NCBI GenBank assembly: GCA_020444265.1
Contig: JAHLLH010000003.1
Span: forward strand, 186,001-250,000
Length of the DNA stretch: 64,000 nucleotides
Reading direction: 5' to 3'
From: a bacterium
GTDB taxonomy: Bacteria > Electryoneota > Electryoneia > Electryoneales > Electryoneaceae
Both the position numbers and the translations under genes were made by a program. Below, piece after piece: positions 1 through 64,000 of the stretch; within the stretch, counting starts at the first letter, position 1, and each line of letters starts with the position of its first letter. Under the pieces are notes generated by a model, which had not been told where the DNA came from, searched no databases, and worked only from the letters and a program-made list of their open reading frames with translations.

Positions 1-390
1 GACACCAAGTACACCGGCTGCGGCGAGAATGGGGCCAAGATTGACTCCGAATTCCCCGAGGACCATCGTGACCACCACCGCGAAAAGGATCGCGCCGGTT
101 GCCGAATTCAGCACGGCGGAGAGAGTCTGGATCCGTTTCCCGCTCGCCGGGTCGCTTTTCTCGATGGCACGAGTCGTCACCCGTCGAATCGAACTGCGCA
201 GGATTCGTCCAAGGATATAAGCCGCGACAAGGATGATGACAATGCGCGAAAGCCCCGGCAACCATGTGATCACCTGGCTATAAAAATTCTGTACGCTGAA
301 GATTGTCCGGGCCGCGAGGGAATCCCCGGCCACAGTCAGCGAATCGGCCGCGGTGGTCATGGTATCGACAACTGAAGATTGGAGTAGCAT
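1..390 (-). CDS. MscS-family mechanosensitive channel, N-terminal part (runs off the left edge)
   Basis: Reading the minus strand from the ATG at 388-390, an open frame of 130 codons continues to base 1 without a stop. A short N-terminal segment is followed by a hydrophobic helix (about residues 46-64, SRIVIILVAAYILGRILRS). Next comes the family-typical stretch KRIQTLSAVLNSATGAILF, and then the start of the pore helix region (GVNLGPILAAAGVLGV). This order, with KR.TL..VL followed by the G/A-rich pore helix, is characteristic of small-conductance mechanosensitive channels that release osmolytes across the inner membrane on hypo-osmotic shock. An AGGA sequence lies about 9 bases upstream of the ATG. 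The C-terminal beta domain is outside the window. The gene diverges from the histidine kinase at 885. Confidence 0.82.
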   Translation of the reverse strand, partial: MLLQSSVVDTMTTAADSLTVAGDSLAARTIFSVQNFYSQVITWLPGLSRIVIILVAAYILGRILRSSIRRVTTRAIEKSDPASGKRIQTLSAVLNSATGAILFAVVVTMVLGEFGVNLGPILAAAGVLGV

Positions 391-884
391 AGTCGTCCTG
401 TAAAGTGAACATCGGAAAAAAGCTCAACCGGAAATTGATGGAAAGAAGGTCAGATTGCAAGCTGTACTGCCGCACTTCCCTCAGGAGTGGGGACGATGGC
501 GGCTATTCCATCCACGAAGTAAAAGCCTTCTATCATTCCACCACATGAACGATGGATTTCTGACTCGTTCAGGGTTCGTGCAGAGCCACTGATTGCTGCT
601 GCAGGGAGCACTAACATTTCCCTGACATTTTGCGATTTCGCATGTGGTAACCTTACCCCTGTCAGACAAACCCATGATAGAACAAGGTTCTGGTTGCCCG
701 GGTGCCGCTCTTGAGGAGGGGCGGAATCCGGGCAACACTGGTTTCTGGCCCTCCCTTAACGTCGATACTGTGTTTCAGGAACCCTACTTTACGGATGATG
801 CAAGGGGCGAGCCATGCGACAGCAGTGTGATCATCGTATACTTCATCAGGTTCATTTCGCAGCCATCTCAGTCGAGGAACATCC
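391..884. other. Divergent intergenic region between mscS-like gene and sensor kinase
   Basis: No convincing gene is present in these 494 bases. Short open frames on both strands lack recognisable domains or ribosome-binding sites. The region must hold the promoters of the two divergent genes and contains one conspicuous imperfect hairpin (693-736, listed separately). Confidence 0.5.
693..736. repeat. Inverted repeat (44-nt hairpin) upstream of the sensor kinase
   Basis: GTTGCCCGG (693-701) is matched by CCGGGCAAC (728-736), a perfect 9-bp stem. A second inner pairing CCGC/GCGG is possible within the 26-base interior. It lies about 150 bases before the kinase start and has no T-run, so it is not an ordinary terminator. 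It could be a leader structure or a protein site. Confidence 0.45.
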
Positions 885-2033
885 ATGGAGAAGGGTCTGA
901 ATCGCAGGCAAAATCGTGTGGCTGGGCTCGGTGTGCCGAAGCGTCACATGGTCATCTTTATCCTTCTCTCCATCTTTGCCGTCGCCCAGGTGACCTGGTG
1001 GGTCATCTTCCAGGTCAATATCAGCGACCGGGAAGAAATGGGCCAGATGAAACTCTGGCATCAGCAGATTCAGACTGCGAATCACTATGTTCATGACCAT
1101 TTCGAGAGCACCGCTCAGCTTGAAACATGGTTAAAAGCGAACTTCCCCGACCTCGAACTATCCGATAGCAGGCATGGGATTGTGGTTACCGACGAAGCAC
1201 GTCAACGCCTGCACGAACGCACCCATAACACGCGCAACATGTTCATCCACGAGGGCATTGTTTTCACGCTGCTGTTGATGGCGGGGATTTTGTACCTCTA
1301 CCGAACGTTGCGCAAAGAAGTTGCGATAGAACGTCACCAGGCGAATTTTCTCGCCGCCATCTCCCACGAGTTGAAAACCCCGATTACCGCATTGCGTCTC
1401 TACCTCGACACCCTGATTGACCGTGACCTGCCGAAAGAACGTGAAACTGAGATAAAGGGGGTCATGCGTGAGAATCTGGACCGCCTGCAAAATCTGATCG
1501 AGAAGCTGCTTCAGGCGCGTGCGATGGTCAACGTCAAGGGGCAGCATCAGCTCGAAATAACCGAACTGGGGGGTGAAACGGAACATGTTGTCACCACTTT
1601 TCGCGAGGAGCGTCACGACCTTGCGAAGTTTGATCTTACTCTCTCCTTGCCAGACTACCCCCTTTTCGTACGACTGGACAGCGAGCAGTGGCGTCAGGTG
1701 TTGCTCAACCTGCTCGACAATGCAGTGAAGTATTCGAAGGGGCACGCGAACATCGAAGTGACTCTCCGCCAGGTAAAAAAACGAGCCATCCTCACCGTTC
1801 GGGATCAGGGGATCGGTTTCGCATCCTCGGAGCGGAAGCATATCTTCGTACGGTTCTACCGTGCGGGCAATGAGGACACACGCTTGGCGGAAGGATCGGG
1901 AGTTGGTCTTTACCTTGTCAGTGAGATCGCCAAGAACCATCGCGGCAAGGCGTACGCTTTCAGCGAAGGACAGGGGAAGGGTGCCACATTCACCGTGGAA
2001 CTGCCGATAGCGAAGGAGAAGAACGCTGGCTGA
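885..2033 (+). CDS. Sensor histidine kinase, membrane-bound
   Basis: This is a 382-aa inner-membrane sensor kinase. Transmembrane helix 1 spans about residues 22-44. A periplasmic loop of about 75 residues follows, and helix 2 spans about 121-141. HisKA has the phospho-acceptor H161 in AAISHELKTPITALRL. The HATPase_c domain shows the N box (LLNLLDNAVKYSKG), G1 (DQGIGF) and G2 (GSGVGLYLV), so both catalytic halves are present. There is no HAMP or PAS domain, and the loop gives no clue to the ligand. A GAGGAA ribosome-binding site precedes the ATG. The stop codon overlaps the start of the response regulator, so the two form a translationally coupled two-component pair. A DASS anion transporter follows, which would fit a carboxylate-sensing system, but that link is inference. 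Confidence 0.93.
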   Translation: MEKGLNRRQNRVAGLGVPKRHMVIFILLSIFAVAQVTWWVIFQVNISDREEMGQMKLWHQQIQTANHYVHDHFESTAQLETWLKANFPDLELSDSRHGIVVTDEARQRLHERTHNTRNMFIHEGIVFTLLLMAGILYLYRTLRKEVAIERHQANFLAAISHELKTPITALRLYLDTLIDRDLPKERETEIKGVMRENLDRLQNLIEKLLQARAMVNVKGQHQLEITELGGETEHVVTTFREERHDLAKFDLTLSLPDYPLFVRLDSEQWRQVLLNLLDNAVKYSKGHANIEVTLRQVKKRAILTVRDQGIGFASSERKHIFVRFYRAGNEDTRLAEGSGVGLYLVSEIAKNHRGKAYAFSEGQGKGATFTVELPIAKEKNAG

Positions 2034-2733
2034 ACGGATTCTGATTGTCGAAGATGAGGAACACATCGCCCGCGGCTTGCAGCTCAACCTCGAGGAAGAG
2101 GGCTACCAGACCGAGATTGTGGCGGATGGTCTGGAGGCGATTGAGGCCATTACCACCAACACTCCCGACCTGGTGCTGCTCGATGTCATGCTGCCCGGAG
2201 CGAGCGGGTTTGATGTCTGTGATCGTGTTCGGGCCGAGGGCAACCGTGTCCCGATTCTCTTTTTGACAGCGCGGGGACGTGAAGATGACCGTGTTCGTGG
2301 TCTCGAGCTGGGTGGGGATGACTATGTCTCGAAGCCCTTCTCGATTCGTGAGCTGTTGCAGCGCATTCGTGCCATGCTACGTCGCCAGATGTGGTATGAC
2401 AGCCAGCCTCAGCAGGGCAACAATGTTGAATTTGGTGGCAACAGCGTCAATTTTGCCGCTTACAAGGCCACCACACGGACCGGCAAACAGATCACATTGA
2501 CTCAGAAAGAGTGCATGGTCCTCAAATTACTCGTGGAACACCAGGGGGAAGTGGTAGCTCGCGATACCATCCTCGACCAGGTCTGGGGCTATGACCGTTA
2601 CCCATCCAGCCGGACCATCGACAACCTGATTCTACAGCTAAGACGGTATTTCGAGGAAGATCCCCGTCAACCGAAATACATCCAGACGCAATACGGTGCC
2701 GGGTATCGTTTCATCGCGGACGGAGGCGAATAA
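2026..2733 (+). CDS. OmpR/PhoB-family response regulator, probable CTG start
   Basis: The receiver domain has the acidic pair D10/E11 (ILIVEDEE), the phospho-acceptor D53 (LVLLDVMLPG) and the conserved lysine of VSKPFS. It is followed by a winged-helix DNA-binding domain ending in YIQTQYGAGYRF, the usual OmpR C-terminus. The beta-1 strand ILIVEDE lies upstream of any ATG, GTG or TTG, because the first such codon in frame is TTG at 2077, inside helix 1. The frame is closed by a TAG at 2008-2010. In between, a GGAG at 2015-2018 sits 7 bases before CTG at 2026, giving M-A-E-R-I-L-I-V-E-D-E. I therefore place the start at this CTG (ACG at 2023 is the alternative), overlapping the kinase by 8 bases. 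The product would be 235 aa, normal for the family. Confidence 0.9.
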   Translation: MAERILIVEDEEHIARGLQLNLEEEGYQTEIVADGLEAIEAITTNTPDLVLLDVMLPGASGFDVCDRVRAEGNRVPILFLTARGREDDRVRGLELGGDDYVSKPFSIRELLQRIRAMLRRQMWYDSQPQQGNNVEFGGNSVNFAAYKATTRTGKQITLTQKECMVLKLLVEHQGEVVARDTILDQVWGYDRYPSSRTIDNLILQLRRYFEEDPRQPKYIQTQYGAGYRFIADGGE

Positions 2734-2745
2734 AGGGGGGAGAGG

Positions 2746-4293
2746 ATGGCGATCTCAGGCAGGCAGGATACGTTCCGCAAAGTGGCCCTGTTGCTGGGTC
2801 CTGTGCTTGGGTTGCTCACTTGGTGGGGGATGCCTGAGGTTGATGGCTCTGCGCTTGTTGCACGTACCGCCGGGGTCGCGGTCTGGATGGCGGTTTGGTG
2901 GTTAACCGAAGCGGTCCCCCTTGCAGTCACTTCTCTGCTACCCCTTGTCTTTTTCCCCCTGCTCGGCATCCTGCCATCTGGTAAAATTGCCAGCTACTAT
3001 ACCAACGATATTGTCTTCCTCTTCATCGGTGGGTTCATCGTCGCTCTGGCGATGGAACGATGGATGCTGCACAAACGGATCGCGCTGCATGTCATTTTGA
3101 CTGTTGGCGGCGGACCGATCCGAACTCTCTTCGGCTTCATGCTTGCCACGGCTCTTCTTTCAATGTGGATTTCAAACACCGCGACGGCGATGATGATGGT
3201 CCCGATTGCCGGGGCGGTTCTCGCGCGCTGGGACAAGCTGTACGATGCAAAACAGGCACGTTTCTTTGCCATCGCGCTCCTGCTCGGGATCGCCTATTCG
3301 GCATCGGTCGGAGGTATGGGCACACTCGTGGGCACACCGCCGAACCTTGTCTTCGCCCAGCTTTTCCACCAGCAGTTCGAGGGTGTCGCCCCGGTCAGCT
3401 TTGCGGAATGGTTCATTTTTGCCCTCCCCTTGAGTCTGATCTTTCTGGTGATTGTCTGGGGCGTGTTGACCCTGATGTATATGCGTGGTGCTCGAGTCGA
3501 GGCGGGAGCAAAGGATCTCTTCCGGAGCGAGCTGAAGGATCTGGGCAGAATGAGCCACGAGGAGAAGACGGTGCTGGTGGTCTTTGGATTGCTGGCGTTG
3601 CTCTGGGTCTTCCGCACTCCCCTCGATACCGGCTGGTTCACCATCCCCGGCTGGAACATGTTGCTGCCGGAACCCTCTTTTGCGGGAGATGGAACCGCTG
3701 CAATCGCATTGGGGATTCTACTGTTCGTCCTGCCTGCAAAAGGGGAGCGAGGGGCACGGATCATGGACTGGCAGACGGCCCGTCAGCTTCCCTGGCGGAT
3801 CGTGTTGCTCTTCGGCGGTGGGTTCGCTTTGGCGGGTGCAATCAAGGCGAGTGGGCTGGCAAGCTGGATCGGGGTGCAGATGCAGGGGTTGTCGGTTTTG
3901 CCACCTGTGCTGACCACAGCTTCGATCAGTTTCCTGATGACCTTCCTGACGGAACTGACTTCCAATACTGCGACCACCCAGATGGCGATGCCGATTCTCG
4001 GCGCGCTGGCGGTGGCGATTGGACGCAGTCCTTACTTCCTGATGATCCCCGCCACTCTAAGCGCTTCCTGTGCTTTTATGATGCCGGTTGCCACTCCGCC
4101 CAACGCCATTGTCTTCGGCACGGGTCGCTTACGGATCGCCGACATGGCGAAGACCGGGATTGCCCTCAACCTGATCGGGGTGGTATTGATCACGATCTAC
4201 ATGCACCTGATTGGCCCGTTGCACTTCTCTACCCAACCTCTCGAACAGCCGGAGTCCAGCCAGAGTGAGCTGGTTCAACCTGACCATCGGTAA
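2746..4293 (+). CDS. SLC13/DASS-family anion (dicarboxylate or sulfate-type) symporter
   Basis: This 515-aa polytopic inner-membrane protein has roughly a dozen hydrophobic segments. Two inverted-repeat signature motifs are visible: SNTATAMMMVP (residues 143-153) and SNTATTQMAMP (406-416). Each has a matching proline hairpin, GTPPNLVFA (196-204) and VATPPNAIVFGTG near residue 450. These define the divalent anion:Na+ symporter family, in which the SNT motifs bind Na+ and the carboxylate or sulfate. I cannot tell the substrate from sequence. A GGGGGGAGAGG ribosome-binding site precedes the ATG, which lies only 12 bases after the response regulator stop, so all three genes probably form one operon. 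Confidence 0.9.
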   Translation: MAISGRQDTFRKVALLLGPVLGLLTWWGMPEVDGSALVARTAGVAVWMAVWWLTEAVPLAVTSLLPLVFFPLLGILPSGKIASYYTNDIVFLFIGGFIVALAMERWMLHKRIALHVILTVGGGPIRTLFGFMLATALLSMWISNTATAMMMVPIAGAVLARWDKLYDAKQARFFAIALLLGIAYSASVGGMGTLVGTPPNLVFAQLFHQQFEGVAPVSFAEWFIFALPLSLIFLVIVWGVLTLMYMRGARVEAGAKDLFRSELKDLGRMSHEEKTVLVVFGLLALLWVFRTPLDTGWFTIPGWNMLLPEPSFAGDGTAAIALGILLFVLPAKGERGARIMDWQTARQLPWRIVLLFGGGFALAGAIKASGLASWIGVQMQGLSVLPPVLTTASISFLMTFLTELTSNTATTQMAMPILGALAVAIGRSPYFLMIPATLSASCAFMMPVATPPNAIVFGTGRLRIADMAKTGIALNLIGVVLITIYMHLIGPLHFSTQPLEQPESSQSELVQPDHR

Positions 4294-4307
4294 GCGAAGG
4301 AACGAAA

Positions 4308-5024
4308 TCAGGCGATACGGGTTGCGACGGCGAGGTGACTGACGGCCAGGGTTGGAAGCATCGTGCGGTCCTGGGCGAAAATGGTCTGCTGGAGGAGATC
4401 CTGCAACGCCTTCGGTTTGGCACGGTCCATCGGTGCGGTGATGTAAACAAGACGGACCTGATCAAATCCGGCGTCGCCGAGCTGACGCAGGAGACGACGT
4501 CGTGTGTAGATCCTTGCCTTTGCCCACCTTGAATGCAGCACATCCGGTAGCCAGGAGAAGAAGGGGACACGGTTCCACGGCAGGTAGGGCAGGTAAGCAC
4601 CGTGGGTCTCGAAAATCCACCACTTGTTTGGCACAGAAATCACCGCCTGGCCACCCACCTTCAGGATCCGATGGAATTCACGCATGGTCTGGACCGGGTC
4701 CTGAACATGCTCAAGCACCTCAAAACAGGTGATCGCATCGAAGGATTGGTCGGGAAAAGGCATCTGCTCGCCTGCGGAACAGACCCATTCTCCATCTTCG
4801 GGGGCGAGCTTCAGCAGCGAGGTTTGAATATCCGCGCCGACCACACGGTCAAAGTGGGGCTGGAACATCCCGGTTAACGCACCATTGCCACAGCCGACAT
4901 CAAGAAGGCTTCCGCCCTTGTGCAGGATGGCCGAGTGCTTTGCCGTCAAGCGGAACCGCCGTCCGAGAATCTTCTCTCCCTCGTCGGCTGGTTTTCCAAG
5001 TGCGATGGGTGCCTGGTGGCTCAC
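4308..5024 (-). CDS. Class I SAM-dependent methyltransferase
   Basis: This 238-aa cytoplasmic protein has a Rossmann-type methyltransferase core. Motif I is LLDVGCGNGALTGMF, the acidic end of beta 2 is VVGADIQTSLL, and the motif IV region is FDAITCFEVLEHVQDP, followed by VGGQAVISVPN. The EVLEHV pattern is typical of Methyltransf_11/23 enzymes of the UbiE/small-molecule type; the substrate is unknown. It starts at a GTG (5022-5024) with GGGAAACG upstream. It converges with the DASS transporter gene, leaving only 14 bases between the stops, and no clear terminator lies between them. Confidence 0.85.
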   Translation of the reverse strand: MSHQAPIALGKPADEGEKILGRRFRLTAKHSAILHKGGSLLDVGCGNGALTGMFQPHFDRVVGADIQTSLLKLAPEDGEWVCSAGEQMPFPDQSFDAITCFEVLEHVQDPVQTMREFHRILKVGGQAVISVPNKWWIFETHGAYLPYLPWNRVPFFSWLPDVLHSRWAKARIYTRRRLLRQLGDAGFDQVRLVYITAPMDRAKPKALQDLLQQTIFAQDRTMLPTLAVSHLAVATRIA

Positions 5025-5096
5025 GATACGTTTCCCGTGGTTCGTCTCAGAATCAGGCTAAGGTACGATTCGCTGGATTGCGGGACAAGATGAAAA

Positions 5097-5122
5097 CGTC
5101 CCCGCCGGGATTGACGGGGACG
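5097..5122 (-). terminator. Rho-independent terminator of the beta-helix/dockerin protein
   Basis: CGTCCCCG (5097-5104) pairs with CGGGGACG (5115-5122) around a 10-base loop. Read on the minus strand, the stem is followed by TTTT. It lies 26 bases beyond the stop of the 5148-7445 gene. Confidence 0.75.
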
Positions 5123-5147
5123 GTTAAAAATAGCTTTGCCTGAGTCG

Positions 5148-7445
5148 CTATTGCAGATAGACAACCTTGTGGAAATGAGTTTGCCTGCCGATACGAACCT
5201 GGAGATAGTAAATCCCAGAGGAAAGCCCGGTAGCGTTCCATTGCAGGTGGTGGACGCCTCGGTTCATGGAACGTTTTGCCAGGGTTGTGATTTGACGGCC
5301 GAGAAGATCAACAATCCGCACTTCAACGGAAGCCGCCTTCTCGATCGAAATATTGATATTCAGAGTGGGGTTGAAGGGATTCGGCCACGCTGTTAAAATC
5401 TGGTGAGAAAGGGGAAGAGGAGCTTCTGTAACATCGGTATTCTCCAGCCAGAATTCTTCCCCGATGGGTTGCCATGAACCATCATTTATCCGGATATCCA
5501 CCACTTCCAGCGCTCCACCCTCGACCTGAGGCTCTGTAAAACCGAATCTCATCGAAAGAATCTCATGCTCGTCCACCGGAATTGATTCGAAAGCAAGGTT
5601 CAGTCTGGCGCCATCTGGAAGCGGGGTGATCACAGGGTTACACCCGGCCATCTGGATCGACATTGCTTCGAGCGCTACATGCTCTGGGTCGAAGTGCAAT
5701 CGTACCTCAGCGGAGCCGACGGATTCGTTGTCATCAAGCGCGAACGTAAGCCACCAGAAGCCATCCTGACCGGAGTTTAAAGCGAACGAAGGAGTGGCTG
5801 TTCCAGTTGGTCCAGGTTGCCCTGATTCCACCGGGAAAGAATCAATCGCGCCTGAGACGCGCTGAAGGATCAGCGAGGCATCGAAAGCGGTCAGTTCGTC
5901 ATTGCCGGACACTTCACCAAGGCGATGTTGCAGATCGGTCAAATCGAGGGTGCCTTCCAGCCAACGCAGGATCATCGAGGCGTCGTAGGCCTGCACCTCG
6001 TGGTTCAGACTGACATCTCCCGCCGGGAACTGGCTGATTGTCAACGTACCACCCGGCAAGACAACCTCCGGCTCGCCTTCGTTGGCTATAATAGATGTAC
6101 AAAAGATGGGATATTCACCCTCTTGCGCATCTGGGGATATCTCAAATTCGATTGCCAGCAGCGGCCCTGTTCCGCGCAAGGCCGAAGCCCCAGCGCAGGC
6201 AAAAGAGATGCCGGATTCCAATGTGTTCCACTCTGCCATCCATCCGGCATCACTTCCCGGTCCGGGAGTAGCCATGGCGACATTTGTTACCTCCAGGATC
6301 GGTGGTATGGGCAGATTCAGGTCGCCCTCAAGCGAGAAGATGGGTTGATTGGTCAAGGTGTTGATGGAGAGGAAAAGAATTCCAGTCCCCCCCGGTTCGG
6401 CGACTGGGTCATTTAACCCGACAATGAGCGCTGTCGGTTGCTCAGCAGTTCCAAACCAGATAGCCCCGAGATCGCTGATCGAACCATCCGGGTCGGTGGG
6501 ACCGTCCGGATCACCTGCATCGATGCAGGGCGAGTTGCTGGTCAGACGAAAATCATCGTTCACGGGATCCAGCAAAAGTGGGTCATTGAAGACCAACCCC
6601 GGTCCGGACATGGTCGAATCCGAAACACAGGAATACTCGACAAATCCCTGCCAGTATGTTGTCAGATGAGTGGGGGCTCCAGTCGCGTCCCAGAGGATTG
6701 AGTTGGAGATGATGCTACTGGAGAAGTACCAGCGGGCGACAGAATTGTCCTGCCATGCGACATTGTTGTAGCAGGTGAGATGGTCAGCTATCACATCGCC
6801 ATTGTAGAAGTAGATGGCGCCGCCATTCTCTGCCTGGTTTTCCCAGAGGAGGTTATGTTGGAAGACGCCGGCGGCACCGTCAGCAAAATCAATCGCCCCA
6901 CCGCATCGCTCTGCGATGTTTCCGTAAAACTGGCAACTGTCGATGGCTACGTCGGCCTCATAGACCAACATACCCCCACCATCAAGTGTGGCGTGATTGT
7001 ATCGGACGGTTGAGTGTCGCATGGAGAAATTGGCTTCACGGATGCTGATACCGCCACCGAAAAGCTGTGGCTCATACGTGCCGCCATATTCCACCGTTGC
7101 CCAGACCATGGTGTTGAGCTCGTCATTTTCCCAGAAACGTAATCCGCCCCAAGTTTCACCATCCGTCGAACTGGTGAAGAGGATTGGCTTCTGTTCGGTC
7201 CCGATAATCTGGCAGCCGCCATAAAAGGTTAGTGACATCGCCTGATCAGCGAAAACAACAACACCTTCTTCGATCACAAGGGTTGAATCAGCGGGCAGGA
7301 CGGCCGATTGTTCGAGGATATAGGGGTTGCCAGCAGTGGTCCACGTGCCAGATGGGATCGATTCGGGGATGATGGTCTCGGCGTCCATGCTGAAGGGCAG
7401 CAGTAGAGCCAGGATAGCTAAGAAGCACAATAACAGTGTTTTCAT
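5148..7445 (-). CDS. T9SS-sorted exported protein: beta-helix, cohesin-like and dockerin-like modules
   Basis: This is a 765-aa secreted protein. A signal peptide (MKTLLLCFLAILALLLPFSMDA) is followed by a right-handed beta-helix region (about residues 50-330, with N..C/ENGGAIYF-type repeats). A cohesin-like beta module comes next (about 340-470). Two tandem dockerin-like repeats follow, GDVSLNHEVQAYDASMILRW and GEVSGNDELTAFDASLILQR (about 478-530). A second cohesin-like beta module precedes the C-terminal T9SS sorting domain (AWPNPFNPTLNINIS ... SSGIYYLQV). I prefer the ATG at 7443-7445, which has GGAG upstream and sits directly at the signal peptide, over an ATG 27 bases earlier. It likely ends up on the cell surface. 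Binding or scaffold functions are possible, but no catalytic motif is visible. Confidence 0.83.
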   Translation of the reverse strand: MKTLLLCFLAILALLLPFSMDAETIIPESIPSGTWTTAGNPYILEQSAVLPADSTLVIEEGVVVFADQAMSLTFYGGCQIIGTEQKPILFTSSTDGETWGGLRFWENDELNTMVWATVEYGGTYEPQLFGGGISIREANFSMRHSTVRYNHATLDGGGMLVYEADVAIDSCQFYGNIAERCGGAIDFADGAAGVFQHNLLWENQAENGGAIYFYNGDVIADHLTCYNNVAWQDNSVARWYFSSSIISNSILWDATGAPTHLTTYWQGFVEYSCVSDSTMSGPGLVFNDPLLLDPVNDDFRLTSNSPCIDAGDPDGPTDPDGSISDLGAIWFGTAEQPTALIVGLNDPVAEPGGTGILFLSINTLTNQPIFSLEGDLNLPIPPILEVTNVAMATPGPGSDAGWMAEWNTLESGISFACAGASALRGTGPLLAIEFEISPDAQEGEYPIFCTSIIANEGEPEVVLPGGTLTISQFPAGDVSLNHEVQAYDASMILRWLEGTLDLTDLQHRLGEVSGNDELTAFDASLILQRVSGAIDSFPVESGQPGPTGTATPSFALNSGQDGFWWLTFALDDNESVGSAEVRLHFDPEHVALEAMSIQMAGCNPVITPLPDGARLNLAFESIPVDEHEILSMRFGFTEPQVEGGALEVVDIRINDGSWQPIGEEFWLENTDVTEAPLPLSHQILTAWPNPFNPTLNINISIEKAASVEVRIVDLLGRQITTLAKRSMNRGVHHLQWNATGLSSGIYYLQVRIGRQTHFHKVVYLQ

Positions 7446-7610
7446 AGTCAGACTCCAGATAAAACCAACCAATGATAAATAGCAGTATTAATAGTGTCTG
7501 TATTAAATCTACAATCTTTCTCCAACTATTCAAAACGAGAAGAGGGAGCAGAAGCATGCCGCCCTGGACATTTTTCCAAGGCAACTTGAGATTGCTTGAG
7601 AGGAAAAGCC

Positions 7611-10058
7611 CTACTCTGCCAGACGAACCTGAATCGCTCGCTGCCCTACTGCATGAGGTAGGACAACCTCAAGAAGGTCGAGATCTTCGTCGTAGGTCCA
7701 CTCACGTTCCCCGGCAGGGTATCCACCAGTAGATGGCAAGGGCAATAAGGCTCCTGTATGTCTTCCTTCGCTGACTTCTTGTGGGGTGGACTCGATGCCA
7801 TGGAATCGGAGACGGAGAAAGGATTGGCTTGCTTCGAACGATCCCTGCTCGATACTGCCTTGCTGCAGCAGGATGGTCTCACCAAATCGGCTAAGCGAAA
7901 ACTCACAAGTTCGGGAATCCGGTTTGACACTCGAACCATCATCTTCGTAGAGCGAGAAGTGCCCTGCTGGTGCGTCCTTGATCGGGTAGAGATCGAGGGT
8001 GAGGGTGTCTGGCACAAATTCGCCGACGTATTGCATCACTGGCCAGCTTGGGATGATCGCGTTCTCACGTGCGAACACCGGAATCCAGTCCAAGCCAGCT
8101 ACCACCAACGTCCGTCCAGGCCCCTCGTACCGTTTGCCTGTCTTCAGCTCGGTCCAGCTCCCCTTCGGGAAGTAAACGGGACGAACTCCTGCATCCGATT
8201 GGAAGATGGGCGCGACCATTACATGGGATCCGACAAGGAACTGGTCGTTTACGGCTCCAGCTTTCAAATCGGGGGTGAAGGCGGGATCGAAGACGAGCGG
8301 GCGCATCATCGGGGCGCCGGATTGTACATGTTCATGGAAAAGACTGTACCAGAGTGGCAGCAGTGAATACCGCTGTTCGATGACCTGCTTGACGTACTTT
8401 TCTACGATGGGACCATAGGCCCAGGGTTCGCCACGGTGGCTGTGGACATCCGCATGGTTCCGAAAGAAGGGGGTCCATGCACCGAACTGGACCCAGCGCA
8501 GGAAGAGCTCCGGGTCGCCGCCATCGGTAAACCCACCGAGATCGGAGCCGACGAAGGCATTGCCGGACAATCCCATGCTCATCAACATGGCGGGAGTCAC
8601 GCTGTAGTGATCCCATGTGCCGGGAACATCCCCGTTCCATGTTGCGGCATAACGTTGGACACCGGGGGCACCGGCACGTGTCAAGACAAAAGGTCGCTTA
8701 TCCGGATGGGCCTGCCTTAAACCTTGCTTCGTTGCTCTTGCCATCAGCAGAGCGTAGACGTTGTGTGTTTCACGGTGATCCGTCTCGATCCCTTCTCCAT
8801 CCCACCGGCTGTCAAGCGGGAAGCCACCCTCGGGCTCCCAGGTGGCGGGCTCATTCATGTCGATCCAGATTCCATCAAGGCCGGAGGAAACCCACTCCTC
8901 GATTCGACCGGCCCACCAGTCTCGTGTTGCAGGAGAGGTGAAGTCGGGGAAGACGGATGGTCCAGGCCACACTTTGCCCACAAACAACTCGCCATCCGGC
9001 ATCGTAACAAAGTAGTCGCCTTCGACCCCTTCGTCGTAGACATCATACCCTGTCTCATCGCCGGCATAGACACCGGGGTCGACAATCGTCACCGACCTGA
9101 AGCCCATCGATTCGAGCGAATCATTCAATGCGTGCGGATTTGAGAAGTTCATTTTATTCCAGGTGAAGACACGAAAACCTTCCATGTAGTCGATGTCCAT
9201 CCAAATGGCGTCTGCTGGGATGTTGCGTGCCCGAAGCTCCTTAGCGATTCCAAGTACCTCATCGGCGGACATGTAGCTCCAACGGCACTGGTGGTACCCC
9301 AAAGCCCAAAGCGGAGGCATCGAAGCACGACCGGTCACCATGGTCAGCTGCTCAACAACATCCGGCATCAGCGGGCCGTAAAAGAGGTAGTAGTCAAGTG
9401 CTCCGCCATCAATGCTCATCGCGAGTCGGCCGGGGGTGGAAGCTCCAATGTCAAAGTGAGATCGATAGCTGTTGTTCAGAAAGAAACCGCTCACCGTACC
9501 CTCACGCACGGACAGGTAAATCGGGAACGATTGGTAAAGGGGGTCTTGTTCGACAGCAAATGCCCCTTCTGCCAATACATCCGTGTTCCACATCGTAAAG
9601 CTGCGTCCGTTTTTCAAGATCGGTCCGGAGGATTCACCGAAACCGTATATCCGCTCGTCTGGCAGGAGACGTTTTTCGACAACGATGTTATCATCGATGG
9701 TGACGCCCAGATCCTCGCTTAGGACATGTCGGTTTCGGTCAAACATCGAGATGCGTCCATCCGATTTTTGAACGAAAAGGACCAGGGAGTCCGTCTCCAG
9801 TTCGAACAAGTCGTCATCTTCTGTCACTGAAAACTGAGCCATTGGTTCGAGTGGCTCGCTGACCAGCCAGGCACGAGTCGGGTGGGGCGATTTGTTCGAT
9901 TCGTAACGAACATGAATCACGTTGTGACGGACCGCGGTCAGGACCAGGGTCTTCCCCTCAAGGGGAAGCCTGAACTCAGAGTTGGATGTCATCGAGCAGC
10001 CCGATAGAAAGAGAAACAGGAGAGCAAGCAGGATAACGGGGATGGCAAACGAGCGCAC
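7611..10058 (-). CDS. Glycoside hydrolase family 31 (alpha-glucosidase-type) lipoprotein
   Basis: This 815-aa protein hydrolyses alpha-linked glucosides or xylosides by a retaining mechanism. The nucleophile is D400 in GIWIDMNEP, and the probable acid/base is D477 in TWNGDVPGTW. The family landmarks PPLWALGYHQCRWSY (before 265), FVGSDLGGF and FFRNHADVHS are all present, and the length fits GH31. The N-terminus is a lipoprotein signal with lipobox LSGC (C21), so the enzyme is membrane-anchored in the periplasm or at the surface. It starts at GTG (10056-10058) with GGAGG 5 bases upstream. It is transcribed in the same direction as the beta-helix protein 166 bases downstream, so the two could be co-expressed for polysaccharide use. 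The exact substrate is unknown. Confidence 0.92.
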   Translation of the reverse strand: MRSFAIPVILLALLFLFLSGCSMTSNSEFRLPLEGKTLVLTAVRHNVIHVRYESNKSPHPTRAWLVSEPLEPMAQFSVTEDDDLFELETDSLVLFVQKSDGRISMFDRNRHVLSEDLGVTIDDNIVVEKRLLPDERIYGFGESSGPILKNGRSFTMWNTDVLAEGAFAVEQDPLYQSFPIYLSVREGTVSGFFLNNSYRSHFDIGASTPGRLAMSIDGGALDYYLFYGPLMPDVVEQLTMVTGRASMPPLWALGYHQCRWSYMSADEVLGIAKELRARNIPADAIWMDIDYMEGFRVFTWNKMNFSNPHALNDSLESMGFRSVTIVDPGVYAGDETGYDVYDEGVEGDYFVTMPDGELFVGKVWPGPSVFPDFTSPATRDWWAGRIEEWVSSGLDGIWIDMNEPATWEPEGGFPLDSRWDGEGIETDHRETHNVYALLMARATKQGLRQAHPDKRPFVLTRAGAPGVQRYAATWNGDVPGTWDHYSVTPAMLMSMGLSGNAFVGSDLGGFTDGGDPELFLRWVQFGAWTPFFRNHADVHSHRGEPWAYGPIVEKYVKQVIEQRYSLLPLWYSLFHEHVQSGAPMMRPLVFDPAFTPDLKAGAVNDQFLVGSHVMVAPIFQSDAGVRPVYFPKGSWTELKTGKRYEGPGRTLVVAGLDWIPVFARENAIIPSWPVMQYVGEFVPDTLTLDLYPIKDAPAGHFSLYEDDGSSVKPDSRTCEFSLSRFGETILLQQGSIEQGSFEASQSFLRLRFHGIESTPQEVSEGRHTGALLPLPSTGGYPAGEREWTYDEDLDLLEVVLPHAVGQRAIQVRLAE

Positions 10059-10351
10059 TCACGCCTCCGAAAAGAGGTTGAAACAGAATGAAACACTCCA
10101 GAAGGTAGCAAAACCGGAGGATGGTGAGAGAGAATCCTCACCAATTGGAAGGGGTAGGACCCTCCTCGAATAATGCTGCGAACGTAGCAAGTCCTATCCC
10201 TCGCTATCCCTGTGTTCAAACCCGAAATTCTACTTTTGTTATTAGTTTCACATAATAATGTAGTGTGTACTGGCTCCGGTAAGGTGAGTCTAACTTAAAG
10301 GCGAACAACAAGGTACTCTAAGGTGCAGGGCTGTGACGACTGAGCAATGGC

Positions 10352-10367
10352 TGGTACTAAGGAGGCA
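10352..10367 (+). promoter_or_regulatory. Possible sigma54 -24/-12 element of the redox operon
   Basis: TGGTACTAAGGAGGCA has GG (10353-54) and GC (10365-66) exactly 10 bases apart and matches 8 of 12 consensus positions. The usual TT before GC is absent. It is weaker than the site at 14462, but both share GGTAC in place of GGCAC. Confidence 0.3.
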
Positions 10368-10412
10368 AGTCCTTGACATACTTTTCACAAAGTCTTACTT
10401 TTCCTGTGGAAT

Positions 10413-10450
10413 AGGGAGGGGACACTCAGCGCACCCTGTGCGGCCTCCCT
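10413..10450 (+). promoter_or_regulatory. Double hairpin in the leader of the redox operon
   Basis: AGGGAGG (10413-10419) can pair with CCTCCCT (10444-10450). Nested inside is a perfect 5-bp hairpin CGCAC-CCT-GTGCG (10430-10442). It ends 36 bases before the ATG of the ferredoxin gene. There is no T-run, so an operator or an RNA leader structure is more likely than a terminator. Confidence 0.4.
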
Positions 10451-10486
10451 AATGGTCTATATGTCACAAGGACGTGGGGGGGCTTG

Positions 10487-11269
10487 ATGGACGGCCCAGC
10501 TTCAATTCTTCTCGATTTCACTCTCTGCATCGGATGTGGAGCGTGCGAGGATGCCTGCCAGGAGGAGCACAATCTACCTGCTGATCCTCCTGAGGACAGA
10601 TTGGATTACCGTAACTACACGGTAGTTCTAAAGAAGGACGACCAGTATTATCGCAAGATGTGCATGCATTGCGAGGAACCTACCTGTGCATCCGTCTGCC
10701 CGGTTGCTGCCCTCATAAAAACAGAGGAAGGACCGGTTATCTACCATCCCGACAAGTGCATCGGTTGTCGCTACTGCATGATGGCCTGCCCGTTCGGGAT
10801 TCCAGCCTACGAATGGCACAAGCCCATTCCTGTCATTCGCAAATGCATCATGTGCAATGAGCGTGTCTCTGCGGGCAAGCAGACAGCCTGCGCCTGGGTC
10901 TGCCCGGTCGGGGCTTGCCGTTTTGGTCCACGCGAAAAAATGCTTGCGATTGCGAAACGTCGTATCGCTCAATTCCCGGATCGCTACGTGGATTACATCT
11001 ACGGCGAGAAGGAAGTCGGTGGAACATCTGTCCTGATGTTGTCAGGAACGCCGTTCGAGGATCTCGGCTTCCGGATGGATCTGGGTGAGCAGGCGCTACC
11101 AGAACTCACCTGGACCGTCATGTCGAAAATTCCAAACATTGTTATCACAGGCGGCATTCTGCTTGGTGGGATCTCCTGGATCATTCAGCGTCGTATGGAT
11201 ATCGAAAAAGAGAACTTGTCCGCTCTCGACGAACATATCAAGAACCAGGAGAAGGGAGGTGATGCATGA
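10487..11269 (+). CDS. Four-cluster [4Fe-4S] ferredoxin subunit with C-terminal membrane anchor (HybA/DmsB-like)
   Basis: This 260-aa electron-transfer subunit has four cysteine groups: CIGCGACEDAC, CMHCEEPTCASVCP, CIGCRYCMMACP, and CIMC followed by CAWVC. These are the ligands of four [4Fe-4S] clusters, as in the HybA/DmsB/NrfC family. A single hydrophobic helix near the C-terminus (about residues 212-229, IVITGGILLGGISWII) should anchor it, as in HybA. Unlike HybA, it has no Tat signal: the first cluster begins at about residue 13. I chose ATG 10487 over the preceding TTG. The stop overlaps the next ATG (ATGA), so it is coupled to the NrfD-like subunit, to which it should pass or from which it should receive quinol electrons. 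Confidence 0.9.
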   Translation: MDGPASILLDFTLCIGCGACEDACQEEHNLPADPPEDRLDYRNYTVVLKKDDQYYRKMCMHCEEPTCASVCPVAALIKTEEGPVIYHPDKCIGCRYCMMACPFGIPAYEWHKPIPVIRKCIMCNERVSAGKQTACAWVCPVGACRFGPREKMLAIAKRRIAQFPDRYVDYIYGEKEVGGTSVLMLSGTPFEDLGFRMDLGEQALPELTWTVMSKIPNIVITGGILLGGISWIIQRRMDIEKENLSALDEHIKNQEKGGDA

Positions 11270-12417
11270 CATCCCTGATCGCCTATTGGCAGCGCCTCTC
11301 CGGCCATCGCCGCTTCGCCTGGATTACTGCCGGGTTTATCATTCTCCTGGGTCTCGTACTTACCTACCGTCGATTCTTCATTGGCCTGGGGGATGTGACA
11401 AATCTGACGGACGAGTTTCCGTGGGGCTTCTGGATCGCGTTTGATGTTGTTGGGGGCGTCGCACTGGCAGCAGGCGGATTCACCCTCTGCTTCCTCGTCT
11501 ACATATTTGGCTACCACCGTTATCATTCCATCGTACGGCCAACCGTGCTGACTGCTTTCCTCGGCTACATCCTGGTTGCGGTCGGTCTGCTTTACGACCT
11601 CGGGAAGTACTACAACATCTGGCATCCGATCGTAATGTGGAACCCGCATTCGGTGATGTTCGAAGTTGCCTGGTGCGTCATTCTTTACCTGACGGTCCTT
11701 TTCCTCGAATTCCTTCCCGTTGTCCTTGAGAAATTTAACCTGATTGCACCGTTGCGTTTCATGCAGAAACTGACCATCCCCATCGTGCTGATGGGTGTGA
11801 TCCTCTCAACCCTGCATCAATCGTCCCTCGGTTCAGTCTTCCTGATCGTTCCTAACAAGCTACATCCGCTTTGGTACACACCGATCCTGCCGTTGCTCTT
11901 TTTCCTGTCAGCAGTCATGGTCGGTCCGGCAATTGTGATCCTGGAATCGAGCCTCAGCGCCCGTCTCTTCCACCGTGGCCTCGAGACACCGATCCTTGCC
12001 GACCTGGCACGTTTCCTCCAGGTTGCGTTGCTTGTCTATGTTGCCGTCAAGATTCAGGATCTCTTCGTACGTGGAGTCGTAGGCGAACTCTTCACCGGGG
12101 AGTATGAAGCTTATCACTTCATGGGCGAGATGCTCTGCCTGTTTTTCGCGTTCGTAATTCTCGCCTTCCGCAAGTTGAGAACCAACCAACGCTGGCTGTT
12201 CACCGCTGCAACCCTGGTTGGCCTGGGTGTTGTTTACAACCGGATGAACGTCGCCTGGATCGGCATGCTGCGGGGGACGGGCGCGTCCTACTATCCGGCA
12301 TGGACAGAACTGGCGACCTCAGCATTCCTGATCACGGTTGGAATGGTCGCCTTCTATTTTATCGCGAAGTTCTTCCCGATCTTCCCTGAACTGGAGGAGG
12401 AACACAGCCATGCGTAA
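11266..12417 (+). CDS. NrfD/HybB/PsrC-family quinone-interacting membrane subunit
   Basis: This 383-aa integral membrane protein has about ten hydrophobic helices, among them FAWITAGFIILLGLVLTYRR and VAWCVILYLTVLFLEFLPVVL. Its length and features, such as FPWGFWIAFDVVGGVALAAGGF near the N-terminus, match the HybB branch of the NrfD family. Such proteins carry no haem and exchange electrons between menaquinol and the partner ferredoxin. It overlaps the ferredoxin gene by ATGA and is followed 67 bases later by a tetraheme cytochrome. Together these resemble the membrane module of Hmc/Hyb/Dsr-type complexes without a catalytic subunit. Confidence 0.92.
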   Translation: MTSLIAYWQRLSGHRRFAWITAGFIILLGLVLTYRRFFIGLGDVTNLTDEFPWGFWIAFDVVGGVALAAGGFTLCFLVYIFGYHRYHSIVRPTVLTAFLGYILVAVGLLYDLGKYYNIWHPIVMWNPHSVMFEVAWCVILYLTVLFLEFLPVVLEKFNLIAPLRFMQKLTIPIVLMGVILSTLHQSSLGSVFLIVPNKLHPLWYTPILPLLFFLSAVMVGPAIVILESSLSARLFHRGLETPILADLARFLQVALLVYVAVKIQDLFVRGVVGELFTGEYEAYHFMGEMLCLFFAFVILAFRKLRTNQRWLFTAATLVGLGVVYNRMNVAWIGMLRGTGASYYPAWTELATSAFLITVGMVAFYFIAKFFPIFPELEEEHSHA

Positions 12418-12484
12418 CTCGAATCGCAACAATCATGGGTCCAGCCCGGCCCGTAAACAAGCTGTTGATACAAGGAGAACCACC

Positions 12485-12838
12485 ATGCGTCGGGAACGCA
12501 TATTCTGGATCCTTCTGCTGGTCGCGGTCTTCGCCCTCGGCGCGCAGACGGAACGGTTCAGCGAGATCTACGACTGGGACAACCGTCGTTCGGAAATCCC
12601 GGAGAAGCACGTCTTCCAGACCCAATATCTTGGCGGAACGCAAATCGTTTTTGACCACCAGATGCACGTGGACGATTTTGGGATGGAGTGCATTGAGTGC
12701 CACCATGTAGAAGGTTGCGCTCACTGCCACAAGGAAGATGTCCGCCAGGTTGACGTTGCCGAAGCAAAGGTGGCGATCCACAGAAACTGCTTCGCCTGCC
12801 ATGAGGACATGAGCTGCGTGGAATGCCACAGGCAGTAA
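12485..12838 (+). CDS. Exported tetraheme c-type cytochrome
   Basis: This 117-aa protein has a signal peptide (MRRERIFWILLLVAVFALGAQ) and four CXXCH haem-attachment motifs: CIECH, CAHCH, CFACH and CVECH. Additional histidines (FDHQMHVD, HHVEG, IHRN) could serve as distal ligands, as in class III cytochrome c3-like or cytochrome c7-like proteins. It should act in the periplasm and may stay anchored by its uncleaved N-terminus. I start it at 12485, with AGGAG upstream and the signal peptide immediately after, rather than at the earlier in-frame ATG (12410) that overlaps the NrfD stop. It is the third gene of the redox operon and probably the periplasmic electron donor or acceptor. Confidence 0.9.
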   Translation: MRRERIFWILLLVAVFALGAQTERFSEIYDWDNRRSEIPEKHVFQTQYLGGTQIVFDHQMHVDDFGMECIECHHVEGCAHCHKEDVRQVDVAEAKVAIHRNCFACHEDMSCVECHRQ

Positions 12839-12861
12839 ACCAGTTATTGCTGAAAAACAAC

Positions 12862-12894
12862 CGGGTCGGTGCTTGAAGAGCACCGGCCCGTTTT
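12862..12894 (+). terminator. Rho-independent terminator of the redox operon
   Basis: CGGGTCGGTGC (12862-12872) pairs with GCACCGGCCCG (12880-12890) with one G-T pair and a 7-base loop, followed by TTTT. It lies 23 bases after the cytochrome stop, between convergent genes. Confidence 0.88.
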
Positions 12895-12917
12895 CAGTTT
12901 GAGAGGATGTGAATTTC

Positions 12918-14222
12918 CTACACGATCTGGAGCTTCCGCAATTTTCGCCAAAGGGTTGAACGGTGAATGCCCAGTTCCTCGGCGACTGCGTTGCGGTTGC
13001 CTTTGTGACGTGTGAGGGCATCTACCAGGATGCGGCGTTCGTCATGGTCACCCGCATGACTGGCCAACTGGGGTTGCTCACCACGCAGTCGTGGGGGAAG
13101 ATGCTCGGGCAGCAGCACACGGTCATGGCACATCACAAAAGCGTGCTCGATCGCGTTCCGCAACTCACGGACATTGCCGGGGAAAGGGAAACCGCGGAGC
13201 AGGGCGATGGTTTCCGGCGCCGCGTAGTCGATTGGTTTGCGTGTCTCTTTGCGTAATTGCTCAATGAAGGTGTTGACAAGGTGTGGGATGTCTTCTGGAT
13301 GATCCCGCAAAGGTGGCAAGTCGAGGGTGACCACATTAATCCGAAAGTAGAGGTCGTGACGAAAGTGTCCCTTTTCGACGGCAGTTTCGAGATCCTCGTT
13401 GGTATTCGCGATAATTCTGGCATTGGTTCGCATCGGCTCAGTTGCGCCCAACGGTTGGAACTCTCCATCCTGCAGGACACGCAGTAATTTCACCTGCAAC
13501 GGCATATCAAGGGAGGAGATTTCATCGAGCAAAAGCGTGCCGTCGTTGGCAAGTGCGAACATGCCCGGTTTGGTCTGACGAGCATCGGTGAAAGCTCCCT
13601 TTTTGTACCCGAACAGCTCTGATTCGAGCAAGGTCCCCGGCAGGGCACCACAATTGATGCGGACATATGGTCCGTGCCTGCGGGGAGAGAGGCTGTGCAC
13701 CGCCCGTGCAAACAATTCTTTCCCCGACCCGCTCGGCCCCTGAATCAAGACGCTGCAATCCGAGGAGGAGATGTCCGGTAGTAACTTGAGAAGTCGTTGC
13801 ATTTCCGGATTGATGGTGACAATGTCTGTGATGGAAGTTTGCCTGATCAACCTGGATCGCAGTTGCTCGATTTCTGTGAGATCCCGAATCAACACGACCG
13901 CTCCTATCGCCGCACCCAGATCATCCTTCATCAAGGTGACCGTCAGTTGGACGGGGATCCGTCGTCCATCCTTCCCTGTAATGTTGGCACGAGCAGTCGA
14001 TTCTTCCTCTTCCTTGTCAATCAGCTCACTCACCACGCAGGCTCGTTCACAGATGCGGGTCTGGAAGAGCTCATAACAGATGTTGCCGATGGCTTCCTGA
14101 GCGGTGTAGCCCGTGATCCGCTCGGCGGCGTGGTTGAAGGCGGTGATGCGGCAGGATCGGTCAACCGAAAAAACTCCATCGGCGATGGTGTCAAACACCT
14201 GGCGATACAAATGCTGTTCCAT
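12918..14222 (-). CDS. PAS-domain sigma54-dependent transcriptional activator (bEBP)
   Basis: This is a 434-aa activator. The PAS domain (about residues 1-115) contains C49, C58 and C62 (C-x8-C-x3-C). The AAA+ sigma54-interaction domain (about 140-370) has Walker A GPSGSGKE (162-169), Walker B GTLLLDE (228-234) and the loop GAFTDA (209-214), a variant of GAFTGA. The C-terminal Fis-type HTH is GNRNAVAEELGIHRSTLWRK. A frame extension to 14342 exists, but a palindromic enhancer-like site lies inside it and the family PAS start fits MEQHLYRQVFDTIADG, so I use the ATG at 14220-14222. No receiver domain is present, so the PAS domain probably senses the signal directly. It is convergent with the redox operon and divergent from a gene with a sigma54 promoter. 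Confidence 0.92.
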   Translation of the reverse strand: MEQHLYRQVFDTIADGVFSVDRSCRITAFNHAAERITGYTAQEAIGNICYELFQTRICERACVVSELIDKEEEESTARANITGKDGRRIPVQLTVTLMKDDLGAAIGAVVLIRDLTEIEQLRSRLIRQTSITDIVTINPEMQRLLKLLPDISSSDCSVLIQGPSGSGKELFARAVHSLSPRRHGPYVRINCGALPGTLLESELFGYKKGAFTDARQTKPGMFALANDGTLLLDEISSLDMPLQVKLLRVLQDGEFQPLGATEPMRTNARIIANTNEDLETAVEKGHFRHDLYFRINVVTLDLPPLRDHPEDIPHLVNTFIEQLRKETRKPIDYAAPETIALLRGFPFPGNVRELRNAIEHAFVMCHDRVLLPEHLPPRLRGEQPQLASHAGDHDERRILVDALTRHKGNRNAVAEELGIHRSTLWRKLRKLQIV

Positions 14223-14303
14223 GGAGGTCCCGGGAAAGCTGGGAGGGTACTTCAAGATAGGCAATCTTCGCGGAAAAAGAAACGAAGATCGTGGTTGCGC
14301 TCG

Positions 14304-14338
14304 TTGCGTGATGTCGCACGTTTCATGCGACATATGCA
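14304..14338. promoter_or_regulatory. Palindromic enhancer-like site (probable bEBP binding site)
   Basis: ATGTCGCA (14311-14318) and TGCGACAT (14326-14333) form a perfect 8-bp inverted repeat around 7 bases. The flanks GTTGC and GCAAC extend the symmetry with a one-base slip. It lies about 140 bases upstream of the -24/-12 element, the normal distance for a sigma54 enhancer, and beside the gene of a Fis-HTH activator. Confidence 0.72.
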
Positions 14339-14461
14339 ACACGACCTAAGACAATGAAGCTCCATCAATCGTGGTGGCTCTCGCTTTACATGACTGCGAA
14401 GAGTGGTCGCCCTGCGGAGTTGTGGAAAGAGGGGAAGAGGTGGAGCTAGTTAAGCTGGAAA

Positions 14462-14477
14462 CGGTACAACGCTTGCA
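14462..14477 (+). promoter_or_regulatory. sigma54 (-24/-12) promoter
   Basis: CGGTACAACGCTTGCA has GG (14463-64) and GC (14475-76) separated by exactly 10 bases, and TTGCA matches the -12 consensus fully (9 of 12 positions overall). Transcription would start near 14488, about 44 bases before the small ORF at 14532. Confidence 0.75.
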
Positions 14478-14531
14478 GTTGGGGGGGACGTGGCCCTCCC
14501 ATGCTTTAAAACGTAATATTTAGGAGAAACC

Positions 14532-14687
14532 ATGCTGGCGATGGATCCTCAGAGCAGCTTCCTGATAAATCTGGAAATCCTGATTGCCGGAACGGCAGTC
14601 CTGCTCCTGGCTGTGTTGGGTTGTGTTGTAAGGGGATGTTTCCACAAAGATCATTCCGCGAACAAGCAGCAGACAAAGCATGTTTAA
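14532..14687 (+). CDS. 51-aa single-span membrane peptide
   Basis: A short open frame starts at ATG 14532, with TAGGAG 6 bases upstream. The product has a short N-terminus, one strongly hydrophobic helix (about residues 10-33, ending VLLLAVLGCVV) and a basic/histidine tail (RGCFHKDHSANKQQTKHV) with two cysteines, C31 and C36. It resembles no family I can name. Its size, one helix and polar tail recall small accessory subunits of respiratory complexes. It sits directly behind a good sigma54 promoter and in front of a strong terminator hairpin, so it appears to be a monocistronic target of the neighbouring activator. That makes translation likely despite its size. Confidence 0.72.
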   Translation: MLAMDPQSSFLINLEILIAGTAVLLLAVLGCVVRGCFHKDHSANKQQTKHV

Positions 14688-14718
14688 AAGAGGTGGGTAT
14701 CTGGGATACCCACCTCTT
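14688..14718. terminator. Bidirectional terminator hairpin
   Basis: AAGAGGTGGGTATC (14688-14701) and GATACCCACCTCTT (14705-14718) form a perfect 14-bp stem with loop TGG. It lies between the convergent small membrane gene and the diheme cytochrome gene. The minus strand has CTTTT after the stem. Confidence 0.82.
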
Positions 14719-14745
14719 CAATAAATGCGATGTTCTTCCAACGAC

Positions 14746-15657
14746 TCACCGATTTCCTTCCGGCGTAGCGGGAAGGGTCTGTAAATATTTCCAGAGGGCT
14801 GTCAGCTCGACATCTGTCATCTGCCCGAAGTTCGCCCAGGGCATAATGGGATCGACCACACTCTCGTCCGGTCGCAGTCCGAAACGCATGGCGACGATGA
14901 AGTCCTGCTGGTCCCAAGTGCCCAGGCCGGTCTCCGTATCTGGGGTCAGGTTCGTTGCTGGAGGCCAATCTGGAGGACCGATCGGAATGGCCCCGCCGGA
15001 ATAACCTGCTCCATGGCAACCGGTGCAACTGGTCGCGAGATAAGCCCCGTATTCAACTGTCGGACCTGCTTCAGGCTGACCGGGGTGGTCACCCTTGTGA
15101 TCAATAATCTCTGCACTGATCAAGGGGGCCTTGTTAAAAGCGAGCAGACCTCGCGCTACAGGGCCAAGCTGTGGTCGATCATAATGGCTGTCAACTGCCG
15201 GGATCGATTCGAGGTAGGCGATCAGGTCCGCCAGATCCTTGTCCCCGATAAAGTAGTACTCCTCCGAAGGCATCATTACCAACCCTCGACCCTCCGGACT
15301 GACACCATGACGGATGGCTCGGACCCAATCTTCAGTGGAGTAATCGGCCGGCAATCCACCCTCACCTCTTGTCAGGTTGGGACCCGCTAAATAGCCCATA
15401 GCCGGATTATCCATGACCACATCACCAGCCAGGTTGGCTCCATGGCAATCAATGCAGCCACGTGTGATCGCGAGATGTTGCCCCCGAGAAATGGAAAGTG
15501 AATCCGATGTAACTTCGATTTGGACAACGGGAATCGTGTAGGCGCGATTCAACCTGTTGTTGCTCGCGGTAAAGATGTAGAGCACGAACAGCAAGATGAT
15601 GCCTACCAGTGTTCCCACCCCAATCAAAACCCCCCGAACAGCAGGATGTACGCGCAT
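14746..15657 (-). CDS. Membrane-anchored diheme cytochrome c
   Basis: This 303-aa protein has an N-terminal helix (VLIGVGTLVGIILLFVLYIFTA, about residues 9-30) that should anchor it to the inner membrane with the rest in the periplasm. Two class I cytochrome c domains follow. The first has CIDCHGANLAG (about residues 68-78), with a methionine-containing segment later in the domain. The second has CTGCHGAGYSG near residue 215, with distal-ligand candidates in PIMPWANF. The arrangement is like diheme cytochromes that accompany dehydrogenases or oxidases. It starts at ATG 15655-15657. No partner enzyme lies next to it. The redox operon and the small sigma54-driven peptide are its neighbours, which suggests a local electron-transport cluster. 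Confidence 0.88.
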   Translation of the reverse strand: MRVHPAVRGVLIGVGTLVGIILLFVLYIFTASNNRLNRAYTIPVVQIEVTSDSLSISRGQHLAITRGCIDCHGANLAGDVVMDNPAMGYLAGPNLTRGEGGLPADYSTEDWVRAIRHGVSPEGRGLVMMPSEEYYFIGDKDLADLIAYLESIPAVDSHYDRPQLGPVARGLLAFNKAPLISAEIIDHKGDHPGQPEAGPTVEYGAYLATSCTGCHGAGYSGGAIPIGPPDWPPATNLTPDTETGLGTWDQQDFIVAMRFGLRPDESVVDPIMPWANFGQMTDVELTALWKYLQTLPATPEGNR

Positions 15658-16203
15658 GGATGCCTCTTGGTTTGTTTGAAAGGCTGAACTGCAACAGCCG
15701 ATGAGTGTATGTTTGACGGTAAAGTTAGGCAGTCCAAACTCCGGTCTGCAAGCGAGATATTGGATTCTTTCAAGTCGTCCACGGTGTATCGGGCTTAAGG
15801 AGAGAGGAAGGCTCGAATCTTGTTAGCTTTGCAGCGTGACCCCGGCGTAGAAGTCGTGCTCCACGAGAGGAGTTTAAAGGACGAGAATGTAATGAAATTA
15901 CATGTAATCATTACGGGCGTTAGGATTGTGTGAGGGGGTGCTGGGGGGCGTTCGAGAGGAAAACAGGAGTAAGGATTGCTTTTCTGATTGGTTTTTCAAG
16001 TTGGCAATTTCGCAATATTTCACATTTTACAATGAGTTGGTCCCCGTGCTCCACACAATTGATCAAAACAAGATTTTTGTTTGTTTGCTGTGAACATGTG
16101 CCTTGACTGTGGCATTTCGATACGCTAAGCTATTTGTGAGTCGGGATGGGAAGATACGGAGATGCCTTGATTTGATCGCTTGAGAATCTTGTTTGTTGGG
16201 AAT

Positions 16204-16233
16204 CGGAAGAACGCCGGCGTGACCGGAAGAACG
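16204..16233. repeat. Pair of direct repeats CGGAAGAACG
   Basis: CGGAAGAACG occurs at 16204-16213 and again at 16224-16233. The 20-bp period is about two helical turns, the spacing expected of a protein binding the same DNA face. It lies about 360 bases upstream of the TonB receptor gene. Confidence 0.5.
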
Positions 16234-16432
16234 TTTTCGGTTCCATTCTTTGCTACGTTGTTAGGGAAACATTCTCATTAGAACACTGATCATATCATTC
16301 TCGAGTTTCAGACGACAGGATGAGTTTCAGTGTCCTCCCACTCTTGACTTGAAGATGCACTGCTTTTCCGAGAGGCAGATGTGTCTTCCTCTACCAAAAA
16401 CATAACTGCTTGCTTTGAGCTTGATGAACGCT

Positions 16433-16548
16433 ATGCGTTTGCACCGGGTAAACGCATGCAGATAAAAGCTTTGAGCAGAAAAGAACTCGACGTTCGCGTC
16501 CGGGGGACGAACCGCTATATCGATTGAGGGGTCGATAGGGGTTGGTCT
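16433..16548 (+). promoter_or_regulatory. Structured 5' leader of the TonB receptor operon
   Basis: ATGCGTTT (16433-16440) and AAACGCAT (16450-16457) form a perfect 8-bp stem with a 9-base loop. A second stem pairs CGTCC with GGACG around 16497-16509. A third pairs ATCGA with TCGAT near 16519-16536. The three successive stems within about 160 bases of the start codon suggest a folded mRNA leader. It matches no riboswitch class I recognise. Confidence 0.35.
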
Positions 16549-16594
16549 GTTGGCTCGTGCGTTGAGGGGTTGTTAACGGAACGAGGTGAGGGTT

Positions 16595-19500
16595 ATGGGC
16601 ACTGGGAAACGTGTTTTGTATGCGTTGCTCTGTGTGGCACTGTTGTTTTCTGTCACCAGCATCGCGACTGCCCAGCAGAAGGGTAAGATCGTCGGACGTG
16701 TCGTTGACGCCGGCACCAACGATCCCCTGATTGGCACCAACATCATAGTTGTTGACACAAAGTTGGGTGCAACAACTGACCTCGACGGCATCTTCTTTAT
16801 CCTCAATGTGCCGCCGGGTGAATATGATGTTGAAGCATCAATGCTGGGGTACAATAAGGTGAAATTCACAGGCGTGCGTGTCAGTGAGGGCCGTACGACC
16901 AACCTGAATTTCCGTCTGGATGAAATGGTCATGCAGGCAGCGGAGGAGGTGACTTATGTCGCCAAAAGGCCGCTGATTGCTCCGGACATGACGGATAGCC
17001 GAACCACGCGTACCTCGGATGATATCCAGCTCATGCCGGTGGAAAACATTCAGGAAGTTATTCGCCTGACGCCTGGTGCGGTGGGTGGAAACTTCCGTGG
17101 TGGTCGTGCGACTGAGGTCAATTACCTGGTTGACGGTGCGACATTCATGGACCCGATGACGGGGACCTACGAGGGCTTCCTTCCGCAGTTGGCATTTGAG
17201 GAAGTCAATGTCGTCACCGGTGGTATTTCAGCAGAATATGGTAATGCCCTCTCCGGTGTTGTCAGCCAGGTGACAAAAGAGGGGTCCGAACGTCTGAATG
17301 GTTCTCTGCTGTACCGCAGCAATGATGCAGGTTCCACCTTCATCGGCTCGCGGGATCAGATGAAAGACATGCAGGCGTCACTCTCCGGTCCGATTCCGAT
17401 CATTCCAGATGCGTTGGGTGACCTCTATTTCTTCGCGACTGGCCAGTACTTCGATACGAAGGGCCGTTTCGCCAACGATGACAGCGTGCTGACCAGCGGT
17501 TTCGGGAAGCTGACCTACAAGCTGAACCCTCAGCAGAAGCTGACCATTTCGGGAACCGTCTCCAATTCGAACTACACTCAGTACGGCCACTTGTGGAGTC
17601 GTACGACGAACGAAGATCGGCTCTACAGCTTTGACGGCCCGGAATTTGTTGATCAGAATGGAGCAAGCTGGTACGGCAACGGCCAGGTGGATACAGAAGA
17701 CCTGAACGGCAATGGCCGACTGGATGCGGGTGAGGATCTGGATGCCGATGATGTGATCGATTCGGAAGACCTCAATCACAACGGACGGTTGGATGAATTC
17801 AGTATGTTCGACCACCTGCCGTTTTACTTCCAGCATACCAATCAGTTCTCGGCCAAGTGGAACCAGGCATCCAGCAGCCGCACCTTCTGGGAGTTGAGCG
17901 TCTCGCGATACGAAACCAAGATGCATTACAACACTCGGGAGCGGTTCAACGAGGACACCAACGGGAACGGCATGCTCGATCTCGAGCCTTCCTACGGATC
18001 AATCGACGACATCCCAGACGACATTTTGAATGCCGACCGGACCTACCTGCGGCAGACCTCTGGCGGTTCCTACTGGTTTGACTACAACCTGAACGGAGAC
18101 GTCGACTACGAGGACCTGAACGGGAACGAGATCTGGGACTGGGACGAGTATGGTCACGATACCGATCTCTTCCGCGACGACAACGATAATGGTTACATCG
18201 ATGCGTCCGAGAATGGCGATCAGGAAGATTGGTTGAGCTGGAACGACATCGTCTTTAACTCGAACTCACGTGATAACGACGATTACTACCTGTACGGCGA
18301 CGGTAAGACCTACAACCGTGCACGCTGGAACAATGACTCCAAGGTGACCTGGACCTTCCGTGGCAGCTTGACCAGCCAGGTCCACAGGTATCACCAGCTC
18401 AAAACGGGAACGGAGTTGAAGTTCTACGAGATCATGGACCATGATGTGGACATGGCCTCCGGTGGTAATGTCTACGGACAGAATTTCGATGCCGAACCAC
18501 GTTTGTATGGTGCCTGGATCGAGGACAAGATGGAATTTGAGGGTCTTGTCCTGAACCTCGGTGTCCGCGCTGACTACTTCGATATTAACTGGCAGGACTA
18601 TCCCGCTGACTTGACCGACCCTGTGGTCGATCCTCAGTCCGGCGGCCAGGTGAAGGATCCGGTTTCGATTGATCCGAAGGCATACTGGAGCCCGCGTCTT
18701 GGTGTAGCGTTCCCGATCACCGAACGTGACCTGCTCTCCTTCAACTACAACCGGAACTTCCAGATTCCGATTCTCCGCTACGCATTTACAAACGTCAATT
18801 GGGACTTCTCGGGTGCTTTCCCAATTATTGGTAACCCGAACCTGGAGCCGGAGCGTACGACCGCTTATGAGTTGACCCTCCGTCACCAGTTCAGCGAAGA
18901 CCTCGTGATTGTCGGTACCGGTTTCTACAAGGATATTTCCGGTCTGACTGATACGCGCCAGGTTTTCTACGATGCTCGTAACTGGTATGGCCTGTACGTC
19001 AACCAGGACTACGGCAACGTCCGTGGTGTGGAGCTGAGCCTGGAGAAGCGTTTCAGCAACTTCTACAGTGGGAACATCAGCTACACCTATTCCGTCGCCA
19101 AGGGTAAATCGTCCACTGCGCGTCAGAACTATGAAAACGCGTGGGCGAACAACCTGATCCGTACGACCGAGAGCTATCTCGACTGGGATCAGCGTCACAC
19201 GATCTACGGGAACATTCAGTTCATGATCCCGAAGGGCACTCGCCTCTTCAACACCCCGGCGCTGGATGAAATGACCCTGAGTCTGATTGGTCGGTACGGA
19301 AGCGGACTTCCCTATTCAAGCCCCGCACGTGACAAGGATCCACCCATCAACGACAAGCGCCTGCCGCATACGCTCAGCTTTGATGGTCGTGTCCAGAAGC
19401 GTGTCAGCTTGAATGAACACACGGGTATCTATGTCTACCTGCAGGCGTACAACATCTTCGACCAGGAAAACATCGACCAGCGTTTCTTCCAGACCAATGC

Positions 19501-19609
19501 CGACATTGGCTGGTACGAGCAGTTTGACGATGTCGATGGCAAATACAACGATCCGCGTTATTACCAGCGTGGTCGCCTGTATCAGTTTGGTGTCGGAATC
19601 GAATTTTAA
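16595..19609 (+). CDS. TonB-dependent outer-membrane receptor with calcium-loop insertions
   Basis: This is a 1004-aa outer-membrane protein. A signal peptide (MGTGKRVLYALLCVALLFSV...ATAQ) is followed by a carboxypeptidase-regulatory-like domain (about residues 25-110, GRVVDAGTNDPLIGTNIIVV). Then come the plug domain (about 125-240, with LTPGAVGG and VNYLVDGATF) and a long beta-barrel ending in aromatic YQFGVGIEF. Unusually, the barrel region has several acidic D.N.NG.LD loops (about residues 370-400, 455-465 and 510-550), resembling EF-hand or dockerin calcium loops. No SusD follows. I chose ATG 16595 over the GTG 9 bases earlier because GAGGTGAGGG sits correctly before it. It is the first gene of a six-gene run and likely imports, or helps display, a large substrate. 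Confidence 0.9.
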   Translation: MGTGKRVLYALLCVALLFSVTSIATAQQKGKIVGRVVDAGTNDPLIGTNIIVVDTKLGATTDLDGIFFILNVPPGEYDVEASMLGYNKVKFTGVRVSEGRTTNLNFRLDEMVMQAAEEVTYVAKRPLIAPDMTDSRTTRTSDDIQLMPVENIQEVIRLTPGAVGGNFRGGRATEVNYLVDGATFMDPMTGTYEGFLPQLAFEEVNVVTGGISAEYGNALSGVVSQVTKEGSERLNGSLLYRSNDAGSTFIGSRDQMKDMQASLSGPIPIIPDALGDLYFFATGQYFDTKGRFANDDSVLTSGFGKLTYKLNPQQKLTISGTVSNSNYTQYGHLWSRTTNEDRLYSFDGPEFVDQNGASWYGNGQVDTEDLNGNGRLDAGEDLDADDVIDSEDLNHNGRLDEFSMFDHLPFYFQHTNQFSAKWNQASSSRTFWELSVSRYETKMHYNTRERFNEDTNGNGMLDLEPSYGSIDDIPDDILNADRTYLRQTSGGSYWFDYNLNGDVDYEDLNGNEIWDWDEYGHDTDLFRDDNDNGYIDASENGDQEDWLSWNDIVFNSNSRDNDDYYLYGDGKTYNRARWNNDSKVTWTFRGSLTSQVHRYHQLKTGTELKFYEIMDHDVDMASGGNVYGQNFDAEPRLYGAWIEDKMEFEGLVLNLGVRADYFDINWQDYPADLTDPVVDPQSGGQVKDPVSIDPKAYWSPRLGVAFPITERDLLSFNYNRNFQIPILRYAFTNVNWDFSGAFPIIGNPNLEPERTTAYELTLRHQFSEDLVIVGTGFYKDISGLTDTRQVFYDARNWYGLYVNQDYGNVRGVELSLEKRFSNFYSGNISYTYSVAKGKSSTARQNYENAWANNLIRTTESYLDWDQRHTIYGNIQFMIPKGTRLFNTPALDEMTLSLIGRYGSGLPYSSPARDKDPPINDKRLPHTLSFDGRVQKRVSLNEHTGIYVYLQAYNIFDQENIDQRFFQTNADIGWYEQFDDVDGKYNDPRYYQRGRLYQFGVGIEF

Positions 19610-19627
19610 GCGGGAAGGAGGAACGGT

Positions 19628-22108
19628 TTGACACGTCTACGACTTGTTGCGCTGGCTGCGGCCATGCTCCTGCTTGGATTCGCACCGAACGCGCTTCATG
19701 CAAGAATCATGAACCAGCCCACGATTAAGGGCCCGAGTGCGCAGATTGCCGCACGTCCCAGCACCGCGTACAAGGTGCATGATGTCGGGACCATGTGGAC
19801 TGCAGTGTCCAACTTCGGGAACTACGGCGAGCCGAATACCCTGCTTCCCTCGGGTGAATGGCCGGCTGGTTCGGAAGTCTACTACATCTGGGAAGGCCGT
19901 TTCTGGTTGGCCGCGATGATCGGTGGTGAACCATTCGTCAGCCATGCGGATTACGGCAACTACGAACTCGACCCAACGGATGGTTCCACTTTCTATTTCG
20001 GGACAGGTCCAAAGTCGATTCAGGATGGCTGGTCGCGTTACGACGATCTTAATTCAGATATCGGTGGTCACACCGTGATCGGCTATGAGGTGTCGCAGCG
20101 TAGTCTTGCCTGGTCGCTTTCCGAGTATGATGACTTCGTCATCTTTTATAAAGAGGTGAAAAACGTCAGCGGTGGACAGCTGAACGGCGCCTTCATGACT
20201 TACGTCTTTGATAATGACGTTGGTTCGGGGCCGGGCGGCGATCCGAGCGATCCGCACCTTGACGACCTTGTCGATTATGATGGGTGGACTCCTCCAGGCG
20301 AAAACACCTACCAGTATGACTGGGTCGATCCGCTCGATCTCGATGGCGATGGGGTCGATGGTTACGATTACTGGGGATGGCCGAAAGGTGATCCGCGTAA
20401 CCCCTTCTGGAATGGCTACAGCCCTGTTGCTGGAGAAGATCCGCCTGCGGACAACCTGCCTGAACATGATGGTATCTACGACGAATACCAGATTTTTCTC
20501 ACCGACAAGGGTGACTACATCCGTTACCAGGTCAGCTGGCCGGATGAGGGGATTGTTGCGGGTGAGCCTGTCATCAACCATTTGACGGGCGACACCCTGC
20601 GCGGGTATCTGCTCTCGCGTAACATGAGCTACATGTTTGATGGTGACTATCCTCAGTCGGGTGAGAACGATGCGGGTGAACGTCATCTCTCTACACCAGT
20701 CTCCGGGTTTATTGGAACACGATTCCTCTACCTCCCTGAAGGGTCGTATGAGTTGAGCAACGAACCGGGTGACACGCTCCCACGTCCTTACTCGCACCAG
20801 TGGTGGAACTGGGAATCTGATCCCGGATCAGACCGCGAAAAATACGAGTATATGACCGGTCAGCATTCGTTATCGGCGGGGCAGAAGTTCATGCCACATC
20901 CGTTCGATTACGGCGCTGGCGCACCGGTTTTCGACTATCGTTATATGATTTCTGCTGGTCCGATCAACGGCTGGGAGGATCAGGAAGTGAAGAAGTTCGT
21001 GATGGTGACCAGCTTGGGCTGGGGCTTGAAAGGACTTCGCGAAAACGTCGATAATGCGATGGTTGCGTACTACCGTGGCGACTTCAACGAGATCGGCGAC
21101 CCGATCCAGGGTCCGGATCCGAACGAGGTGGGTGCCGAGGTTTATGCTGCCTACCAGGATCAACTCGGTTTCTACGGGAACTGGCCGACAACCATCACAC
21201 AGGATGCACACTTCAAGCTTCCGATTCCGCCGCAGATTCCTGATCTGCATTACAGCGCCGCAGACAAGGCTGTGGATTTGGTTTGGGATAGTTCGGCTGA
21301 GACCGCAATTGACAACTTCCTGGGTACACCCGACTTCGAGGGGTACAAGATTTACCGGTCGAAGTACAACGCACAGACCTGGGAGCTGATTGCAGCCTTT
21401 GATGTTGCCGGGACTGGTCCAACCTACTTGTTCACCGGCGACCACGATACGCTCAACCCGATCACTACGGATGGCACGGATCGTATCCTCTTCTCGGATC
21501 CCAACTATGCCTCCATTAAGGAAAGCGGGACGAGTGGGGTGGACTGGAACTACATCCCGATTGATCTGCCGGACATCGTTAACCGGTATTCGGATACGGG
21601 TGGTACGTTCGCTGAGGCCAACGGCGATCCGATTTTCGAGAACATCGAAATACCGGTCAATGGCCTCAAGTATTTCTATACGGTTGTGGCCTACGACCCG
21701 GACAAGCCAAATCTCGGTTTGACTTCGATTGAATCGGCGAAATCCAACTACCGCAAAACCCTTGATGGCGCGCCGGATCCAGTGATTCCACGTCCAGCTA
21801 TTGCTGGCGAGGAAGATCTGTCCAACGTCAAGGTTGTCCCGAATCCATATAAGGGCACAGCGTTGTTCGAATCGCGGTACGAGGATCGTGTCAGCTTCGT
21901 AAACCTCCCGGCTCGGTGCAAGATCTCGATTTTCTCGATGACAGGTGACCTGATTGACGAGATCACAAAGACCGATGCCACTACCGGTGCTGTCTACTGG
22001 GACCTGATCAGCCGTAACGATCAGAAGGTGGTGTCCGGCCTTTACATCTACGCCGTTGAAACACCGGGCGGCGAGAAGAAGATCGGGAAATTCCTGATCA
22101 TCCGTTAA
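19628..22108 (+). CDS. Exported protein of the TonB/PorV cluster, T9SS-like C-terminus
   Basis: This 826-aa protein has a signal peptide (TRLRLVALAAAMLLLGFAPNALHA) and a long beta-rich body with aspartate/glycine-rich segments (for example DLDGDGVDGYDYWG near residue 238). A fibronectin-like segment (about 540-700, with FEGYKIYRS) follows. The C-terminus, VVPNPYKGTALFE ... VSGLYIYAVETPGGEKKIGKFLIIR, resembles the T9SS/FlgD-like beta sandwich. It starts at TTG 19628, directly behind GGAAGGAGG. I do not recognise a named family or catalytic residues. Its place between a TonB receptor (18 bases upstream) and a PorV protein (22 bases downstream) suggests that it is the extracellular partner of that receptor. 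Confidence 0.8.
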   Translation: MTRLRLVALAAAMLLLGFAPNALHARIMNQPTIKGPSAQIAARPSTAYKVHDVGTMWTAVSNFGNYGEPNTLLPSGEWPAGSEVYYIWEGRFWLAAMIGGEPFVSHADYGNYELDPTDGSTFYFGTGPKSIQDGWSRYDDLNSDIGGHTVIGYEVSQRSLAWSLSEYDDFVIFYKEVKNVSGGQLNGAFMTYVFDNDVGSGPGGDPSDPHLDDLVDYDGWTPPGENTYQYDWVDPLDLDGDGVDGYDYWGWPKGDPRNPFWNGYSPVAGEDPPADNLPEHDGIYDEYQIFLTDKGDYIRYQVSWPDEGIVAGEPVINHLTGDTLRGYLLSRNMSYMFDGDYPQSGENDAGERHLSTPVSGFIGTRFLYLPEGSYELSNEPGDTLPRPYSHQWWNWESDPGSDREKYEYMTGQHSLSAGQKFMPHPFDYGAGAPVFDYRYMISAGPINGWEDQEVKKFVMVTSLGWGLKGLRENVDNAMVAYYRGDFNEIGDPIQGPDPNEVGAEVYAAYQDQLGFYGNWPTTITQDAHFKLPIPPQIPDLHYSAADKAVDLVWDSSAETAIDNFLGTPDFEGYKIYRSKYNAQTWELIAAFDVAGTGPTYLFTGDHDTLNPITTDGTDRILFSDPNYASIKESGTSGVDWNYIPIDLPDIVNRYSDTGGTFAEANGDPIFENIEIPVNGLKYFYTVVAYDPDKPNLGLTSIESAKSNYRKTLDGAPDPVIPRPAIAGEEDLSNVKVVPNPYKGTALFESRYEDRVSFVNLPARCKISIFSMTGDLIDEITKTDATTGAVYWDLISRNDQKVVSGLYIYAVETPGGEKKIGKFLIIR

Positions 22109-22130
22109 TTCTCGCAAGGGAGATACGATT

Positions 22131-23114
22131 ATGCGAAAAAGAATTGCACATGCCGTCGCGATCTTGATCGCCATCTCGTTCCTCTTTGCGGGGAGCGCGG
22201 TTCAGGCGCAAGAGTTCGCAAAAGTGGGTACTGTGGGAACACAGTTCCTGAAAATCCCGATCGGGGCACGTGGTGTCGCGATGGGTAATGCTTTCTCGGC
22301 ATTGAGTAACGACCAGACTGCGATGTTCTGGAATCCGGCCGGTCTGGTGAATACCGAAGGTACCGGAGTGATGCTGGAGCAGATCAACTGGCTGGCAGAT
22401 ATCAGCTACAATGCCGTCGGTGTTTCCTATAACATCAACAGTTTCTGGGCGGTGGGTGCCTTTGGTGCCACCCTCGATTCTGGCGAGATGGAGGAAACCA
22501 CCGTCATGCAGCCGGAAGGTACGGGCCGCATGTTCAATACAAGCGACATGATGGCCGGCGTATCCGTCGCTTCGAGGCTGACCGACAAGTTCAGCTTCGG
22601 TGCCAACGTGAAGTATGTACGTGAGAACCTCGACGAAGAAATCGCTTCGACCATGGCGGTGGATGTCGGGACGATGTATGACACACGTTGGAATACCGTC
22701 CGTCTGGCAATGTCTATCCGAAATTTCGGGCCTGAAATCCAGTTGGATGGCGGGTACAACGACTTCGACAACGGGACCCAGCTCGAACAGGAGACTGAGT
22801 TCCTGCCCTATCACTTCCCGATGACCTTCCGCCTTGGTGTGGCAATGGATCCGCTCCTGACCTCCACCCAGCGGTTAACGGTTGTGGGAGAGCTGGAGCA
22901 CCCCAACGACAACCTCGAGCGGGTCAATCTCGGAACCGAGTACGCCTTCCAGGAGATGTTCTTCCTGCGTGGTGGGTACACGTTCCGTCATGACACGATG
23001 GGCCTCTCCGCAGGTGTCGGTGCAAGCTGGAACATGTTCGCAATCGATTATGCTTTCACTGATTTCAGCATTCTCGATAGTGTTCACCGGTTCAGCATCC
23101 AGTTCCACTTTTAA
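22131..23114 (+). CDS. PorV/PorQ-family outer-membrane protein
   Basis: This 327-aa protein has a signal peptide (about residues 1-25, ending AVQAQ) and the family-defining start GTVGTQFLKIPIGARGVAMG...ALSNDQTAMFWNPAGL. The rest is a FadL-like beta-barrel ending in the aromatic strand RFSIQFHF. In Bacteroidota, PorV shuttles T9SS cargo from the translocon to the attachment complex on the outer membrane. Here it lies within an operon of T9SS-type cargo genes, so a dedicated carrier role is plausible. GGGAG precedes the ATG. Confidence 0.88.
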   Translation: MRKRIAHAVAILIAISFLFAGSAVQAQEFAKVGTVGTQFLKIPIGARGVAMGNAFSALSNDQTAMFWNPAGLVNTEGTGVMLEQINWLADISYNAVGVSYNINSFWAVGAFGATLDSGEMEETTVMQPEGTGRMFNTSDMMAGVSVASRLTDKFSFGANVKYVRENLDEEIASTMAVDVGTMYDTRWNTVRLAMSIRNFGPEIQLDGGYNDFDNGTQLEQETEFLPYHFPMTFRLGVAMDPLLTSTQRLTVVGELEHPNDNLERVNLGTEYAFQEMFFLRGGYTFRHDTMGLSAGVGASWNMFAIDYAFTDFSILDSVHRFSIQFHF

Positions 23115-23179
23115 GCGGGAATTCCGCTTCATTCAGCCCAGCCAGGCATGGCGGGAAGCTGAACGAAGGAGGTTGATAT

Positions 23180-26100
23180 ATGCATAGGGTAAGTCGAGTA
23201 CTGATGCTGATGGCATTTCTCCTGTTGTTTGCAGGAGGGGTGTCTGCACAGCCGGCGCCAGTTTCTGCAAGCTATGACGAGATAACAAACGTTATTTCGA
23301 TCGAATTCGACGAAGTTGTCCACTCGTCAGATGGATATGTCGTGATCGATGGCATCATGGTTGATGACGACAATGGTGGCGCGGGTGCGGATTATGCACT
23401 TCGGGGCGGTAGCGTGGTCAACTTGACTGATACAGCGCCGATCGTGCAGCTCCGACCCATCTTCGGTGGTGTTGTTGATGACTACACCTACACGGATGAT
23501 GAGGGGAATGAAGACCCCCGCGATTGCTGGGGGACGGATTACGCGGACATCATTCAGCTTGAAACGGGGATGGATCATACAAATCTCCGGATCTACCTGC
23601 CGGAAGGCGCGGTAATGAACCTGGATGATGAAGCCAGTTCAGCAGGATGGGTTGACCTCGCGTATACGCCAACTCCTGATGGTAATGCGGTCCACCTGAC
23701 GCGTGCTGAATACAACGCTGATACGAACGTGATGCGTTTCGAGTTTGATCAGGTCATGCAGTACGACCAGATCGCGGAGGACATCGCAGGTGATAATCCG
23801 ATCAATCCGTCTTGGCCTGGCCCAGGTAATGGCGTGCTGGATGTGATCGACTCGGAAGATCGTAATGGTAATGGTGTGCTGGATTTCGAACAGAACGTCA
23901 CCATGACCAAGATTACGTTCCACGATGCTGACGGAAACAGCTTCACCCCGAACAGCGCGCTGGACATTACACTCCAGGATTCCACCGTTCTCGAGATGCG
24001 CTTGTCAGCCGCAAGCCAGTTCCAGATGGAGACGCTTGACCTGGCCAACCTTTCGGTCACGACCGGCAGCTATACCTTCGTGGATGTCGACTACAACCCC
24101 GCTGTCCCTGTGACAGAGATGGATGTCGACTACGTCCCCGAAAGTGATCCGGTGGAACTTGTCTCGGGCGCGTACGATATGGGAACCAACCAGTTCCGTG
24201 TCCGATTTGACCAGGAACTTGGTTCCAACGTTACCGTCTACACGGTAGTTCCGAAGATTGCACTTGTGAAGGGAACAGGGGACAATGAGGTAGTGACCTT
24301 CCTCTCGTCTGGACGTCCTGCTTTGTCGGATGGCGACTCCTCTGTTGTGGTAACTCTCGGGCTTGCTGATGCGCAGGCTATTGAAACCATTATTGATGCT
24401 GCTCCAGGTGCGACGTATCGTGCACGGGTTCGTTCAAACGCAGTCTTGAGTGCTGGCGGAAACGGAAACCGTCTCGGTACCCAGCCTTTGACAATCGTTG
24501 AAGAAACGGACAACAACAAGGCACCTGAACTGGCAGACGGTGTCATACCAACGTATGACGCTTCGACCAACGTTCTGAGTGTTCAGTTCGATATCCGCCT
24601 TGAAAATGATCTCCGATTCGAGGGATTCAGCTTCGTCTCTGAGACGGATACGATTGTGTTGGGAGAAGGTGAGTTTTCGCGTGCTTCGGGTAACCGGGCC
24701 GTGGAGATCATTCTGAACGAGACAGACCGTCAATTGCTGGAGTCCAATGCTGGCAAGGAAGATATGATGCTTCATATTGATCCTTACAGCGTTTATCAGC
24801 AGGCGCGTCTCAACGGGAACCGCGAAATCATGTCTGATTTCGATTACATCCCGGATCCCAATGCTCCTCTTGTCAACTACATCTGGTACAACTACCTGAA
24901 CGGTGAGTTGGTGCTCGGAGCGAATGTTTCCTTTAGCCCGGATCTCGTTGACCTGACCAAGCTGACCTTCGCAGGCCATACGCTGAGTGCTGCGGATACA
25001 GCGATGGTGGATGACAATGGTCGGGTGACTTTCGTTCTGACGGAAGCTGATGCAGAAGCTCTGAATGCTTTAACAGCCGATGAACAGCTTACCATCTCCG
25101 TCGACATGGCGGAAGGTGTTTTCCAGAACGACGATGGCATCCAAAGTGATGCTGCGGCGGATCTTGTTGACAAGGCTGTACTTACGAACGATGTTGACGA
25201 GCAAACGCTTTTAGTTGGCTATGGACGTCATTACTACGTCAAGAGTCGTGAAGCCTTCCCGTCCGTAACACGTACCATCCAGGCATCACTTCGTGCAAAC
25301 AGCGAGGGTGCTTACTGGTACGTGGACAACATCATGTGGCAGCCAACCTACACAGTATTCTATGGTGATCGTGACCCGGGCGAAGATGAGCTATTCCCGA
25401 TCGTGGATCAGCCGATGCACCCTGATGAACTGGCTGCGGCGGTAAACTTCTTCGAGACTCAGAGTGTTCGTGACCCAGACCGCGGTGCACGTGAAATCAT
25501 CCTGGATGTGATAGGTGGTGTCGCTGCGGATCTCGTTCCTGATAAAGTGGATATCGTCTTTACCGATGTGTTTGGTGAATACGGCTTGGGTCGAAATGAC
25601 TCGAAGGATTCGTACTGGGTCCATGGCTATTTCGACACGACAGATTTGCCGGGCAACAGTGACGATGAGATGACGAACAATGCCAACATGTTCTTCGTCG
25701 ATTGCTTCCCACAAAGCTTCTTGCTCGATTATTCCGAGTACTACAGCTGGGATTCAGGAGATGGTGTCTGGGAACCGTCGTCTGATTCAAACATTGAAGC
25801 CCTGGTAGCAGGGAACGCCGCCATCGCAAATCTCTACACCGAGCTGGTCAGCTATTATGTGGACCCCTTTGAGGAAGACTGGATTCGTAAAGGTCTTGCT
25901 TATCTGTCCGAATTCCTGACAGCAGACGATCCGGCAACCGCCGGAATCGTGGAAGCGCCAGAATTTTACGGCGGCGGGATTGCGAAGGGTTTCGGTGGTG
26001 ACAACAGCATCACCTTTGTCCAGCCGGACTTCAACACTCGTGTCAACTTCCAGCACGCGTTCATGTATTTCCTCTATGTCTGGGAGAAGTACGGAAACGA

Positions 26101-27763
26101 TGATGTGATACGCTCGATCTCAGAGTCGCCGTTTACCGGCTTCAGCTCGATTCAGCGTGTGTTGGATTCACGTGCAGCAGATCGTGAAGAGTGGTTGGCG
26201 GACACGGTGGATGATCTCTACCTCGACTTCGCCACTGCAAACCTGATTGATACGACGTACGGCGATGATCATCGCATTTATACCTTCGACAATATCATTG
26301 CCCAGCGTGCTATTTCCGGAACCGCATGGAAGTGGAAAACGTCAGGGAAGGATAAACCGCCGTACGAAGCCAGCTGTCCTGAAGATGGATTCAGCTACTA
26401 CTTCACCGGCTACGGGCCTTTCGATCCGAATGCCGTGCTGAATCCGCATACAGATGATCTGCTGCTGTTCGCCGGTAGTGCCGCGTCCGACATCAAATTC
26501 CGCAAGGTAAATGTTCGTGCGACTACGGTTGATGCAAATCTTGGTGGGGAATACCTCATTCAGGATGTTGAACTTGATCCTGAAGTGCACAAGGGCTCGG
26601 TACCAATGAGTCCTGAAAACGAGGATCCCGACTGGGTTTTCGGACCGTCCGGGGATGGAAACTTCCCGACCTGGGTCCTTATCGCCTCGGGTGGCGGATC
26701 CTTCAAGGCGACCAATGAGGATGGTTCAGCAACGTACACACAGCTATTTGTGACTCAGAACCCGGTTCTGCCGCGTAAGCTGGATATGTACATCATCAGT
26801 GAGTTGCCGCTCTTCAATCGTGCTGGTGTCGCTGCACCGATCCTCTTCGCATCCAGCGATGCGGCCGGATCGGATACCTTGGCCATTTTCGTTGATGCGG
26901 ATGACTTCGAGATGACCAGTATTGACAACGATGGTGGTCGTTTTGTCCAGTATCTAAACTCCATCTGGATGGCGAATGATGGCAGCATGTACTGGCACAT
27001 GGATGGGTACTATGTGAACGGAAACCGTGTCGCGTCCTCCGATGCGATTGGTGTTGAGGTTTCCAGCCTTCCCGGTGGAGCACCTGGCCACATTGGACTC
27101 GAAGATGGCTTTGCCCTCTACACGACTTCACAGAGCTTTGTGAATGATCGCGAGGTCAGTGTTATTCGGAATGTGTCGGCACCATTCGAGATGCTTTCCA
27201 GCAACAGCAAGGTGCAAGGATGCGATGCCGTCAGCGGTGTCTACAGCATCAGCGCATCGAGCATGGAGCTGAAGGATCCCGGCACCCTGGTTCTGCCCTA
27301 TGATGCTGACGCGATAAACGGTCAGGATGTGGGCATCTACTTCCGTCAGAATGGAAAGTGGAACTTCATCGGCGGTAACATCGATGAAGAGTCTGCAACC
27401 ATCTCTGTAAGGATTGCAAAACTTGGTGACTATCGAGTTCTTGCTGGCACACATGGAGATGTGTCCAGCGAGTTCATGATCCCGGATGCGTACGCACTGC
27501 ACCAGAACTATCCCAACCCCTTCAACCCGAGCACCACGATCCACTTCCAACTGCCGAACACTGGGCAGGTGTCGCTGATTGTGTTTGATGTGCTGGGACG
27601 AGAAGTGGTTAAGCTGCTCAACGATCAGGTTCCTTTTGGAAATCATCGGATCGTCTGGGATGGCAAGAGTGCATCGGGAGCGCCGCTTTCATCTGGTGTC
27701 TATTTCGTCCGGATGAACGCGAGCGGTTTCCATGATGTCAAGAAGATGGTTTTGGTGAAGTAA
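23180..27763 (+). CDS. Giant T9SS surface protein with Ig-like repeats and a degenerate metalloprotease-like region
   Basis: This 1527-aa exported protein has a signal peptide (residues 1-24). Its N-terminal half contains about five related beta modules, each starting with a pattern like A.YD..TNV..I.FDE (near residues 31, 173, 330 and 457, and a weaker one near 565). A middle region (about 690-1060) has the order of a gluzincin peptidase: a segment ANLYTELVSYY near 882, where HExxH would be expected, and WIRKGLAYLSEFL near 901, where family members have W..EG.A.Y. Both key motifs are altered. The C-terminus is a T9SS sorting domain (NYPNPFNPSTTIHFQ ... SSGVYFVRM). GGAGG precedes the ATG. Its position after porV suggests a secreted, surface-attached partner. 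Confidence 0.8.
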   Translation: MHRVSRVLMLMAFLLLFAGGVSAQPAPVSASYDEITNVISIEFDEVVHSSDGYVVIDGIMVDDDNGGAGADYALRGGSVVNLTDTAPIVQLRPIFGGVVDDYTYTDDEGNEDPRDCWGTDYADIIQLETGMDHTNLRIYLPEGAVMNLDDEASSAGWVDLAYTPTPDGNAVHLTRAEYNADTNVMRFEFDQVMQYDQIAEDIAGDNPINPSWPGPGNGVLDVIDSEDRNGNGVLDFEQNVTMTKITFHDADGNSFTPNSALDITLQDSTVLEMRLSAASQFQMETLDLANLSVTTGSYTFVDVDYNPAVPVTEMDVDYVPESDPVELVSGAYDMGTNQFRVRFDQELGSNVTVYTVVPKIALVKGTGDNEVVTFLSSGRPALSDGDSSVVVTLGLADAQAIETIIDAAPGATYRARVRSNAVLSAGGNGNRLGTQPLTIVEETDNNKAPELADGVIPTYDASTNVLSVQFDIRLENDLRFEGFSFVSETDTIVLGEGEFSRASGNRAVEIILNETDRQLLESNAGKEDMMLHIDPYSVYQQARLNGNREIMSDFDYIPDPNAPLVNYIWYNYLNGELVLGANVSFSPDLVDLTKLTFAGHTLSAADTAMVDDNGRVTFVLTEADAEALNALTADEQLTISVDMAEGVFQNDDGIQSDAAADLVDKAVLTNDVDEQTLLVGYGRHYYVKSREAFPSVTRTIQASLRANSEGAYWYVDNIMWQPTYTVFYGDRDPGEDELFPIVDQPMHPDELAAAVNFFETQSVRDPDRGAREIILDVIGGVAADLVPDKVDIVFTDVFGEYGLGRNDSKDSYWVHGYFDTTDLPGNSDDEMTNNANMFFVDCFPQSFLLDYSEYYSWDSGDGVWEPSSDSNIEALVAGNAAIANLYTELVSYYVDPFEEDWIRKGLAYLSEFLTADDPATAGIVEAPEFYGGGIAKGFGGDNSITFVQPDFNTRVNFQHAFMYFLYVWEKYGNDDVIRSISESPFTGFSSIQRVLDSRAADREEWLADTVDDLYLDFATANLIDTTYGDDHRIYTFDNIIAQRAISGTAWKWKTSGKDKPPYEASCPEDGFSYYFTGYGPFDPNAVLNPHTDDLLLFAGSAASDIKFRKVNVRATTVDANLGGEYLIQDVELDPEVHKGSVPMSPENEDPDWVFGPSGDGNFPTWVLIASGGGSFKATNEDGSATYTQLFVTQNPVLPRKLDMYIISELPLFNRAGVAAPILFASSDAAGSDTLAIFVDADDFEMTSIDNDGGRFVQYLNSIWMANDGSMYWHMDGYYVNGNRVASSDAIGVEVSSLPGGAPGHIGLEDGFALYTTSQSFVNDREVSVIRNVSAPFEMLSSNSKVQGCDAVSGVYSISASSMELKDPGTLVLPYDADAINGQDVGIYFRQNGKWNFIGGNIDEESATISVRIAKLGDYRVLAGTHGDVSSEFMIPDAYALHQNYPNPFNPSTTIHFQLPNTGQVSLIVFDVLGREVVKLLNDQVPFGNHRIVWDGKSASGAPLSSGVYFVRMNASGFHDVKKMVLVK

Positions 27764-27786
27764 CGTACCTCAGGAGGGTCTGAATC

Positions 27787-28710
27787 ATGTTCAAAAACGA
27801 GCACATATACGTGAGGCGCTTTGCCTTCCTGACGGTTCTGCTGGTGATGATGCTGGCGTTCGTCGGATGTGAAGAAGATGCACCCACGTTCCCAAACCCG
27901 CCCGAAACCGTGGAATACCTGATCACGGAGGGGTGGAACCTGTTGAAGGCTGGTAACGTTGATGATGCGATTACCACATTCAATGATGCTGCGAACTCGG
28001 AAGCGACAAACCTGGAGGCCTACCTCGGGCTTGGCTATTCCTATTCGCGCAACAATGAGCCGGTGCGAGCACAACTGAACTTCGACAATGTGATCGCGCT
28101 GACCGCCGTGCTACTGGTTGATGAAATTGATCCTATCAGCCAGGATTACGCGGATGCCATCCTGGCCGAGGCCTATGCGGGCAAGGCGGCCGCTTACCTC
28201 GCGGCACAGAACTACCTGGCGTCCATAAGCAACGCTCAGGCGTGTGAAGCACTCTGGTCCGTTTCCAGCGCACCTGAGCATCGCTGGCTGGAAAATGTTG
28301 CCCTCGAAGAGATTCAGTTGATCGAGGCCAATGCCCAATATGGCGCAGGCCAGTACAACGAAGCGGTTTTGATCGTGGATGATTTGATGGGAGGCAGCTT
28401 CATCTCTGGGGCCAGCCATATCAACTCAACCACAGAAACCGTGGTGGTCAGCCTGCTTCAGGATACTGCTGTAACTGGTATCGCAGCACTTGAAGTGTCA
28501 AACTTTAACCTGATTCACCCCGTTAGTGTCATCGGCCCCGGAAGCATCGCGGCTGAGGTAACTGGCTTTGATTCGGCCGGGAATACCCTGCGGTTCCGCG
28601 CGAACCCATTGCCAACTCAGGGGGATCAGTACACAACCGAGTATTTGTATGCAGACGATTTTGGGCAGTTCCTTATCGAATTGCGCGAAGCGATTGCAGA
28701 ATTGGAGTAG
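27787..28710 (+). CDS. TPR-containing lipoprotein
   Basis: This 307-aa lipoprotein has signal peptide FAFLTVLLVMMLAFVGC with the lipobox cysteine near residue 28. It has TPR-like helical repeats (about residues 40-105: EGWNLLKAGNVDDAITTFND and NLEAYLGLGYSYSRNNEPVR) and a further helical pair around 155-205. The rest is unassigned. SusD-type partners of TonB receptors are also TPR lipoproteins, but they are longer and have a different core, so I do not call it SusD. An AGGAGG lies before the ATG, 23 bases after the preceding gene. It may be an accessory or scaffold protein of the surface system. Confidence 0.8.
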   Translation: MFKNEHIYVRRFAFLTVLLVMMLAFVGCEEDAPTFPNPPETVEYLITEGWNLLKAGNVDDAITTFNDAANSEATNLEAYLGLGYSYSRNNEPVRAQLNFDNVIALTAVLLVDEIDPISQDYADAILAEAYAGKAAAYLAAQNYLASISNAQACEALWSVSSAPEHRWLENVALEEIQLIEANAQYGAGQYNEAVLIVDDLMGGSFISGASHINSTTETVVVSLLQDTAVTGIAALEVSNFNLIHPVSVIGPGSIAAEVTGFDSAGNTLRFRANPLPTQGDQYTTEYLYADDFGQFLIELREAIAELE

Positions 28711-28782
28711 ATCATGGGTGGTAGAGAGCTTGAAACCAAAAAGGGCAACAGTAGGTTGCACAGAAAGCACAAAGGAGGAAGC

Positions 28783-30774
28783 ATGACTCGAAGAATCCTG
28801 GTGTTCGGTTTGTTCCTGTTGATGATCACCGGCGCCGCGTCCGCATCGGACCTCGTACTGCTCGATCCGCTTGGTGCCGAGAAGGCCATCAAAGGCCCGG
28901 TCGCCAGCGGTCTCGATGAGCTGGATGAAGTCTTTTATCTCCAGCGTTTCACCAGTGATGCCGAATACTATCTCGGTTCTGGTGACCTTGGTGACACCAT
29001 GTGCGTCGTATTCCAGCCACTCGCCGCGTGCTCCATTAAGTATGCGGAGCAGTCCTGGTTTGCAGGCGGTAACTTCCAGTCCTTCATCTGGGACTACAGC
29101 GCTGAAGCAGAGGCTGAGTATCCCGATGGACGTTCTGTGAACCGCGGTACTGCGACCGTGAGTCCCCTCGGTGATGTGATGTTCGGGCCCTACAACAACG
29201 CTTCGACTGCAGAAGATGAGTGGGAACCCCTCTTCACCCAGGAAGACCTCCCCGGTGGTGGTATCTGGATGGAAGAGCCTGAGATGTTTGTTGTCGGGTA
29301 TGTGAAGACTGCTGAAGGCGGGACGCCAAATCCGTTGGCGGACGATGTCTCCGGTCGTCGCTTCACCTACACATGGTTCTGCGGTCCCTGGACCGAAGGT
29401 GCCTGGGGTGCATACTCCAGTGACATCGAAGGTGGAACCGTAGTTGACATGCTTACGCGTGTTGCCGTGACCTATCCGAACGGTGCCCCGCCGATCATCG
29501 GCCCAATGAACCAGCTTCCGAATACCGTGAATGCCAACAAGGAGTGCACGGTTACGGCTGAGATCATTGACGATAACGGCTGGACCACGGACACCGCGAC
29601 TTTGCTCGTCTCCGTCAATGGTGGAGATGCGACTGAGTACGCGATGGAGCAGATCTCCGGTACCAACGATTTCTCCGCAACCTTCACCATCGATGCGGCT
29701 GTTGGCGATGTCATCAGCTACTACATCGAAGCGGTTGACGATGAAGGCGGCGAGAACAGCAATGTTGACGAGCAGCTTTGGTTCGACGTTGTCGAGCTGG
29801 GCCAGGATGATGCCAGCTTCCTGATGGTCGACCATGGTTCGGCGACCTGGGCAAATGTGAACTACTGGGCCTGGGAGAATGGTCTTTACTTCCAGTTCTG
29901 GGATGCCGGTGTCAACAAGGGTATCGATGAGTTCACAGTCAATCAGGACTGGGATGCTGTCTTTATCTTGGGATGGGGTGCCTCCACGGTTCCGACCCGC
30001 AGCACCGACAACGCTTACCAGGCATACGCCGAAGGCGGCGGTAACCTCTTCTTCTCCGACATGGATTATTTCTATGCCAACGGTGAAGATGTTGAACCGA
30101 CCTTCGAATCCGGCGACTTCTGCTACGATGTGTTTGGTATCGCTGGTGGTCTGAATGACCCGGCAGAAACCGACTCTGTCTACTATGGCGAGCCGGGTGA
30201 TGCGATCAGCGGTGACTTCGTTGATGATGGCTTCACACTCTATCCGAACGTCTGGACCGGTCACTGGGCCGATGGCGTAACGGGTGTTGATGGTGCGAGC
30301 AACCTCTTCGTTGGTGAAGACTTCTCGATCAACGGTGGTATCAGCTACGAGAACTCCTTCGGTGGCAAGGCGATCTACCTTGGCTTCGATGTGCTCGCCG
30401 CTGTCGATCCTGAATCCGAGGAGATGACCGATCAGTTTGCTACCCTCATGGGTAACATCTTTGGCTGGTTCTCCGTTACCTCGACTCCGGAAACGGGTGT
30501 TGTGACTCCGAGCGAGTATGCTTTGGATCAGAACTATCCGAACCCGTTCAACCCGACCACCCAGATTACCTTTGCCGTCCCGCAGGCTGGGAATGTTTCG
30601 GTCAAGGTGTTCAATATGAATGGTCAGGTTGTTGCGACCTTGTTCCAGGGTCAGATGGCAGCTGGCAACAAGAGCGTCACCTTTGATGCCAGCCAGCTCG
30701 CGAGTGGCGTCTACTTCTACCGCATGGAAGCCAATGGCTTCTCCGCGACTCGCAAGATGATGCTTGTCAAGTAA
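28783..30774 (+). CDS. T9SS-sorted exported protein with Ig-like and GATase1-like domains
   Basis: This 663-aa protein has signal peptide MTRRILVFGLFLLMITGAASA. An N-terminal beta region (about 30-240) precedes an Ig-like module (about 250-350, EIIDDNGWTTDTATLLVSVN). A region of GATase1/ThuA-like character follows (about 355-555: WDAVFILGW, YAEGGGNLFFSDMDYFY and GGKAIYLGFD). The T9SS sorting domain is at the end (NYPNPFNPTTQITFA ... ASGVYFYRM). No catalytic cysteine is evident, so the GATase-like fold may be non-enzymatic. I place the start at ATG 28783, with AAAGGAGG upstream, rather than at an in-frame ATG 69 bases earlier that precedes a charged stretch. It is the last gene of the operon, followed by a strong terminator. 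Confidence 0.8.
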   Translation: MTRRILVFGLFLLMITGAASASDLVLLDPLGAEKAIKGPVASGLDELDEVFYLQRFTSDAEYYLGSGDLGDTMCVVFQPLAACSIKYAEQSWFAGGNFQSFIWDYSAEAEAEYPDGRSVNRGTATVSPLGDVMFGPYNNASTAEDEWEPLFTQEDLPGGGIWMEEPEMFVVGYVKTAEGGTPNPLADDVSGRRFTYTWFCGPWTEGAWGAYSSDIEGGTVVDMLTRVAVTYPNGAPPIIGPMNQLPNTVNANKECTVTAEIIDDNGWTTDTATLLVSVNGGDATEYAMEQISGTNDFSATFTIDAAVGDVISYYIEAVDDEGGENSNVDEQLWFDVVELGQDDASFLMVDHGSATWANVNYWAWENGLYFQFWDAGVNKGIDEFTVNQDWDAVFILGWGASTVPTRSTDNAYQAYAEGGGNLFFSDMDYFYANGEDVEPTFESGDFCYDVFGIAGGLNDPAETDSVYYGEPGDAISGDFVDDGFTLYPNVWTGHWADGVTGVDGASNLFVGEDFSINGGISYENSFGGKAIYLGFDVLAAVDPESEEMTDQFATLMGNIFGWFSVTSTPETGVVTPSEYALDQNYPNPFNPTTQITFAVPQAGNVSVKVFNMNGQVVATLFQGQMAAGNKSVTFDASQLASGVYFYRMEANGFSATRKMMLVK

Positions 30775-30792
30775 GCTTTTCGATGAAAAGCC

Positions 30793-30822
30793 AAGGCCAG
30801 TCCGAAAGGGCTGGCCTTTTTC
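30793..30822 (+). terminator. Rho-independent terminator of the six-gene surface operon
   Basis: AAGGCCAG (30793-30800) pairs with CTGGCCTT (30811-30818), followed by a run of T. It lies 19 bases after the stop. Confidence 0.9.
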
Positions 30823-30838
30823 TTTGTACCAAAACAAA

Positions 30839-30863
30839 AGCGCCGGTTCAAGAACCCGGCGCT
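30839..30863 (-). terminator. Rho-independent terminator of the TonB-C protein gene
   Basis: AGCGCCGG (30839-30846) pairs with CCGGCGCT (30856-30863). Read on the minus strand, the stem is followed by TTTGTTTTGG. It lies 44 bases beyond the stop of the 30907-31356 gene. Confidence 0.82.
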
Positions 30864-30906
30864 GCTCTATCGGAACACCCTGAACAGGGTGGTTGGGATC
30901 CGATTC

Positions 30907-31356
30907 TTACTTGCTGGCGAGATCGCTGTAGTTGCCGACCACACTCGATGCATATTCCTTTTCCTGGAAGGCATCCAGCTCACGGCCGAAGGGGACGTTG
31001 TAAGCAATGTAGGACTTGACGGCCTGGCCGTTCAGCTTGGCTGGTTCGAAAGTCCACTGGCTGGCTGCATCCACGGCATTCATGACGGCAAGCTGGCTGG
31101 TGCGGTAGAGTACCTTGGCCTTTTCGACCTTACCCGATTCATCAACCATCAGCTCGAGGGTGACAAACCCTTCGATTTCACGGTTGTTGACGAAGACGCG
31201 GCCAGGACGAACCATCTCCTTCAGAACAGGAGCGGTATAGCCAGCGGCTATTTCTTCGGTGGGCGTGGTCACATCTGTCGTCTCACCTGCATATACACTG
31301 CCCACGACAAAGGTCAGGGCGAGGATCAGACTTGCAATGGCGGTAAACTTTTTCAT
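30907..31356 (-). CDS. Exported stand-alone TonB C-terminal-domain protein
   Basis: This 149-aa protein has signal peptide MKKFTAIASLILALTFVVGSVYAG and a TonB C-terminal-type fold (about residues 50-140): V.PGRVFVNNREIEGFVTLELMVDESGKV followed by AVMNAVDAASQWTFEPAKLNGQAV. The membrane-spanning and proline-rich parts of a real TonB are missing. It is therefore a periplasmic TonB-C domain rather than an energy transducer, a type common in FCB genomes. It lies next to, and convergent with, the TonB receptor operon, which makes an accessory role in receptor function conceivable. Confidence 0.85.
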   Translation of the reverse strand: MKKFTAIASLILALTFVVGSVYAGETTDVTTPTEEIAAGYTAPVLKEMVRPGRVFVNNREIEGFVTLELMVDESGKVEKAKVLYRTSQLAVMNAVDAASQWTFEPAKLNGQAVKSYIAYNVPFGRELDAFQEKEYASSVVGNYSDLASK

Positions 31357-31474
31357 CGTTCTTTCTCCCGGTAGTACGTTGCTGTTGTCCGTTCTAATTG
31401 CAAGGGGAATGCCAAAATGGAGAAGGGTTCCGTAAGAGTAGTAATAGAAAGAGGATAGAGAGTCTCTCGAGTGT

Positions 31475-31492
31475 TATCGAACCGGTTCGATA
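31475..31492. promoter_or_regulatory. 18-bp perfect palindrome (candidate operator)
   Basis: TATCGAACCGGTTCGATA reads identically on both strands. The core AACCGGTT with a central CG resembles LacI-family operators. It lies 119 bases upstream of the TonB-C gene and 153 bases beyond the end of the sensor gene at 31646. Confidence 0.55.
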
Positions 31493-31645
31493 TGCCGCGT
31501 CACAAAACGTTATGCTCTAAAATGAGTAGCAAAGTGCTACGAATAGGAGCGCACTGTAGAACGGTTGCTGGGGAGGAGGCTTGAAAAAGAATCCGACAGG
31601 AAATCGGGACGGACATAAACCTGGCAATCGTGAGAAAAGTGTATG

Positions 31646-34633
31646 CTACTTCAATTTTGAGTGACTCGTGTCGGGTGGATCTGACGGATTTTCTGATGTG
31701 TCAGCCGGATGGATGTCAAGAATTTTCACGCCAGCCGCATAGTCAACTTCGCGAATTTCACGGATGCGCAGAAGCTTTTGGATAAGCGCCCGCATTCGAG
31801 AGACCTGTTCAGGTATGCGATCGAGATACATATCCTGACGTTCTGGATCGATTGCTTTTTGACGGACCAGCTCATAAGAACCAAGAATGATCTGCAGCGG
31901 ATTATTAAATTCGTGAGCAACAGATGCGGCAAGACGGTTGGCGACCAGCAGCTTTTCTCGCTGGATTTCCAGTTCACGTTTCTGTTCCTTGCGAACAATT
32001 GACAATCGCCACCAGAAAACCAGGCCCGCTGCTCCGACAATACTCAAGCCGATCAGGACATTGAAGAAGAATGTCTCGCGGAATCGCTTCGGTACGATAA
32101 CGGTCAAGGGTGTGACGAGTGAGCGCTCCTCACCAAGACCACTTTTCGCCCGGACCTGAAGTTGATAAGTCCCAGGCGGCAAGTTTGTATACTCGACATG
32201 AGTCTGTTTGGAATAGGGCCGGAAATCACGATCGAAGCCGACCAGTTTCCAGGAGAATTGGTGTAGATCCTCGTTCGAGTAGTCCGGCAGGGCCAACTGA
32301 CATTGCAGTGCACGGCGGGCTGTTCGGATTTCCACGTAGTCTGCACTACCTAGATGCAGCGAGTCGACGGTGATTGATTCGATGAAAGGAGGCGACCCAG
32401 GAATAATCTTCGCGAGAACCTCGTCCATCTGAATCAGGTAGAACCCATTTGCCTGTTGGACAAGGAGACGGCCATCGTCCAAACGGTGAAGTGCAACCAC
32501 TTCATCTTCCGGTAGTCCCAGATTACGGTCGAAGGTGTACCGTCTGTCTGAATCTTGTACGACAAGCCCTTTTGTTGTCCCGATGATAAAACGTCCTTTG
32601 CCATCAATCATCAAGTCCGTCAAAACGGCATTCTGCGGGAGTTCAAATGATAGAGCTTCGAGTCCGTTGGATGTCACCCGTACCGCGCCCTCGGTGAGCA
32701 GAAAGATCAAGTCGCCGTCAGGTTCTTCCCGCAATCCAGTCACACCATTGGCAGGCAGACCAGTTCGTGTATCAAATACCTGCAAGGAATCAACTGTACG
32801 TTGAACATCTTCGAAACTGATCACTCGGATGATGCCTGCGTTAAAGGTACCTGTCCAGTAGGCGCCATCCGGCCCACGAGCGCCGAACATCGCAGCGTAA
32901 TCATCCAACAGGAATCGGTAGGGGAGGTCGATCATCGAGATGTTTTGCCCGGTAAGGTCGGAAAAGAGTTTGTCAGGCGCTTCCTCACCGACATCCAGCT
33001 CGGTATAGAAACGCTTTTTCCCGTAGCGGTGTTCGAGCAGATAGGGCCATTTGCCAATGAAAACACCCCCATCGTCTTCATAATCCAGGTGGAGGCTACC
33101 GGCATATTCCGAGCCTTTATGCCAGACCAGGTGTCGGCCATCCCAACGGTAAAGGTGACCGGAGAGGATGAAATAGAGGTTCCCCTTCGCATCACGGTCA
33201 ATTTTTGTATTGGTGGTGTTGATTCGCAGCCGGTCTGTCAGGGGACGAATTTGGTCGCTGCCGTGCTCATAGAGATAAATGCGAGTCGAGGTCGCAATCA
33301 GGAAATTCCTATACTTGTCAACAGCAAAATTGACATAATCGCCTTCAAGTTGGTCGAACGAGACGAGGGGCTGAATCGACACACCATCCATCCTGCTGAT
33401 ACCCCTGCCGGAGGCGAACAGGATACTACCTGAATCCTGCACCCTTACATGGTGCAGATTGAGCAGGTAGGGATCCTTCCTTTCTGAATAGACTTGAATT
33501 TCGCTGGATGAGATTCGGTGCAAGTCGCCCTGCACATCGATCAGCCAGTTGATGCCCTGCAGGTCTTTGTAATGGACCCGAATTTCACGGTTGAGCATGC
33601 AACTGCCTTCACTGAACTTGACCGCACGCATGCCCTCCACTCTATACGCGCAGGAACCGCGACTGATGGTGACAGACTTGTCGTGCGAGATTGAGACACT
33701 GTTCAGCACAGCAGATTCATTCGGCAGAGAAATTTGTTGCAGCGAGTTGTTTTTCAGGACACGGTAGGCGTGCTGGCGGCTCCAGATAATGGGATCACCC
33801 GTTGTAGGTTCGATTAGGACGCCAAAGGTCGCAAAAACATCTTCTTCCGGACTACCCCGAAGAAAGCGTGAAGCCTTCTGCCAGAGGTCGATTCGGGTTT
33901 TCGCATCATCAATCACATACTCGGACAGCTTGCTCTTTTCGACTCGTGCCTGTGTACGGAATGCTGCGGGGCAATTATGCAGCGCATCAGGATCGGCATA
34001 GCCTTCATGTAGTTCAAAAAGAGGCCAGAGTTTGTCCACTTCGATGCGAGCCACGCCGTACCGGTCAGTTGCGGCCCAGAGTAGATCATTGGATGCATCA
34101 TAGGCGAGACGTTGCACCATGTAGTTTGCTGCGTCGGGCGATCCTTCCGGCATGACCGCAATAAGGAAGGAACCACGATCGTCATGGAACATGACACCAC
34201 CGTCAGTCGCAACAAAGAGTCCTTTTTCATGGAGTGCGACATCACGTATCGGTGAACGGGGAAGGGTAAGCAGGGTGTCAAATTGCATTGTGACTGGATC
34301 GAACTGAACCAGCCCGCCATAGGTTGAGAAATAAAGGGTGCTGTCCGGGGCACTGATGATGGTGTAGACATAGTCAGAAGGGAGGCCATTCTGAGCAGAA
34401 AAGTGGCCGAAACGGGTGCCGTCGTACCATGTAATTCCGCGTGTCCCCCACATCCAGAGGACTCCACGGTGGTCCTGAAGCATACCTTTCGCATCGCCCA
34501 CTTTTGGAAACTGGCCTTCGCCAAACGTGCGCACAGGCGTTTCCTGGCCAAGAACGACCACAACGGACATGAGCAGGGAGAGGAAAGTCTGGAGCAATAG
34601 GTGTTGGTTTGACTTGGCTGTGGGACAATTCAT
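31646..34633 (-). CDS. Propeller/Y_Y_Y sensor with HisKA but no ATPase domain
   Basis: This 995-aa protein has the layout of hybrid two-component sensors. A signal peptide (to about residue 29) is followed by a large periplasmic region with two-component-regulator propeller repeats (GVLWMWGTRGITWYDG, STLYFSTYGGLVQFDP and similar) and then a Y_Y_Y domain (about 755-845). A transmembrane helix (about 855-875) and a coiled stretch lead to a HisKA dimerisation helix with H907 in ASVAHEFNNPLQII. After the histidine only 88 residues remain, ending in a proline/aspartate tail. No N box, G1 or G2 motif is present, and only 289 bases lie between this stop and the next gene. It therefore cannot bind ATP itself. 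Confidence 0.85.
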   Translation of the reverse strand: MNCPTAKSNQHLLLQTFLSLLMSVVVVLGQETPVRTFGEGQFPKVGDAKGMLQDHRGVLWMWGTRGITWYDGTRFGHFSAQNGLPSDYVYTIISAPDSTLYFSTYGGLVQFDPVTMQFDTLLTLPRSPIRDVALHEKGLFVATDGGVMFHDDRGSFLIAVMPEGSPDAANYMVQRLAYDASNDLLWAATDRYGVARIEVDKLWPLFELHEGYADPDALHNCPAAFRTQARVEKSKLSEYVIDDAKTRIDLWQKASRFLRGSPEEDVFATFGVLIEPTTGDPIIWSRQHAYRVLKNNSLQQISLPNESAVLNSVSISHDKSVTISRGSCAYRVEGMRAVKFSEGSCMLNREIRVHYKDLQGINWLIDVQGDLHRISSSEIQVYSERKDPYLLNLHHVRVQDSGSILFASGRGISRMDGVSIQPLVSFDQLEGDYVNFAVDKYRNFLIATSTRIYLYEHGSDQIRPLTDRLRINTTNTKIDRDAKGNLYFILSGHLYRWDGRHLVWHKGSEYAGSLHLDYEDDGGVFIGKWPYLLEHRYGKKRFYTELDVGEEAPDKLFSDLTGQNISMIDLPYRFLLDDYAAMFGARGPDGAYWTGTFNAGIIRVISFEDVQRTVDSLQVFDTRTGLPANGVTGLREEPDGDLIFLLTEGAVRVTSNGLEALSFELPQNAVLTDLMIDGKGRFIIGTTKGLVVQDSDRRYTFDRNLGLPEDEVVALHRLDDGRLLVQQANGFYLIQMDEVLAKIIPGSPPFIESITVDSLHLGSADYVEIRTARRALQCQLALPDYSNEDLHQFSWKLVGFDRDFRPYSKQTHVEYTNLPPGTYQLQVRAKSGLGEERSLVTPLTVIVPKRFRETFFFNVLIGLSIVGAAGLVFWWRLSIVRKEQKRELEIQREKLLVANRLAASVAHEFNNPLQIILGSYELVRQKAIDPERQDMYLDRIPEQVSRMRALIQKLLRIREIREVDYAAGVKILDIHPADTSENPSDPPDTSHSKLK

Positions 34634-34797
34634 TTGTCGTGTTCCACGACGTTGATCTGGTTCGTTTAAAGTTGGGCAACTGGAGAAAAGTGGAGTTGGG
34701 CCCGGGATTTTGAATCCCCGAGAATGTAAGAAGAAATGGGAGGAGAATTCTTGAAGAATATCGTGATTTTCGACCCAGCATCTCGTAGGGAAAAGAC

Positions 34798-34826
34798 GCG
34801 GGCATGATCAGATTGACCATGCCCGC
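34798..34826 (-). terminator. Rho-independent terminator of the Ig-like T9SS gene
   Basis: GCGGGCATG (34798-34806) pairs with CATGCCCGC (34818-34826). Read on the minus strand, the stem runs into GTCTTTTCCC. It lies 25 bases beyond the stop at 34851. Confidence 0.82.
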
Positions 34827-34850
34827 AGGAATAATTCACGCAGATGTTGG

Positions 34851-36521
34851 TTACTTGATCAGGACAACTTTCCGGACTGCGTTCCAATCGCCTCCTGCTT
34901 CTGCACGGATAAAATAGACACCGCTGCTAAAAGCTGACCCAGAGAAAGTCAGGTGATGAGTACCCGCAGAATAGACACCCGCACCCAACAAGGCGACCTC
35001 ACGACCAAGGATGTCGTAGACGGCTACCTGTAACTCATGACGCACCGGCAGTGAAATGCGGACTGTGGTCGAAGCATTGAATGGATTCGGCCAGGGAGAA
35101 GCAAGATGGAAACTCCCCGGGAGCTGATCAGGATCGTCGCTGATGCCAGTTACTGGAGCGGTTGGTGCAACCACAAGGGAACTGAAGTGGGCAACATTCG
35201 CATAGATACGATTGCTCACACTGTCGACAATCGTGTTGCTGATGCCCAAAGAATCCAGGTTCAGAGAATCGCCCTGTTCAGTTGCAAAGTAGAGGGCGAG
35301 GTCAGCCGGATCGAGGCCCATCTGACGTATCAAGCCACGTTTGAAGATGAGGCCAACAAAGAGGGGGGATTCGAAGGTGTAGGGGTGAATCTCCTCGTCA
35401 TCCACCAGTACCTGGAATTCAATACCCGTAATGATGTTGTGGCCGTAGCCGACGGAATCATCATCCGTATGAGCGAATCCCGGCAAATCGATGTGGAGCC
35501 GGATATCCTCTTCAAGAGATCCGTTCGGGAAGTAGATTTCCCCACCATTCAGGACGTTCAAAGGATAGGGTAACCCGCCAATAGTCCAGGACTGCCCCTC
35601 TGAAACGGTTGCCATCACATTGTAGCCTTGAGGACTTGGGTTGCTGCGTGTGATGGTTATCGTGTTCGGGTCGCCGCCATCGAGGTTGTCCGCGATAATC
35701 AGCGCGGTCGCATCACCCGAGTCGGAAACTGCATGGACAAGCGAGAATCCGGCGGTTGTAACACTAAGCAAACCATCCTCATCAATGGTTCCGACTGGTT
35801 CGCCTTCCAAAAACCATGTTGCTTCCATTTCGACTGCTTCGCTATCCTGAACATGACGCCACAAACTGAAGGAAATCTCATCTCCTACCGAAACAACCGT
35901 GTCGCCCGGCTGGATGAAGAGATTGGAGAGGTCATCCCCACTACCGCCTTCATCTGCTTCAATCTGGATATCCAGGGTCGCGCTGAGGTCGCCAATCGCG
36001 GCAGTCAACGTTCCCTCACCTTCCGTGAGAGCGGTAAAGACAAGGTTGGAGTCGAGGCTACCGAGTGAATCGGGTTCAAGCGACCAGCTGAACGTCGTGT
36101 CGACCAACGTTCCGGTCTCGTCGTAGTAGACGGCTACAATGTCTGCAGATTCACCGACCGTCAGCTCGATCTCTTCCGGTTGGACCACCAGGGCAGGGTA
36201 GTCGCCAAGATCTTCGATCGTGACTGAAACCGTATCAGACGTTGATCCTACCGAAGCGATGATCATTCCTTCACCCGGCGCGGCAGCAGAGAAGACTGCA
36301 TCCTCTATCTCCCCGAGATACCCGGGCCTGACGCGCCAACTGAATGTGGTGTCCACCTCGACACCATCGGAGTTCATGTATATCGCTTCCAACACTTCAG
36401 TGTCACCTACTTCAAGTTCGAGGGGATCATTCTGAATGGTGACAGATGCTTGCCCGAGGGCAAAGGTGCTGAAAGAGAACATGAACACGAGCACGAGAAG
36501 TACTCTTGATCCGTGTTTCAT
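34851..36521 (-). CDS. T9SS-sorted protein with Ig-like (Big) repeats
   Basis: This 556-aa exported protein has a signal peptide (MKHGSRVLLVLVFMFSFSTFALG). Three homologous Ig-like repeats follow (about residues 20-105, 110-195 and 205-280). The first two share DTTFSW and the motif of an L.VG.-type bacterial Ig fold. A beta region (about 290-460) and the T9SS sorting domain (SPWPNPFNASTTVRIS ... SSGVYFIRA) complete it. I use the second ATG (36519-36521), which has GGGGGT 6 bases upstream. It is probably an adhesive or structural surface protein; no enzyme motif is visible. Confidence 0.82.
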   Translation of the reverse strand: MKHGSRVLLVLVFMFSFSTFALGQASVTIQNDPLELEVGDTEVLEAIYMNSDGVEVDTTFSWRVRPGYLGEIEDAVFSAAAPGEGMIIASVGSTSDTVSVTIEDLGDYPALVVQPEEIELTVGESADIVAVYYDETGTLVDTTFSWSLEPDSLGSLDSNLVFTALTEGEGTLTAAIGDLSATLDIQIEADEGGSGDDLSNLFIQPGDTVVSVGDEISFSLWRHVQDSEAVEMEATWFLEGEPVGTIDEDGLLSVTTAGFSLVHAVSDSGDATALIIADNLDGGDPNTITITRSNPSPQGYNVMATVSEGQSWTIGGLPYPLNVLNGGEIYFPNGSLEEDIRLHIDLPGFAHTDDDSVGYGHNIITGIEFQVLVDDEEIHPYTFESPLFVGLIFKRGLIRQMGLDPADLALYFATEQGDSLNLDSLGISNTIVDSVSNRIYANVAHFSSLVVAPTAPVTGISDDPDQLPGSFHLASPWPNPFNASTTVRISLPVRHELQVAVYDILGREVALLGAGVYSAGTHHLTFSGSAFSSGVYFIRAEAGGDWNAVRKVVLIK

Positions 36522-36749
36522 GTTTACCCCCATACGTTAGTTGGGGAGGAGTAGTATGGATAGTAAAAAGTGGGGGATGCTTGAGGGAAAGTTCGTGACC
36601 CTGCTCACAATGCGAAACTTTCGCAAAAAATGCTCTCCTTGGTTTTAACTATCATAAGTATATCGATTTTTTGTACATCTACTGTCTCTCGCTGCGATTG
36701 AATGAGGAGGTGTCAGCGAGGGCCAACCGAGTGGAAGGAAAATCTTCTG

Positions 36750-37391
36750 TCATGCGAGATGAAACAGAATCCCAAAGAAATGACAGATGCTACCGCCGAG
36801 GACAAAGAGGTGCCAGACAGAATGGTGGTAGGGGAAGGCACGCCAGGCATAAAAGATGACCCCCAGGCTGTAGCTCAGGCCTCCTGCCAGCAACCAGCCA
36901 AGAAGACCGGTTGGTGCCGCTGCGAGCATCGGTCGAATGGCGATGACAATCATCCAACCCATCAGCAGGTAAATGAGTGTGGAGACTACCTTAAACCGTC
37001 CGATGAAGAGAAGTTTGAAACCAATCCCCAGCAAGGCCAGCCCCCAGATAACCCCGAAAAGACTCCATCCCCAAGGTCCACGCAGGACAGTGAGCATGAT
37101 GGGTGTATAGGTTCCCGCGATCAGCAGGTAGATGGAGGAGTGGTCCATCAGTTTGAAGAAACGTTTTGTCTTTTCGCCCTGGAAGGCATGATAGAGGGTG
37201 GAGGCGAGGTAGAGCAGGACCATGGTCGCGCCATAAATACTGAAGCTGACCACTTTCCAGGGATTCCCTTGCCGTGCAGCAATGACCACAAGCACCACAA
37301 GCGCGGCGATACTCAGTGCGACACCGATCCCGTGAGTAATGCTATTGGCGATCTCCTCGCCAATGCTCTGTGGCTTCTTCTCGCGACTCAC
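36750..37391 (-). CDS. Hemolysin III / PAQR-family membrane protein
   Basis: This 213-aa inner-membrane protein has seven hydrophobic segments and the family pattern. N-terminal EEIANSITHGIGV is followed by STLYHAF, MDHSSIYLLIAGTYTP, YLLMGW and C-terminal HSVWHLFVLGGSICHFFGI, with the conserved histidines, serine and aspartate thought to bind a metal. I start it at GTG 37389-37391, behind AAGGAGG, which gives the usual family length. An ATG further upstream would add an unlikely polar tail. The physiological role of the family in bacteria is unclear. It diverges from the MsrA gene. Confidence 0.9.
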   Translation of the reverse strand: MSREKKPQSIGEEIANSITHGIGVALSIAALVVLVVIAARQGNPWKVVSFSIYGATMVLLYLASTLYHAFQGEKTKRFFKLMDHSSIYLLIAGTYTPIMLTVLRGPWGWSLFGVIWGLALLGIGFKLLFIGRFKVVSTLIYLLMGWMIVIAIRPMLAAAPTGLLGWLLAGGLSYSLGVIFYAWRAFPYHHSVWHLFVLGGSICHFFGILFHLA

Positions 37392-37609
37392 ACAACCTCC
37401 TTCTTGATTATCAGAAAGTATAGGTGCTGGATGATTCATTTGTGAGTCATCCCTTGCGGCTGATCCACGTGGAGCCACCTCTAACAGGCATCCCAGAACG
37501 ATATTCAGATCCGTCGAGACCCATCCTAACGATCATATTAGGGAACCCGAATGAGTCATCGCACGTAAGCTGAGTGCATCCCCCCTAACGGACACGGTGA
37601 GGTGTCACG

Positions 37610-38236
37610 ATGCATGGAAATATACGAATACTCTGGTTGGGTGCCCTTGCGGTAGGATTGCTGCTGGTGGCCCCCCTAACGAAAACCCTGGCTAACGAGG
37701 ACTCCGAGATGTCGATCGCTACCTTTGCTGGCGGCTGCTTCTGGTGCATGGAACCACCTTTTCACCAGACGGAGGGTGTTACAGATGTCGTGGCCGGTTA
37801 CATGGGTGGTGCAGTCGACAACCCCAGTTACCGCGAAGTGAGCAGTGGCAATACGGGTCATCTCGAAGTAGCACAGATTACCTACGACCCGTCGTTGGTC
37901 AGCTTCGACGAGCTGCTGGAAGTCTTCTGGCGCAATATCGACCCCACGGATAGCTATGGTCAGTTCGCGGACCGGGGGCCACAGTACAAGACAGCTATTT
38001 TCTGCCATGATGAGGAGCAGCGAATTGCCGCGGTCGCATCGAGGAAAGCTCTTGAGGAATCGGGCAAGTTCAGCGATCCGATTGTGACGGATATCCGTGA
38101 AGCAGCCGAGTTTTTCCCGGCCGAAGAGTACCATCAGGACTACTACAAGAAAAACGCCCTGCACTACAATGCCTACAAGGTGGGATCGGGACGTGCCGGG
38201 TTCCTGAAGAAGACCTGGGACAAAGACGAGAAGTGA
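37610..38236 (+). CDS. msrA: Exported peptide methionine sulfoxide reductase A
   Basis: This 208-aa protein reduces methionine-S-sulfoxide in proteins. The catalytic motif GGCFWCMEPPF begins at about residue 42. The regions VVAGYMGG, SYREVSSGNTGHLE, DPTDSYGQFADRGPQYKTAIF and FFPAEEYHQDYY are all typical of MsrA. The N-terminus (NIRILWLGALAVGLLLVAPLTKTLAN) is a signal peptide, so it acts outside the cytoplasm, where it would repair oxidised exported proteins. No MsrB domain is attached, and no resolving-cysteine extension is seen after ALHYNAYK. GGTGAGGTG precedes the ATG. Confidence 0.94.
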   Translation: MHGNIRILWLGALAVGLLLVAPLTKTLANEDSEMSIATFAGGCFWCMEPPFHQTEGVTDVVAGYMGGAVDNPSYREVSSGNTGHLEVAQITYDPSLVSFDELLEVFWRNIDPTDSYGQFADRGPQYKTAIFCHDEEQRIAAVASRKALEESGKFSDPIVTDIREAAEFFPAEEYHQDYYKKNALHYNAYKVGSGRAGFLKKTWDKDEK

Positions 38237-38265
38237 ATTCTGATACCGTTAGAAGTGCTGAATTC

Positions 38266-38299
38266 AAAAACGCCCATCGGACTCCGATGGGCGTTTTTA
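38266..38299. terminator. Bidirectional rho-independent terminator
   Basis: ACGCCCATCGG (38270-38280) pairs with CCGATGGGCGT (38284-38294) around ACT. It is preceded by AAAAA and followed by TTTTT. It serves msrA and the convergent gene at 38314. Confidence 0.92.
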
Positions 38300-38313
38300 T
38301 GAGCTGGTCTAAC

Positions 38314-38748
38314 TTAGACTGTCTTTTCACGCTTCAGTAAGGCAATGGTACCCAATCCAGCAAGAATCAGGCAGAGAGGGGAATAAATCATCAGATTATT
38401 GGTGATGAACGGTTCAAGACTCCCTTGGAAAAAGGGGAGGTAACCGACCACACCTCGCACATAGAGAACCGCGAAGAGTCCCCAGAGGTAGATCAGGCGC
38501 AAACGAAGCGGAATCGCGCACCCTCGTCCAACCGCTGTCGCCCAAAGAAATCGGCATGCGAGAAGTAAGAGGATCCCGATCACGGCAGATTGCCACTGCG
38601 CTGGGATGGGGGTCGGTTCCCCCCAGAAAGTCGCCTGAAACTCCCGCTCATTCTCCACAGGCCAATACGAACCAAACGCCCATACAAAGTGCAGTAGAGC
38701 GACACCAGCCAACAGAACAATGGCCAAGATTGCGGCCCATCGTGCCAT
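38314..38748 (-). CDS. Small four-helix membrane protein (DUF3995-like)
   Basis: This 144-aa protein has four hydrophobic helices and the DUF3995-type features LLHFVWAFGSYWP near the N-terminus, a long central helix, LRGVVGYLPFF-like VRGVVGYLPFF, and a short basic C-terminus. Function is unknown. It begins 27 bases after the stop of the LVIVD/T9SS gene and may be co-transcribed with it. Confidence 0.7.
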   Translation of the reverse strand: MARWAAILAIVLLAGVALLHFVWAFGSYWPVENEREFQATFWGEPTPIPAQWQSAVIGILLLLACRFLWATAVGRGCAIPLRLRLIYLWGLFAVLYVRGVVGYLPFFQGSLEPFITNNLMIYSPLCLILAGLGTIALLKREKTV

Positions 38749-38775
38749 CTTCCACCTCCCCAGAAAGCGTAAACA

Positions 38776-40953
38776 CTACTTCACAAAGACAACCTTCCTC
38801 ATCGCCTGCCATTCGTTCCCCGCTTCCAACCGGACAAAATAGACTCCCGAAGAGCCCTGCGGTGTCCAGGAAAGCGTGTGGTAACCGGGTTGGAAGGGGC
38901 GGTCCTTTGACAGGGTGGCGACACGGCGGCCCAGCAGGTCAAACACCTCCGCATTCAACGAGGCAACATGAGGAACAGCTACCACGACATGGACCGTCGG
39001 GTTGAAAGGATTCGGGTAGGCGGTTTCAAGAGAGAAGGTTGAAGGTGTGCCACTTGGATCACTCTCCCTGACATCTGTCGCTGCAGAAATCTCGTAGATA
39101 CCGACCCACTCACCACTCATGGTGTACAGAAAGTTCCCATCCCTGACCAGATCGGCGGGGTATTCCGGTGTGGGGTAATAGCCACTGACCTGGAGTCTGA
39201 AGCGATTCCGGGCATTAACGATGGTCAGGCCGTGATACCCCTGCGGCATAAAGAGATGATCGCCACGAACGATCATCGGTGAGGAATCAAACAGGTAGGG
39301 AGAGTTTAATTCATCGAGCAATTCCGGTTCTCCTCCTTCAGGACGGGAATAGCATTCGAGAATTCCATCCCTGTTCAGGAAAATGGCATTGTCCCGCACC
39401 GTCATTGCATGGCCATGGTCGCTGTCGAGTGGGATGATCACTTCAGGATTGTCAGCGGTATAGCGTGACTTCCGCATAATGCCAAATTGATCTGAATTCA
39501 GGTAGATCCAATCTCCAACGATCGACGCAGCACGCAGGTCGAGGTATTGATGGAAAAGGGATTGCATCCAGATGATGGATGGATCGTCCGGGTCACCAAG
39601 GTCGTACAACGTAATCCCCCGGTTCGAGATGCAATAGAGGGTGTCTCCAACGACCTCGATAAGGAAAGGAGAACCGTATTCCATATCGATCTCGGCAGTC
39701 TCCTCGAGAGTACCATCTGGCAGGATATCATAGCGTTGAATCTTGGCCTGGTAGTCGTGGACGCTGACATACAGGCTTCCATCAGCAAAGCTGAGGGATC
39801 TTTGGAGCCAGCCATCGATTGGGAAAAAATGGAGTTGGGAAGGCGCTTCCGGATCGCTGACATCGTACACCGCGATGCCCAGATCTGAGATCAAGGCATA
39901 AAGCTTATCGTCAACCAATAAAATATCTTCAAATTCCCCGAAACGGTTCATAAATGCCGTTTCTGTGATCGCGTCAAGATCATGGATATCCAATCTGCGT
40001 AGTCCATTATTTCTTTCGTAAGTGATACAAAACTCATCCCCAAGCAGTGGTTGAGGATGACCTGTCGGAATGGTGTATGTTGATGCGTGGACAGGTTCTG
40101 CGGGGTTGGACAGGTCGAAAAAGGTCAGGTAGTCCCACCGTCTCTGCAACAACAGCGTTGAACCGTTGAAGCATCCTTGATCAATTGAGTTGAAGGGTAC
40201 CGGTTTGGCGCAGGAGCCCAGGCGCGTCAATTCAAAGGTCTCCTGGTTGATACCGGAGACAAAAACGCTGTCAAAACTCCAGGAAACGGCAAGGGTATCA
40301 AAGAGTAGTTGAACACTGGCACGGTCAAAATTGACACTGTCGGGCTGGAAGGGATTGGAGACATCCAGCGCCAACCCCTGATCTTCAACAAGAAGCAAGT
40401 TACCAGCCCTGGTCAAATCCGAGCAAGGTGTCATCGGGATGAACCCGATCTGCTGAATTTGATCCAGATTGCTGATGTCATACCAGCGCAATCCTGTTGA
40501 TTCATCCCATGGCGCATCGACGATGTTGTTCTCCTCTGCGACAAAGAGTACATCCCCAATACGGGTTGCATCCAGTGCCACCCCGCTGTAATCGTCCTGC
40601 AGGATCGAGGTAATTTTGATGGGGTGGGAGGGGTTTTCCAGGCTGTAGATCGAGACCAGCGTATCGCCCCAACCCATGAATAGCAATCCATCCTGGATCA
40701 CCGCGAGAGACGTTTCGTAGTCGAACCAGACATAGGATTCACGAAATGAATCGGGTTGGGACAAGTCGAAGAGAGTGATCTCGTCCCAATTCGTGTTTGC
40801 ACAAAGCAGGTTGTCATCGAGGCTGGGAATGTTGAACCAGCTCCATCGGTGAATCGATCGATCGACCAGGCTCACGTTAAGTGGATCGTCTGCCAGTAAA
40901 AGAGCCGGCAGCAAGAGGAAAGCGAGGAGAAGGTGAAATATTTGTCTCTGCAT
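38776..40953 (-). CDS. LVIVD-repeat T9SS-sorted exported protein
   Basis: This 725-aa protein has a signal peptide (MQRQIFHLLLAFLLLPALLLA). It is a beta-propeller-like protein built of LVIVD repeats (for example LLVDDKLYALISDLGIAVYD and GDTLYCISNRGITLYDLGD). The C-terminal T9SS sorting domain is TAYPNPFNPTVHVVVAVPHVAS ... SSGVYFVRLE. LVIVD proteins are surface-associated and of unknown function. The last part of the gene (about 38776-39015) is nearly identical in DNA to the end of the next gene upstream (41041-41290). Confidence 0.85.
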   Translation of the reverse strand: MQRQIFHLLLAFLLLPALLLADDPLNVSLVDRSIHRWSWFNIPSLDDNLLCANTNWDEITLFDLSQPDSFRESYVWFDYETSLAVIQDGLLFMGWGDTLVSIYSLENPSHPIKITSILQDDYSGVALDATRIGDVLFVAEENNIVDAPWDESTGLRWYDISNLDQIQQIGFIPMTPCSDLTRAGNLLLVEDQGLALDVSNPFQPDSVNFDRASVQLLFDTLAVSWSFDSVFVSGINQETFELTRLGSCAKPVPFNSIDQGCFNGSTLLLQRRWDYLTFFDLSNPAEPVHASTYTIPTGHPQPLLGDEFCITYERNNGLRRLDIHDLDAITETAFMNRFGEFEDILLVDDKLYALISDLGIAVYDVSDPEAPSQLHFFPIDGWLQRSLSFADGSLYVSVHDYQAKIQRYDILPDGTLEETAEIDMEYGSPFLIEVVGDTLYCISNRGITLYDLGDPDDPSIIWMQSLFHQYLDLRAASIVGDWIYLNSDQFGIMRKSRYTADNPEVIIPLDSDHGHAMTVRDNAIFLNRDGILECYSRPEGGEPELLDELNSPYLFDSSPMIVRGDHLFMPQGYHGLTIVNARNRFRLQVSGYYPTPEYPADLVRDGNFLYTMSGEWVGIYEISAATDVRESDPSGTPSTFSLETAYPNPFNPTVHVVVAVPHVASLNAEVFDLLGRRVATLSKDRPFQPGYHTLSWTPQGSSGVYFVRLEAGNEWQAMRKVVFVK

Positions 40954-40987
40954 GATTGAATCCCCACGTTCGCAGTTTCATAAAATG

Positions 40988-41026
40988 GCACAACCCCGCA
41001 CCGGGTACTACGATGCGGGGTTGTGC
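40988..41026 (-). terminator. Rho-independent terminator of the C25 peptidase gene
   Basis: GCACAACCCCGCA (40988-41000) pairs perfectly with TGCGGGGTTGTGC (41014-41026) over 13 bp. On the minus strand CATTTT follows. Confidence 0.85.
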
Positions 41027-41040
41027 TCTAATATACCGCT

Positions 41041-44000
41041 TTATTTCACAAAGACAACCTTCCTCATCGCCTGCCACTCATTTCCAGCTTCCAACCGAAC
41101 AAAATAGACTCCCGAAGAACCCTGCGGTGTCCAGGATAGCATGTGGTAACCGGGTTGGAAGGGACGGTTGTCCGTCAGCGTGGCGACTTTGCGCCCGAGC
41201 AGATCGTAGACGACCGCTTTCAACGGCGCTGCATGAGGAACCGCCACGACCACATGAAGCGTCGGGTTAAACGGGTTTGGGTAGGCTGCACGGATAGCAA
41301 ACTCAGTTGGAAGTTGGTTGCCTGGGTCGCCAACGCTATCAATCACCCAGGTGACCTCCGCCGTGTTTGACGTGGCCGATTCGCCGAGATCGTGCAACGC
41401 TGAGACGCAGTAGGTATAGCTGCCTGCATCTTGCAGTGTGTCTGACCAGGCAGTTTCGTCGCCGGTGCCGATCAGGATCATCGAGCCGCCATTCATTGCA
41501 CGGTAGACACAAAACTCCTGGAACTCATCCAGTTCATCCACCATCGGCTGATCCGGGGTGTCATCCGGGTTGCTGTCAGGGACCAGTTTGCCTTCACGGT
41601 TGCCTTCGTGGTCATCACCGCGGCCCCATACACGAGCCTCATTGACCCCCTCCTCAAACAACCATGTCAGCGAAACCACACCAGTTTCATCGTCCAGGCT
41701 CGCGCTCAAACGATAGGGTGCGTTGAGCGGCTGGTTGCTGCCCGCAACAAAGGTGATGGTGAATCCATTCGTGATCTCGTTGGCGTTTGGGTCGTACTCT
41801 GAACCCTCTTCCGCAAACATGTACTGGATACCATCGGTTTCCGTCGGTGACTCAATCCCCACTGTCCCGTCCTCATCGAAGGATGTACTGATACTGTTGT
41901 ACTGGAAGACAATTTTTCCATCACCGGTTGGGGTTTCGTGCACGGCTGGATCGTAAAAGATGACCTGGAAGGTTTCCAGTGCGGAGGCTGGGCTCCACTG
42001 TGGAACACTACTGTACTCAACGATAAAACGTCCGTTTTCCTCGTCATACCATTCGAAGACTCCGCCAAAATTCGGTTCTTCAGGATTGAGGTCCTCCCAG
42101 AAGGGGGCGAGCATCGCGGAGGGGCCATCTTCATTCGGGATGCCGGAGTTCGAGTAGTCATCTTCAGTGGTTGCGCCCATCGAAAGCCAGCCATTGGAGC
42201 AGATGCTGATCGAAGAGAAACTCTCCCCGTAATAATGAAAGTCAAAGGGGAGCTGACGAGCAACTACCTGGTCATCTTCGTCGATTCCTACATCTGTACC
42301 AGAACCGCCGGAGGCCGGATCAAGTTCTACCCATTCAAATGGTGTCGCCCAGCCGCCATCGTGCATGTCGTACGCCATGTAACCGTACGCATCCGGCCCA
42401 CTCGGAGCAAACAGGGGATCGCCAACGAGTAGTTCCATCTCGCTCGAGGCGGAGCAGTTGTCATTGCCAAGGGTCAGCAGCAGGCGGACTGTGTGATCCT
42501 GGGGAGTGGTCGGGGAGATGGAGATGGTGTAGGTGAGCATTGTACCGGTACTCGGTTGCATCTCCTCGATCTCGACATCTTCGGATGTCACCGTGATGTT
42601 CGGATCAAGGCTGAAAAGTGAAGCATTCGCAGCATAGAACGGCGCGACACCGGAGTTGGTGGCCTGGAAAATCAAATCAACTGTTTCACCTGGATCCGGC
42701 CAATTGTTGCCGTTCCCGGTCGGGTCCTCGATGGTCACAGGTCCTGTCGCTACCTCAGGTGCAGAGATGGGCAGGTTGACCGATGAATTCCAGGTTGTCT
42801 CACCATTTGCCACCGCAACAATTAGACGGCAGATGGTGCCATTTGGTGTGGAGGGGGAGACTTGGACCGTGAAGCCATTCTCGACCATCCCCTGGGCACC
42901 TGCTTCGATATCGGAAACATCGGCTGTTGCTTGAACGATGGTCAGATAGTTGTCCTCGCAGGAGATGGTGGCATCAAGGTCGGTTGCAGCATCGACGCCG
43001 ACATTCTCAAGCATCAGCGACAGGATAACAGTTTCTCCGCAATCAATACTGCCGTTTTCGTTCCACTGTTCAGCATCGTCAAACGCCACATCATCCGCAA
43101 CCACGTAGGGTCCATCCGATGCCGTTATCGGCACTTCGATGGACTGCGGGGCGATGTTCGGTCCGGTGATGGTGATCAACAAGTTTCCTGGCTGACTCGG
43201 TGCTGTGGGAAGTGTGATAGCGATAGAACCGGATTCGTCCAGGTAGCCGCTCGCGGCCACCTCTGGTTCCATGTCAGACCGCACGGAAACCAGCGCCCAG
43301 GAAGGAACGTCCGCTGTGGTGATGGAGAGATCTGTCATACCAAGGAAGAAGGCGCCGGGAGCATCGACCACCACCGCCTGTGGAGGAGTAGTCCAGATGT
43401 CGAGTGATCCATCTCCCATGATGTTGTACATCTCAAAGTATCTACGGACCGAGGGTGTGCTGCCATAATGCTCGAGCAGTTCGAGCTTGGCATAGTCTAC
43501 CATGCCATTGATCCAGGTCAGGTTGTACGTATCCCCGGGGGTCTCGTTTGCAAAGAGCGCCTCGTAGACACGGCGCTCCATGATGTCATCCTCATCCCAG
43601 TAAGAATTGACCGAGGAGCCCATGAAGGCGACAGCACCGTTGTCCGTCCGGACCCAGGTTTCCGCGAAGCATTCATCATCGGTGAAGGTCCCGGTGACAC
43701 AAGCATAGGACTGGACAAAGGGGTAAACCGTATTGGTCAACGCTTCCACATCGCTCTGATGAAATTCAGGACCGTCGGCCCAGTAATCCGTCGCGCCATG
43801 CCCGGAATAGGTGCTCAGCAGACGGCCTGCATTGTGGCTTGCGGTCACATCGGACGTGGTCGCGTTGTAGGTCACCTGGTAGAGACGATCATACTCGTAT
43901 CCAAGCGGGTCGAGATAGCTGTTGATGACGGAGTTGTGCGTGCCTTCGCTGATGTTGTAATTGTCGACGGATGCCATGAAGACGGCATGGTTGATCCAAT

Positions 44001-45123
44001 CGTCACCACCCTCCCAGGTCGCCTGATCATGCTGAAGGATTTTCGCGACCATGTTTTCGAGGTCGGTCAGATTGGCGGCCGGGAGACGGCTGATGCCGAG
44101 ATCAGGGATATAATCGTTGCCATCAAGCTGGGCATAATTCAGGTCAGTGGCGGGATTGCCTTCGCCGGATCCTGTCCAGTGTGGGATGCCTGGTGTGTCG
44201 CCGATCAGCATGACAAAACTCGGCGGGATATCGCCATTATCATACTGCTCCTGGATGTAGCTCTTGATCTGGGTAGTGGAGCTGCCAATGTCAGAGGTGG
44301 TTACAACATCAACGATAAAACCGCGTTGACGTTTCCACTCGACCAACGGCTCGATTGCTTCCAGGTAGGAATTGTTGTCCTCCGAGATAATCAGGACACC
44401 AAGCGATGCCGGTAGCTCGTCCAGATCATCCAGCGGATCACCGGTCAAACGGTTGAGAAGCTGCCGGAGTTGCGGGGTGGTGTAGCGCTGCGCACGGCGT
44501 TCCGTTTCAACCAGGTCACCACCAGCCGAAGTGACTGTGAGTTGAAGCTCAGGGGCGATTCGTAGTTCACCCTCAGCAGGATTCACTTGCACTGGGGCCA
44601 CCTCGATCAGGGCCAGGGTGTGACCACGAAGCGAGACCTCGTCTACGACCTGCGCGATAGGTGTGCCGCCAAATCCTCGTTGCGAATAAGCCGCTTCGTT
44701 GATCACAAAGGGAGCGGGTGCCCTCAAGCTTTTGTCGCGAGGGGGTTGAACCGGCATAAGATGGTCCGCGCCAAGCTGATCGAGCGTATAGGACTGCCAT
44801 ACTGGCTCGCTGGCAGAGACTGTGACTGTCGCACCGTAGGGAACTTCAATCCAAGTACGCCAGACCGGGAGTTGCGGTTCACCGATCTGCCCGGAGACCG
44901 CGCTTCCTGCCCAATGCAGGGTCGCGTAATCGTTGCCATCCCGGGATTGTACATCCACCTCAATCGAGGGAAGAACATGCTGAATGTCGATACTCGCACT
45001 TGAGAATCGTTGCTGAGTCAAATCCGGTTCCTCGGCATTGCCCGAGGTCGTGAGATGTAATTGCGCCGCTTGTAGAGGTAATACAAAGAGGAGCAGCGGG
45101 AGGAGGAACCTGGGGGTACGCAT
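41041..45123 (-). CDS. Gingipain-like C25 cysteine peptidase, T9SS-sorted
   Basis: This 1360-aa secreted protease has a signal peptide (MRTPRFLLPLLLFVLPLQAA). A propeptide-like beta region (about 30-225) precedes the C25 catalytic domain (about 235-590). Visible landmarks are LGVLIISEDNNSYL, FVMLIGD and DLGISRLPAAN, the catalytic histidine H442 in YSGHGA and the cysteine C475 in SYACVTGTF. Ig-like/CARDB-type modules follow (about 590-900), then a module around 930-1130 (FHYYGESFSSISICSNGWLSMG), a fibronectin-like segment and the T9SS sorting domain. Gingipains are the model T9SS cargo. I use ATG 45121-45123, which has GGAG upstream, rather than an earlier in-frame ATG before the signal peptide. 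It is likely a major extracellular protease, specificity unknown. Confidence 0.92.
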   Translation of the reverse strand: MRTPRFLLPLLLFVLPLQAAQLHLTTSGNAEEPDLTQQRFSSASIDIQHVLPSIEVDVQSRDGNDYATLHWAGSAVSGQIGEPQLPVWRTWIEVPYGATVTVSASEPVWQSYTLDQLGADHLMPVQPPRDKSLRAPAPFVINEAAYSQRGFGGTPIAQVVDEVSLRGHTLALIEVAPVQVNPAEGELRIAPELQLTVTSAGGDLVETERRAQRYTTPQLRQLLNRLTGDPLDDLDELPASLGVLIISEDNNSYLEAIEPLVEWKRQRGFIVDVVTTSDIGSSTTQIKSYIQEQYDNGDIPPSFVMLIGDTPGIPHWTGSGEGNPATDLNYAQLDGNDYIPDLGISRLPAANLTDLENMVAKILQHDQATWEGGDDWINHAVFMASVDNYNISEGTHNSVINSYLDPLGYEYDRLYQVTYNATTSDVTASHNAGRLLSTYSGHGATDYWADGPEFHQSDVEALTNTVYPFVQSYACVTGTFTDDECFAETWVRTDNGAVAFMGSSVNSYWDEDDIMERRVYEALFANETPGDTYNLTWINGMVDYAKLELLEHYGSTPSVRRYFEMYNIMGDGSLDIWTTPPQAVVVDAPGAFFLGMTDLSITTADVPSWALVSVRSDMEPEVAASGYLDESGSIAITLPTAPSQPGNLLITITGPNIAPQSIEVPITASDGPYVVADDVAFDDAEQWNENGSIDCGETVILSLMLENVGVDAATDLDATISCEDNYLTIVQATADVSDIEAGAQGMVENGFTVQVSPSTPNGTICRLIVAVANGETTWNSSVNLPISAPEVATGPVTIEDPTGNGNNWPDPGETVDLIFQATNSGVAPFYAANASLFSLDPNITVTSEDVEIEEMQPSTGTMLTYTISISPTTPQDHTVRLLLTLGNDNCSASSEMELLVGDPLFAPSGPDAYGYMAYDMHDGGWATPFEWVELDPASGGSGTDVGIDEDDQVVARQLPFDFHYYGESFSSISICSNGWLSMGATTEDDYSNSGIPNEDGPSAMLAPFWEDLNPEEPNFGGVFEWYDEENGRFIVEYSSVPQWSPASALETFQVIFYDPAVHETPTGDGKIVFQYNSISTSFDEDGTVGIESPTETDGIQYMFAEEGSEYDPNANEITNGFTITFVAGSNQPLNAPYRLSASLDDETGVVSLTWLFEEGVNEARVWGRGDDHEGNREGKLVPDSNPDDTPDQPMVDELDEFQEFCVYRAMNGGSMILIGTGDETAWSDTLQDAGSYTYCVSALHDLGESATSNTAEVTWVIDSVGDPGNQLPTEFAIRAAYPNPFNPTLHVVVAVPHAAPLKAVVYDLLGRKVATLTDNRPFQPGYHMLSWTPQGSSGVYFVRLEAGNEWQAMRKVVFVK

Positions 45124-45400
45124 AAGAACTCCAAACTGGTAACCGTTTCGCAATAACGTTCTATCCTTCACAAGGTACGGCGGGACCATTTGGAACCCAA
45201 CATGTTAGGCGTGTCGAATTGTTCGAGACTACATTATACAAATCAAGTGAACTCTTTGGTTTTATTGGAGGAACGTGTCTAAAAGACTGGAATACTTAAG
45301 AGTTGCGAGTGGGAGTAGGAATGCGCAAGTTAGAATCGATCCTGTTTCTACCGCCACGAGATAGCCTTAGATGGCAGCTTAAACACTTGCTGGAGGACCG

Positions 45401-45841
45401 ATGTCACGTATCACGCTGACAAAATCGATCGACGCTCCCCTTGAACTGGTATTCCGCACCATCGCTCACATCGAAGAGTTCGCCGAAGCAGTCCCTGAAA
45501 TCGTAAACGTCGAGTTCCTCAGCGCGGAACGCACAGGAGTCGGGACAAAGTTTCGTGAAACGCGGCACATCCGGAAACGTGAAGCATCCACCATCCTCGA
45601 GGTGACTGAGTACGAGGAAAATGAGCATGTCAGGATCGTTTCCGAGGTTTCCGGCACAATCTGGGACACCATCTTCCGTGTCCGTCAGCAAGCGGGCGGC
45701 ACACTACTCAGCATGGAGATGGAAGCACGCACCGACAAAGTGATCAACAAGATCCTGAACACTCTGTTCGGTGGCATAATCAAGCGAGCGATCGCAGCCG
45801 ATCTGGATGCGGTAAAAGCATTCTGCGAACGAACGAAATGA
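45401..45841 (+). CDS. SRPBCC-family (polyketide cyclase/START-like) protein
   Basis: This 146-aa cytoplasmic protein has the SRPBCC fold pattern. It begins ITLTKSIDAPLELVFRTIAHIEEFAEAVPEI, continues with a strand-rich middle (GTKFRETRHI and VRIVSEVSGTIWDTIFRV) and ends in a long amphipathic helix (IKRAIAADLDAVKAFCERT). Such proteins bind hydrophobic ligands; the ligand is unknown. GGAGG lies before the ATG. It stands alone between exported-peptidase genes. Confidence 0.82.
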   Translation: MSRITLTKSIDAPLELVFRTIAHIEEFAEAVPEIVNVEFLSAERTGVGTKFRETRHIRKREASTILEVTEYEENEHVRIVSEVSGTIWDTIFRVRQQAGGTLLSMEMEARTDKVINKILNTLFGGIIKRAIAADLDAVKAFCERTK

Positions 45842-46237
45842 GGATGATTCAATCGCACTGGGATACTACAGGTTTTCCTGCAAGAGTAGTAGAACAAGAC
45901 TCGCCAATTGGGAATAAGCTCCGGACAATACCTTTCCCTTGTAGCGATTTAATGATTCGGGATAGTGTTGGAATCCCGCGTACTCCTTAGGTATAACAGT
46001 TAGTTAGACAGGTTGCCTCGCAACAGATATCAGCAATGGTTTGCTTCACGAATACCTGTTACGCAATTTCGGGTTTGGGTTGATATTGATGGTATATGTT
46101 TTGCACAATGTAGATCTGAGCCGATTGTTGCCGTGAACGATACGCTTTCCCCGCATTGAGATGTGCAATGATCCGATACGATCTGATCAGTGTACTTTCT
46201 CGCGCGAAAAGTTCATGGTTTTGCGGGGGAACGATCT
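45842..46237. other. Intergenic region without visible features
   Basis: In these 396 fairly AT-rich bases I find no supported gene and no strong repeat. It presumably holds the promoter of the carboxypeptidase gene. Confidence 0.5.
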
Positions 46238-48490
46238 ATGCCGACCATGAAACGGTCTACTGCCAGTAAACTCTTCTCTACTTTCGCTTGTGTAACTGTC
46301 CTGCTTCTACTCTTCACACTCAGTGCCACCGCCACACCCCTCCTGCGAGTAACACTTCCGGACGAAGCCGCCAGGATAAGGCTTCAAGCTTTAAACCTTG
46401 ATGTGGTCTGGTGGGACCGGGAGTACGCCGATGTAATTGGCTGGGAGGTCGAAGAAGCCACACTTCGCGAGCAGGGATTCGCCTTTGAGGTGGAAACCCC
46501 TGACCTGGAAGCATTTTACGCCAGTCGTCTGGATACCGACTTGGATGATATGGGGGGATATGCCACCCTTTCCGAAATCGAGGACTGGATGTGGCAGGTC
46601 TACGCGGATCATCCTTCGCTGATCAGCGAACCCGTTGTCATTGGGTACTCCCTCGAAAACCGTCCGATCTATGCATTTAAAGTCTCAGACAATCCTGAGC
46701 AGGATGAGATTGAACCTGAGCTGTGGGTGAATGCAGCGATCCATGCGCGTGAGGTCATCACTCCGCTGATCGTGATGACGTTTGTCGACTCCTTGACGAA
46801 TTACTACGAGACGGATGATCGTTGCCGAGCAATTGTCGATGACCGAGAATTGTGGATTACTCCCGTTTTAAATCCCGATGGCTACGCATGGAATGAAATC
46901 ATTGCGCCTGATGGTGGCGGCCTTTGGCGCAAGAACCGTCGTGGCGATGGGGAGACCGTCTGGGGGATTGACCTGAACCGGAATTTCCCGATCCGTTGGG
47001 GGCAGACCGCTGGGGGTGCTTCACATTCTCACCACGATCAAACTTATTGTGGTGCTGAACCCGGAAGTGAGCCTGAAACACAAGTGATGATGGACTTTTT
47101 TAACAGCCGAAGGTTTCGAAGTGTCCTTCATTACCATTCGTATACGAACGTGATATACACCCCCAGCGGGATAGGATGGGGAGCTCCTTACGAATCCGCA
47201 GTTTATGCCCTTGCAGGTGAATACATGACCAGTCACCTCGGATGGGATACCGTTTTTGGGGGAGTTAGCGGTGGATTCTGTGATTGGGTGGACAGCCAGG
47301 CAGACTACACAGCCTTCGCTTTCCTCTTTGAGGTGGGTGGTCAACAAGATGGTTTCTGGCCCAGTGCTGAAAGACGACCGGTTTTAATTGATGAGCAGCA
47401 GGAACCACTCTTTCGCTTCTGTGAGTTGGGTGCAGATCCATACGGGGCAGGGATGCCGGTTGCACCTTTTGCAACCCTGCCAGATACCAGTGCTGAGGAG
47501 TTCACCCTCACCTGGGATCCGTCCAACAATCTTCCTGCGTCCGGCTACCTGATGACCGATGTTGGCCAACTTGTTGAGGAAGGAATTATCGATGACGTGG
47601 AAGTGGAAGGGCATTTCTCGTGGGAGATGCAGGGATTCGAGGTCACAGACGTTGATGCAGCTTCCGGAACCTATGCTTATGCCAGTATTCCCGGCCCTAA
47701 CCGGACCAATTCGCTGACATCCATCGACTACTTCGGTGTAGAGGAAGGGGACCAGTTCACCTTCGCTATCTTCTATGATACCTTCCCCGATAGCGATTTT
47801 GTAGCGGTCCAGGTCCGTGAGCGCGGTGGGGTGTTCCGAAACATTGGCGGCAATCTTTCTACCGAAGGTAATGGCTGGATTCGTGGTACGTCGGATGGCT
47901 GGCAGAGTGCCGAGTTCCCCCTCGACGACTACGTTGGAAAAGAGGTAAAAGTCCGTATCGAGTATCGGACTACACCTACAAACGAGGGGACCGGCGTTCG
48001 GGTGGATAACCTGTCGCACGCCAATCGCTACACACTCCTCGAATCCGACCTTGATGTCTATGAGCTGGACGTTGAGTTTGAGGATATCGAGGAACCACTG
48101 GCAACCGGTTTCATCCTGCGGGGCAGCAATTATGTCGGAAGCAAAGGGAGGTGGGGCGAAGCAGTTCGGACACTGATTTGGCCGGAAGGCTTTGTCAGTG
48201 TTGAACGTGATAATCAGGTTCCGATAAGCTTTAGCCTGTCCCATGCAACTCCGAACCCATTCAACCCTACTACTTCGTTCCAGGTGACTCTCCCCAGAGA
48301 AGAGTGGTTGCGGGTCGAACTGGTGAACATCCTTGGCCAACGAGTGGCATTGTTCCATGATGGTGTGCAAGCTGCAGGGAGGCACACGATCACTCTGGAT
48401 GGTAACGGTCTGGCAAGTGGTATCTACTTCATCCGGGCATCTACCCAATCACATACACCCTTGATGCAGAAAGTGCTTCTCTTGCGCTAA
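46238..48490 (+). CDS. M14 zinc carboxypeptidase, T9SS-sorted
   Basis: This 750-aa exported peptidase removes C-terminal residues. After the signal peptide (to about residue 33) comes a short pro-region and the M14 domain (about 105-410). Zinc ligands are H169 and E172 (HAREVITP) and H300 (LHYHSY). The substrate-binding arginine is R248 in DLNRNFP, and the catalytic glutamate is E365 in FLFEVGG. All active-site residues are present. A beta module with a jelly-roll look (about 470-640) and the T9SS sorting domain (ATPNPFNPTTSFQVTLP ... ASGIYFIRA) follow. I choose ATG 46238, behind GGGGGAAC. It is a surface or secreted enzyme acting with the neighbouring peptidases. Confidence 0.92.
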   Translation: MPTMKRSTASKLFSTFACVTVLLLLFTLSATATPLLRVTLPDEAARIRLQALNLDVVWWDREYADVIGWEVEEATLREQGFAFEVETPDLEAFYASRLDTDLDDMGGYATLSEIEDWMWQVYADHPSLISEPVVIGYSLENRPIYAFKVSDNPEQDEIEPELWVNAAIHAREVITPLIVMTFVDSLTNYYETDDRCRAIVDDRELWITPVLNPDGYAWNEIIAPDGGGLWRKNRRGDGETVWGIDLNRNFPIRWGQTAGGASHSHHDQTYCGAEPGSEPETQVMMDFFNSRRFRSVLHYHSYTNVIYTPSGIGWGAPYESAVYALAGEYMTSHLGWDTVFGGVSGGFCDWVDSQADYTAFAFLFEVGGQQDGFWPSAERRPVLIDEQQEPLFRFCELGADPYGAGMPVAPFATLPDTSAEEFTLTWDPSNNLPASGYLMTDVGQLVEEGIIDDVEVEGHFSWEMQGFEVTDVDAASGTYAYASIPGPNRTNSLTSIDYFGVEEGDQFTFAIFYDTFPDSDFVAVQVRERGGVFRNIGGNLSTEGNGWIRGTSDGWQSAEFPLDDYVGKEVKVRIEYRTTPTNEGTGVRVDNLSHANRYTLLESDLDVYELDVEFEDIEEPLATGFILRGSNYVGSKGRWGEAVRTLIWPEGFVSVERDNQVPISFSLSHATPNPFNPTTSFQVTLPREEWLRVELVNILGQRVALFHDGVQAAGRHTITLDGNGLASGIYFIRASTQSHTPLMQKVLLLR

Positions 48491-48513
48491 ACTGTGCAGT
48501 TTGACCACATGAT

Positions 48514-48548
48514 AGAAGCCCCGGATTCCAAGTGAATCCGGGGCTTCT
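48514..48548. terminator. Bidirectional terminator hairpin
   Basis: AGAAGCCCCGGATTC (48514-48528) pairs perfectly with GAATCCGGGGCTTCT (48534-48548) over 15 bp. It lies between the convergent M14 and S9 peptidase genes. Confidence 0.85.
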
Positions 48549-48572
48549 TGTGAAAAGCACAGTTGCTGTCTC

Positions 48573-50597
48573 TTACTTTCCAAGCACGTAGCGGTCCATC
48601 CAGGCATGATCCCACTGCACCTTCGCCAAGCGGTGCGTGTACTTGGTCAAGTTGTGCCCTGCGCCTGGATAGATGACCAACTCGACCGGAACGTCCAGGT
48701 AACGATAAAGGACACGGTGCAGTCCCTTGCTGTGGGTAACGGGCACTCGCGGATCGTTCTCGCCGACATGGATCAGGACAGCCGTCTTGATGCCAGGTTT
48801 TAACGAATAGAGTGGGGAAGCCTTCTGGTATTCCTCCGGGTTTTCCCAGGGAAGACCTTCCGCGAAGTTGATAACATGACCCGGGGTGTCTTCCTCGAGG
48901 AACTGGACAGTCATATCCAGTACGCCTGCTCCGCTGCTGGCCGCTTTGAAACGGTTGCTGGAGATCAGAGCATTGGTCAGGAAACCGCCATTGCTCCAGC
49001 CGGACACCGCCATTCGTTCAGGGTCAACAATCCCATCCTCGATCAGGGCATCAACACCCGTCATGATATCGGTGACATCGCGATCATTCTCGTGCCCGAT
49101 CAGGTCGGTCATGAAATCATCACCGTAGCCTGTCGATCCACGATAATTCGGCGAGAGCATCGCGTAGCCCTTTGCCGCGAAGGAAGCGCGGCCATAAATC
49201 CAAAGCTGGAAGCAGAAGGGTTCTGCGGAGGTCGGACCGCCATGCAGGGCGAGCAGAAGCGGAAGCTTGGTCTTGCCATCGTAATCCGGCGGAAGCTCGA
49301 GAATACCCTCGACCGTATCGCCTTCCGCGCCGACCCATTTATAGATGGAGGTTTGCGGGAGTTTCCAGCTGTCGACCTGTGGGTTGAGGTGGGTCAGACG
49401 GTCGAAACGGCCCTTCTTGTAGTAAACGATATCCTGGTAGTAGATCAGCGTACTCTGGTAGGCGATCAGGTCGCCACGACTTCCCGCGAAATCATAGCCA
49501 CCGACCACAACATCGCCGGGGGTCAGGTTGCTGGTCTCGTCGCTGGTGAAGCTTGCGCTGTAGATATGAGTGCGTGCGTGATAGTCGCCGAGGTAGGTTA
49601 CCGATTTGCCATCCGGTGTCCACTGGATGCCACCCATCACGGAGACATCATCGGGACGATTCAGCTTACGGATCGCAACATCCGTCAGCCCACCGGCGAG
49701 GTCCGTTGCGAAGACCCAGGCGGGGTAGCCATCAAAGTCGATGTTCCACGCCAGCTTGTGACCTTTCTCAGACCAGGCGAGGTTGCCAAGCCAGCCGTAC
49801 GGCGAGGGCGCATCTTCGCGCCATTGCTTGTCCGGCAGGGTGGTCAGATCGCCTGTTGCAGTGTCGAGTACCTGCACGATGGACCAACCTTCGGCGGAGA
49901 CATTGTGCTCGTTGGGAGTGGTCAGCATCGCCACGTACTTCTGGTCGCCCGAGACGGCAAATTCGGAGATGAAACGGCCTGGGTCAGCGATCATTTCGCT
50001 GCGCCAGGTCGTTAGGTCGAGACGATGGAGCTCGGTTACCTCATCAATCCCGTGGCCGAATTCAAGATCGTTTTTGTAGCGGCTGCGCAGCTCACGGAAA
50101 TCATCGATCATCTGCTCACGGGCGACCGTGTAATAAATGCTGCTGCCATCTGCTGCCAGTTCAAAGGAACCGATCCCATCACCAACCTTGGTGACAGCTT
50201 GCAGGTTGCTGCCATCTGCATGGATCCGCCAAACCTGAGCTGTGCCATCCTGCGGTGGCTGAGTGGCACCTTCCTGTAGGTAGCGACCGATGAAATAGAT
50301 CATCTCGCCATCAGGTGTCCAGCGAGGGTGGTTCTCATTTTTTGCGCCAAAGGTCAGGCGACGGATCTCTTTTGACTTGTTGTCGAGGATGTAGATGTCG
50401 TTGAAACGACCATCTACTTCCTTGTCCCAACGCAATTCGACGTACGCCGTCTGGGATCCATCCGGCGAAACCACCACATCACTCAGGAAAATCTGGGTGA
50501 AGTAGTCTTCCGGTTGGATCGTATGGGTGCGCTCTGTGGCACCAGCCATGCAGGCCAGACCGAGCAACAGCATGACAAGAATCAATCGCGATTTCAT
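48573..50597 (-). CDS. S9 family prolyl-oligopeptidase-type peptidase (exported)
   Basis: This 674-aa protein has a signal peptide (MKSRLILVMLLLGLACMAGA). An N-terminal beta-propeller (about 30-400, WD40-like repeats such as GSQTAYVELRW and HPRWTPDGEMIYFIG) precedes a C-terminal alpha/beta hydrolase domain (about 410-674). The catalytic serine is in SGWSNGGF, the aspartate in VGENDPRVP and the histidine in PGAGHNL. The preceding ALHGGPTSAEPF supplies the oxyanion region. It resembles dipeptidyl/acylaminoacyl peptidases of the S9B/S9C type. It has no T9SS domain, so it is probably periplasmic and may finish degradation of imported peptides. GGGGGAATCCC precedes the ATG. Confidence 0.92.
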   Translation of the reverse strand: MKSRLILVMLLLGLACMAGATERTHTIQPEDYFTQIFLSDVVVSPDGSQTAYVELRWDKEVDGRFNDIYILDNKSKEIRRLTFGAKNENHPRWTPDGEMIYFIGRYLQEGATQPPQDGTAQVWRIHADGSNLQAVTKVGDGIGSFELAADGSSIYYTVAREQMIDDFRELRSRYKNDLEFGHGIDEVTELHRLDLTTWRSEMIADPGRFISEFAVSGDQKYVAMLTTPNEHNVSAEGWSIVQVLDTATGDLTTLPDKQWREDAPSPYGWLGNLAWSEKGHKLAWNIDFDGYPAWVFATDLAGGLTDVAIRKLNRPDDVSVMGGIQWTPDGKSVTYLGDYHARTHIYSASFTSDETSNLTPGDVVVGGYDFAGSRGDLIAYQSTLIYYQDIVYYKKGRFDRLTHLNPQVDSWKLPQTSIYKWVGAEGDTVEGILELPPDYDGKTKLPLLLALHGGPTSAEPFCFQLWIYGRASFAAKGYAMLSPNYRGSTGYGDDFMTDLIGHENDRDVTDIMTGVDALIEDGIVDPERMAVSGWSNGGFLTNALISSNRFKAASSGAGVLDMTVQFLEEDTPGHVINFAEGLPWENPEEYQKASPLYSLKPGIKTAVLIHVGENDPRVPVTHSKGLHRVLYRYLDVPVELVIYPGAGHNLTKYTHRLAKVQWDHAWMDRYVLGK

Positions 50598-50759
50598 GGG
50601 ATTCCCCCGTTAGGACTCGTATCGTTTGTTCAGAGGGAAAGTACAATCTCTGGAAGTGTCGAGCAATTTATAGCTCGATGCATCTTTGTAAGGGTTTACA
50701 TTAATCGCCTACCCATTTCACGCGTCAGTCATGTTGGGGGACGAGAACCTGGAGGAGTG

Positions 50760-51668
50760 ATGAATAAGGCTCACATTGAGGTTGTTCTGATGACCCTGGC
50801 CCTCATGTTCGCCGGATGCGGACAGAATAAGAAAGTCGATCAGGCAATGATCAACAGCTATGTCACACAGGGGGATTCTGCTCGCCACGAGGGTGACTGG
50901 CAGACGGCGGGGATGGGCTATGTCGAGGCGCTCAATGCGGGGAGCGAGAGCCCGAAGGTGGCATGGCGAGCCGCGCAGTCTTTTGCGCGAAATGATGAGA
51001 CAGACATCGCTCTACGCTATCTCCTCCTCGCCTTGAAGTATGGCTACCGGGACCAGGAAACCCTCGCCGAGGATCCAGCCTTCTCTGAAATGCGTGAAAG
51101 CGCCAATTGGGATGTGGTCGAAGAAAGGGTCGACGCCAATCAGAAGGCATGGTTAGACACGACCAATGTTGCGGTCTACAACCTTATGCTCGCTGATCAG
51201 GCAGATCGTGAACAGGCTTTCTCGACGCTTAGTCAGGAGGAATTGCAGGCGATTTCCGATCGGGACGAGGCACGGCGCGACAGCTTGTTGACCATCCTTG
51301 GGGGTGGTGGCCTGCGTACCGCCGATGACTACTTCCACGCAGCCTTGATCAGCCAGCATGGAGCCGACTCCAGCTGGTACAAACGGGCCTATGAGTTGTC
51401 CAAAAAGGCGACGGAGCTCGATTCGACCCACAAAGTAGCACTTTGGTTGACCGCCGCGAGCTGGGACCGCTACCTGCAATCCGTCGGACAGCCGCAAGTT
51501 TATGGCACCCAGTACTATTTTTTCCGTGACACTGAGACGGGGGAGACGAGCTGGACGATGGAACCCTACGATACCACAGCTGTCAGCGACAAGGAACGAC
51601 TGCGCCTTGGTGTTGGATCACTCGCTGAACAGCGTGCAAACCTGCTTGAGATGCAGGGGGGACTATGA
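50760..51668 (+). CDS. Lipoprotein with TPR-like helical repeats
   Basis: This 302-aa protein has signal MNKAHIEVVLMTLALMFAGC with the lipobox cysteine at about 20. The mature part is helical, with TPR-like stretches (DSARHEGDWQTAGMGYVEALNAG; NDETDIALRYLLLALKYGY; YFHAALISQHG...SWYKRAYELSKKATEL). I cannot assign a family. GGAGGAG precedes the ATG. Its stop overlaps the next ATG by 4 bases, so it is coupled to the small membrane protein. Confidence 0.8.
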   Translation: MNKAHIEVVLMTLALMFAGCGQNKKVDQAMINSYVTQGDSARHEGDWQTAGMGYVEALNAGSESPKVAWRAAQSFARNDETDIALRYLLLALKYGYRDQETLAEDPAFSEMRESANWDVVEERVDANQKAWLDTTNVAVYNLMLADQADREQAFSTLSQEELQAISDRDEARRDSLLTILGGGGLRTADDYFHAALISQHGADSSWYKRAYELSKKATELDSTHKVALWLTAASWDRYLQSVGQPQVYGTQYYFFRDTETGETSWTMEPYDTTAVSDKERLRLGVGSLAEQRANLLEMQGGL

Positions 51669-51958
51669 GTGAACCTCAGAAAGTACCATGGTGGCGAAGT
51701 GACGATGTCATTCTTGCGACCATTACCGGGATCTGTCTGGTCGTGAAAGTGTTTGTCATTCGACGGTTGCTCGGTGGGGAAATCGAGGTCAATGATATTC
51801 TGATTCCGCCGATCCTGACCCTCGTCTATTCAACTCTACGTGGCGTGTTGAAGAGCCGAAAGGTGACAGTACGATTCAAATGGGATCACCTTGGCTACTG
51901 GAGTTTCGGGATCGTCGCGACCACCCTTGTTTCCATCCTGCCTTATGTCTGGAATTGA
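51665..51958 (+). CDS. Small membrane protein of unknown function
   Basis: This 97-aa protein has hydrophobic helices at about residues 15-33 (VILATITGICLVVKVFVI), 43-58 and 78-95. It begins in the ATGA overlap with the lipoprotein gene, so a joint function at the membrane is likely. I do not recognise the family. Confidence 0.75.
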   Translation: MSEPQKVPWWRSDDVILATITGICLVVKVFVIRRLLGGEIEVNDILIPPILTLVYSTLRGVLKSRKVTVRFKWDHLGYWSFGIVATTLVSILPYVWN

Positions 51959-51965
51959 TCGCCCA

Positions 51966-52784
51966 TCAGTAATAGGGCAACGCTAAACCAGGCACGCTGA
52001 GCCCCGCTTTTTCAAGCGCTTTTTGCGTCAGGTCGAGCCTGGGACGTTTGATTTTTGGTCCGTCTTCGTCGTCGAGTAGCACCGTCGCAAAGTAAATTGG
52101 CTTTCTCTCCTCGAACTCTACCCATCCGATATACCAGCCAACTTGGGGCAGGACACGAATGGCCCGACCGGTCTTCGCATGAGCCGTCCAGCCGTCGCCC
52201 TTGGTGATCAGCATGCTTCCCGAGACGAAATCGACATACTCCTGCTTGACCGGGAGCTTGCCGTTCACCATCTGCTGAAGGAAATCAAGCTGTTGACGAG
52301 GGGTCACTCTCAGGCCACCATCCACCCAAAAAAGATCGATATCACCGCTGATTTCACCGTTACCATAATCGAAACGGTCCACCCATTGCTGCATCCGTTC
52401 CCGTCCAATCTTCGGTGCAATCTGCTGAAAGAGATGGATCGCCGAGTAGTGGATCGCATCGGCAAAGCCGAGGTCACGGTCCCACAGCCTCCAACCACGC
52501 TCTATGCCGTCCCAGGGGAAGATGGTTGTGTCTGTCACGACTCCCGTCTCAAGCGCAATCAGGGCGTGGGGAACTTTGAAAGTGGAAGCGGGTGTGAAAG
52601 CACTATCTGCGAACGAGTCCCCGTATTGGATCGTAGTCCGCGTTTCCGAATCATACAACAACACACAACCCGTCAACCCAAGCGCGCGGATATCCTCGAG
52701 TATGGGATCAGAAGCTTCTTCTGCGAGAGATCTGCTTGTCAGTAGGGTGAGAAACACAGCGATGGCTAGAACCGGACGATTCAT
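51966..52784 (-). CDS. Class D (OXA-type) beta-lactamase
   Basis: This 272-aa protein has a signal peptide (MNRPVLAIAVFLTLLTSRSLAE) and all class D motifs: S67-T-F-K70, S114-A-I (usual form S-x-V), Y140-G-N and K204-T-G, followed by GWYIGW. Spacing and length are normal for a periplasmic serine beta-lactamase. A penicillin-sensing receptor domain of the BlaR type is ruled out by the absence of membrane helices. The start at ATG 52782-52784 has GGGGAA upstream. Its base composition looks like that of its neighbours and no mobile-element trace is visible, so it is probably a resident chromosomal gene. Confidence 0.9.
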   Translation of the reverse strand: MNRPVLAIAVFLTLLTSRSLAEEASDPILEDIRALGLTGCVLLYDSETRTTIQYGDSFADSAFTPASTFKVPHALIALETGVVTDTTIFPWDGIERGWRLWDRDLGFADAIHYSAIHLFQQIAPKIGRERMQQWVDRFDYGNGEISGDIDLFWVDGGLRVTPRQQLDFLQQMVNGKLPVKQEYVDFVSGSMLITKGDGWTAHAKTGRAIRVLPQVGWYIGWVEFEERKPIYFATVLLDDEDGPKIKRPRLDLTQKALEKAGLSVPGLALPYY

Positions 52785-52977
52785 AAATTGATTCCCCGAT
52801 GGAAGAAAGGACTCGACTCTACCGAAAATGGGTGGGAGATTTGGAAAAACCAACGACCTCGATTGAACTCCGAAAGATTAAATCGGAAGGACCAATTCAG
52901 TTGTTGACGTAGAAGGATTATTGATCCTTTTCCTTCGTGTTGTTACTCTCTCTGAAGCGTAAAAGGGGGGAGGGAAT

Positions 52978-53628
52978 ATGGAGCAGAGGTCGAATCAATC
53001 TGCTTGGCAGATTGCAGCTCTTTTTGGAACGCTGGCTGCGATCGGTGGTTTATTACACGGAGTGGGTGAGGTCCTTCAGGGGCCGATCCCTGTAGAATCG
53101 GTAATCATCGAATCCTGGTCCACGGGCCCACTCGCAGACCACATGGGTGGCGACCCGGGGATGACGATTCTTCCGACGATGCTGCTGACAGGTAGTGTCG
53201 GCTTGATCAGTTCCACCGCTCTCCTCATCTGGTCGCTCTTTTTTCTGAGGAGACGATTTGCAGGGCTGATCCAATTGCTGCTGACCATCGCCATGCTCTT
53301 GTTTGGCGGAGGTTTCGGGCCACCGCTGGCAGGTATTCTTGCTTCTATCGCAGCCTTTGGCATCCGATCACGCTATGCCTTTTGGGAGCGCCTGCTGTCC
53401 GCAGAGATGATTCGCTTCCTCGCACGATCCTGGCCGATTGTATTCGGAATCACTGCGGCGAACGGTCTCTTTCTTTACGTCGGCCACATGGTTATGGTCT
53501 TCATCTTCGGCTTCACCCATCCAGAGCCCTTTGTAGTCAGCACCTTCCTAGTCCTCATCACCGTGCCGTTGTCAGTATTCTTCGGAATGGGGAAGGAGCT
53601 GGAAACACGTATCTATCAAGTCAGTTAG
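52978..53628 (+). CDS. Five- or six-helix membrane protein of unknown function
   Basis: This 216-aa protein has hydrophobic helices around residues 13-33, 58-84, 93-120, 145-170 and 180-200. Histidine and glycine are enriched in the first and fourth helices (LLHGVGEVL, YVGHMVMVF). No family is recognised. GGGGGGAGGG lies before the ATG. It ends 100 bases before the ArsR-type gene and may belong to the same neighbourhood. Confidence 0.75.
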   Translation: MEQRSNQSAWQIAALFGTLAAIGGLLHGVGEVLQGPIPVESVIIESWSTGPLADHMGGDPGMTILPTMLLTGSVGLISSTALLIWSLFFLRRRFAGLIQLLLTIAMLLFGGGFGPPLAGILASIAAFGIRSRYAFWERLLSAEMIRFLARSWPIVFGITAANGLFLYVGHMVMVFIFGFTHPEPFVVSTFLVLITVPLSVFFGMGKELETRIYQVS

Positions 53629-53668
53629 CTTGACCCTCTTGGACAGTTTAAGTCATGCTGAGAAGCTC

Positions 53669-53716
53669 TTGACTCCCGCCTCAGGTATTCATATTATACC
53701 AATCAGTTAATTAACT
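53669..53716 (+). promoter_or_regulatory. sigma70-type promoter with overlapping ArsR-type operator
   Basis: TTGACT (53669-53674) is followed after exactly 17 bases by TATTAT (53692-53697). Immediately downstream, at the expected start point, lies the perfect 12-bp palindrome AGTTAATTAACT (53705-53716), only 12 bases before the ArsR-family start codon. This is the layout of an autorepressed ArsR promoter. Confidence 0.8.
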
Positions 53717-53728
53717 AACTGGTGAAAC

Positions 53729-54070
53729 ATGATGCAGGCAGATGCACTCAGCCAAACCTTTTCAGCACTGGCCGACCCTACTCGACGAGCGATTCTTGAA
53801 TCCCTCACAGCAGGCGAACGCACGGTGCTGGAACTGGCAAAACCCTTCGAGATGAGCTTGCCGGCAGTCTCCAAACACCTGAAGGTCCTCGAAAAGGCAG
53901 GTTTGATACAGCGTGGCCGAGATGCTCAGTACCGTCCATGTCGTCTCGATCCCACACGTCTGAAGGAGGTTGCCGAATGGTTGGAAGAGTACCGCCGTTT
54001 CTGGGAAGGCAGCTTGGATCGTCTTGACGATTACCTGATAGAACTGCAAAACAAGGAGAAAGCGGGATGA
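53729..54070 (+). CDS. ArsR-family winged-helix repressor
   Basis: This 113-aa protein has a winged HTH typical of ArsR/SmtB regulators: FSALADPTRRAILESL, then ELAKPFEMSLPAVSKHLKVLEKAGLIQRGRDAQ. The metal-binding cysteine box ELCVC is not present (it reads VLELAKPF), so it probably does not sense metals that way. The stop overlaps the AHSA1 gene by ATGA. ArsR plus AHSA1 pairs are common. Confidence 0.9.
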   Translation: MMQADALSQTFSALADPTRRAILESLTAGERTVLELAKPFEMSLPAVSKHLKVLEKAGLIQRGRDAQYRPCRLDPTRLKEVAEWLEEYRRFWEGSLDRLDDYLIELQNKEKAG

Positions 54071-54585
54071 CAGATTTACAGCCAACATCCGGGGGGATGA
54101 AGGAAGGGAAAGTTGTACGCGAATTCGATGCTCCCCGAACGCTGGTCTTCGCTGCTCTCGCCGAGGAGGGCCATTTCGCAAAATGGTTTGGCGCTGCTGG
54201 TACCACCCTGCGAAGCTGTTCACTCGATTGTCGTCCTGGAGGAATCGCTCACTACGAGATGGTTGGGCCGGATGGTGGTTCGATGTGGGGCAAGTTCATC
54301 TTTGAAGAGGTGGTTGCTCCGGAACGGCTGGTTTATGTGAACATGTTCTCCGATGAGCAGGGCGGAGTCAGAAGACATCCTCTTTCGCCAACGTGGCCGT
54401 TGAAAATGCGGAACACCGTGGAACTTGAAGAAGTTCATGCAAATAAGACACGCTTGACCCTGCGTTTCCACCCAGTTGACCCGAGTGAAGATGAGTACGC
54501 AACATTCATTGAATCGCTGAACAATGTCAAAGTTGGGACCGAGGGCATGTTTAAACGGCTTGAAGAATACATCGCTGAACTTTGA
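54067..54585 (+). CDS. AHSA1/SRPBCC-domain protein
   Basis: This 172-aa protein has the activator-of-Hsp90-like SRPBCC pattern. It begins VVREFDAPRTLVFAALAEEGHFAKWFGAAG and continues with GGIAHYEMVGPDG, VVAPERLVYVNMFSDEQGG and a C-terminal helix (GTEGMFKRLEEYIAEL). It binds small hydrophobic ligands in related cases. Translation is coupled to the ArsR repressor, which suggests ligand-linked control of the small operon. Confidence 0.9.
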   Translation: MTDLQPTSGGMKEGKVVREFDAPRTLVFAALAEEGHFAKWFGAAGTTLRSCSLDCRPGGIAHYEMVGPDGGSMWGKFIFEEVVAPERLVYVNMFSDEQGGVRRHPLSPTWPLKMRNTVELEEVHANKTRLTLRFHPVDPSEDEYATFIESLNNVKVGTEGMFKRLEEYIAEL

Positions 54586-54748
54586 TTGCTATGAAAGAAG
54601 TGAACGAGAATGAATCCTGCAAAGATGTGGGATTCATTTTTTTCGAACGAACCGTTTTTAAACATGGAAACAATGATCTGCGACGTATTATTGAGCTGCC
54701 TCGGTGTTGGCGAGAAAGCAGGAGACATTTTTGATCAAGGGAGTTATG

Positions 54749-55723
54749 ATGAAAGTTGTTGCGTACGACCGATATGGATCGCCCGTTCAGTTGAAGCTTG
54801 AAGAGATGGAGACTCCCGCGCCGAAAGGGGACGAGCTCCTTGTCAGAATCCATGCAACATCGGTTAACGCTGCCGATTGGCACCTGCTGCGAGCGGATCC
54901 ATTTCTTGTGCGCTTGTCTGAAGGGTTCAGCAAACCAAAGCGACGCATTCTAGGTATGGACATCGCTGGAGAAGTGGTCGATGCTGGTCCGGAAGCGACA
55001 AAATTCAAGATCGGGGACCGTGTTATCGCCGACCTCTTCAAGTATGGCTATGGTGGCCTTGCCGAATACAAATGCTGCTCTGAAGAAGCGTTTGCCCTCG
55101 CTCCTTCTAACATGAGCTATGAAGAAGCTGCCTGCCTTCCTCTGGCGGGTAACACGGCCTTGCGTGCGGTGCGCAACAAGGCGGCGGTTAAGCCCGGTCA
55201 ACGCATCCTGATTCACGGTTCCGGTGGGGGAGTGGGCACCTACATGGTACAAGTGGCGAAGATTTTCGGCGCCCATGTCACCGCGCTATGCGGACCGGGG
55301 AATGTGGAACAAAGCCGAGCGCTTGGTGCCGATGAAGTAGTGGATTACACTCAACGGGACATTCTGGACGGCACGGTGCAGTTCGATACCATTTTCGCTG
55401 TGAACGGTTCCCGCAAACTGAGCGAATACAGCCATGCCATGACCGATCAGGGCCTCTACCTTATGGTAGGAGGAAGCAACAGCCAGATTTTCCAGGCCCT
55501 GCTCTACGGCGCATTTTACTCACGGAGAGGTGGGAAGAAGTTCACTCACCTGGCTGCATCGACCACAGTCGAAGACCTCGAAACCCTCGTCAAGCTCGCT
55601 GAAGAAGGCAAGTTGAAGACGGTGTTGGACAAACAATTTACCCTTTCAGAAACCGCCGAAGCGATCCGTTACCTCGAAACGGGCCATGCGAAAGGGAAAG
55701 TGGTTGTTCTCCCGCAGGCCTGA
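54749..55723 (+). CDS. Zinc-independent MDR-family quinone/alcohol oxidoreductase
   Basis: This 324-aa cytoplasmic NAD(P)H-dependent enzyme begins MKVVAYDRYGSPVQLKLEEME. It has the MDR GroES-like domain (HATSVNAADWHLLRADPF, LGMDIAGEVVDAG) and a Rossmann fold with ILIHGSGGGVGTYMVQVAK. The structural and catalytic zinc cysteines are absent, as in quinone oxidoreductase/zeta-crystallin-like members. I use the second of two adjacent ATGs because AGGGAG is 5 bases before it. It lies 163 bases after AHSA1 and may belong to that cluster. Confidence 0.9.
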   Translation: MKVVAYDRYGSPVQLKLEEMETPAPKGDELLVRIHATSVNAADWHLLRADPFLVRLSEGFSKPKRRILGMDIAGEVVDAGPEATKFKIGDRVIADLFKYGYGGLAEYKCCSEEAFALAPSNMSYEEAACLPLAGNTALRAVRNKAAVKPGQRILIHGSGGGVGTYMVQVAKIFGAHVTALCGPGNVEQSRALGADEVVDYTQRDILDGTVQFDTIFAVNGSRKLSEYSHAMTDQGLYLMVGGSNSQIFQALLYGAFYSRRGGKKFTHLAASTTVEDLETLVKLAEEGKLKTVLDKQFTLSETAEAIRYLETGHAKGKVVVLPQA

Positions 55724-55749
55724 TAACTCCTCGACTGCAGCAAGAACGT

Positions 55750-55784
55750 GTCCCCCATCTCTCTGACAAACTGAGATGGGGGAC
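55750..55784. terminator. Terminator-like hairpin between convergent genes
   Basis: GTCCCCCATCTC (55750-55761) pairs with GAGATGGGGGAC (55773-55784). The flanks AGCAAG and CTTGCT extend the stem. It lies between the oxidoreductase and copper-ATPase stops. There is no clear T-run. Confidence 0.65.
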
Positions 55785-55799
55785 GCTTGCTGCTGCGAG

Positions 55800-57902
55800 T
55801 CACTTTTCGACACGCAGCAATCGCGCATTGACCGCGACAATTACTGTGGAAACACTCATCAAAGCCGCACCTACAGCAGGATTCAGGATGATCCCTGCCC
55901 AGAACAGTACCCCTGCAGCGAGTGGAATAGCGAGGGCGTTGTACCCCGTCGCCCACCAGAGGTTCTGGATCATTTTTCGGTGAGTTGCGGCTGAAAAGTG
56001 AACGACTGAGACAGCATCAAGCGGATTGTCGCGGACGAGGATGATGTCAGCCGTCTCCGCCGCAACATCGGTTCCAGCACCGATTGCAATTCCCACATCG
56101 GCAGTTGCCAAGGCAGGAGCATCATTCACCCCGTCGCCAACCATTGCCGTGACAAAACCGTCCGACTGGATACGTTTGATCTGATCGGCTTTTTCGTCCG
56201 GACGAACATCCGAAATGACGTCGTCAATACCGATTTCCTTTGCCACAGATTCGGCGACTTTCTTGTTGTCACCTGTCAGCATGATCGTACGAATCCCAAG
56301 GTCGTGCAGTTTACGGACCGCCTGTTTAGATTCTTCTCGTACAATATCTGCGAGCGCGATCAATCCGAGAGGTTTCTCTCCTCGTAGAACGACCACAACG
56401 GTTTTACCTTCGCCAGTCAGGTTGTCAAGAGTAGAACCGTCATTCAGGCTGATACCATGTTCAGAGAGGAAGCTGGGACGAACAACTTTGATGGTTTCAC
56501 CGTCCACTTTCCCCTCAACACCGCTGCCTGGGATCGACTGGAAGTCTGCCAAGTTACCGAGCCCGTCAGCGGCATCAACAACGCCGCGAGCGATGGGATG
56601 TTCGGATTCCTGTTCAACAGTCGCCGCTAGACGCAGCAGTTGCTCATTGTCAATATCATCGTGTAGGGGATGGGTATCGGTGACGCCGAATTCACCCTTT
56701 GTCAACGTGCCGGTCTTGTCAAAGACAATGGCGCTGAGGTTGCGGGCACGTTCGAATGCGTTCCTGTTTCGGATCAGGAGGCCATTTTTAGCAGACTGGG
56801 CTGTTGAGACCGCGACAACTAGCGGGATGGCCAGCCCCAGTGCGTGCGGGCAGGCGATAACCATAACAGTTACAGCTCGTGCAATGGCGAATGTGACGCC
56901 GTCATTTCCGACAATCATCCAGATCAAGAAGGTCAGCGTACCTGAAATCAAGGCAATTGCTGTTAGCCATCGTGCAGCTCGGTCCGCAAAGTTCTGGGTT
57001 CTTGATTTCGATTGCTGTGCTTCCTCTACAAGGCTCACCATCCTTGACAGGTAAGAATCCTCGCCCGTACCGCTGACTTTAACCTTGAGTGAACCTTCCC
57101 CGTTGATCGAGCCACCGATGAGTTCGTCGTCAGCCTGTTTCTCGACTGGGGCAGATTCACCCGTGATCATAGCCTCGTTCACCGAACTTCGACCTTCCTG
57201 TACGATCCCGTCGGCGGGCACCTTTTCACCCGGACGGATCAGGACGAGGTCTCCCTTTTTCAGTTCATCGAGAGTGATTTCTTCGGTGGTTCCATCCTTA
57301 CCTATTCGTGTGGTACGACTTGGCATGAGACGGGTCAGTGCTTCCAGCGCTTTAGAGGCTCCCATCACTGACTTCATCTCGATCCAATGACCGAGTAGCA
57401 TGACATCAATCAACGTTGCCAGTTCCCAGAAAAAGGTCTTCCCAGGCAAGCCCAGACTGACGATGGCGCTGTAGATAAAGGCGACTGAAATCGCAAATCC
57501 GATGAGGGTCATCATCCCCGGATTATGGTCTCCCAGTTCCGAAAACATGCCTTTGAGGAAGGGCCAGCCACCATAGAAGAAGAGGATGGTTGACAGACCG
57601 AACAGAACGAAGTGGTCGCCGCTGAAGGCGAGAGTATCCCTCATTCCCGTCCACTCCTGAATCATTGGAGCGAGTAAGAGGATTGGGAGGGTTAAGCCGA
57701 GTGAGACCCAGAACCGTTTTCGGAAATCCACGATCATTTGTGCGTGATGATCTCCATGATCATGTCCGTGGTATTCATGATCCCCATCAACACCATGCTC
57801 ATGGTGGTCGTGCTGCCCCTCGTGATCGTGGGAGTGATGTTTCTGATGGTGGTCATGATTCTCATGATCATGACCTTCGTGGTTCTTATGTTCGTGTTCC
57901 AT
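55800..57902 (-). CDS. copB: CopB-type (P1B-3) copper/silver-translocating P-type ATPase
   Basis: This 700-aa inner-membrane pump has a very histidine-rich N-terminus, with 22 histidines in the first 55 residues and no CxxC HMA domain. It then shows the P-type order: TGESAPV (actuator), CPHALGLAIPL (CPH ion motif), DKTGTLTKGE (phosphorylation), SEHPIARG (HP locus), GDGVNDAPAL and the C-terminal MSVSTVIVAVNARL. CPH plus the His-rich tail marks the CopB subgroup, which exports Cu(II), Cu(I) or Ag(I). GGGAATACC precedes the ATG. It stands alone, without a copper-responsive regulator next to it. Confidence 0.93.
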   Translation of the reverse strand: MEHEHKNHEGHDHENHDHHQKHHSHDHEGQHDHHEHGVDGDHEYHGHDHGDHHAQMIVDFRKRFWVSLGLTLPILLLAPMIQEWTGMRDTLAFSGDHFVLFGLSTILFFYGGWPFLKGMFSELGDHNPGMMTLIGFAISVAFIYSAIVSLGLPGKTFFWELATLIDVMLLGHWIEMKSVMGASKALEALTRLMPSRTTRIGKDGTTEEITLDELKKGDLVLIRPGEKVPADGIVQEGRSSVNEAMITGESAPVEKQADDELIGGSINGEGSLKVKVSGTGEDSYLSRMVSLVEEAQQSKSRTQNFADRAARWLTAIALISGTLTFLIWMIVGNDGVTFAIARAVTVMVIACPHALGLAIPLVVAVSTAQSAKNGLLIRNRNAFERARNLSAIVFDKTGTLTKGEFGVTDTHPLHDDIDNEQLLRLAATVEQESEHPIARGVVDAADGLGNLADFQSIPGSGVEGKVDGETIKVVRPSFLSEHGISLNDGSTLDNLTGEGKTVVVVLRGEKPLGLIALADIVREESKQAVRKLHDLGIRTIMLTGDNKKVAESVAKEIGIDDVISDVRPDEKADQIKRIQSDGFVTAMVGDGVNDAPALATADVGIAIGAGTDVAAETADIILVRDNPLDAVSVVHFSAATHRKMIQNLWWATGYNALAIPLAAGVLFWAGIILNPAVGAALMSVSTVIVAVNARLLRVEK

Positions 57903-58116
57903 GGTATTCCCTGTTCAAGTTGTACCAATCGAGTAAGCAACTGGCATACCAATTTGAAAAGAGACGGCGTTAGGTTATCCCAACTAAGGTGTGATCAAGA
58001 AGTTGGAAAACGGGCTGGTCGTGTAGTTCGGGCTGTGCAACAAAAAAAGTTCATCGGAGTGAAAAAAACGTTCAATAACCCCTGAAACGAGACCAGAACG
58101 ATTTTCCATGAACAGA

Positions 58117-58144
58117 AACGCCCACCTTCAGGTGGGCGTTTTTT
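58117..58144. terminator. Rho-independent terminator
   Basis: AACGCCCACC (58117-58126) pairs with GGTGGGCGTT (58131-58140), with loop TTCA and a following TTTT. It lies 20 bases past the stop of the minus-strand SMP-30-like gene. The T-run is on the plus strand, but the minus strand should also terminate there. Confidence 0.75.
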
Positions 58145-58159
58145 GGTCTGAACTAATGG

Positions 58160-59074
58160 TTACTTCACCGGTAGCGCAACCACTCTGTCCTTCATAAACT
58201 GCGGTACCAGGATCAGGTTGCGTCCTCGATCATACCCGATGTCGGCCGGGGATTCGAGATCGGTATAGATTTTTCGCATCGCCCCATCCATGGTCATCGC
58301 ATAGATACAATTACCTTCCCAGCTCGTGAAGGCAAGACGGCCATCTTTCAGTTTCACCAAGCCATCCAGCGATCCAGTGGGTGCGATAGAGATGGTTTTG
58401 TAGGTCCCATCCATCATCACCTGGAACACTTCGCTACCGCCATAGGGGACCATGTAGAGCACATCATGATCTTCGTAGATTCCGTTCGGGTTGTGCAGGT
58501 TGCCATCACGTACCAACTCTTCCACGACCATCGTCCTTTCCGACCCCTCAAACGACACGGTATAGATCGCGCCCGCTCCATTTGCACCGGTATCCGTCAC
58601 ATAGATGATACCCTTCCCAACAGAAACGTCATTGGCGAAGGTCGCGCCTGGAAGTGGGATGTCCATCTTGTGCGCGCCAGTATTGATGTCGAAGACTCTA
58701 AGGACATCAATGTCTGTCACATACAATTCATCGCCACCCTTTCCCATTCCCTTTGGGGCATTCAGGGTGACATCGTTCTCGCCACCCGCGACCCACTTCA
58801 GTCGGGCGACTGTGCCATCCGGGTTGAGTTTCGAGATGAAGCCGTTGTTGTCCTTCTCCAGCGGTTGTGGGCCGCCGAGATTCGATACGAAATAGACATC
58901 CATCTCTGCATCATGAAAGACCGACTCCGGTGTTTTCAGGCCGACATCTTCCAGCGTCCAACCCTGCGACATTTCGTCGCTAGCCATGACGCCCTCGTCC
59001 GCAAGGGCCGTGGACAGCAGTAAAAGCCCCGGCAATAACAGGGCGATAGGCAACATTATGAACATCCGCTTCAT
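58160..59074 (-). CDS. Exported SMP-30/gluconolactonase-like beta-propeller protein
   Basis: This 304-aa protein has a signal peptide (MKRMFIMLPIALLLPGLLLLSTALA). Its six-bladed propeller has SMP-30-like repeats: SVFHDAEMDVYFVSN, GFISKLNPDGTV, NAPKGMGKGGDELYVTDID, NPNGIYEDHDVLYMVPYG and LDGLVKLKDGRLAFTSWEG. SMP-30 enzymes bind a divalent metal through E/N/D residues, several of which are recognisable (N in the NPNGI strand, D in LDGLVKL). The substrate is unknown; lactonase or a sugar-sensing role is possible. It acts in the periplasm. Confidence 0.85.
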   Translation of the reverse strand: MKRMFIMLPIALLLPGLLLLSTALADEGVMASDEMSQGWTLEDVGLKTPESVFHDAEMDVYFVSNLGGPQPLEKDNNGFISKLNPDGTVARLKWVAGGENDVTLNAPKGMGKGGDELYVTDIDVLRVFDINTGAHKMDIPLPGATFANDVSVGKGIIYVTDTGANGAGAIYTVSFEGSERTMVVEELVRDGNLHNPNGIYEDHDVLYMVPYGGSEVFQVMMDGTYKTISIAPTGSLDGLVKLKDGRLAFTSWEGNCIYAMTMDGAMRKIYTDLESPADIGYDRGRNLILVPQFMKDRVVALPVK

Positions 59075-59635
59075 GATCTTCCTCCTTGATCCTGACTGTA
59101 CCCATGTTGTACGAATCGGAACGGAAGAATGCCAGACATTCTGTTAAATGGAACAATTTTATAGAGCGGAATCTGCTATCCTGCCTGAGGTCAGCAGTCA
59201 AGCAATTCTTGCCTTGTACGACATCAAACAGCCCGCCATAAGGCGAGCTGTTTGATGAGTGGAGGGGAAATCAACAAAGCGAAAAGCACGGGAAAACAGC
59301 CATTTTTCGCCCTCAAATCCTCGAAGTGAGCTCGTAGTCTCACCTGACAGATGAAACACTGTATCATCCTGGAGCGGCAGTTTCATTCTCCGTTTTTTAC
59401 CTCCTTGACCTTCTCGAGTTGATTCCTCCTTGTCCAGTTTTTTCAAATGACAAGCGGCTATGTTATTGTAAACCAGAGAGAACCGAGGAGGGGTGTATAC
59501 TCCGTTTTTTCAGCGAATACGAAATATCCAAATATTCCTTAAGGTCAAGTAGGGTTTAAATCTTGCGTTTTATACTCTGGTGGGCATGGTAACTGTAGGA
59601 GTGAGAGTGGATGGTGGGTAGTAGTACCTCGTGAC
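59075..59635. other. Intergenic region with a large hairpin
   Basis: I see no supported gene in 561 bases. A weak open frame on the minus strand (59198-59446, TTG start) lacks a ribosome-binding site and recognisable domains. The hairpin at 59222-59257 is the only clear feature. Confidence 0.5.
59222..59257. repeat. Long stem-loop in an intergenic region
   Basis: CATCAAACAGC (59222-59232) pairs with GCTGTTTGATG (59247-59257). An inner CGCC/GGCG stem closes a 4-base loop ATAA, with one mismatch between the two stems. It lacks a T-run on either strand, so its function is open. Confidence 0.55.
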
Positions 59636-60250
59636 CTAATACCTCCATTGATTTTTCTGGCCAGGATCTTTGCGTAGTTCAGGGATGGTCTCAATCGCAT
59701 TCTTCGTCAGTAGTTTAGCGCGGGTTTCTGCCCAGGATAGCCACTTCCCCAATTCACTGGCTGCAGATAAATCCTCACCGCGTTCAATTGCTGATGCTCG
59801 CACCATCCGCGTGAATTCGCGAATAGCCTTTGCCGTCTCCATGTCGTTCAGTCGATCATTCAGGTCGTAAATGCGGGCGCTCTCTTGCTCAATCTTTTTT
59901 CGCTCCTCTTCTTTGCGTATTCGTTCCAACTCCCGTTCTCGCTCACGTCTTTCACGTTCCAATTGTTCTTGCCGCAAGGCTTCTGCAACGTTGATCATGC
60001 CACCAATAAAGGAATCAAGGCAATCTTCAACACGCTGTTTGCTCCCATCACGCCATGATTTACGAAGTCCATCGTACAGATATGCATTCTCGATCTTCAG
60101 CCCAAGTTTGCCATTAGGGAAATGTTTGTAGTGGATGGAGCGATATCCATACGATTCGGTCTGAATCTTCTCGGTGTCGTGCAACTCGGAGATGCTGAAT
60201 TCAACGAAAGAGCCCAAGATAGTCGCACCTGTCTTACTTCGACTTGACAC
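59636..60250 (-). pseudogene. Coiled-coil protein, likely 5'-truncated remnant
   Basis: From GTG 60248-60250 the frame gives 204 residues. A segment TGATILGSFVEFSISE is followed by GLRKSWRDGSKQRVEDCLDSFIGGMINVAEA, then a highly charged coiled coil rich in RERE (about residues 92-130) and a helical C-terminus. From memory, this order matches the C-terminal half of a conserved hypothetical family of about 350-450 residues whose N-terminal helical half is missing here. The frame has no stop up to about 60340, but no good start codon or ribosome-binding site lies there either, because the next gene ends at 60340. I therefore treat it as a remnant or an N-terminally shortened gene. It could still be expressed. 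Confidence 0.5.
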
Positions 60251-60339
60251 ATACGAGAAAGAGGAAAGAAGTGTAGCGGAGGTAAGGACTGAGAGGTCAA
60301 AGTGACTCGGAAAGCCAAGACAATCATCTTCCCGAATTA

Positions 60340-62529
60340 TTATTTCAAAAGGACCATTTTTTTTGAAGTGATTACATTTCCCGCTTCCAACTGGCAGAAA
60401 TAAATGCCGCTTGTCAATGCTGTGGGATCGAAGTTAATCTGGTGGATTCCTGCTGACATTTGCTGGTCCACAAGCTTACTGACCTCACGTCCAAGAACAT
60501 TGTGTACTGACAATATTACCCTTGTCGTCTGGGGTAATTTGATTTGGATCGAAGTACTGGAATTGAACGGATTCGGGTAGATCGCGGCAAGTGTAAATTC
60601 ACATGGAAGTTGGGATGTCTCACCTGGGACAACTGAGGTGTTTTCCGTGATTCGGTAGACATTCAATCCACTATCTTCTCCAACATAGAGCAAATCCCCC
60701 TCAACGTCGCAGCACATCGCATTCCAGAGTGGATCGAGGTATCCAACCAAATGAATATTTGATAAATCCGAGATGTCGAACATAGAAACGCCTTCGCTTG
60801 TCGATGGTACCAACAACCAATCGCCGGAGATTGAAGGAGAATCTGAGGCGTCCGGAAGCTGCATTACTGGAGCTGCAAGTTCGAGTTCAGGGAGGGCAGC
60901 AAGATCGAAGACGTGAAGTCTGCGGTCGTGATTACTCGTACCCAGGATGATGAAACATTTATCATTTGTTACTTCCCGGGTACCGTTGTACACATTGAGG
61001 TCGTTGAATCCCGAATTGACAATCTCACAGTTTGATGGATCCGAAATATCAATGACATACATTCCGCTATGTGTTCCAATCAAAATAAATTGATTATTTC
61101 TATCAATTGAATGAATATTATAATCCCAATAATCCGGGAACATACAAGTTCCAAGGTGCTGAATATTATCTGGGTCTGAAACATCCAACAAGATCATTCT
61201 TGAAACTGCTGATACTACAGCGAGACTATCACCATATACGCGAAGATCACCTATCCCTCCCTCAACAGGATAGCTGTCCGATAATCGAGGGGTATTTAGT
61301 GTGTCCAAACTATAGATTTCGAACTGCGACACTTCAGGCGTGCCGTTTCCGAGGTAGAGTCGATTCCCGTCCCATTGGAACGGCTCGGAGGAAAATCCAG
61401 CGATGACCGACAGTTCATATGCAGAATCAAGTGCTGTCGCATCAATCATCCGCCATTCGCCAAGGAAGTGCCTGATCCCGACATGGTGGTCTTGCACCTC
61501 AAGTTGGATTACAGGTGTATTATGGGGATCCTTGATCTCGGACAATCGTTGGGGATTAAGGGGATTCGCTGCCGAGGTTATGGACATGCCGCGAGAGTTC
61601 TGGGCACCGATGACCAGTGATCCATCTTGTTTCATCAAACCAAAACCATTCTCTTCTTCAACGATGTCCAGCAGTTCCGGGTTGGCCGGGTTGGAGAAAT
61701 CATAGATGTGAAGCTCTCGCAGATTGTCCCCCAACTCCGGCCAGTACACCGTCGCATACCATACATAGTGATCAAACCAGACGACAGAGTAAAATCCCTC
61801 CAATTGGAGCCAGTGATCGAGTATTTCTACAGGTTGGGTAGGAGTTGAAATATCCCATACTGATATCCAACTGTTGGCATTTCTAACGGTGAGTAAACCG
61901 TTGTGAAAGTTCTTGAGGGTATAAAAGGCCGGATGCTCAAACGTATATAATTCGACAGGATTTTCAGGGTCTGTGAAATCTGTTACCTCAATTTCCAAAG
62001 GATGCGCAATGCTTGCGATTCGTCCATCCATCTCCAAGTCAAAGCTGACTCTGTCACTCTGATAGATCTGGATCGGGTCCAACGGATCGGAGATATTCCA
62101 TAAAATGAGTCCATCCATCCCTCTCAAGAGGAACAGGAGAGAATCGCACAGATAAAATCCCTCTTCAGCAGACACCGGGAACGATTCTATATACTGGAGA
62201 TCTCTCGCGTCCACGCAGTCATACAATGCAACTGATTCAGTTTCCTGGACAAAGAGGTATCTCTGATAGTACGCCACTTCCCGTTCCGCGACGATGGGCA
62301 TGGCAAGGTAGTCAAGCATGACTGGGTTCTCGGGGTCGGAGTAGTCACATGGATAGACTCCGGTGTAGTCGCAGAAATAGGCAGTATTGTTCAGGGTGTC
62401 GAGTGCGAAATCCGTCCACGCATTCCATGGCGAGATGGATTTGATGAACTCGAAGGTGTATTCTGCATCGGCGGGTTGTATACACAACACCAACACAACC
62501 AGCGTGAAGAGATGAACCCGGTTTCTCAT
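60340..62529 (-). CDS. LVIVD-repeat T9SS-sorted exported protein
   Basis: This 729-aa protein has a signal peptide (MRNRVHLFTLVVLVLCIQPADA) and numerous LVIVD-type repeats (for example VRNANSWISVWDIS, DSLAVVSAVSRMILLDVSD and VEGDLLYVGEDSGLNVY) forming a propeller. The T9SS sorting domain is at the end (IYPNPFNSSTSIQIKLP ... TSGIYFCQLE). It is the same architecture as the gene at 38776 but clearly diverged. No enzyme motif is visible. It is probably secreted and surface-attached. Confidence 0.85.
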   Translation of the reverse strand: MRNRVHLFTLVVLVLCIQPADAEYTFEFIKSISPWNAWTDFALDTLNNTAYFCDYTGVYPCDYSDPENPVMLDYLAMPIVAEREVAYYQRYLFVQETESVALYDCVDARDLQYIESFPVSAEEGFYLCDSLLFLLRGMDGLILWNISDPLDPIQIYQSDRVSFDLEMDGRIASIAHPLEIEVTDFTDPENPVELYTFEHPAFYTLKNFHNGLLTVRNANSWISVWDISTPTQPVEILDHWLQLEGFYSVVWFDHYVWYATVYWPELGDNLRELHIYDFSNPANPELLDIVEEENGFGLMKQDGSLVIGAQNSRGMSITSAANPLNPQRLSEIKDPHNTPVIQLEVQDHHVGIRHFLGEWRMIDATALDSAYELSVIAGFSSEPFQWDGNRLYLGNGTPEVSQFEIYSLDTLNTPRLSDSYPVEGGIGDLRVYGDSLAVVSAVSRMILLDVSDPDNIQHLGTCMFPDYWDYNIHSIDRNNQFILIGTHSGMYVIDISDPSNCEIVNSGFNDLNVYNGTREVTNDKCFIILGTSNHDRRLHVFDLAALPELELAAPVMQLPDASDSPSISGDWLLVPSTSEGVSMFDISDLSNIHLVGYLDPLWNAMCCDVEGDLLYVGEDSGLNVYRITENTSVVPGETSQLPCEFTLAAIYPNPFNSSTSIQIKLPQTTRVILSVHNVLGREVSKLVDQQMSAGIHQINFDPTALTSGIYFCQLEAGNVITSKKMVLLK

Positions 62530-62587
62530 GGTACCTCCTGAACAGCACCATCCCCGGGATTTCCCCGGGGATGGCCATTCGAATCAC

Positions 62588-64000
62588 TCACTTCATCAGA
62601 ACGATTTTACCGCTCAAATTGCTGCTGCTTCCTACTTCCGTTCCGGCTGTGATCCTGTAGAAGTAGACCCCGGATGCCAGAGGGTGGTCTTCTCCGGATC
62701 GACCGTTCCAGACAATTTGATGCAGACCGGGGTGATTCACTCTGCTCGTCAGTGTAGTCACCATCCTTCCCTGGATATCAAACAGGTGGATTGTGACATC
62801 TGATGCGATTGGCAGCTCCATCTCAAAAGTGGTGCTGGGATTCGCAGGGTTTGGATAGACACCCAACAGCCGGAATTCTTCGGGAGAGGAAACCGGTCTC
62901 TTTGGCAGTTCGATGTAGCCGACCGTATCCACCTGGTTCGAATACGCTGAGAGGTTGTCGGAGAGATCACGCACCTTGAGTTTGTAACGGACCTCTGCCC
63001 CTCCCTGGTCATCCATGGCAAATGTCGTGTCCGTAAAACTGTTCTCCTCCACCGTTGCAATGTGATACCACGCTGGGTGACCAGTGAGAGGTTCCGGATC
63101 ACGATAACGGTAAACCAGGAACGAATCGACATCCACCTCGTGAACTCTCCATTCCAGCAGAGGATGCGAATCCTCACCATCAGAAAGTGTCAGGTTGTCA
63201 ATGGCAAAAGGCGTATTCTTTTCAGCCACTGTGATGGCATACCCTGGCCAGGGAGTTGTAAAAAATGCCGATCCGCCTTCGAAATAGTAGAAGAGGTGGA
63301 TCCGATAGGCTCTCACAATAACTACATTCTGGTTGACGAACGTGACTTCAGTGAATCCAGCCGCAAAGTTCGGATCTTCTCCGGACATTCCAGTGGATTC
63401 GCTGCCACGCCCCCAGACATATGGCGGTTCGGTGAAAGTGCGACTACACAGGCTTTGGAGGGTACGTTGCATGTAGACCGTATCGACTTCGGCCCACCGC
63501 GTGATAAATCCCTGATTGGTCATGAACTGCATGGCAATGCGTGCGCCGTCGTGTTCGTGAACCCAGCCCCCGTTCTGTGAATAGTCAAACGTAATGTCGT
63601 TGTTGAAGTAGGTTACGTCATCGAGGAATTCGAGGGCGCGATTACCATTCACACGGCCCGTGCCCCATTCCTCCCCTTCTCCCATCGGTACGGCCGAGAG
63701 CTTTATGATGTTCGCCACGTCATCATTCTTCAGGCTGGTGTCGTAGTTCCAGATCAGCGAGGCAATCCCGGATACATGGGCGGCAGCGAATGAAGTTCCT
63801 GTTACTTGCTCAAATCCTTCGTCGTCTTGAGTTGTCCAAACATCCACAGCGGGTGCCACAACATCGATGAAGCTGCTTTCACGGCCATAGTGGTCTCCGG
63901 TGCTGTCGTACCCGCCCACCGTCAATGAAAAAGAGAGCTTGCCCGGATAGGTTTGCGCACTTGGGGCGTTGCCAGCGGCACAGACGATCAATCTGTCTTC
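62588..64000 (-). CDS. S8 subtilisin-family serine peptidase, T9SS-sorted (C-terminal part, runs off the right edge)
   Basis: An open frame of 470 codons reaches the right end. It begins within the protease domain. IVCAAGN carries the oxyanion-hole asparagine, and GTSFAAAHVSGIASLI carries the catalytic serine; the aspartate and histidine lie outside the window. After the protease come a beta-rich region (about residues 160-370 of the visible part) and a T9SS sorting domain (YPNPANPSTTFEMELP ... ASGVYFYRI). It therefore resembles the secreted subtilisins of FCB bacteria. It is the fourth secreted peptidase type in the window, after C25, M14 and S9. Confidence 0.92.
   Translation of the reverse strand, partial: EDRLIVCAAGNAPSAQTYPGKLSFSLTVGGYDSTGDHYGRESSFIDVVAPAVDVWTTQDDEGFEQVTGTSFAAAHVSGIASLIWNYDTSLKNDDVANIIKLSAVPMGEGEEWGTGRVNGNRALEFLDDVTYFNNDITFDYSQNGGWVHEHDGARIAMQFMTNQGFITRWAEVDTVYMQRTLQSLCSRTFTEPPYVWGRGSESTGMSGEDPNFAAGFTEVTFVNQNVVIVRAYRIHLFYYFEGGSAFFTTPWPGYAITVAEKNTPFAIDNLTLSDGEDSHPLLEWRVHEVDVDSFLVYRYRDPEPLTGHPAWYHIATVEENSFTDTTFAMDDQGGAEVRYKLKVRDLSDNLSAYSNQVDTVGYIELPKRPVSSPEEFRLLGVYPNPANPSTTFEMELPIASDVTIHLFDIQGRMVTTLTSRVNHPGLHQIVWNGRSGEDHPLASGVYFYRITAGTEVGSSSNLSGKIVLMK

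Follow-up and report, generated by a model that had tools for sequence, protein, structure and literature searches.

A probable σ54 switch linking an OrpR-like cysteine-PAS regulator to a lone orphan membrane peptide

Within the window considered here (the whole 64,000-nucleotide stretch of bacterial DNA that was analysed), an activator gene of the cysteine-PAS type lies divergent to a 51-codon open reading frame, and the arrangement is probably that of a dedicated σ54 switch, in which a regulator resembling OrpR (DVU2106-type) would drive an orphan membrane peptide. Judging from gene order, the novelty of the locus is its target: the members of the activator's clade adjoin multi-gene redox or Fe-S loci, whereas the activator of the window faces a lone peptide, the sole gene between the σ54 promoter and a downstream hairpin. 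The predicted circuit is made convincing by comparative genomics; the promoter or the repeat, taken alone, is weak evidence. The first-pass annotation had proposed such a circuit (cysteine-PAS activator, enhancer and promoter facing a small reading frame), and this proposal is borne out by half-sites shared with related loci and by the presence of a gene for σ54 (rpoN; PF04552 match, E 3e-51) in the 4.33-Mb host genome, which is the single representative of its genus in the comparison set. From left to right, a forward-strand operon converges on the reverse-strand activator gene, beyond which the repeat, promoter, Shine-Dalgarno sequence and reading frame follow in the divergent direction, and the hairpin lies between the 51-codon reading frame (+) and a convergent diheme cytochrome gene (-). 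The features are as follows.

10484..12838, + strand: operon for an HmcB/HybA-like 4Fe-4S protein, an HmcC/HybB-like NrfD protein and a tetraheme cytochrome c (profile matches)
12918..14222, - strand: σ54 enhancer-binding activator, 434 aa (Pfam PAS, Sigma54_activat and HTH_8; alignment, tree)
14311..14341, no strand: predicted operator/enhancer ATGTCGCA-N7-TGCGACAT-a-TGCAACA, with three half-sites of the activator clade (motif common to the divergent intergenic regions of the clade)
14462..14477, + strand: σ54 -24/-12 promoter CGGTACAACGCTTGCA, predicted start 14488 (weighted score 13.0)
14523..14527, + strand: Shine-Dalgarno AGGAG, with ATG 5 nt further on (sequence)
14532..14687, + strand: reading frame of the 51-aa peptide, one predicted transmembrane helix (coding-like codon pattern; hydropathy)
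14688..14718, no strand: perfect 14-bp hairpin between convergent genes (fold)
14746..15657, - strand: diheme cytochrome c, convergent with the peptide (Pfam Cytochrom_C)

The activator, the inverted repeat, the GG-N10-GC promoter and the Shine-Dalgarno sequence with its membrane-peptide reading frame had all been reported at these positions by the first-pass annotation, and each was found there. The activator consists of a PAS domain, an AAA+ σ54-interaction domain with Walker motifs (Sigma54_activat, E 2e-63) and a Fis-type helix-turn-helix, and a sequence-specific site lies upstream, as befits an enhancer-binding protein; its PAS domain carries conserved cysteines of the OrpR type in the motif C-x8-C-x3-C, its GAFTGA-type loop reads GAFTDA, and its recognition sequence is HRSTLWRK. 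The GTG start of the longest reading frame is disfavoured, and relatives start at the position that matches ATG 14222. In the alignment, C-x8-C-x3-C recurs in nearly all relatives of the same family and phylum, the GAFTDA loop is kept by them with one exception, and the Fis-type helix-turn-helix is common to them. In the tree, the window activator is the sister of a seven-member clade with a support of 100/100 and sits on a long branch (0.87); on this sequence comparison, its sister clade, from which it has diverged, consists of cysteine-PAS, GAFTDA, Fis-type regulators that resemble OrpR (DVU2106). Most members of the clade adjoin genes for MinD/Mrp-type ATPases, Nitro_FeMo-Co proteins and HmcB/NrfD/CCG-type redox modules.

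The likeness to OrpR is drawn from published descriptions rather than from the DVU2106 sequence. DVU2106, a single-component regulator with a GAFTDA loop, controls two operons, and GAFTDA is listed as a loop variant that is still functional (PMC4641369); moreover, the palindromes to which DVU2106 binds lie at -88 and -131 of σ54 promoters, and it is subject to negative autoregulation, its own σ70 promoter being repressed because it overlaps the palindrome (PMC3897727). The window likewise has a GAFTDA enhancer-binding protein, palindromes near the activator gene and a divergent σ54 promoter; by position, the operator centre lies at about -166, and the sites of Desulfovibrio vulgaris lie at -88/-131. 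Autoregulation of the activator is unproven, because no σ70-type promoter for its gene was seen in the promoter scan. The clade loci are similar to the D. vulgaris orp locus, whose Mrp-type protein has been described (PMC6345978), and the host's own paralogue of the activator, on contig C11, similarly lies among genes for Nitro_FeMo-Co proteins, MinD/Mrp-type Fe-S ATPases and Hmc-like proteins. Such orp-like genes are present at the paralogue and none is adjacent to the window activator; whereas OrpR of D. vulgaris targets operons for Fe-S proteins, the gene divergent from the window activator belongs to one orphan peptide and not to a Nitro_FeMo-Co/Mrp ATPase operon of the orp type.

The inverted repeat reads ATGTCGCA-cgtttca-TGCGACAT at 14311-14333 and is followed at 14335 by the third half-site, TGCAACA. 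Of random 314-nt stretches, 5% contain an 8-bp repeat whose arms are separated by a short gap, so that the repeat alone is weak evidence. However, the 308-bp spacer holds three half-sites, where the background in other intergenic DNA is 0.24 per 500 bp, and the divergent spacers of the clade carry 2–5 copies of TGT(C/T)GCA / TGC(G/A)ACA each against the same background. Two clade loci that were examined after the motif had been defined also carry half-sites in the expected spacer, with four of them clustered in one (G012) and an overlapping pair in the other (G019). In the 4.33-Mb host genome, TGTCGCA-N4..10-TGCGACA occurs once, at the window locus, and TGTCGCA-N0-30-TGCAACA exactly twice, at the window locus and at the orp-like paralogue on contig C11. 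No half-site cluster lies beside a second clade activator copy in G007, whose recognition helix differs slightly, and the TGTCGCA/TGCGACA element is found at 0 of 37 more distant cysteine-PAS loci, which come from other phyla and mostly have other recognition helices. Because the half-sites recur at clade loci and are scarce elsewhere, the palindrome is very probably the site at which the window activator binds. A third TGTCGCA/TGCGACA match in the host genome (C16:548198) lies inside a gene and was taken as chance.

The σ54 promoter CGGTACAACGCTTGCA at 14462-14477 keeps the GG-N10-GC spacing with an imperfect -24 element (cGGtACa), and the predicted start at 14488 is counted with the C of GC as -12. 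Promoter words with at most three mismatches to the consensus number 54 in the whole window against 59 expected, without enrichment; this chance-level frequency, together with the long branch of the activator (0.87), which suggests relaxed or changed selection, would suit a fortuitous promoter, the operator then serving only the autoregulation of the activator or being a relic of a lost orp-type operon. Such an account is nevertheless very unlikely, in view of a weighted score (at least 13) that is reached in 0.5% of random 314-nt stretches, a normal operator distance, and a Shine-Dalgarno sequence and transmembrane reading frame that then follow. The combination of promoter, Shine-Dalgarno sequence and small transmembrane reading frame appeared 0 times in 3.84 Mb of Markov-simulated sequence and was not met again in 1.78 Mb of related loci, and no ortholog of the window locus was found in related genomes.

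Elsewhere in the window, good σ54 words lie less than 100 bp upstream of the genes for a 766-aa protein of secreted type (46090-46105, +) and a 700-aa protein with a His-rich N-terminus (57936-57951, -), and no half-site cluster of the activator clade was found near either. Two further intergenic words, at 799-814 (-) and 31399-31414 (-), score 16.0 and 15.4 and have no same-strand gene of at least 100 aa within 400 bp downstream; they may belong to small genes or RNAs, or arise by chance.

The peptide reading frame starts at ATG 14532, 5 nt after the Shine-Dalgarno AGGAG, and stops at 14685-14687. Its product has one predicted transmembrane helix (mean hydropathy 2.76) and a C-x4-C motif near the C-terminal end; from the distribution of charge, its topology is probably N-out/C-in, with the positive, two-cysteine tail in the cytoplasm. 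A lipoprotein reading (VLG|C) was rejected, as the N-terminus has no positive charge and contains D and E residues. The GC content by codon position is 59/33/59%, against 60/41/62% for host genes, and the codon score falls within the range of real genes; since 7% of spurious reading frames also reach it, this score is supportive and not conclusive. By sequence, no relatives of the peptide were found in the genus, the phylum (39 genomes) or a set of genome contigs, and weak matches were chance-like; the best match in its own genome (E 0.05, contig C2) is no membrane peptide but a charged frame that lies antisense to the beginning of a longer gene. The peptide has no match in NCBIfam or the PDB, and its top Pfam match (DUF4834, E 0.12) is sub-threshold, so that it belongs to no known family of small membrane proteins among these collections. 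The conservation among relatives by which the first-pass annotation had proposed to judge the peptide failed to appear in any of these searches; as there is no homologue, selection on the peptide cannot be demonstrated, and as it occurs in no other genome so far, it would be a newly evolved target and not a conserved part of respiration.

The hairpin downstream has, by folding, a perfect 14-bp stem and a 3-nt loop, as had been claimed. Its description as a terminator was not upheld: a U-run is nearly absent on the + strand (TTC), with TTTT on the - strand, and the terminator scan did not call it. It is possibly a shared terminator or barrier between the convergent genes. The weak + strand U-run, the convergent genes and the lack of a peptide homologue would also fit a σ54 transcript that acts as a regulatory RNA, with the reading frame incidental, possibly as an antisense RNA through hairpin read-through into the diheme cytochrome gene; the transcript folds better than shuffled sequences (z -2.9), mostly owing to the hairpin. 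This alternative appears quite unlikely in light of the good Shine-Dalgarno sequence and spacing, the coding-like codons and the clean transmembrane segment, and no Rfam-type RNA family matches the transcript above the threshold.

In the neighbouring operon, the small cytochrome has four CxxCH motifs, and the top NCBIfam matches of the Fe-S and NrfD proteins are HmcB/HmcC and HybA/HybB. These two proteins resemble the HmcB/HmcC and HybA/HybB pairs, and the third gene of the operon is that of a small tetraheme cytochrome; however, they are not members of the HmcB and HmcC equivalogs, because their scores (258 and 316) lie under the curated cut-offs (420 and 550, respectively). HmcD, CydX and CcoQ are small subunits of respiratory complexes, and the peptide is akin to them as a short single-span protein near redox genes but unlike them in having no NCBIfam match and a sub-threshold Pfam match. 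Adjacency, and the HmcB/NrfD-type modules that adjoin the activator's paralogues, could be cited in favour of a peptide that serves the Fe-S/NrfD/tetraheme complex or the diheme cytochrome as an accessory subunit, a role that would be compatible with the σ54 switch. It is an unlikely one: the Fe-S/NrfD/tetraheme unit is conserved in relatives without the activator or the peptide (seven loci, several near contig ends), and the diheme cytochrome is likewise present in relatives without the peptide, so that an obligatory role of the peptide as a respiratory subunit is unsupported, as is the subunit or assembly role that had been suggested for it. The operon itself was rejected as a target of the activator, as neither a half-site cluster or operator nor a σ54 promoter was found upstream of it, and no co-regulation with the peptide by this switch is therefore expected.

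Under the preferred reading, that of a σ54 switch dedicated to the peptide, the activator would occupy the TGTCGCA/TGCGACA/TGCAACA half-sites at 14311-14341 and from there, about 165 bp upstream, contact σ54-RNA polymerase at 14462-14477 by DNA looping; the GAFTDA loop and ATP hydrolysis would bring about promoter opening. Translation of a transcript of ~235 nt from near 14488 would then yield the inner-membrane peptide of 51 residues and a single span. The redox state is the probable signal, sensed at a metal or Fe-S site formed by the three PAS cysteines, and the peptide would therefore be produced under reducing, anoxic conditions. OrpR is reported to hold a redox-sensitive [4Fe-4S] cluster in its PAS domain, and the conservation of the cysteines makes an OrpR-like Fe-S cluster plausible in the window activator. 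Since the operator also lies upstream of the activator gene, it may set the level of the activator as well, as is reported for DVU2106. Once in the membrane, the peptide probably modulates a redox protein there, and which one is a guess. A tentative and somewhat unlikely extension of this scheme starts from a duplication at an orp-type locus: the new copy of the redox-sensing enhancer-binding protein would have retained its operator and acquired another target, a single-span peptide of recent origin that is produced only when conditions are reducing and that tunes a membrane redox complex. Through the shared operators, the paralogue may influence the peptide too, which would thereby link the orp-like locus with the membrane.

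Cysteine-PAS σ54 activators of uncultured bacteria form a widespread and little-studied class, for one clade of which TGT(C/T)GCA / TGC(G/A)ACA is a predicted operator, and the window offers a clear case of such a regulator with an orphan small membrane protein as its only visible local target. Annotation often overlooks proteins this small, and an activator dedicated to one of them argues independently that it is real.

Related loci carry comparable arrangements. On contig C11 of the host (G000:C11:640001-680000; L030, L031), three cysteine-PAS σ54 activators are clustered in an orp-like and Hmc-like island with genes for a Nitro_FeMo-Co protein, two MinD-like Fe-S ATPases, CCG, NarI-like and HmcB/NrfD-hexaheme proteins, and the L030 activator (10101-11516) has a TGTTGCA-type repeat and a σ54 word alongside. 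At L104 (G007:C330), two related cysteine-PAS activators flank genes resembling those of NADH-dehydrogenase or hydrogenase subunits (886-8150); the locus also has a 37-bp TGTCGCA...TGCGACA element, as well as strong σ54 promoter words that diverge. In a relative (L028, 16405-16447), a long perfect palindrome, TTGTTGCAACATAATGTTGCAACAA, lies beside TGTCGCA between two divergent, strong σ54 words.
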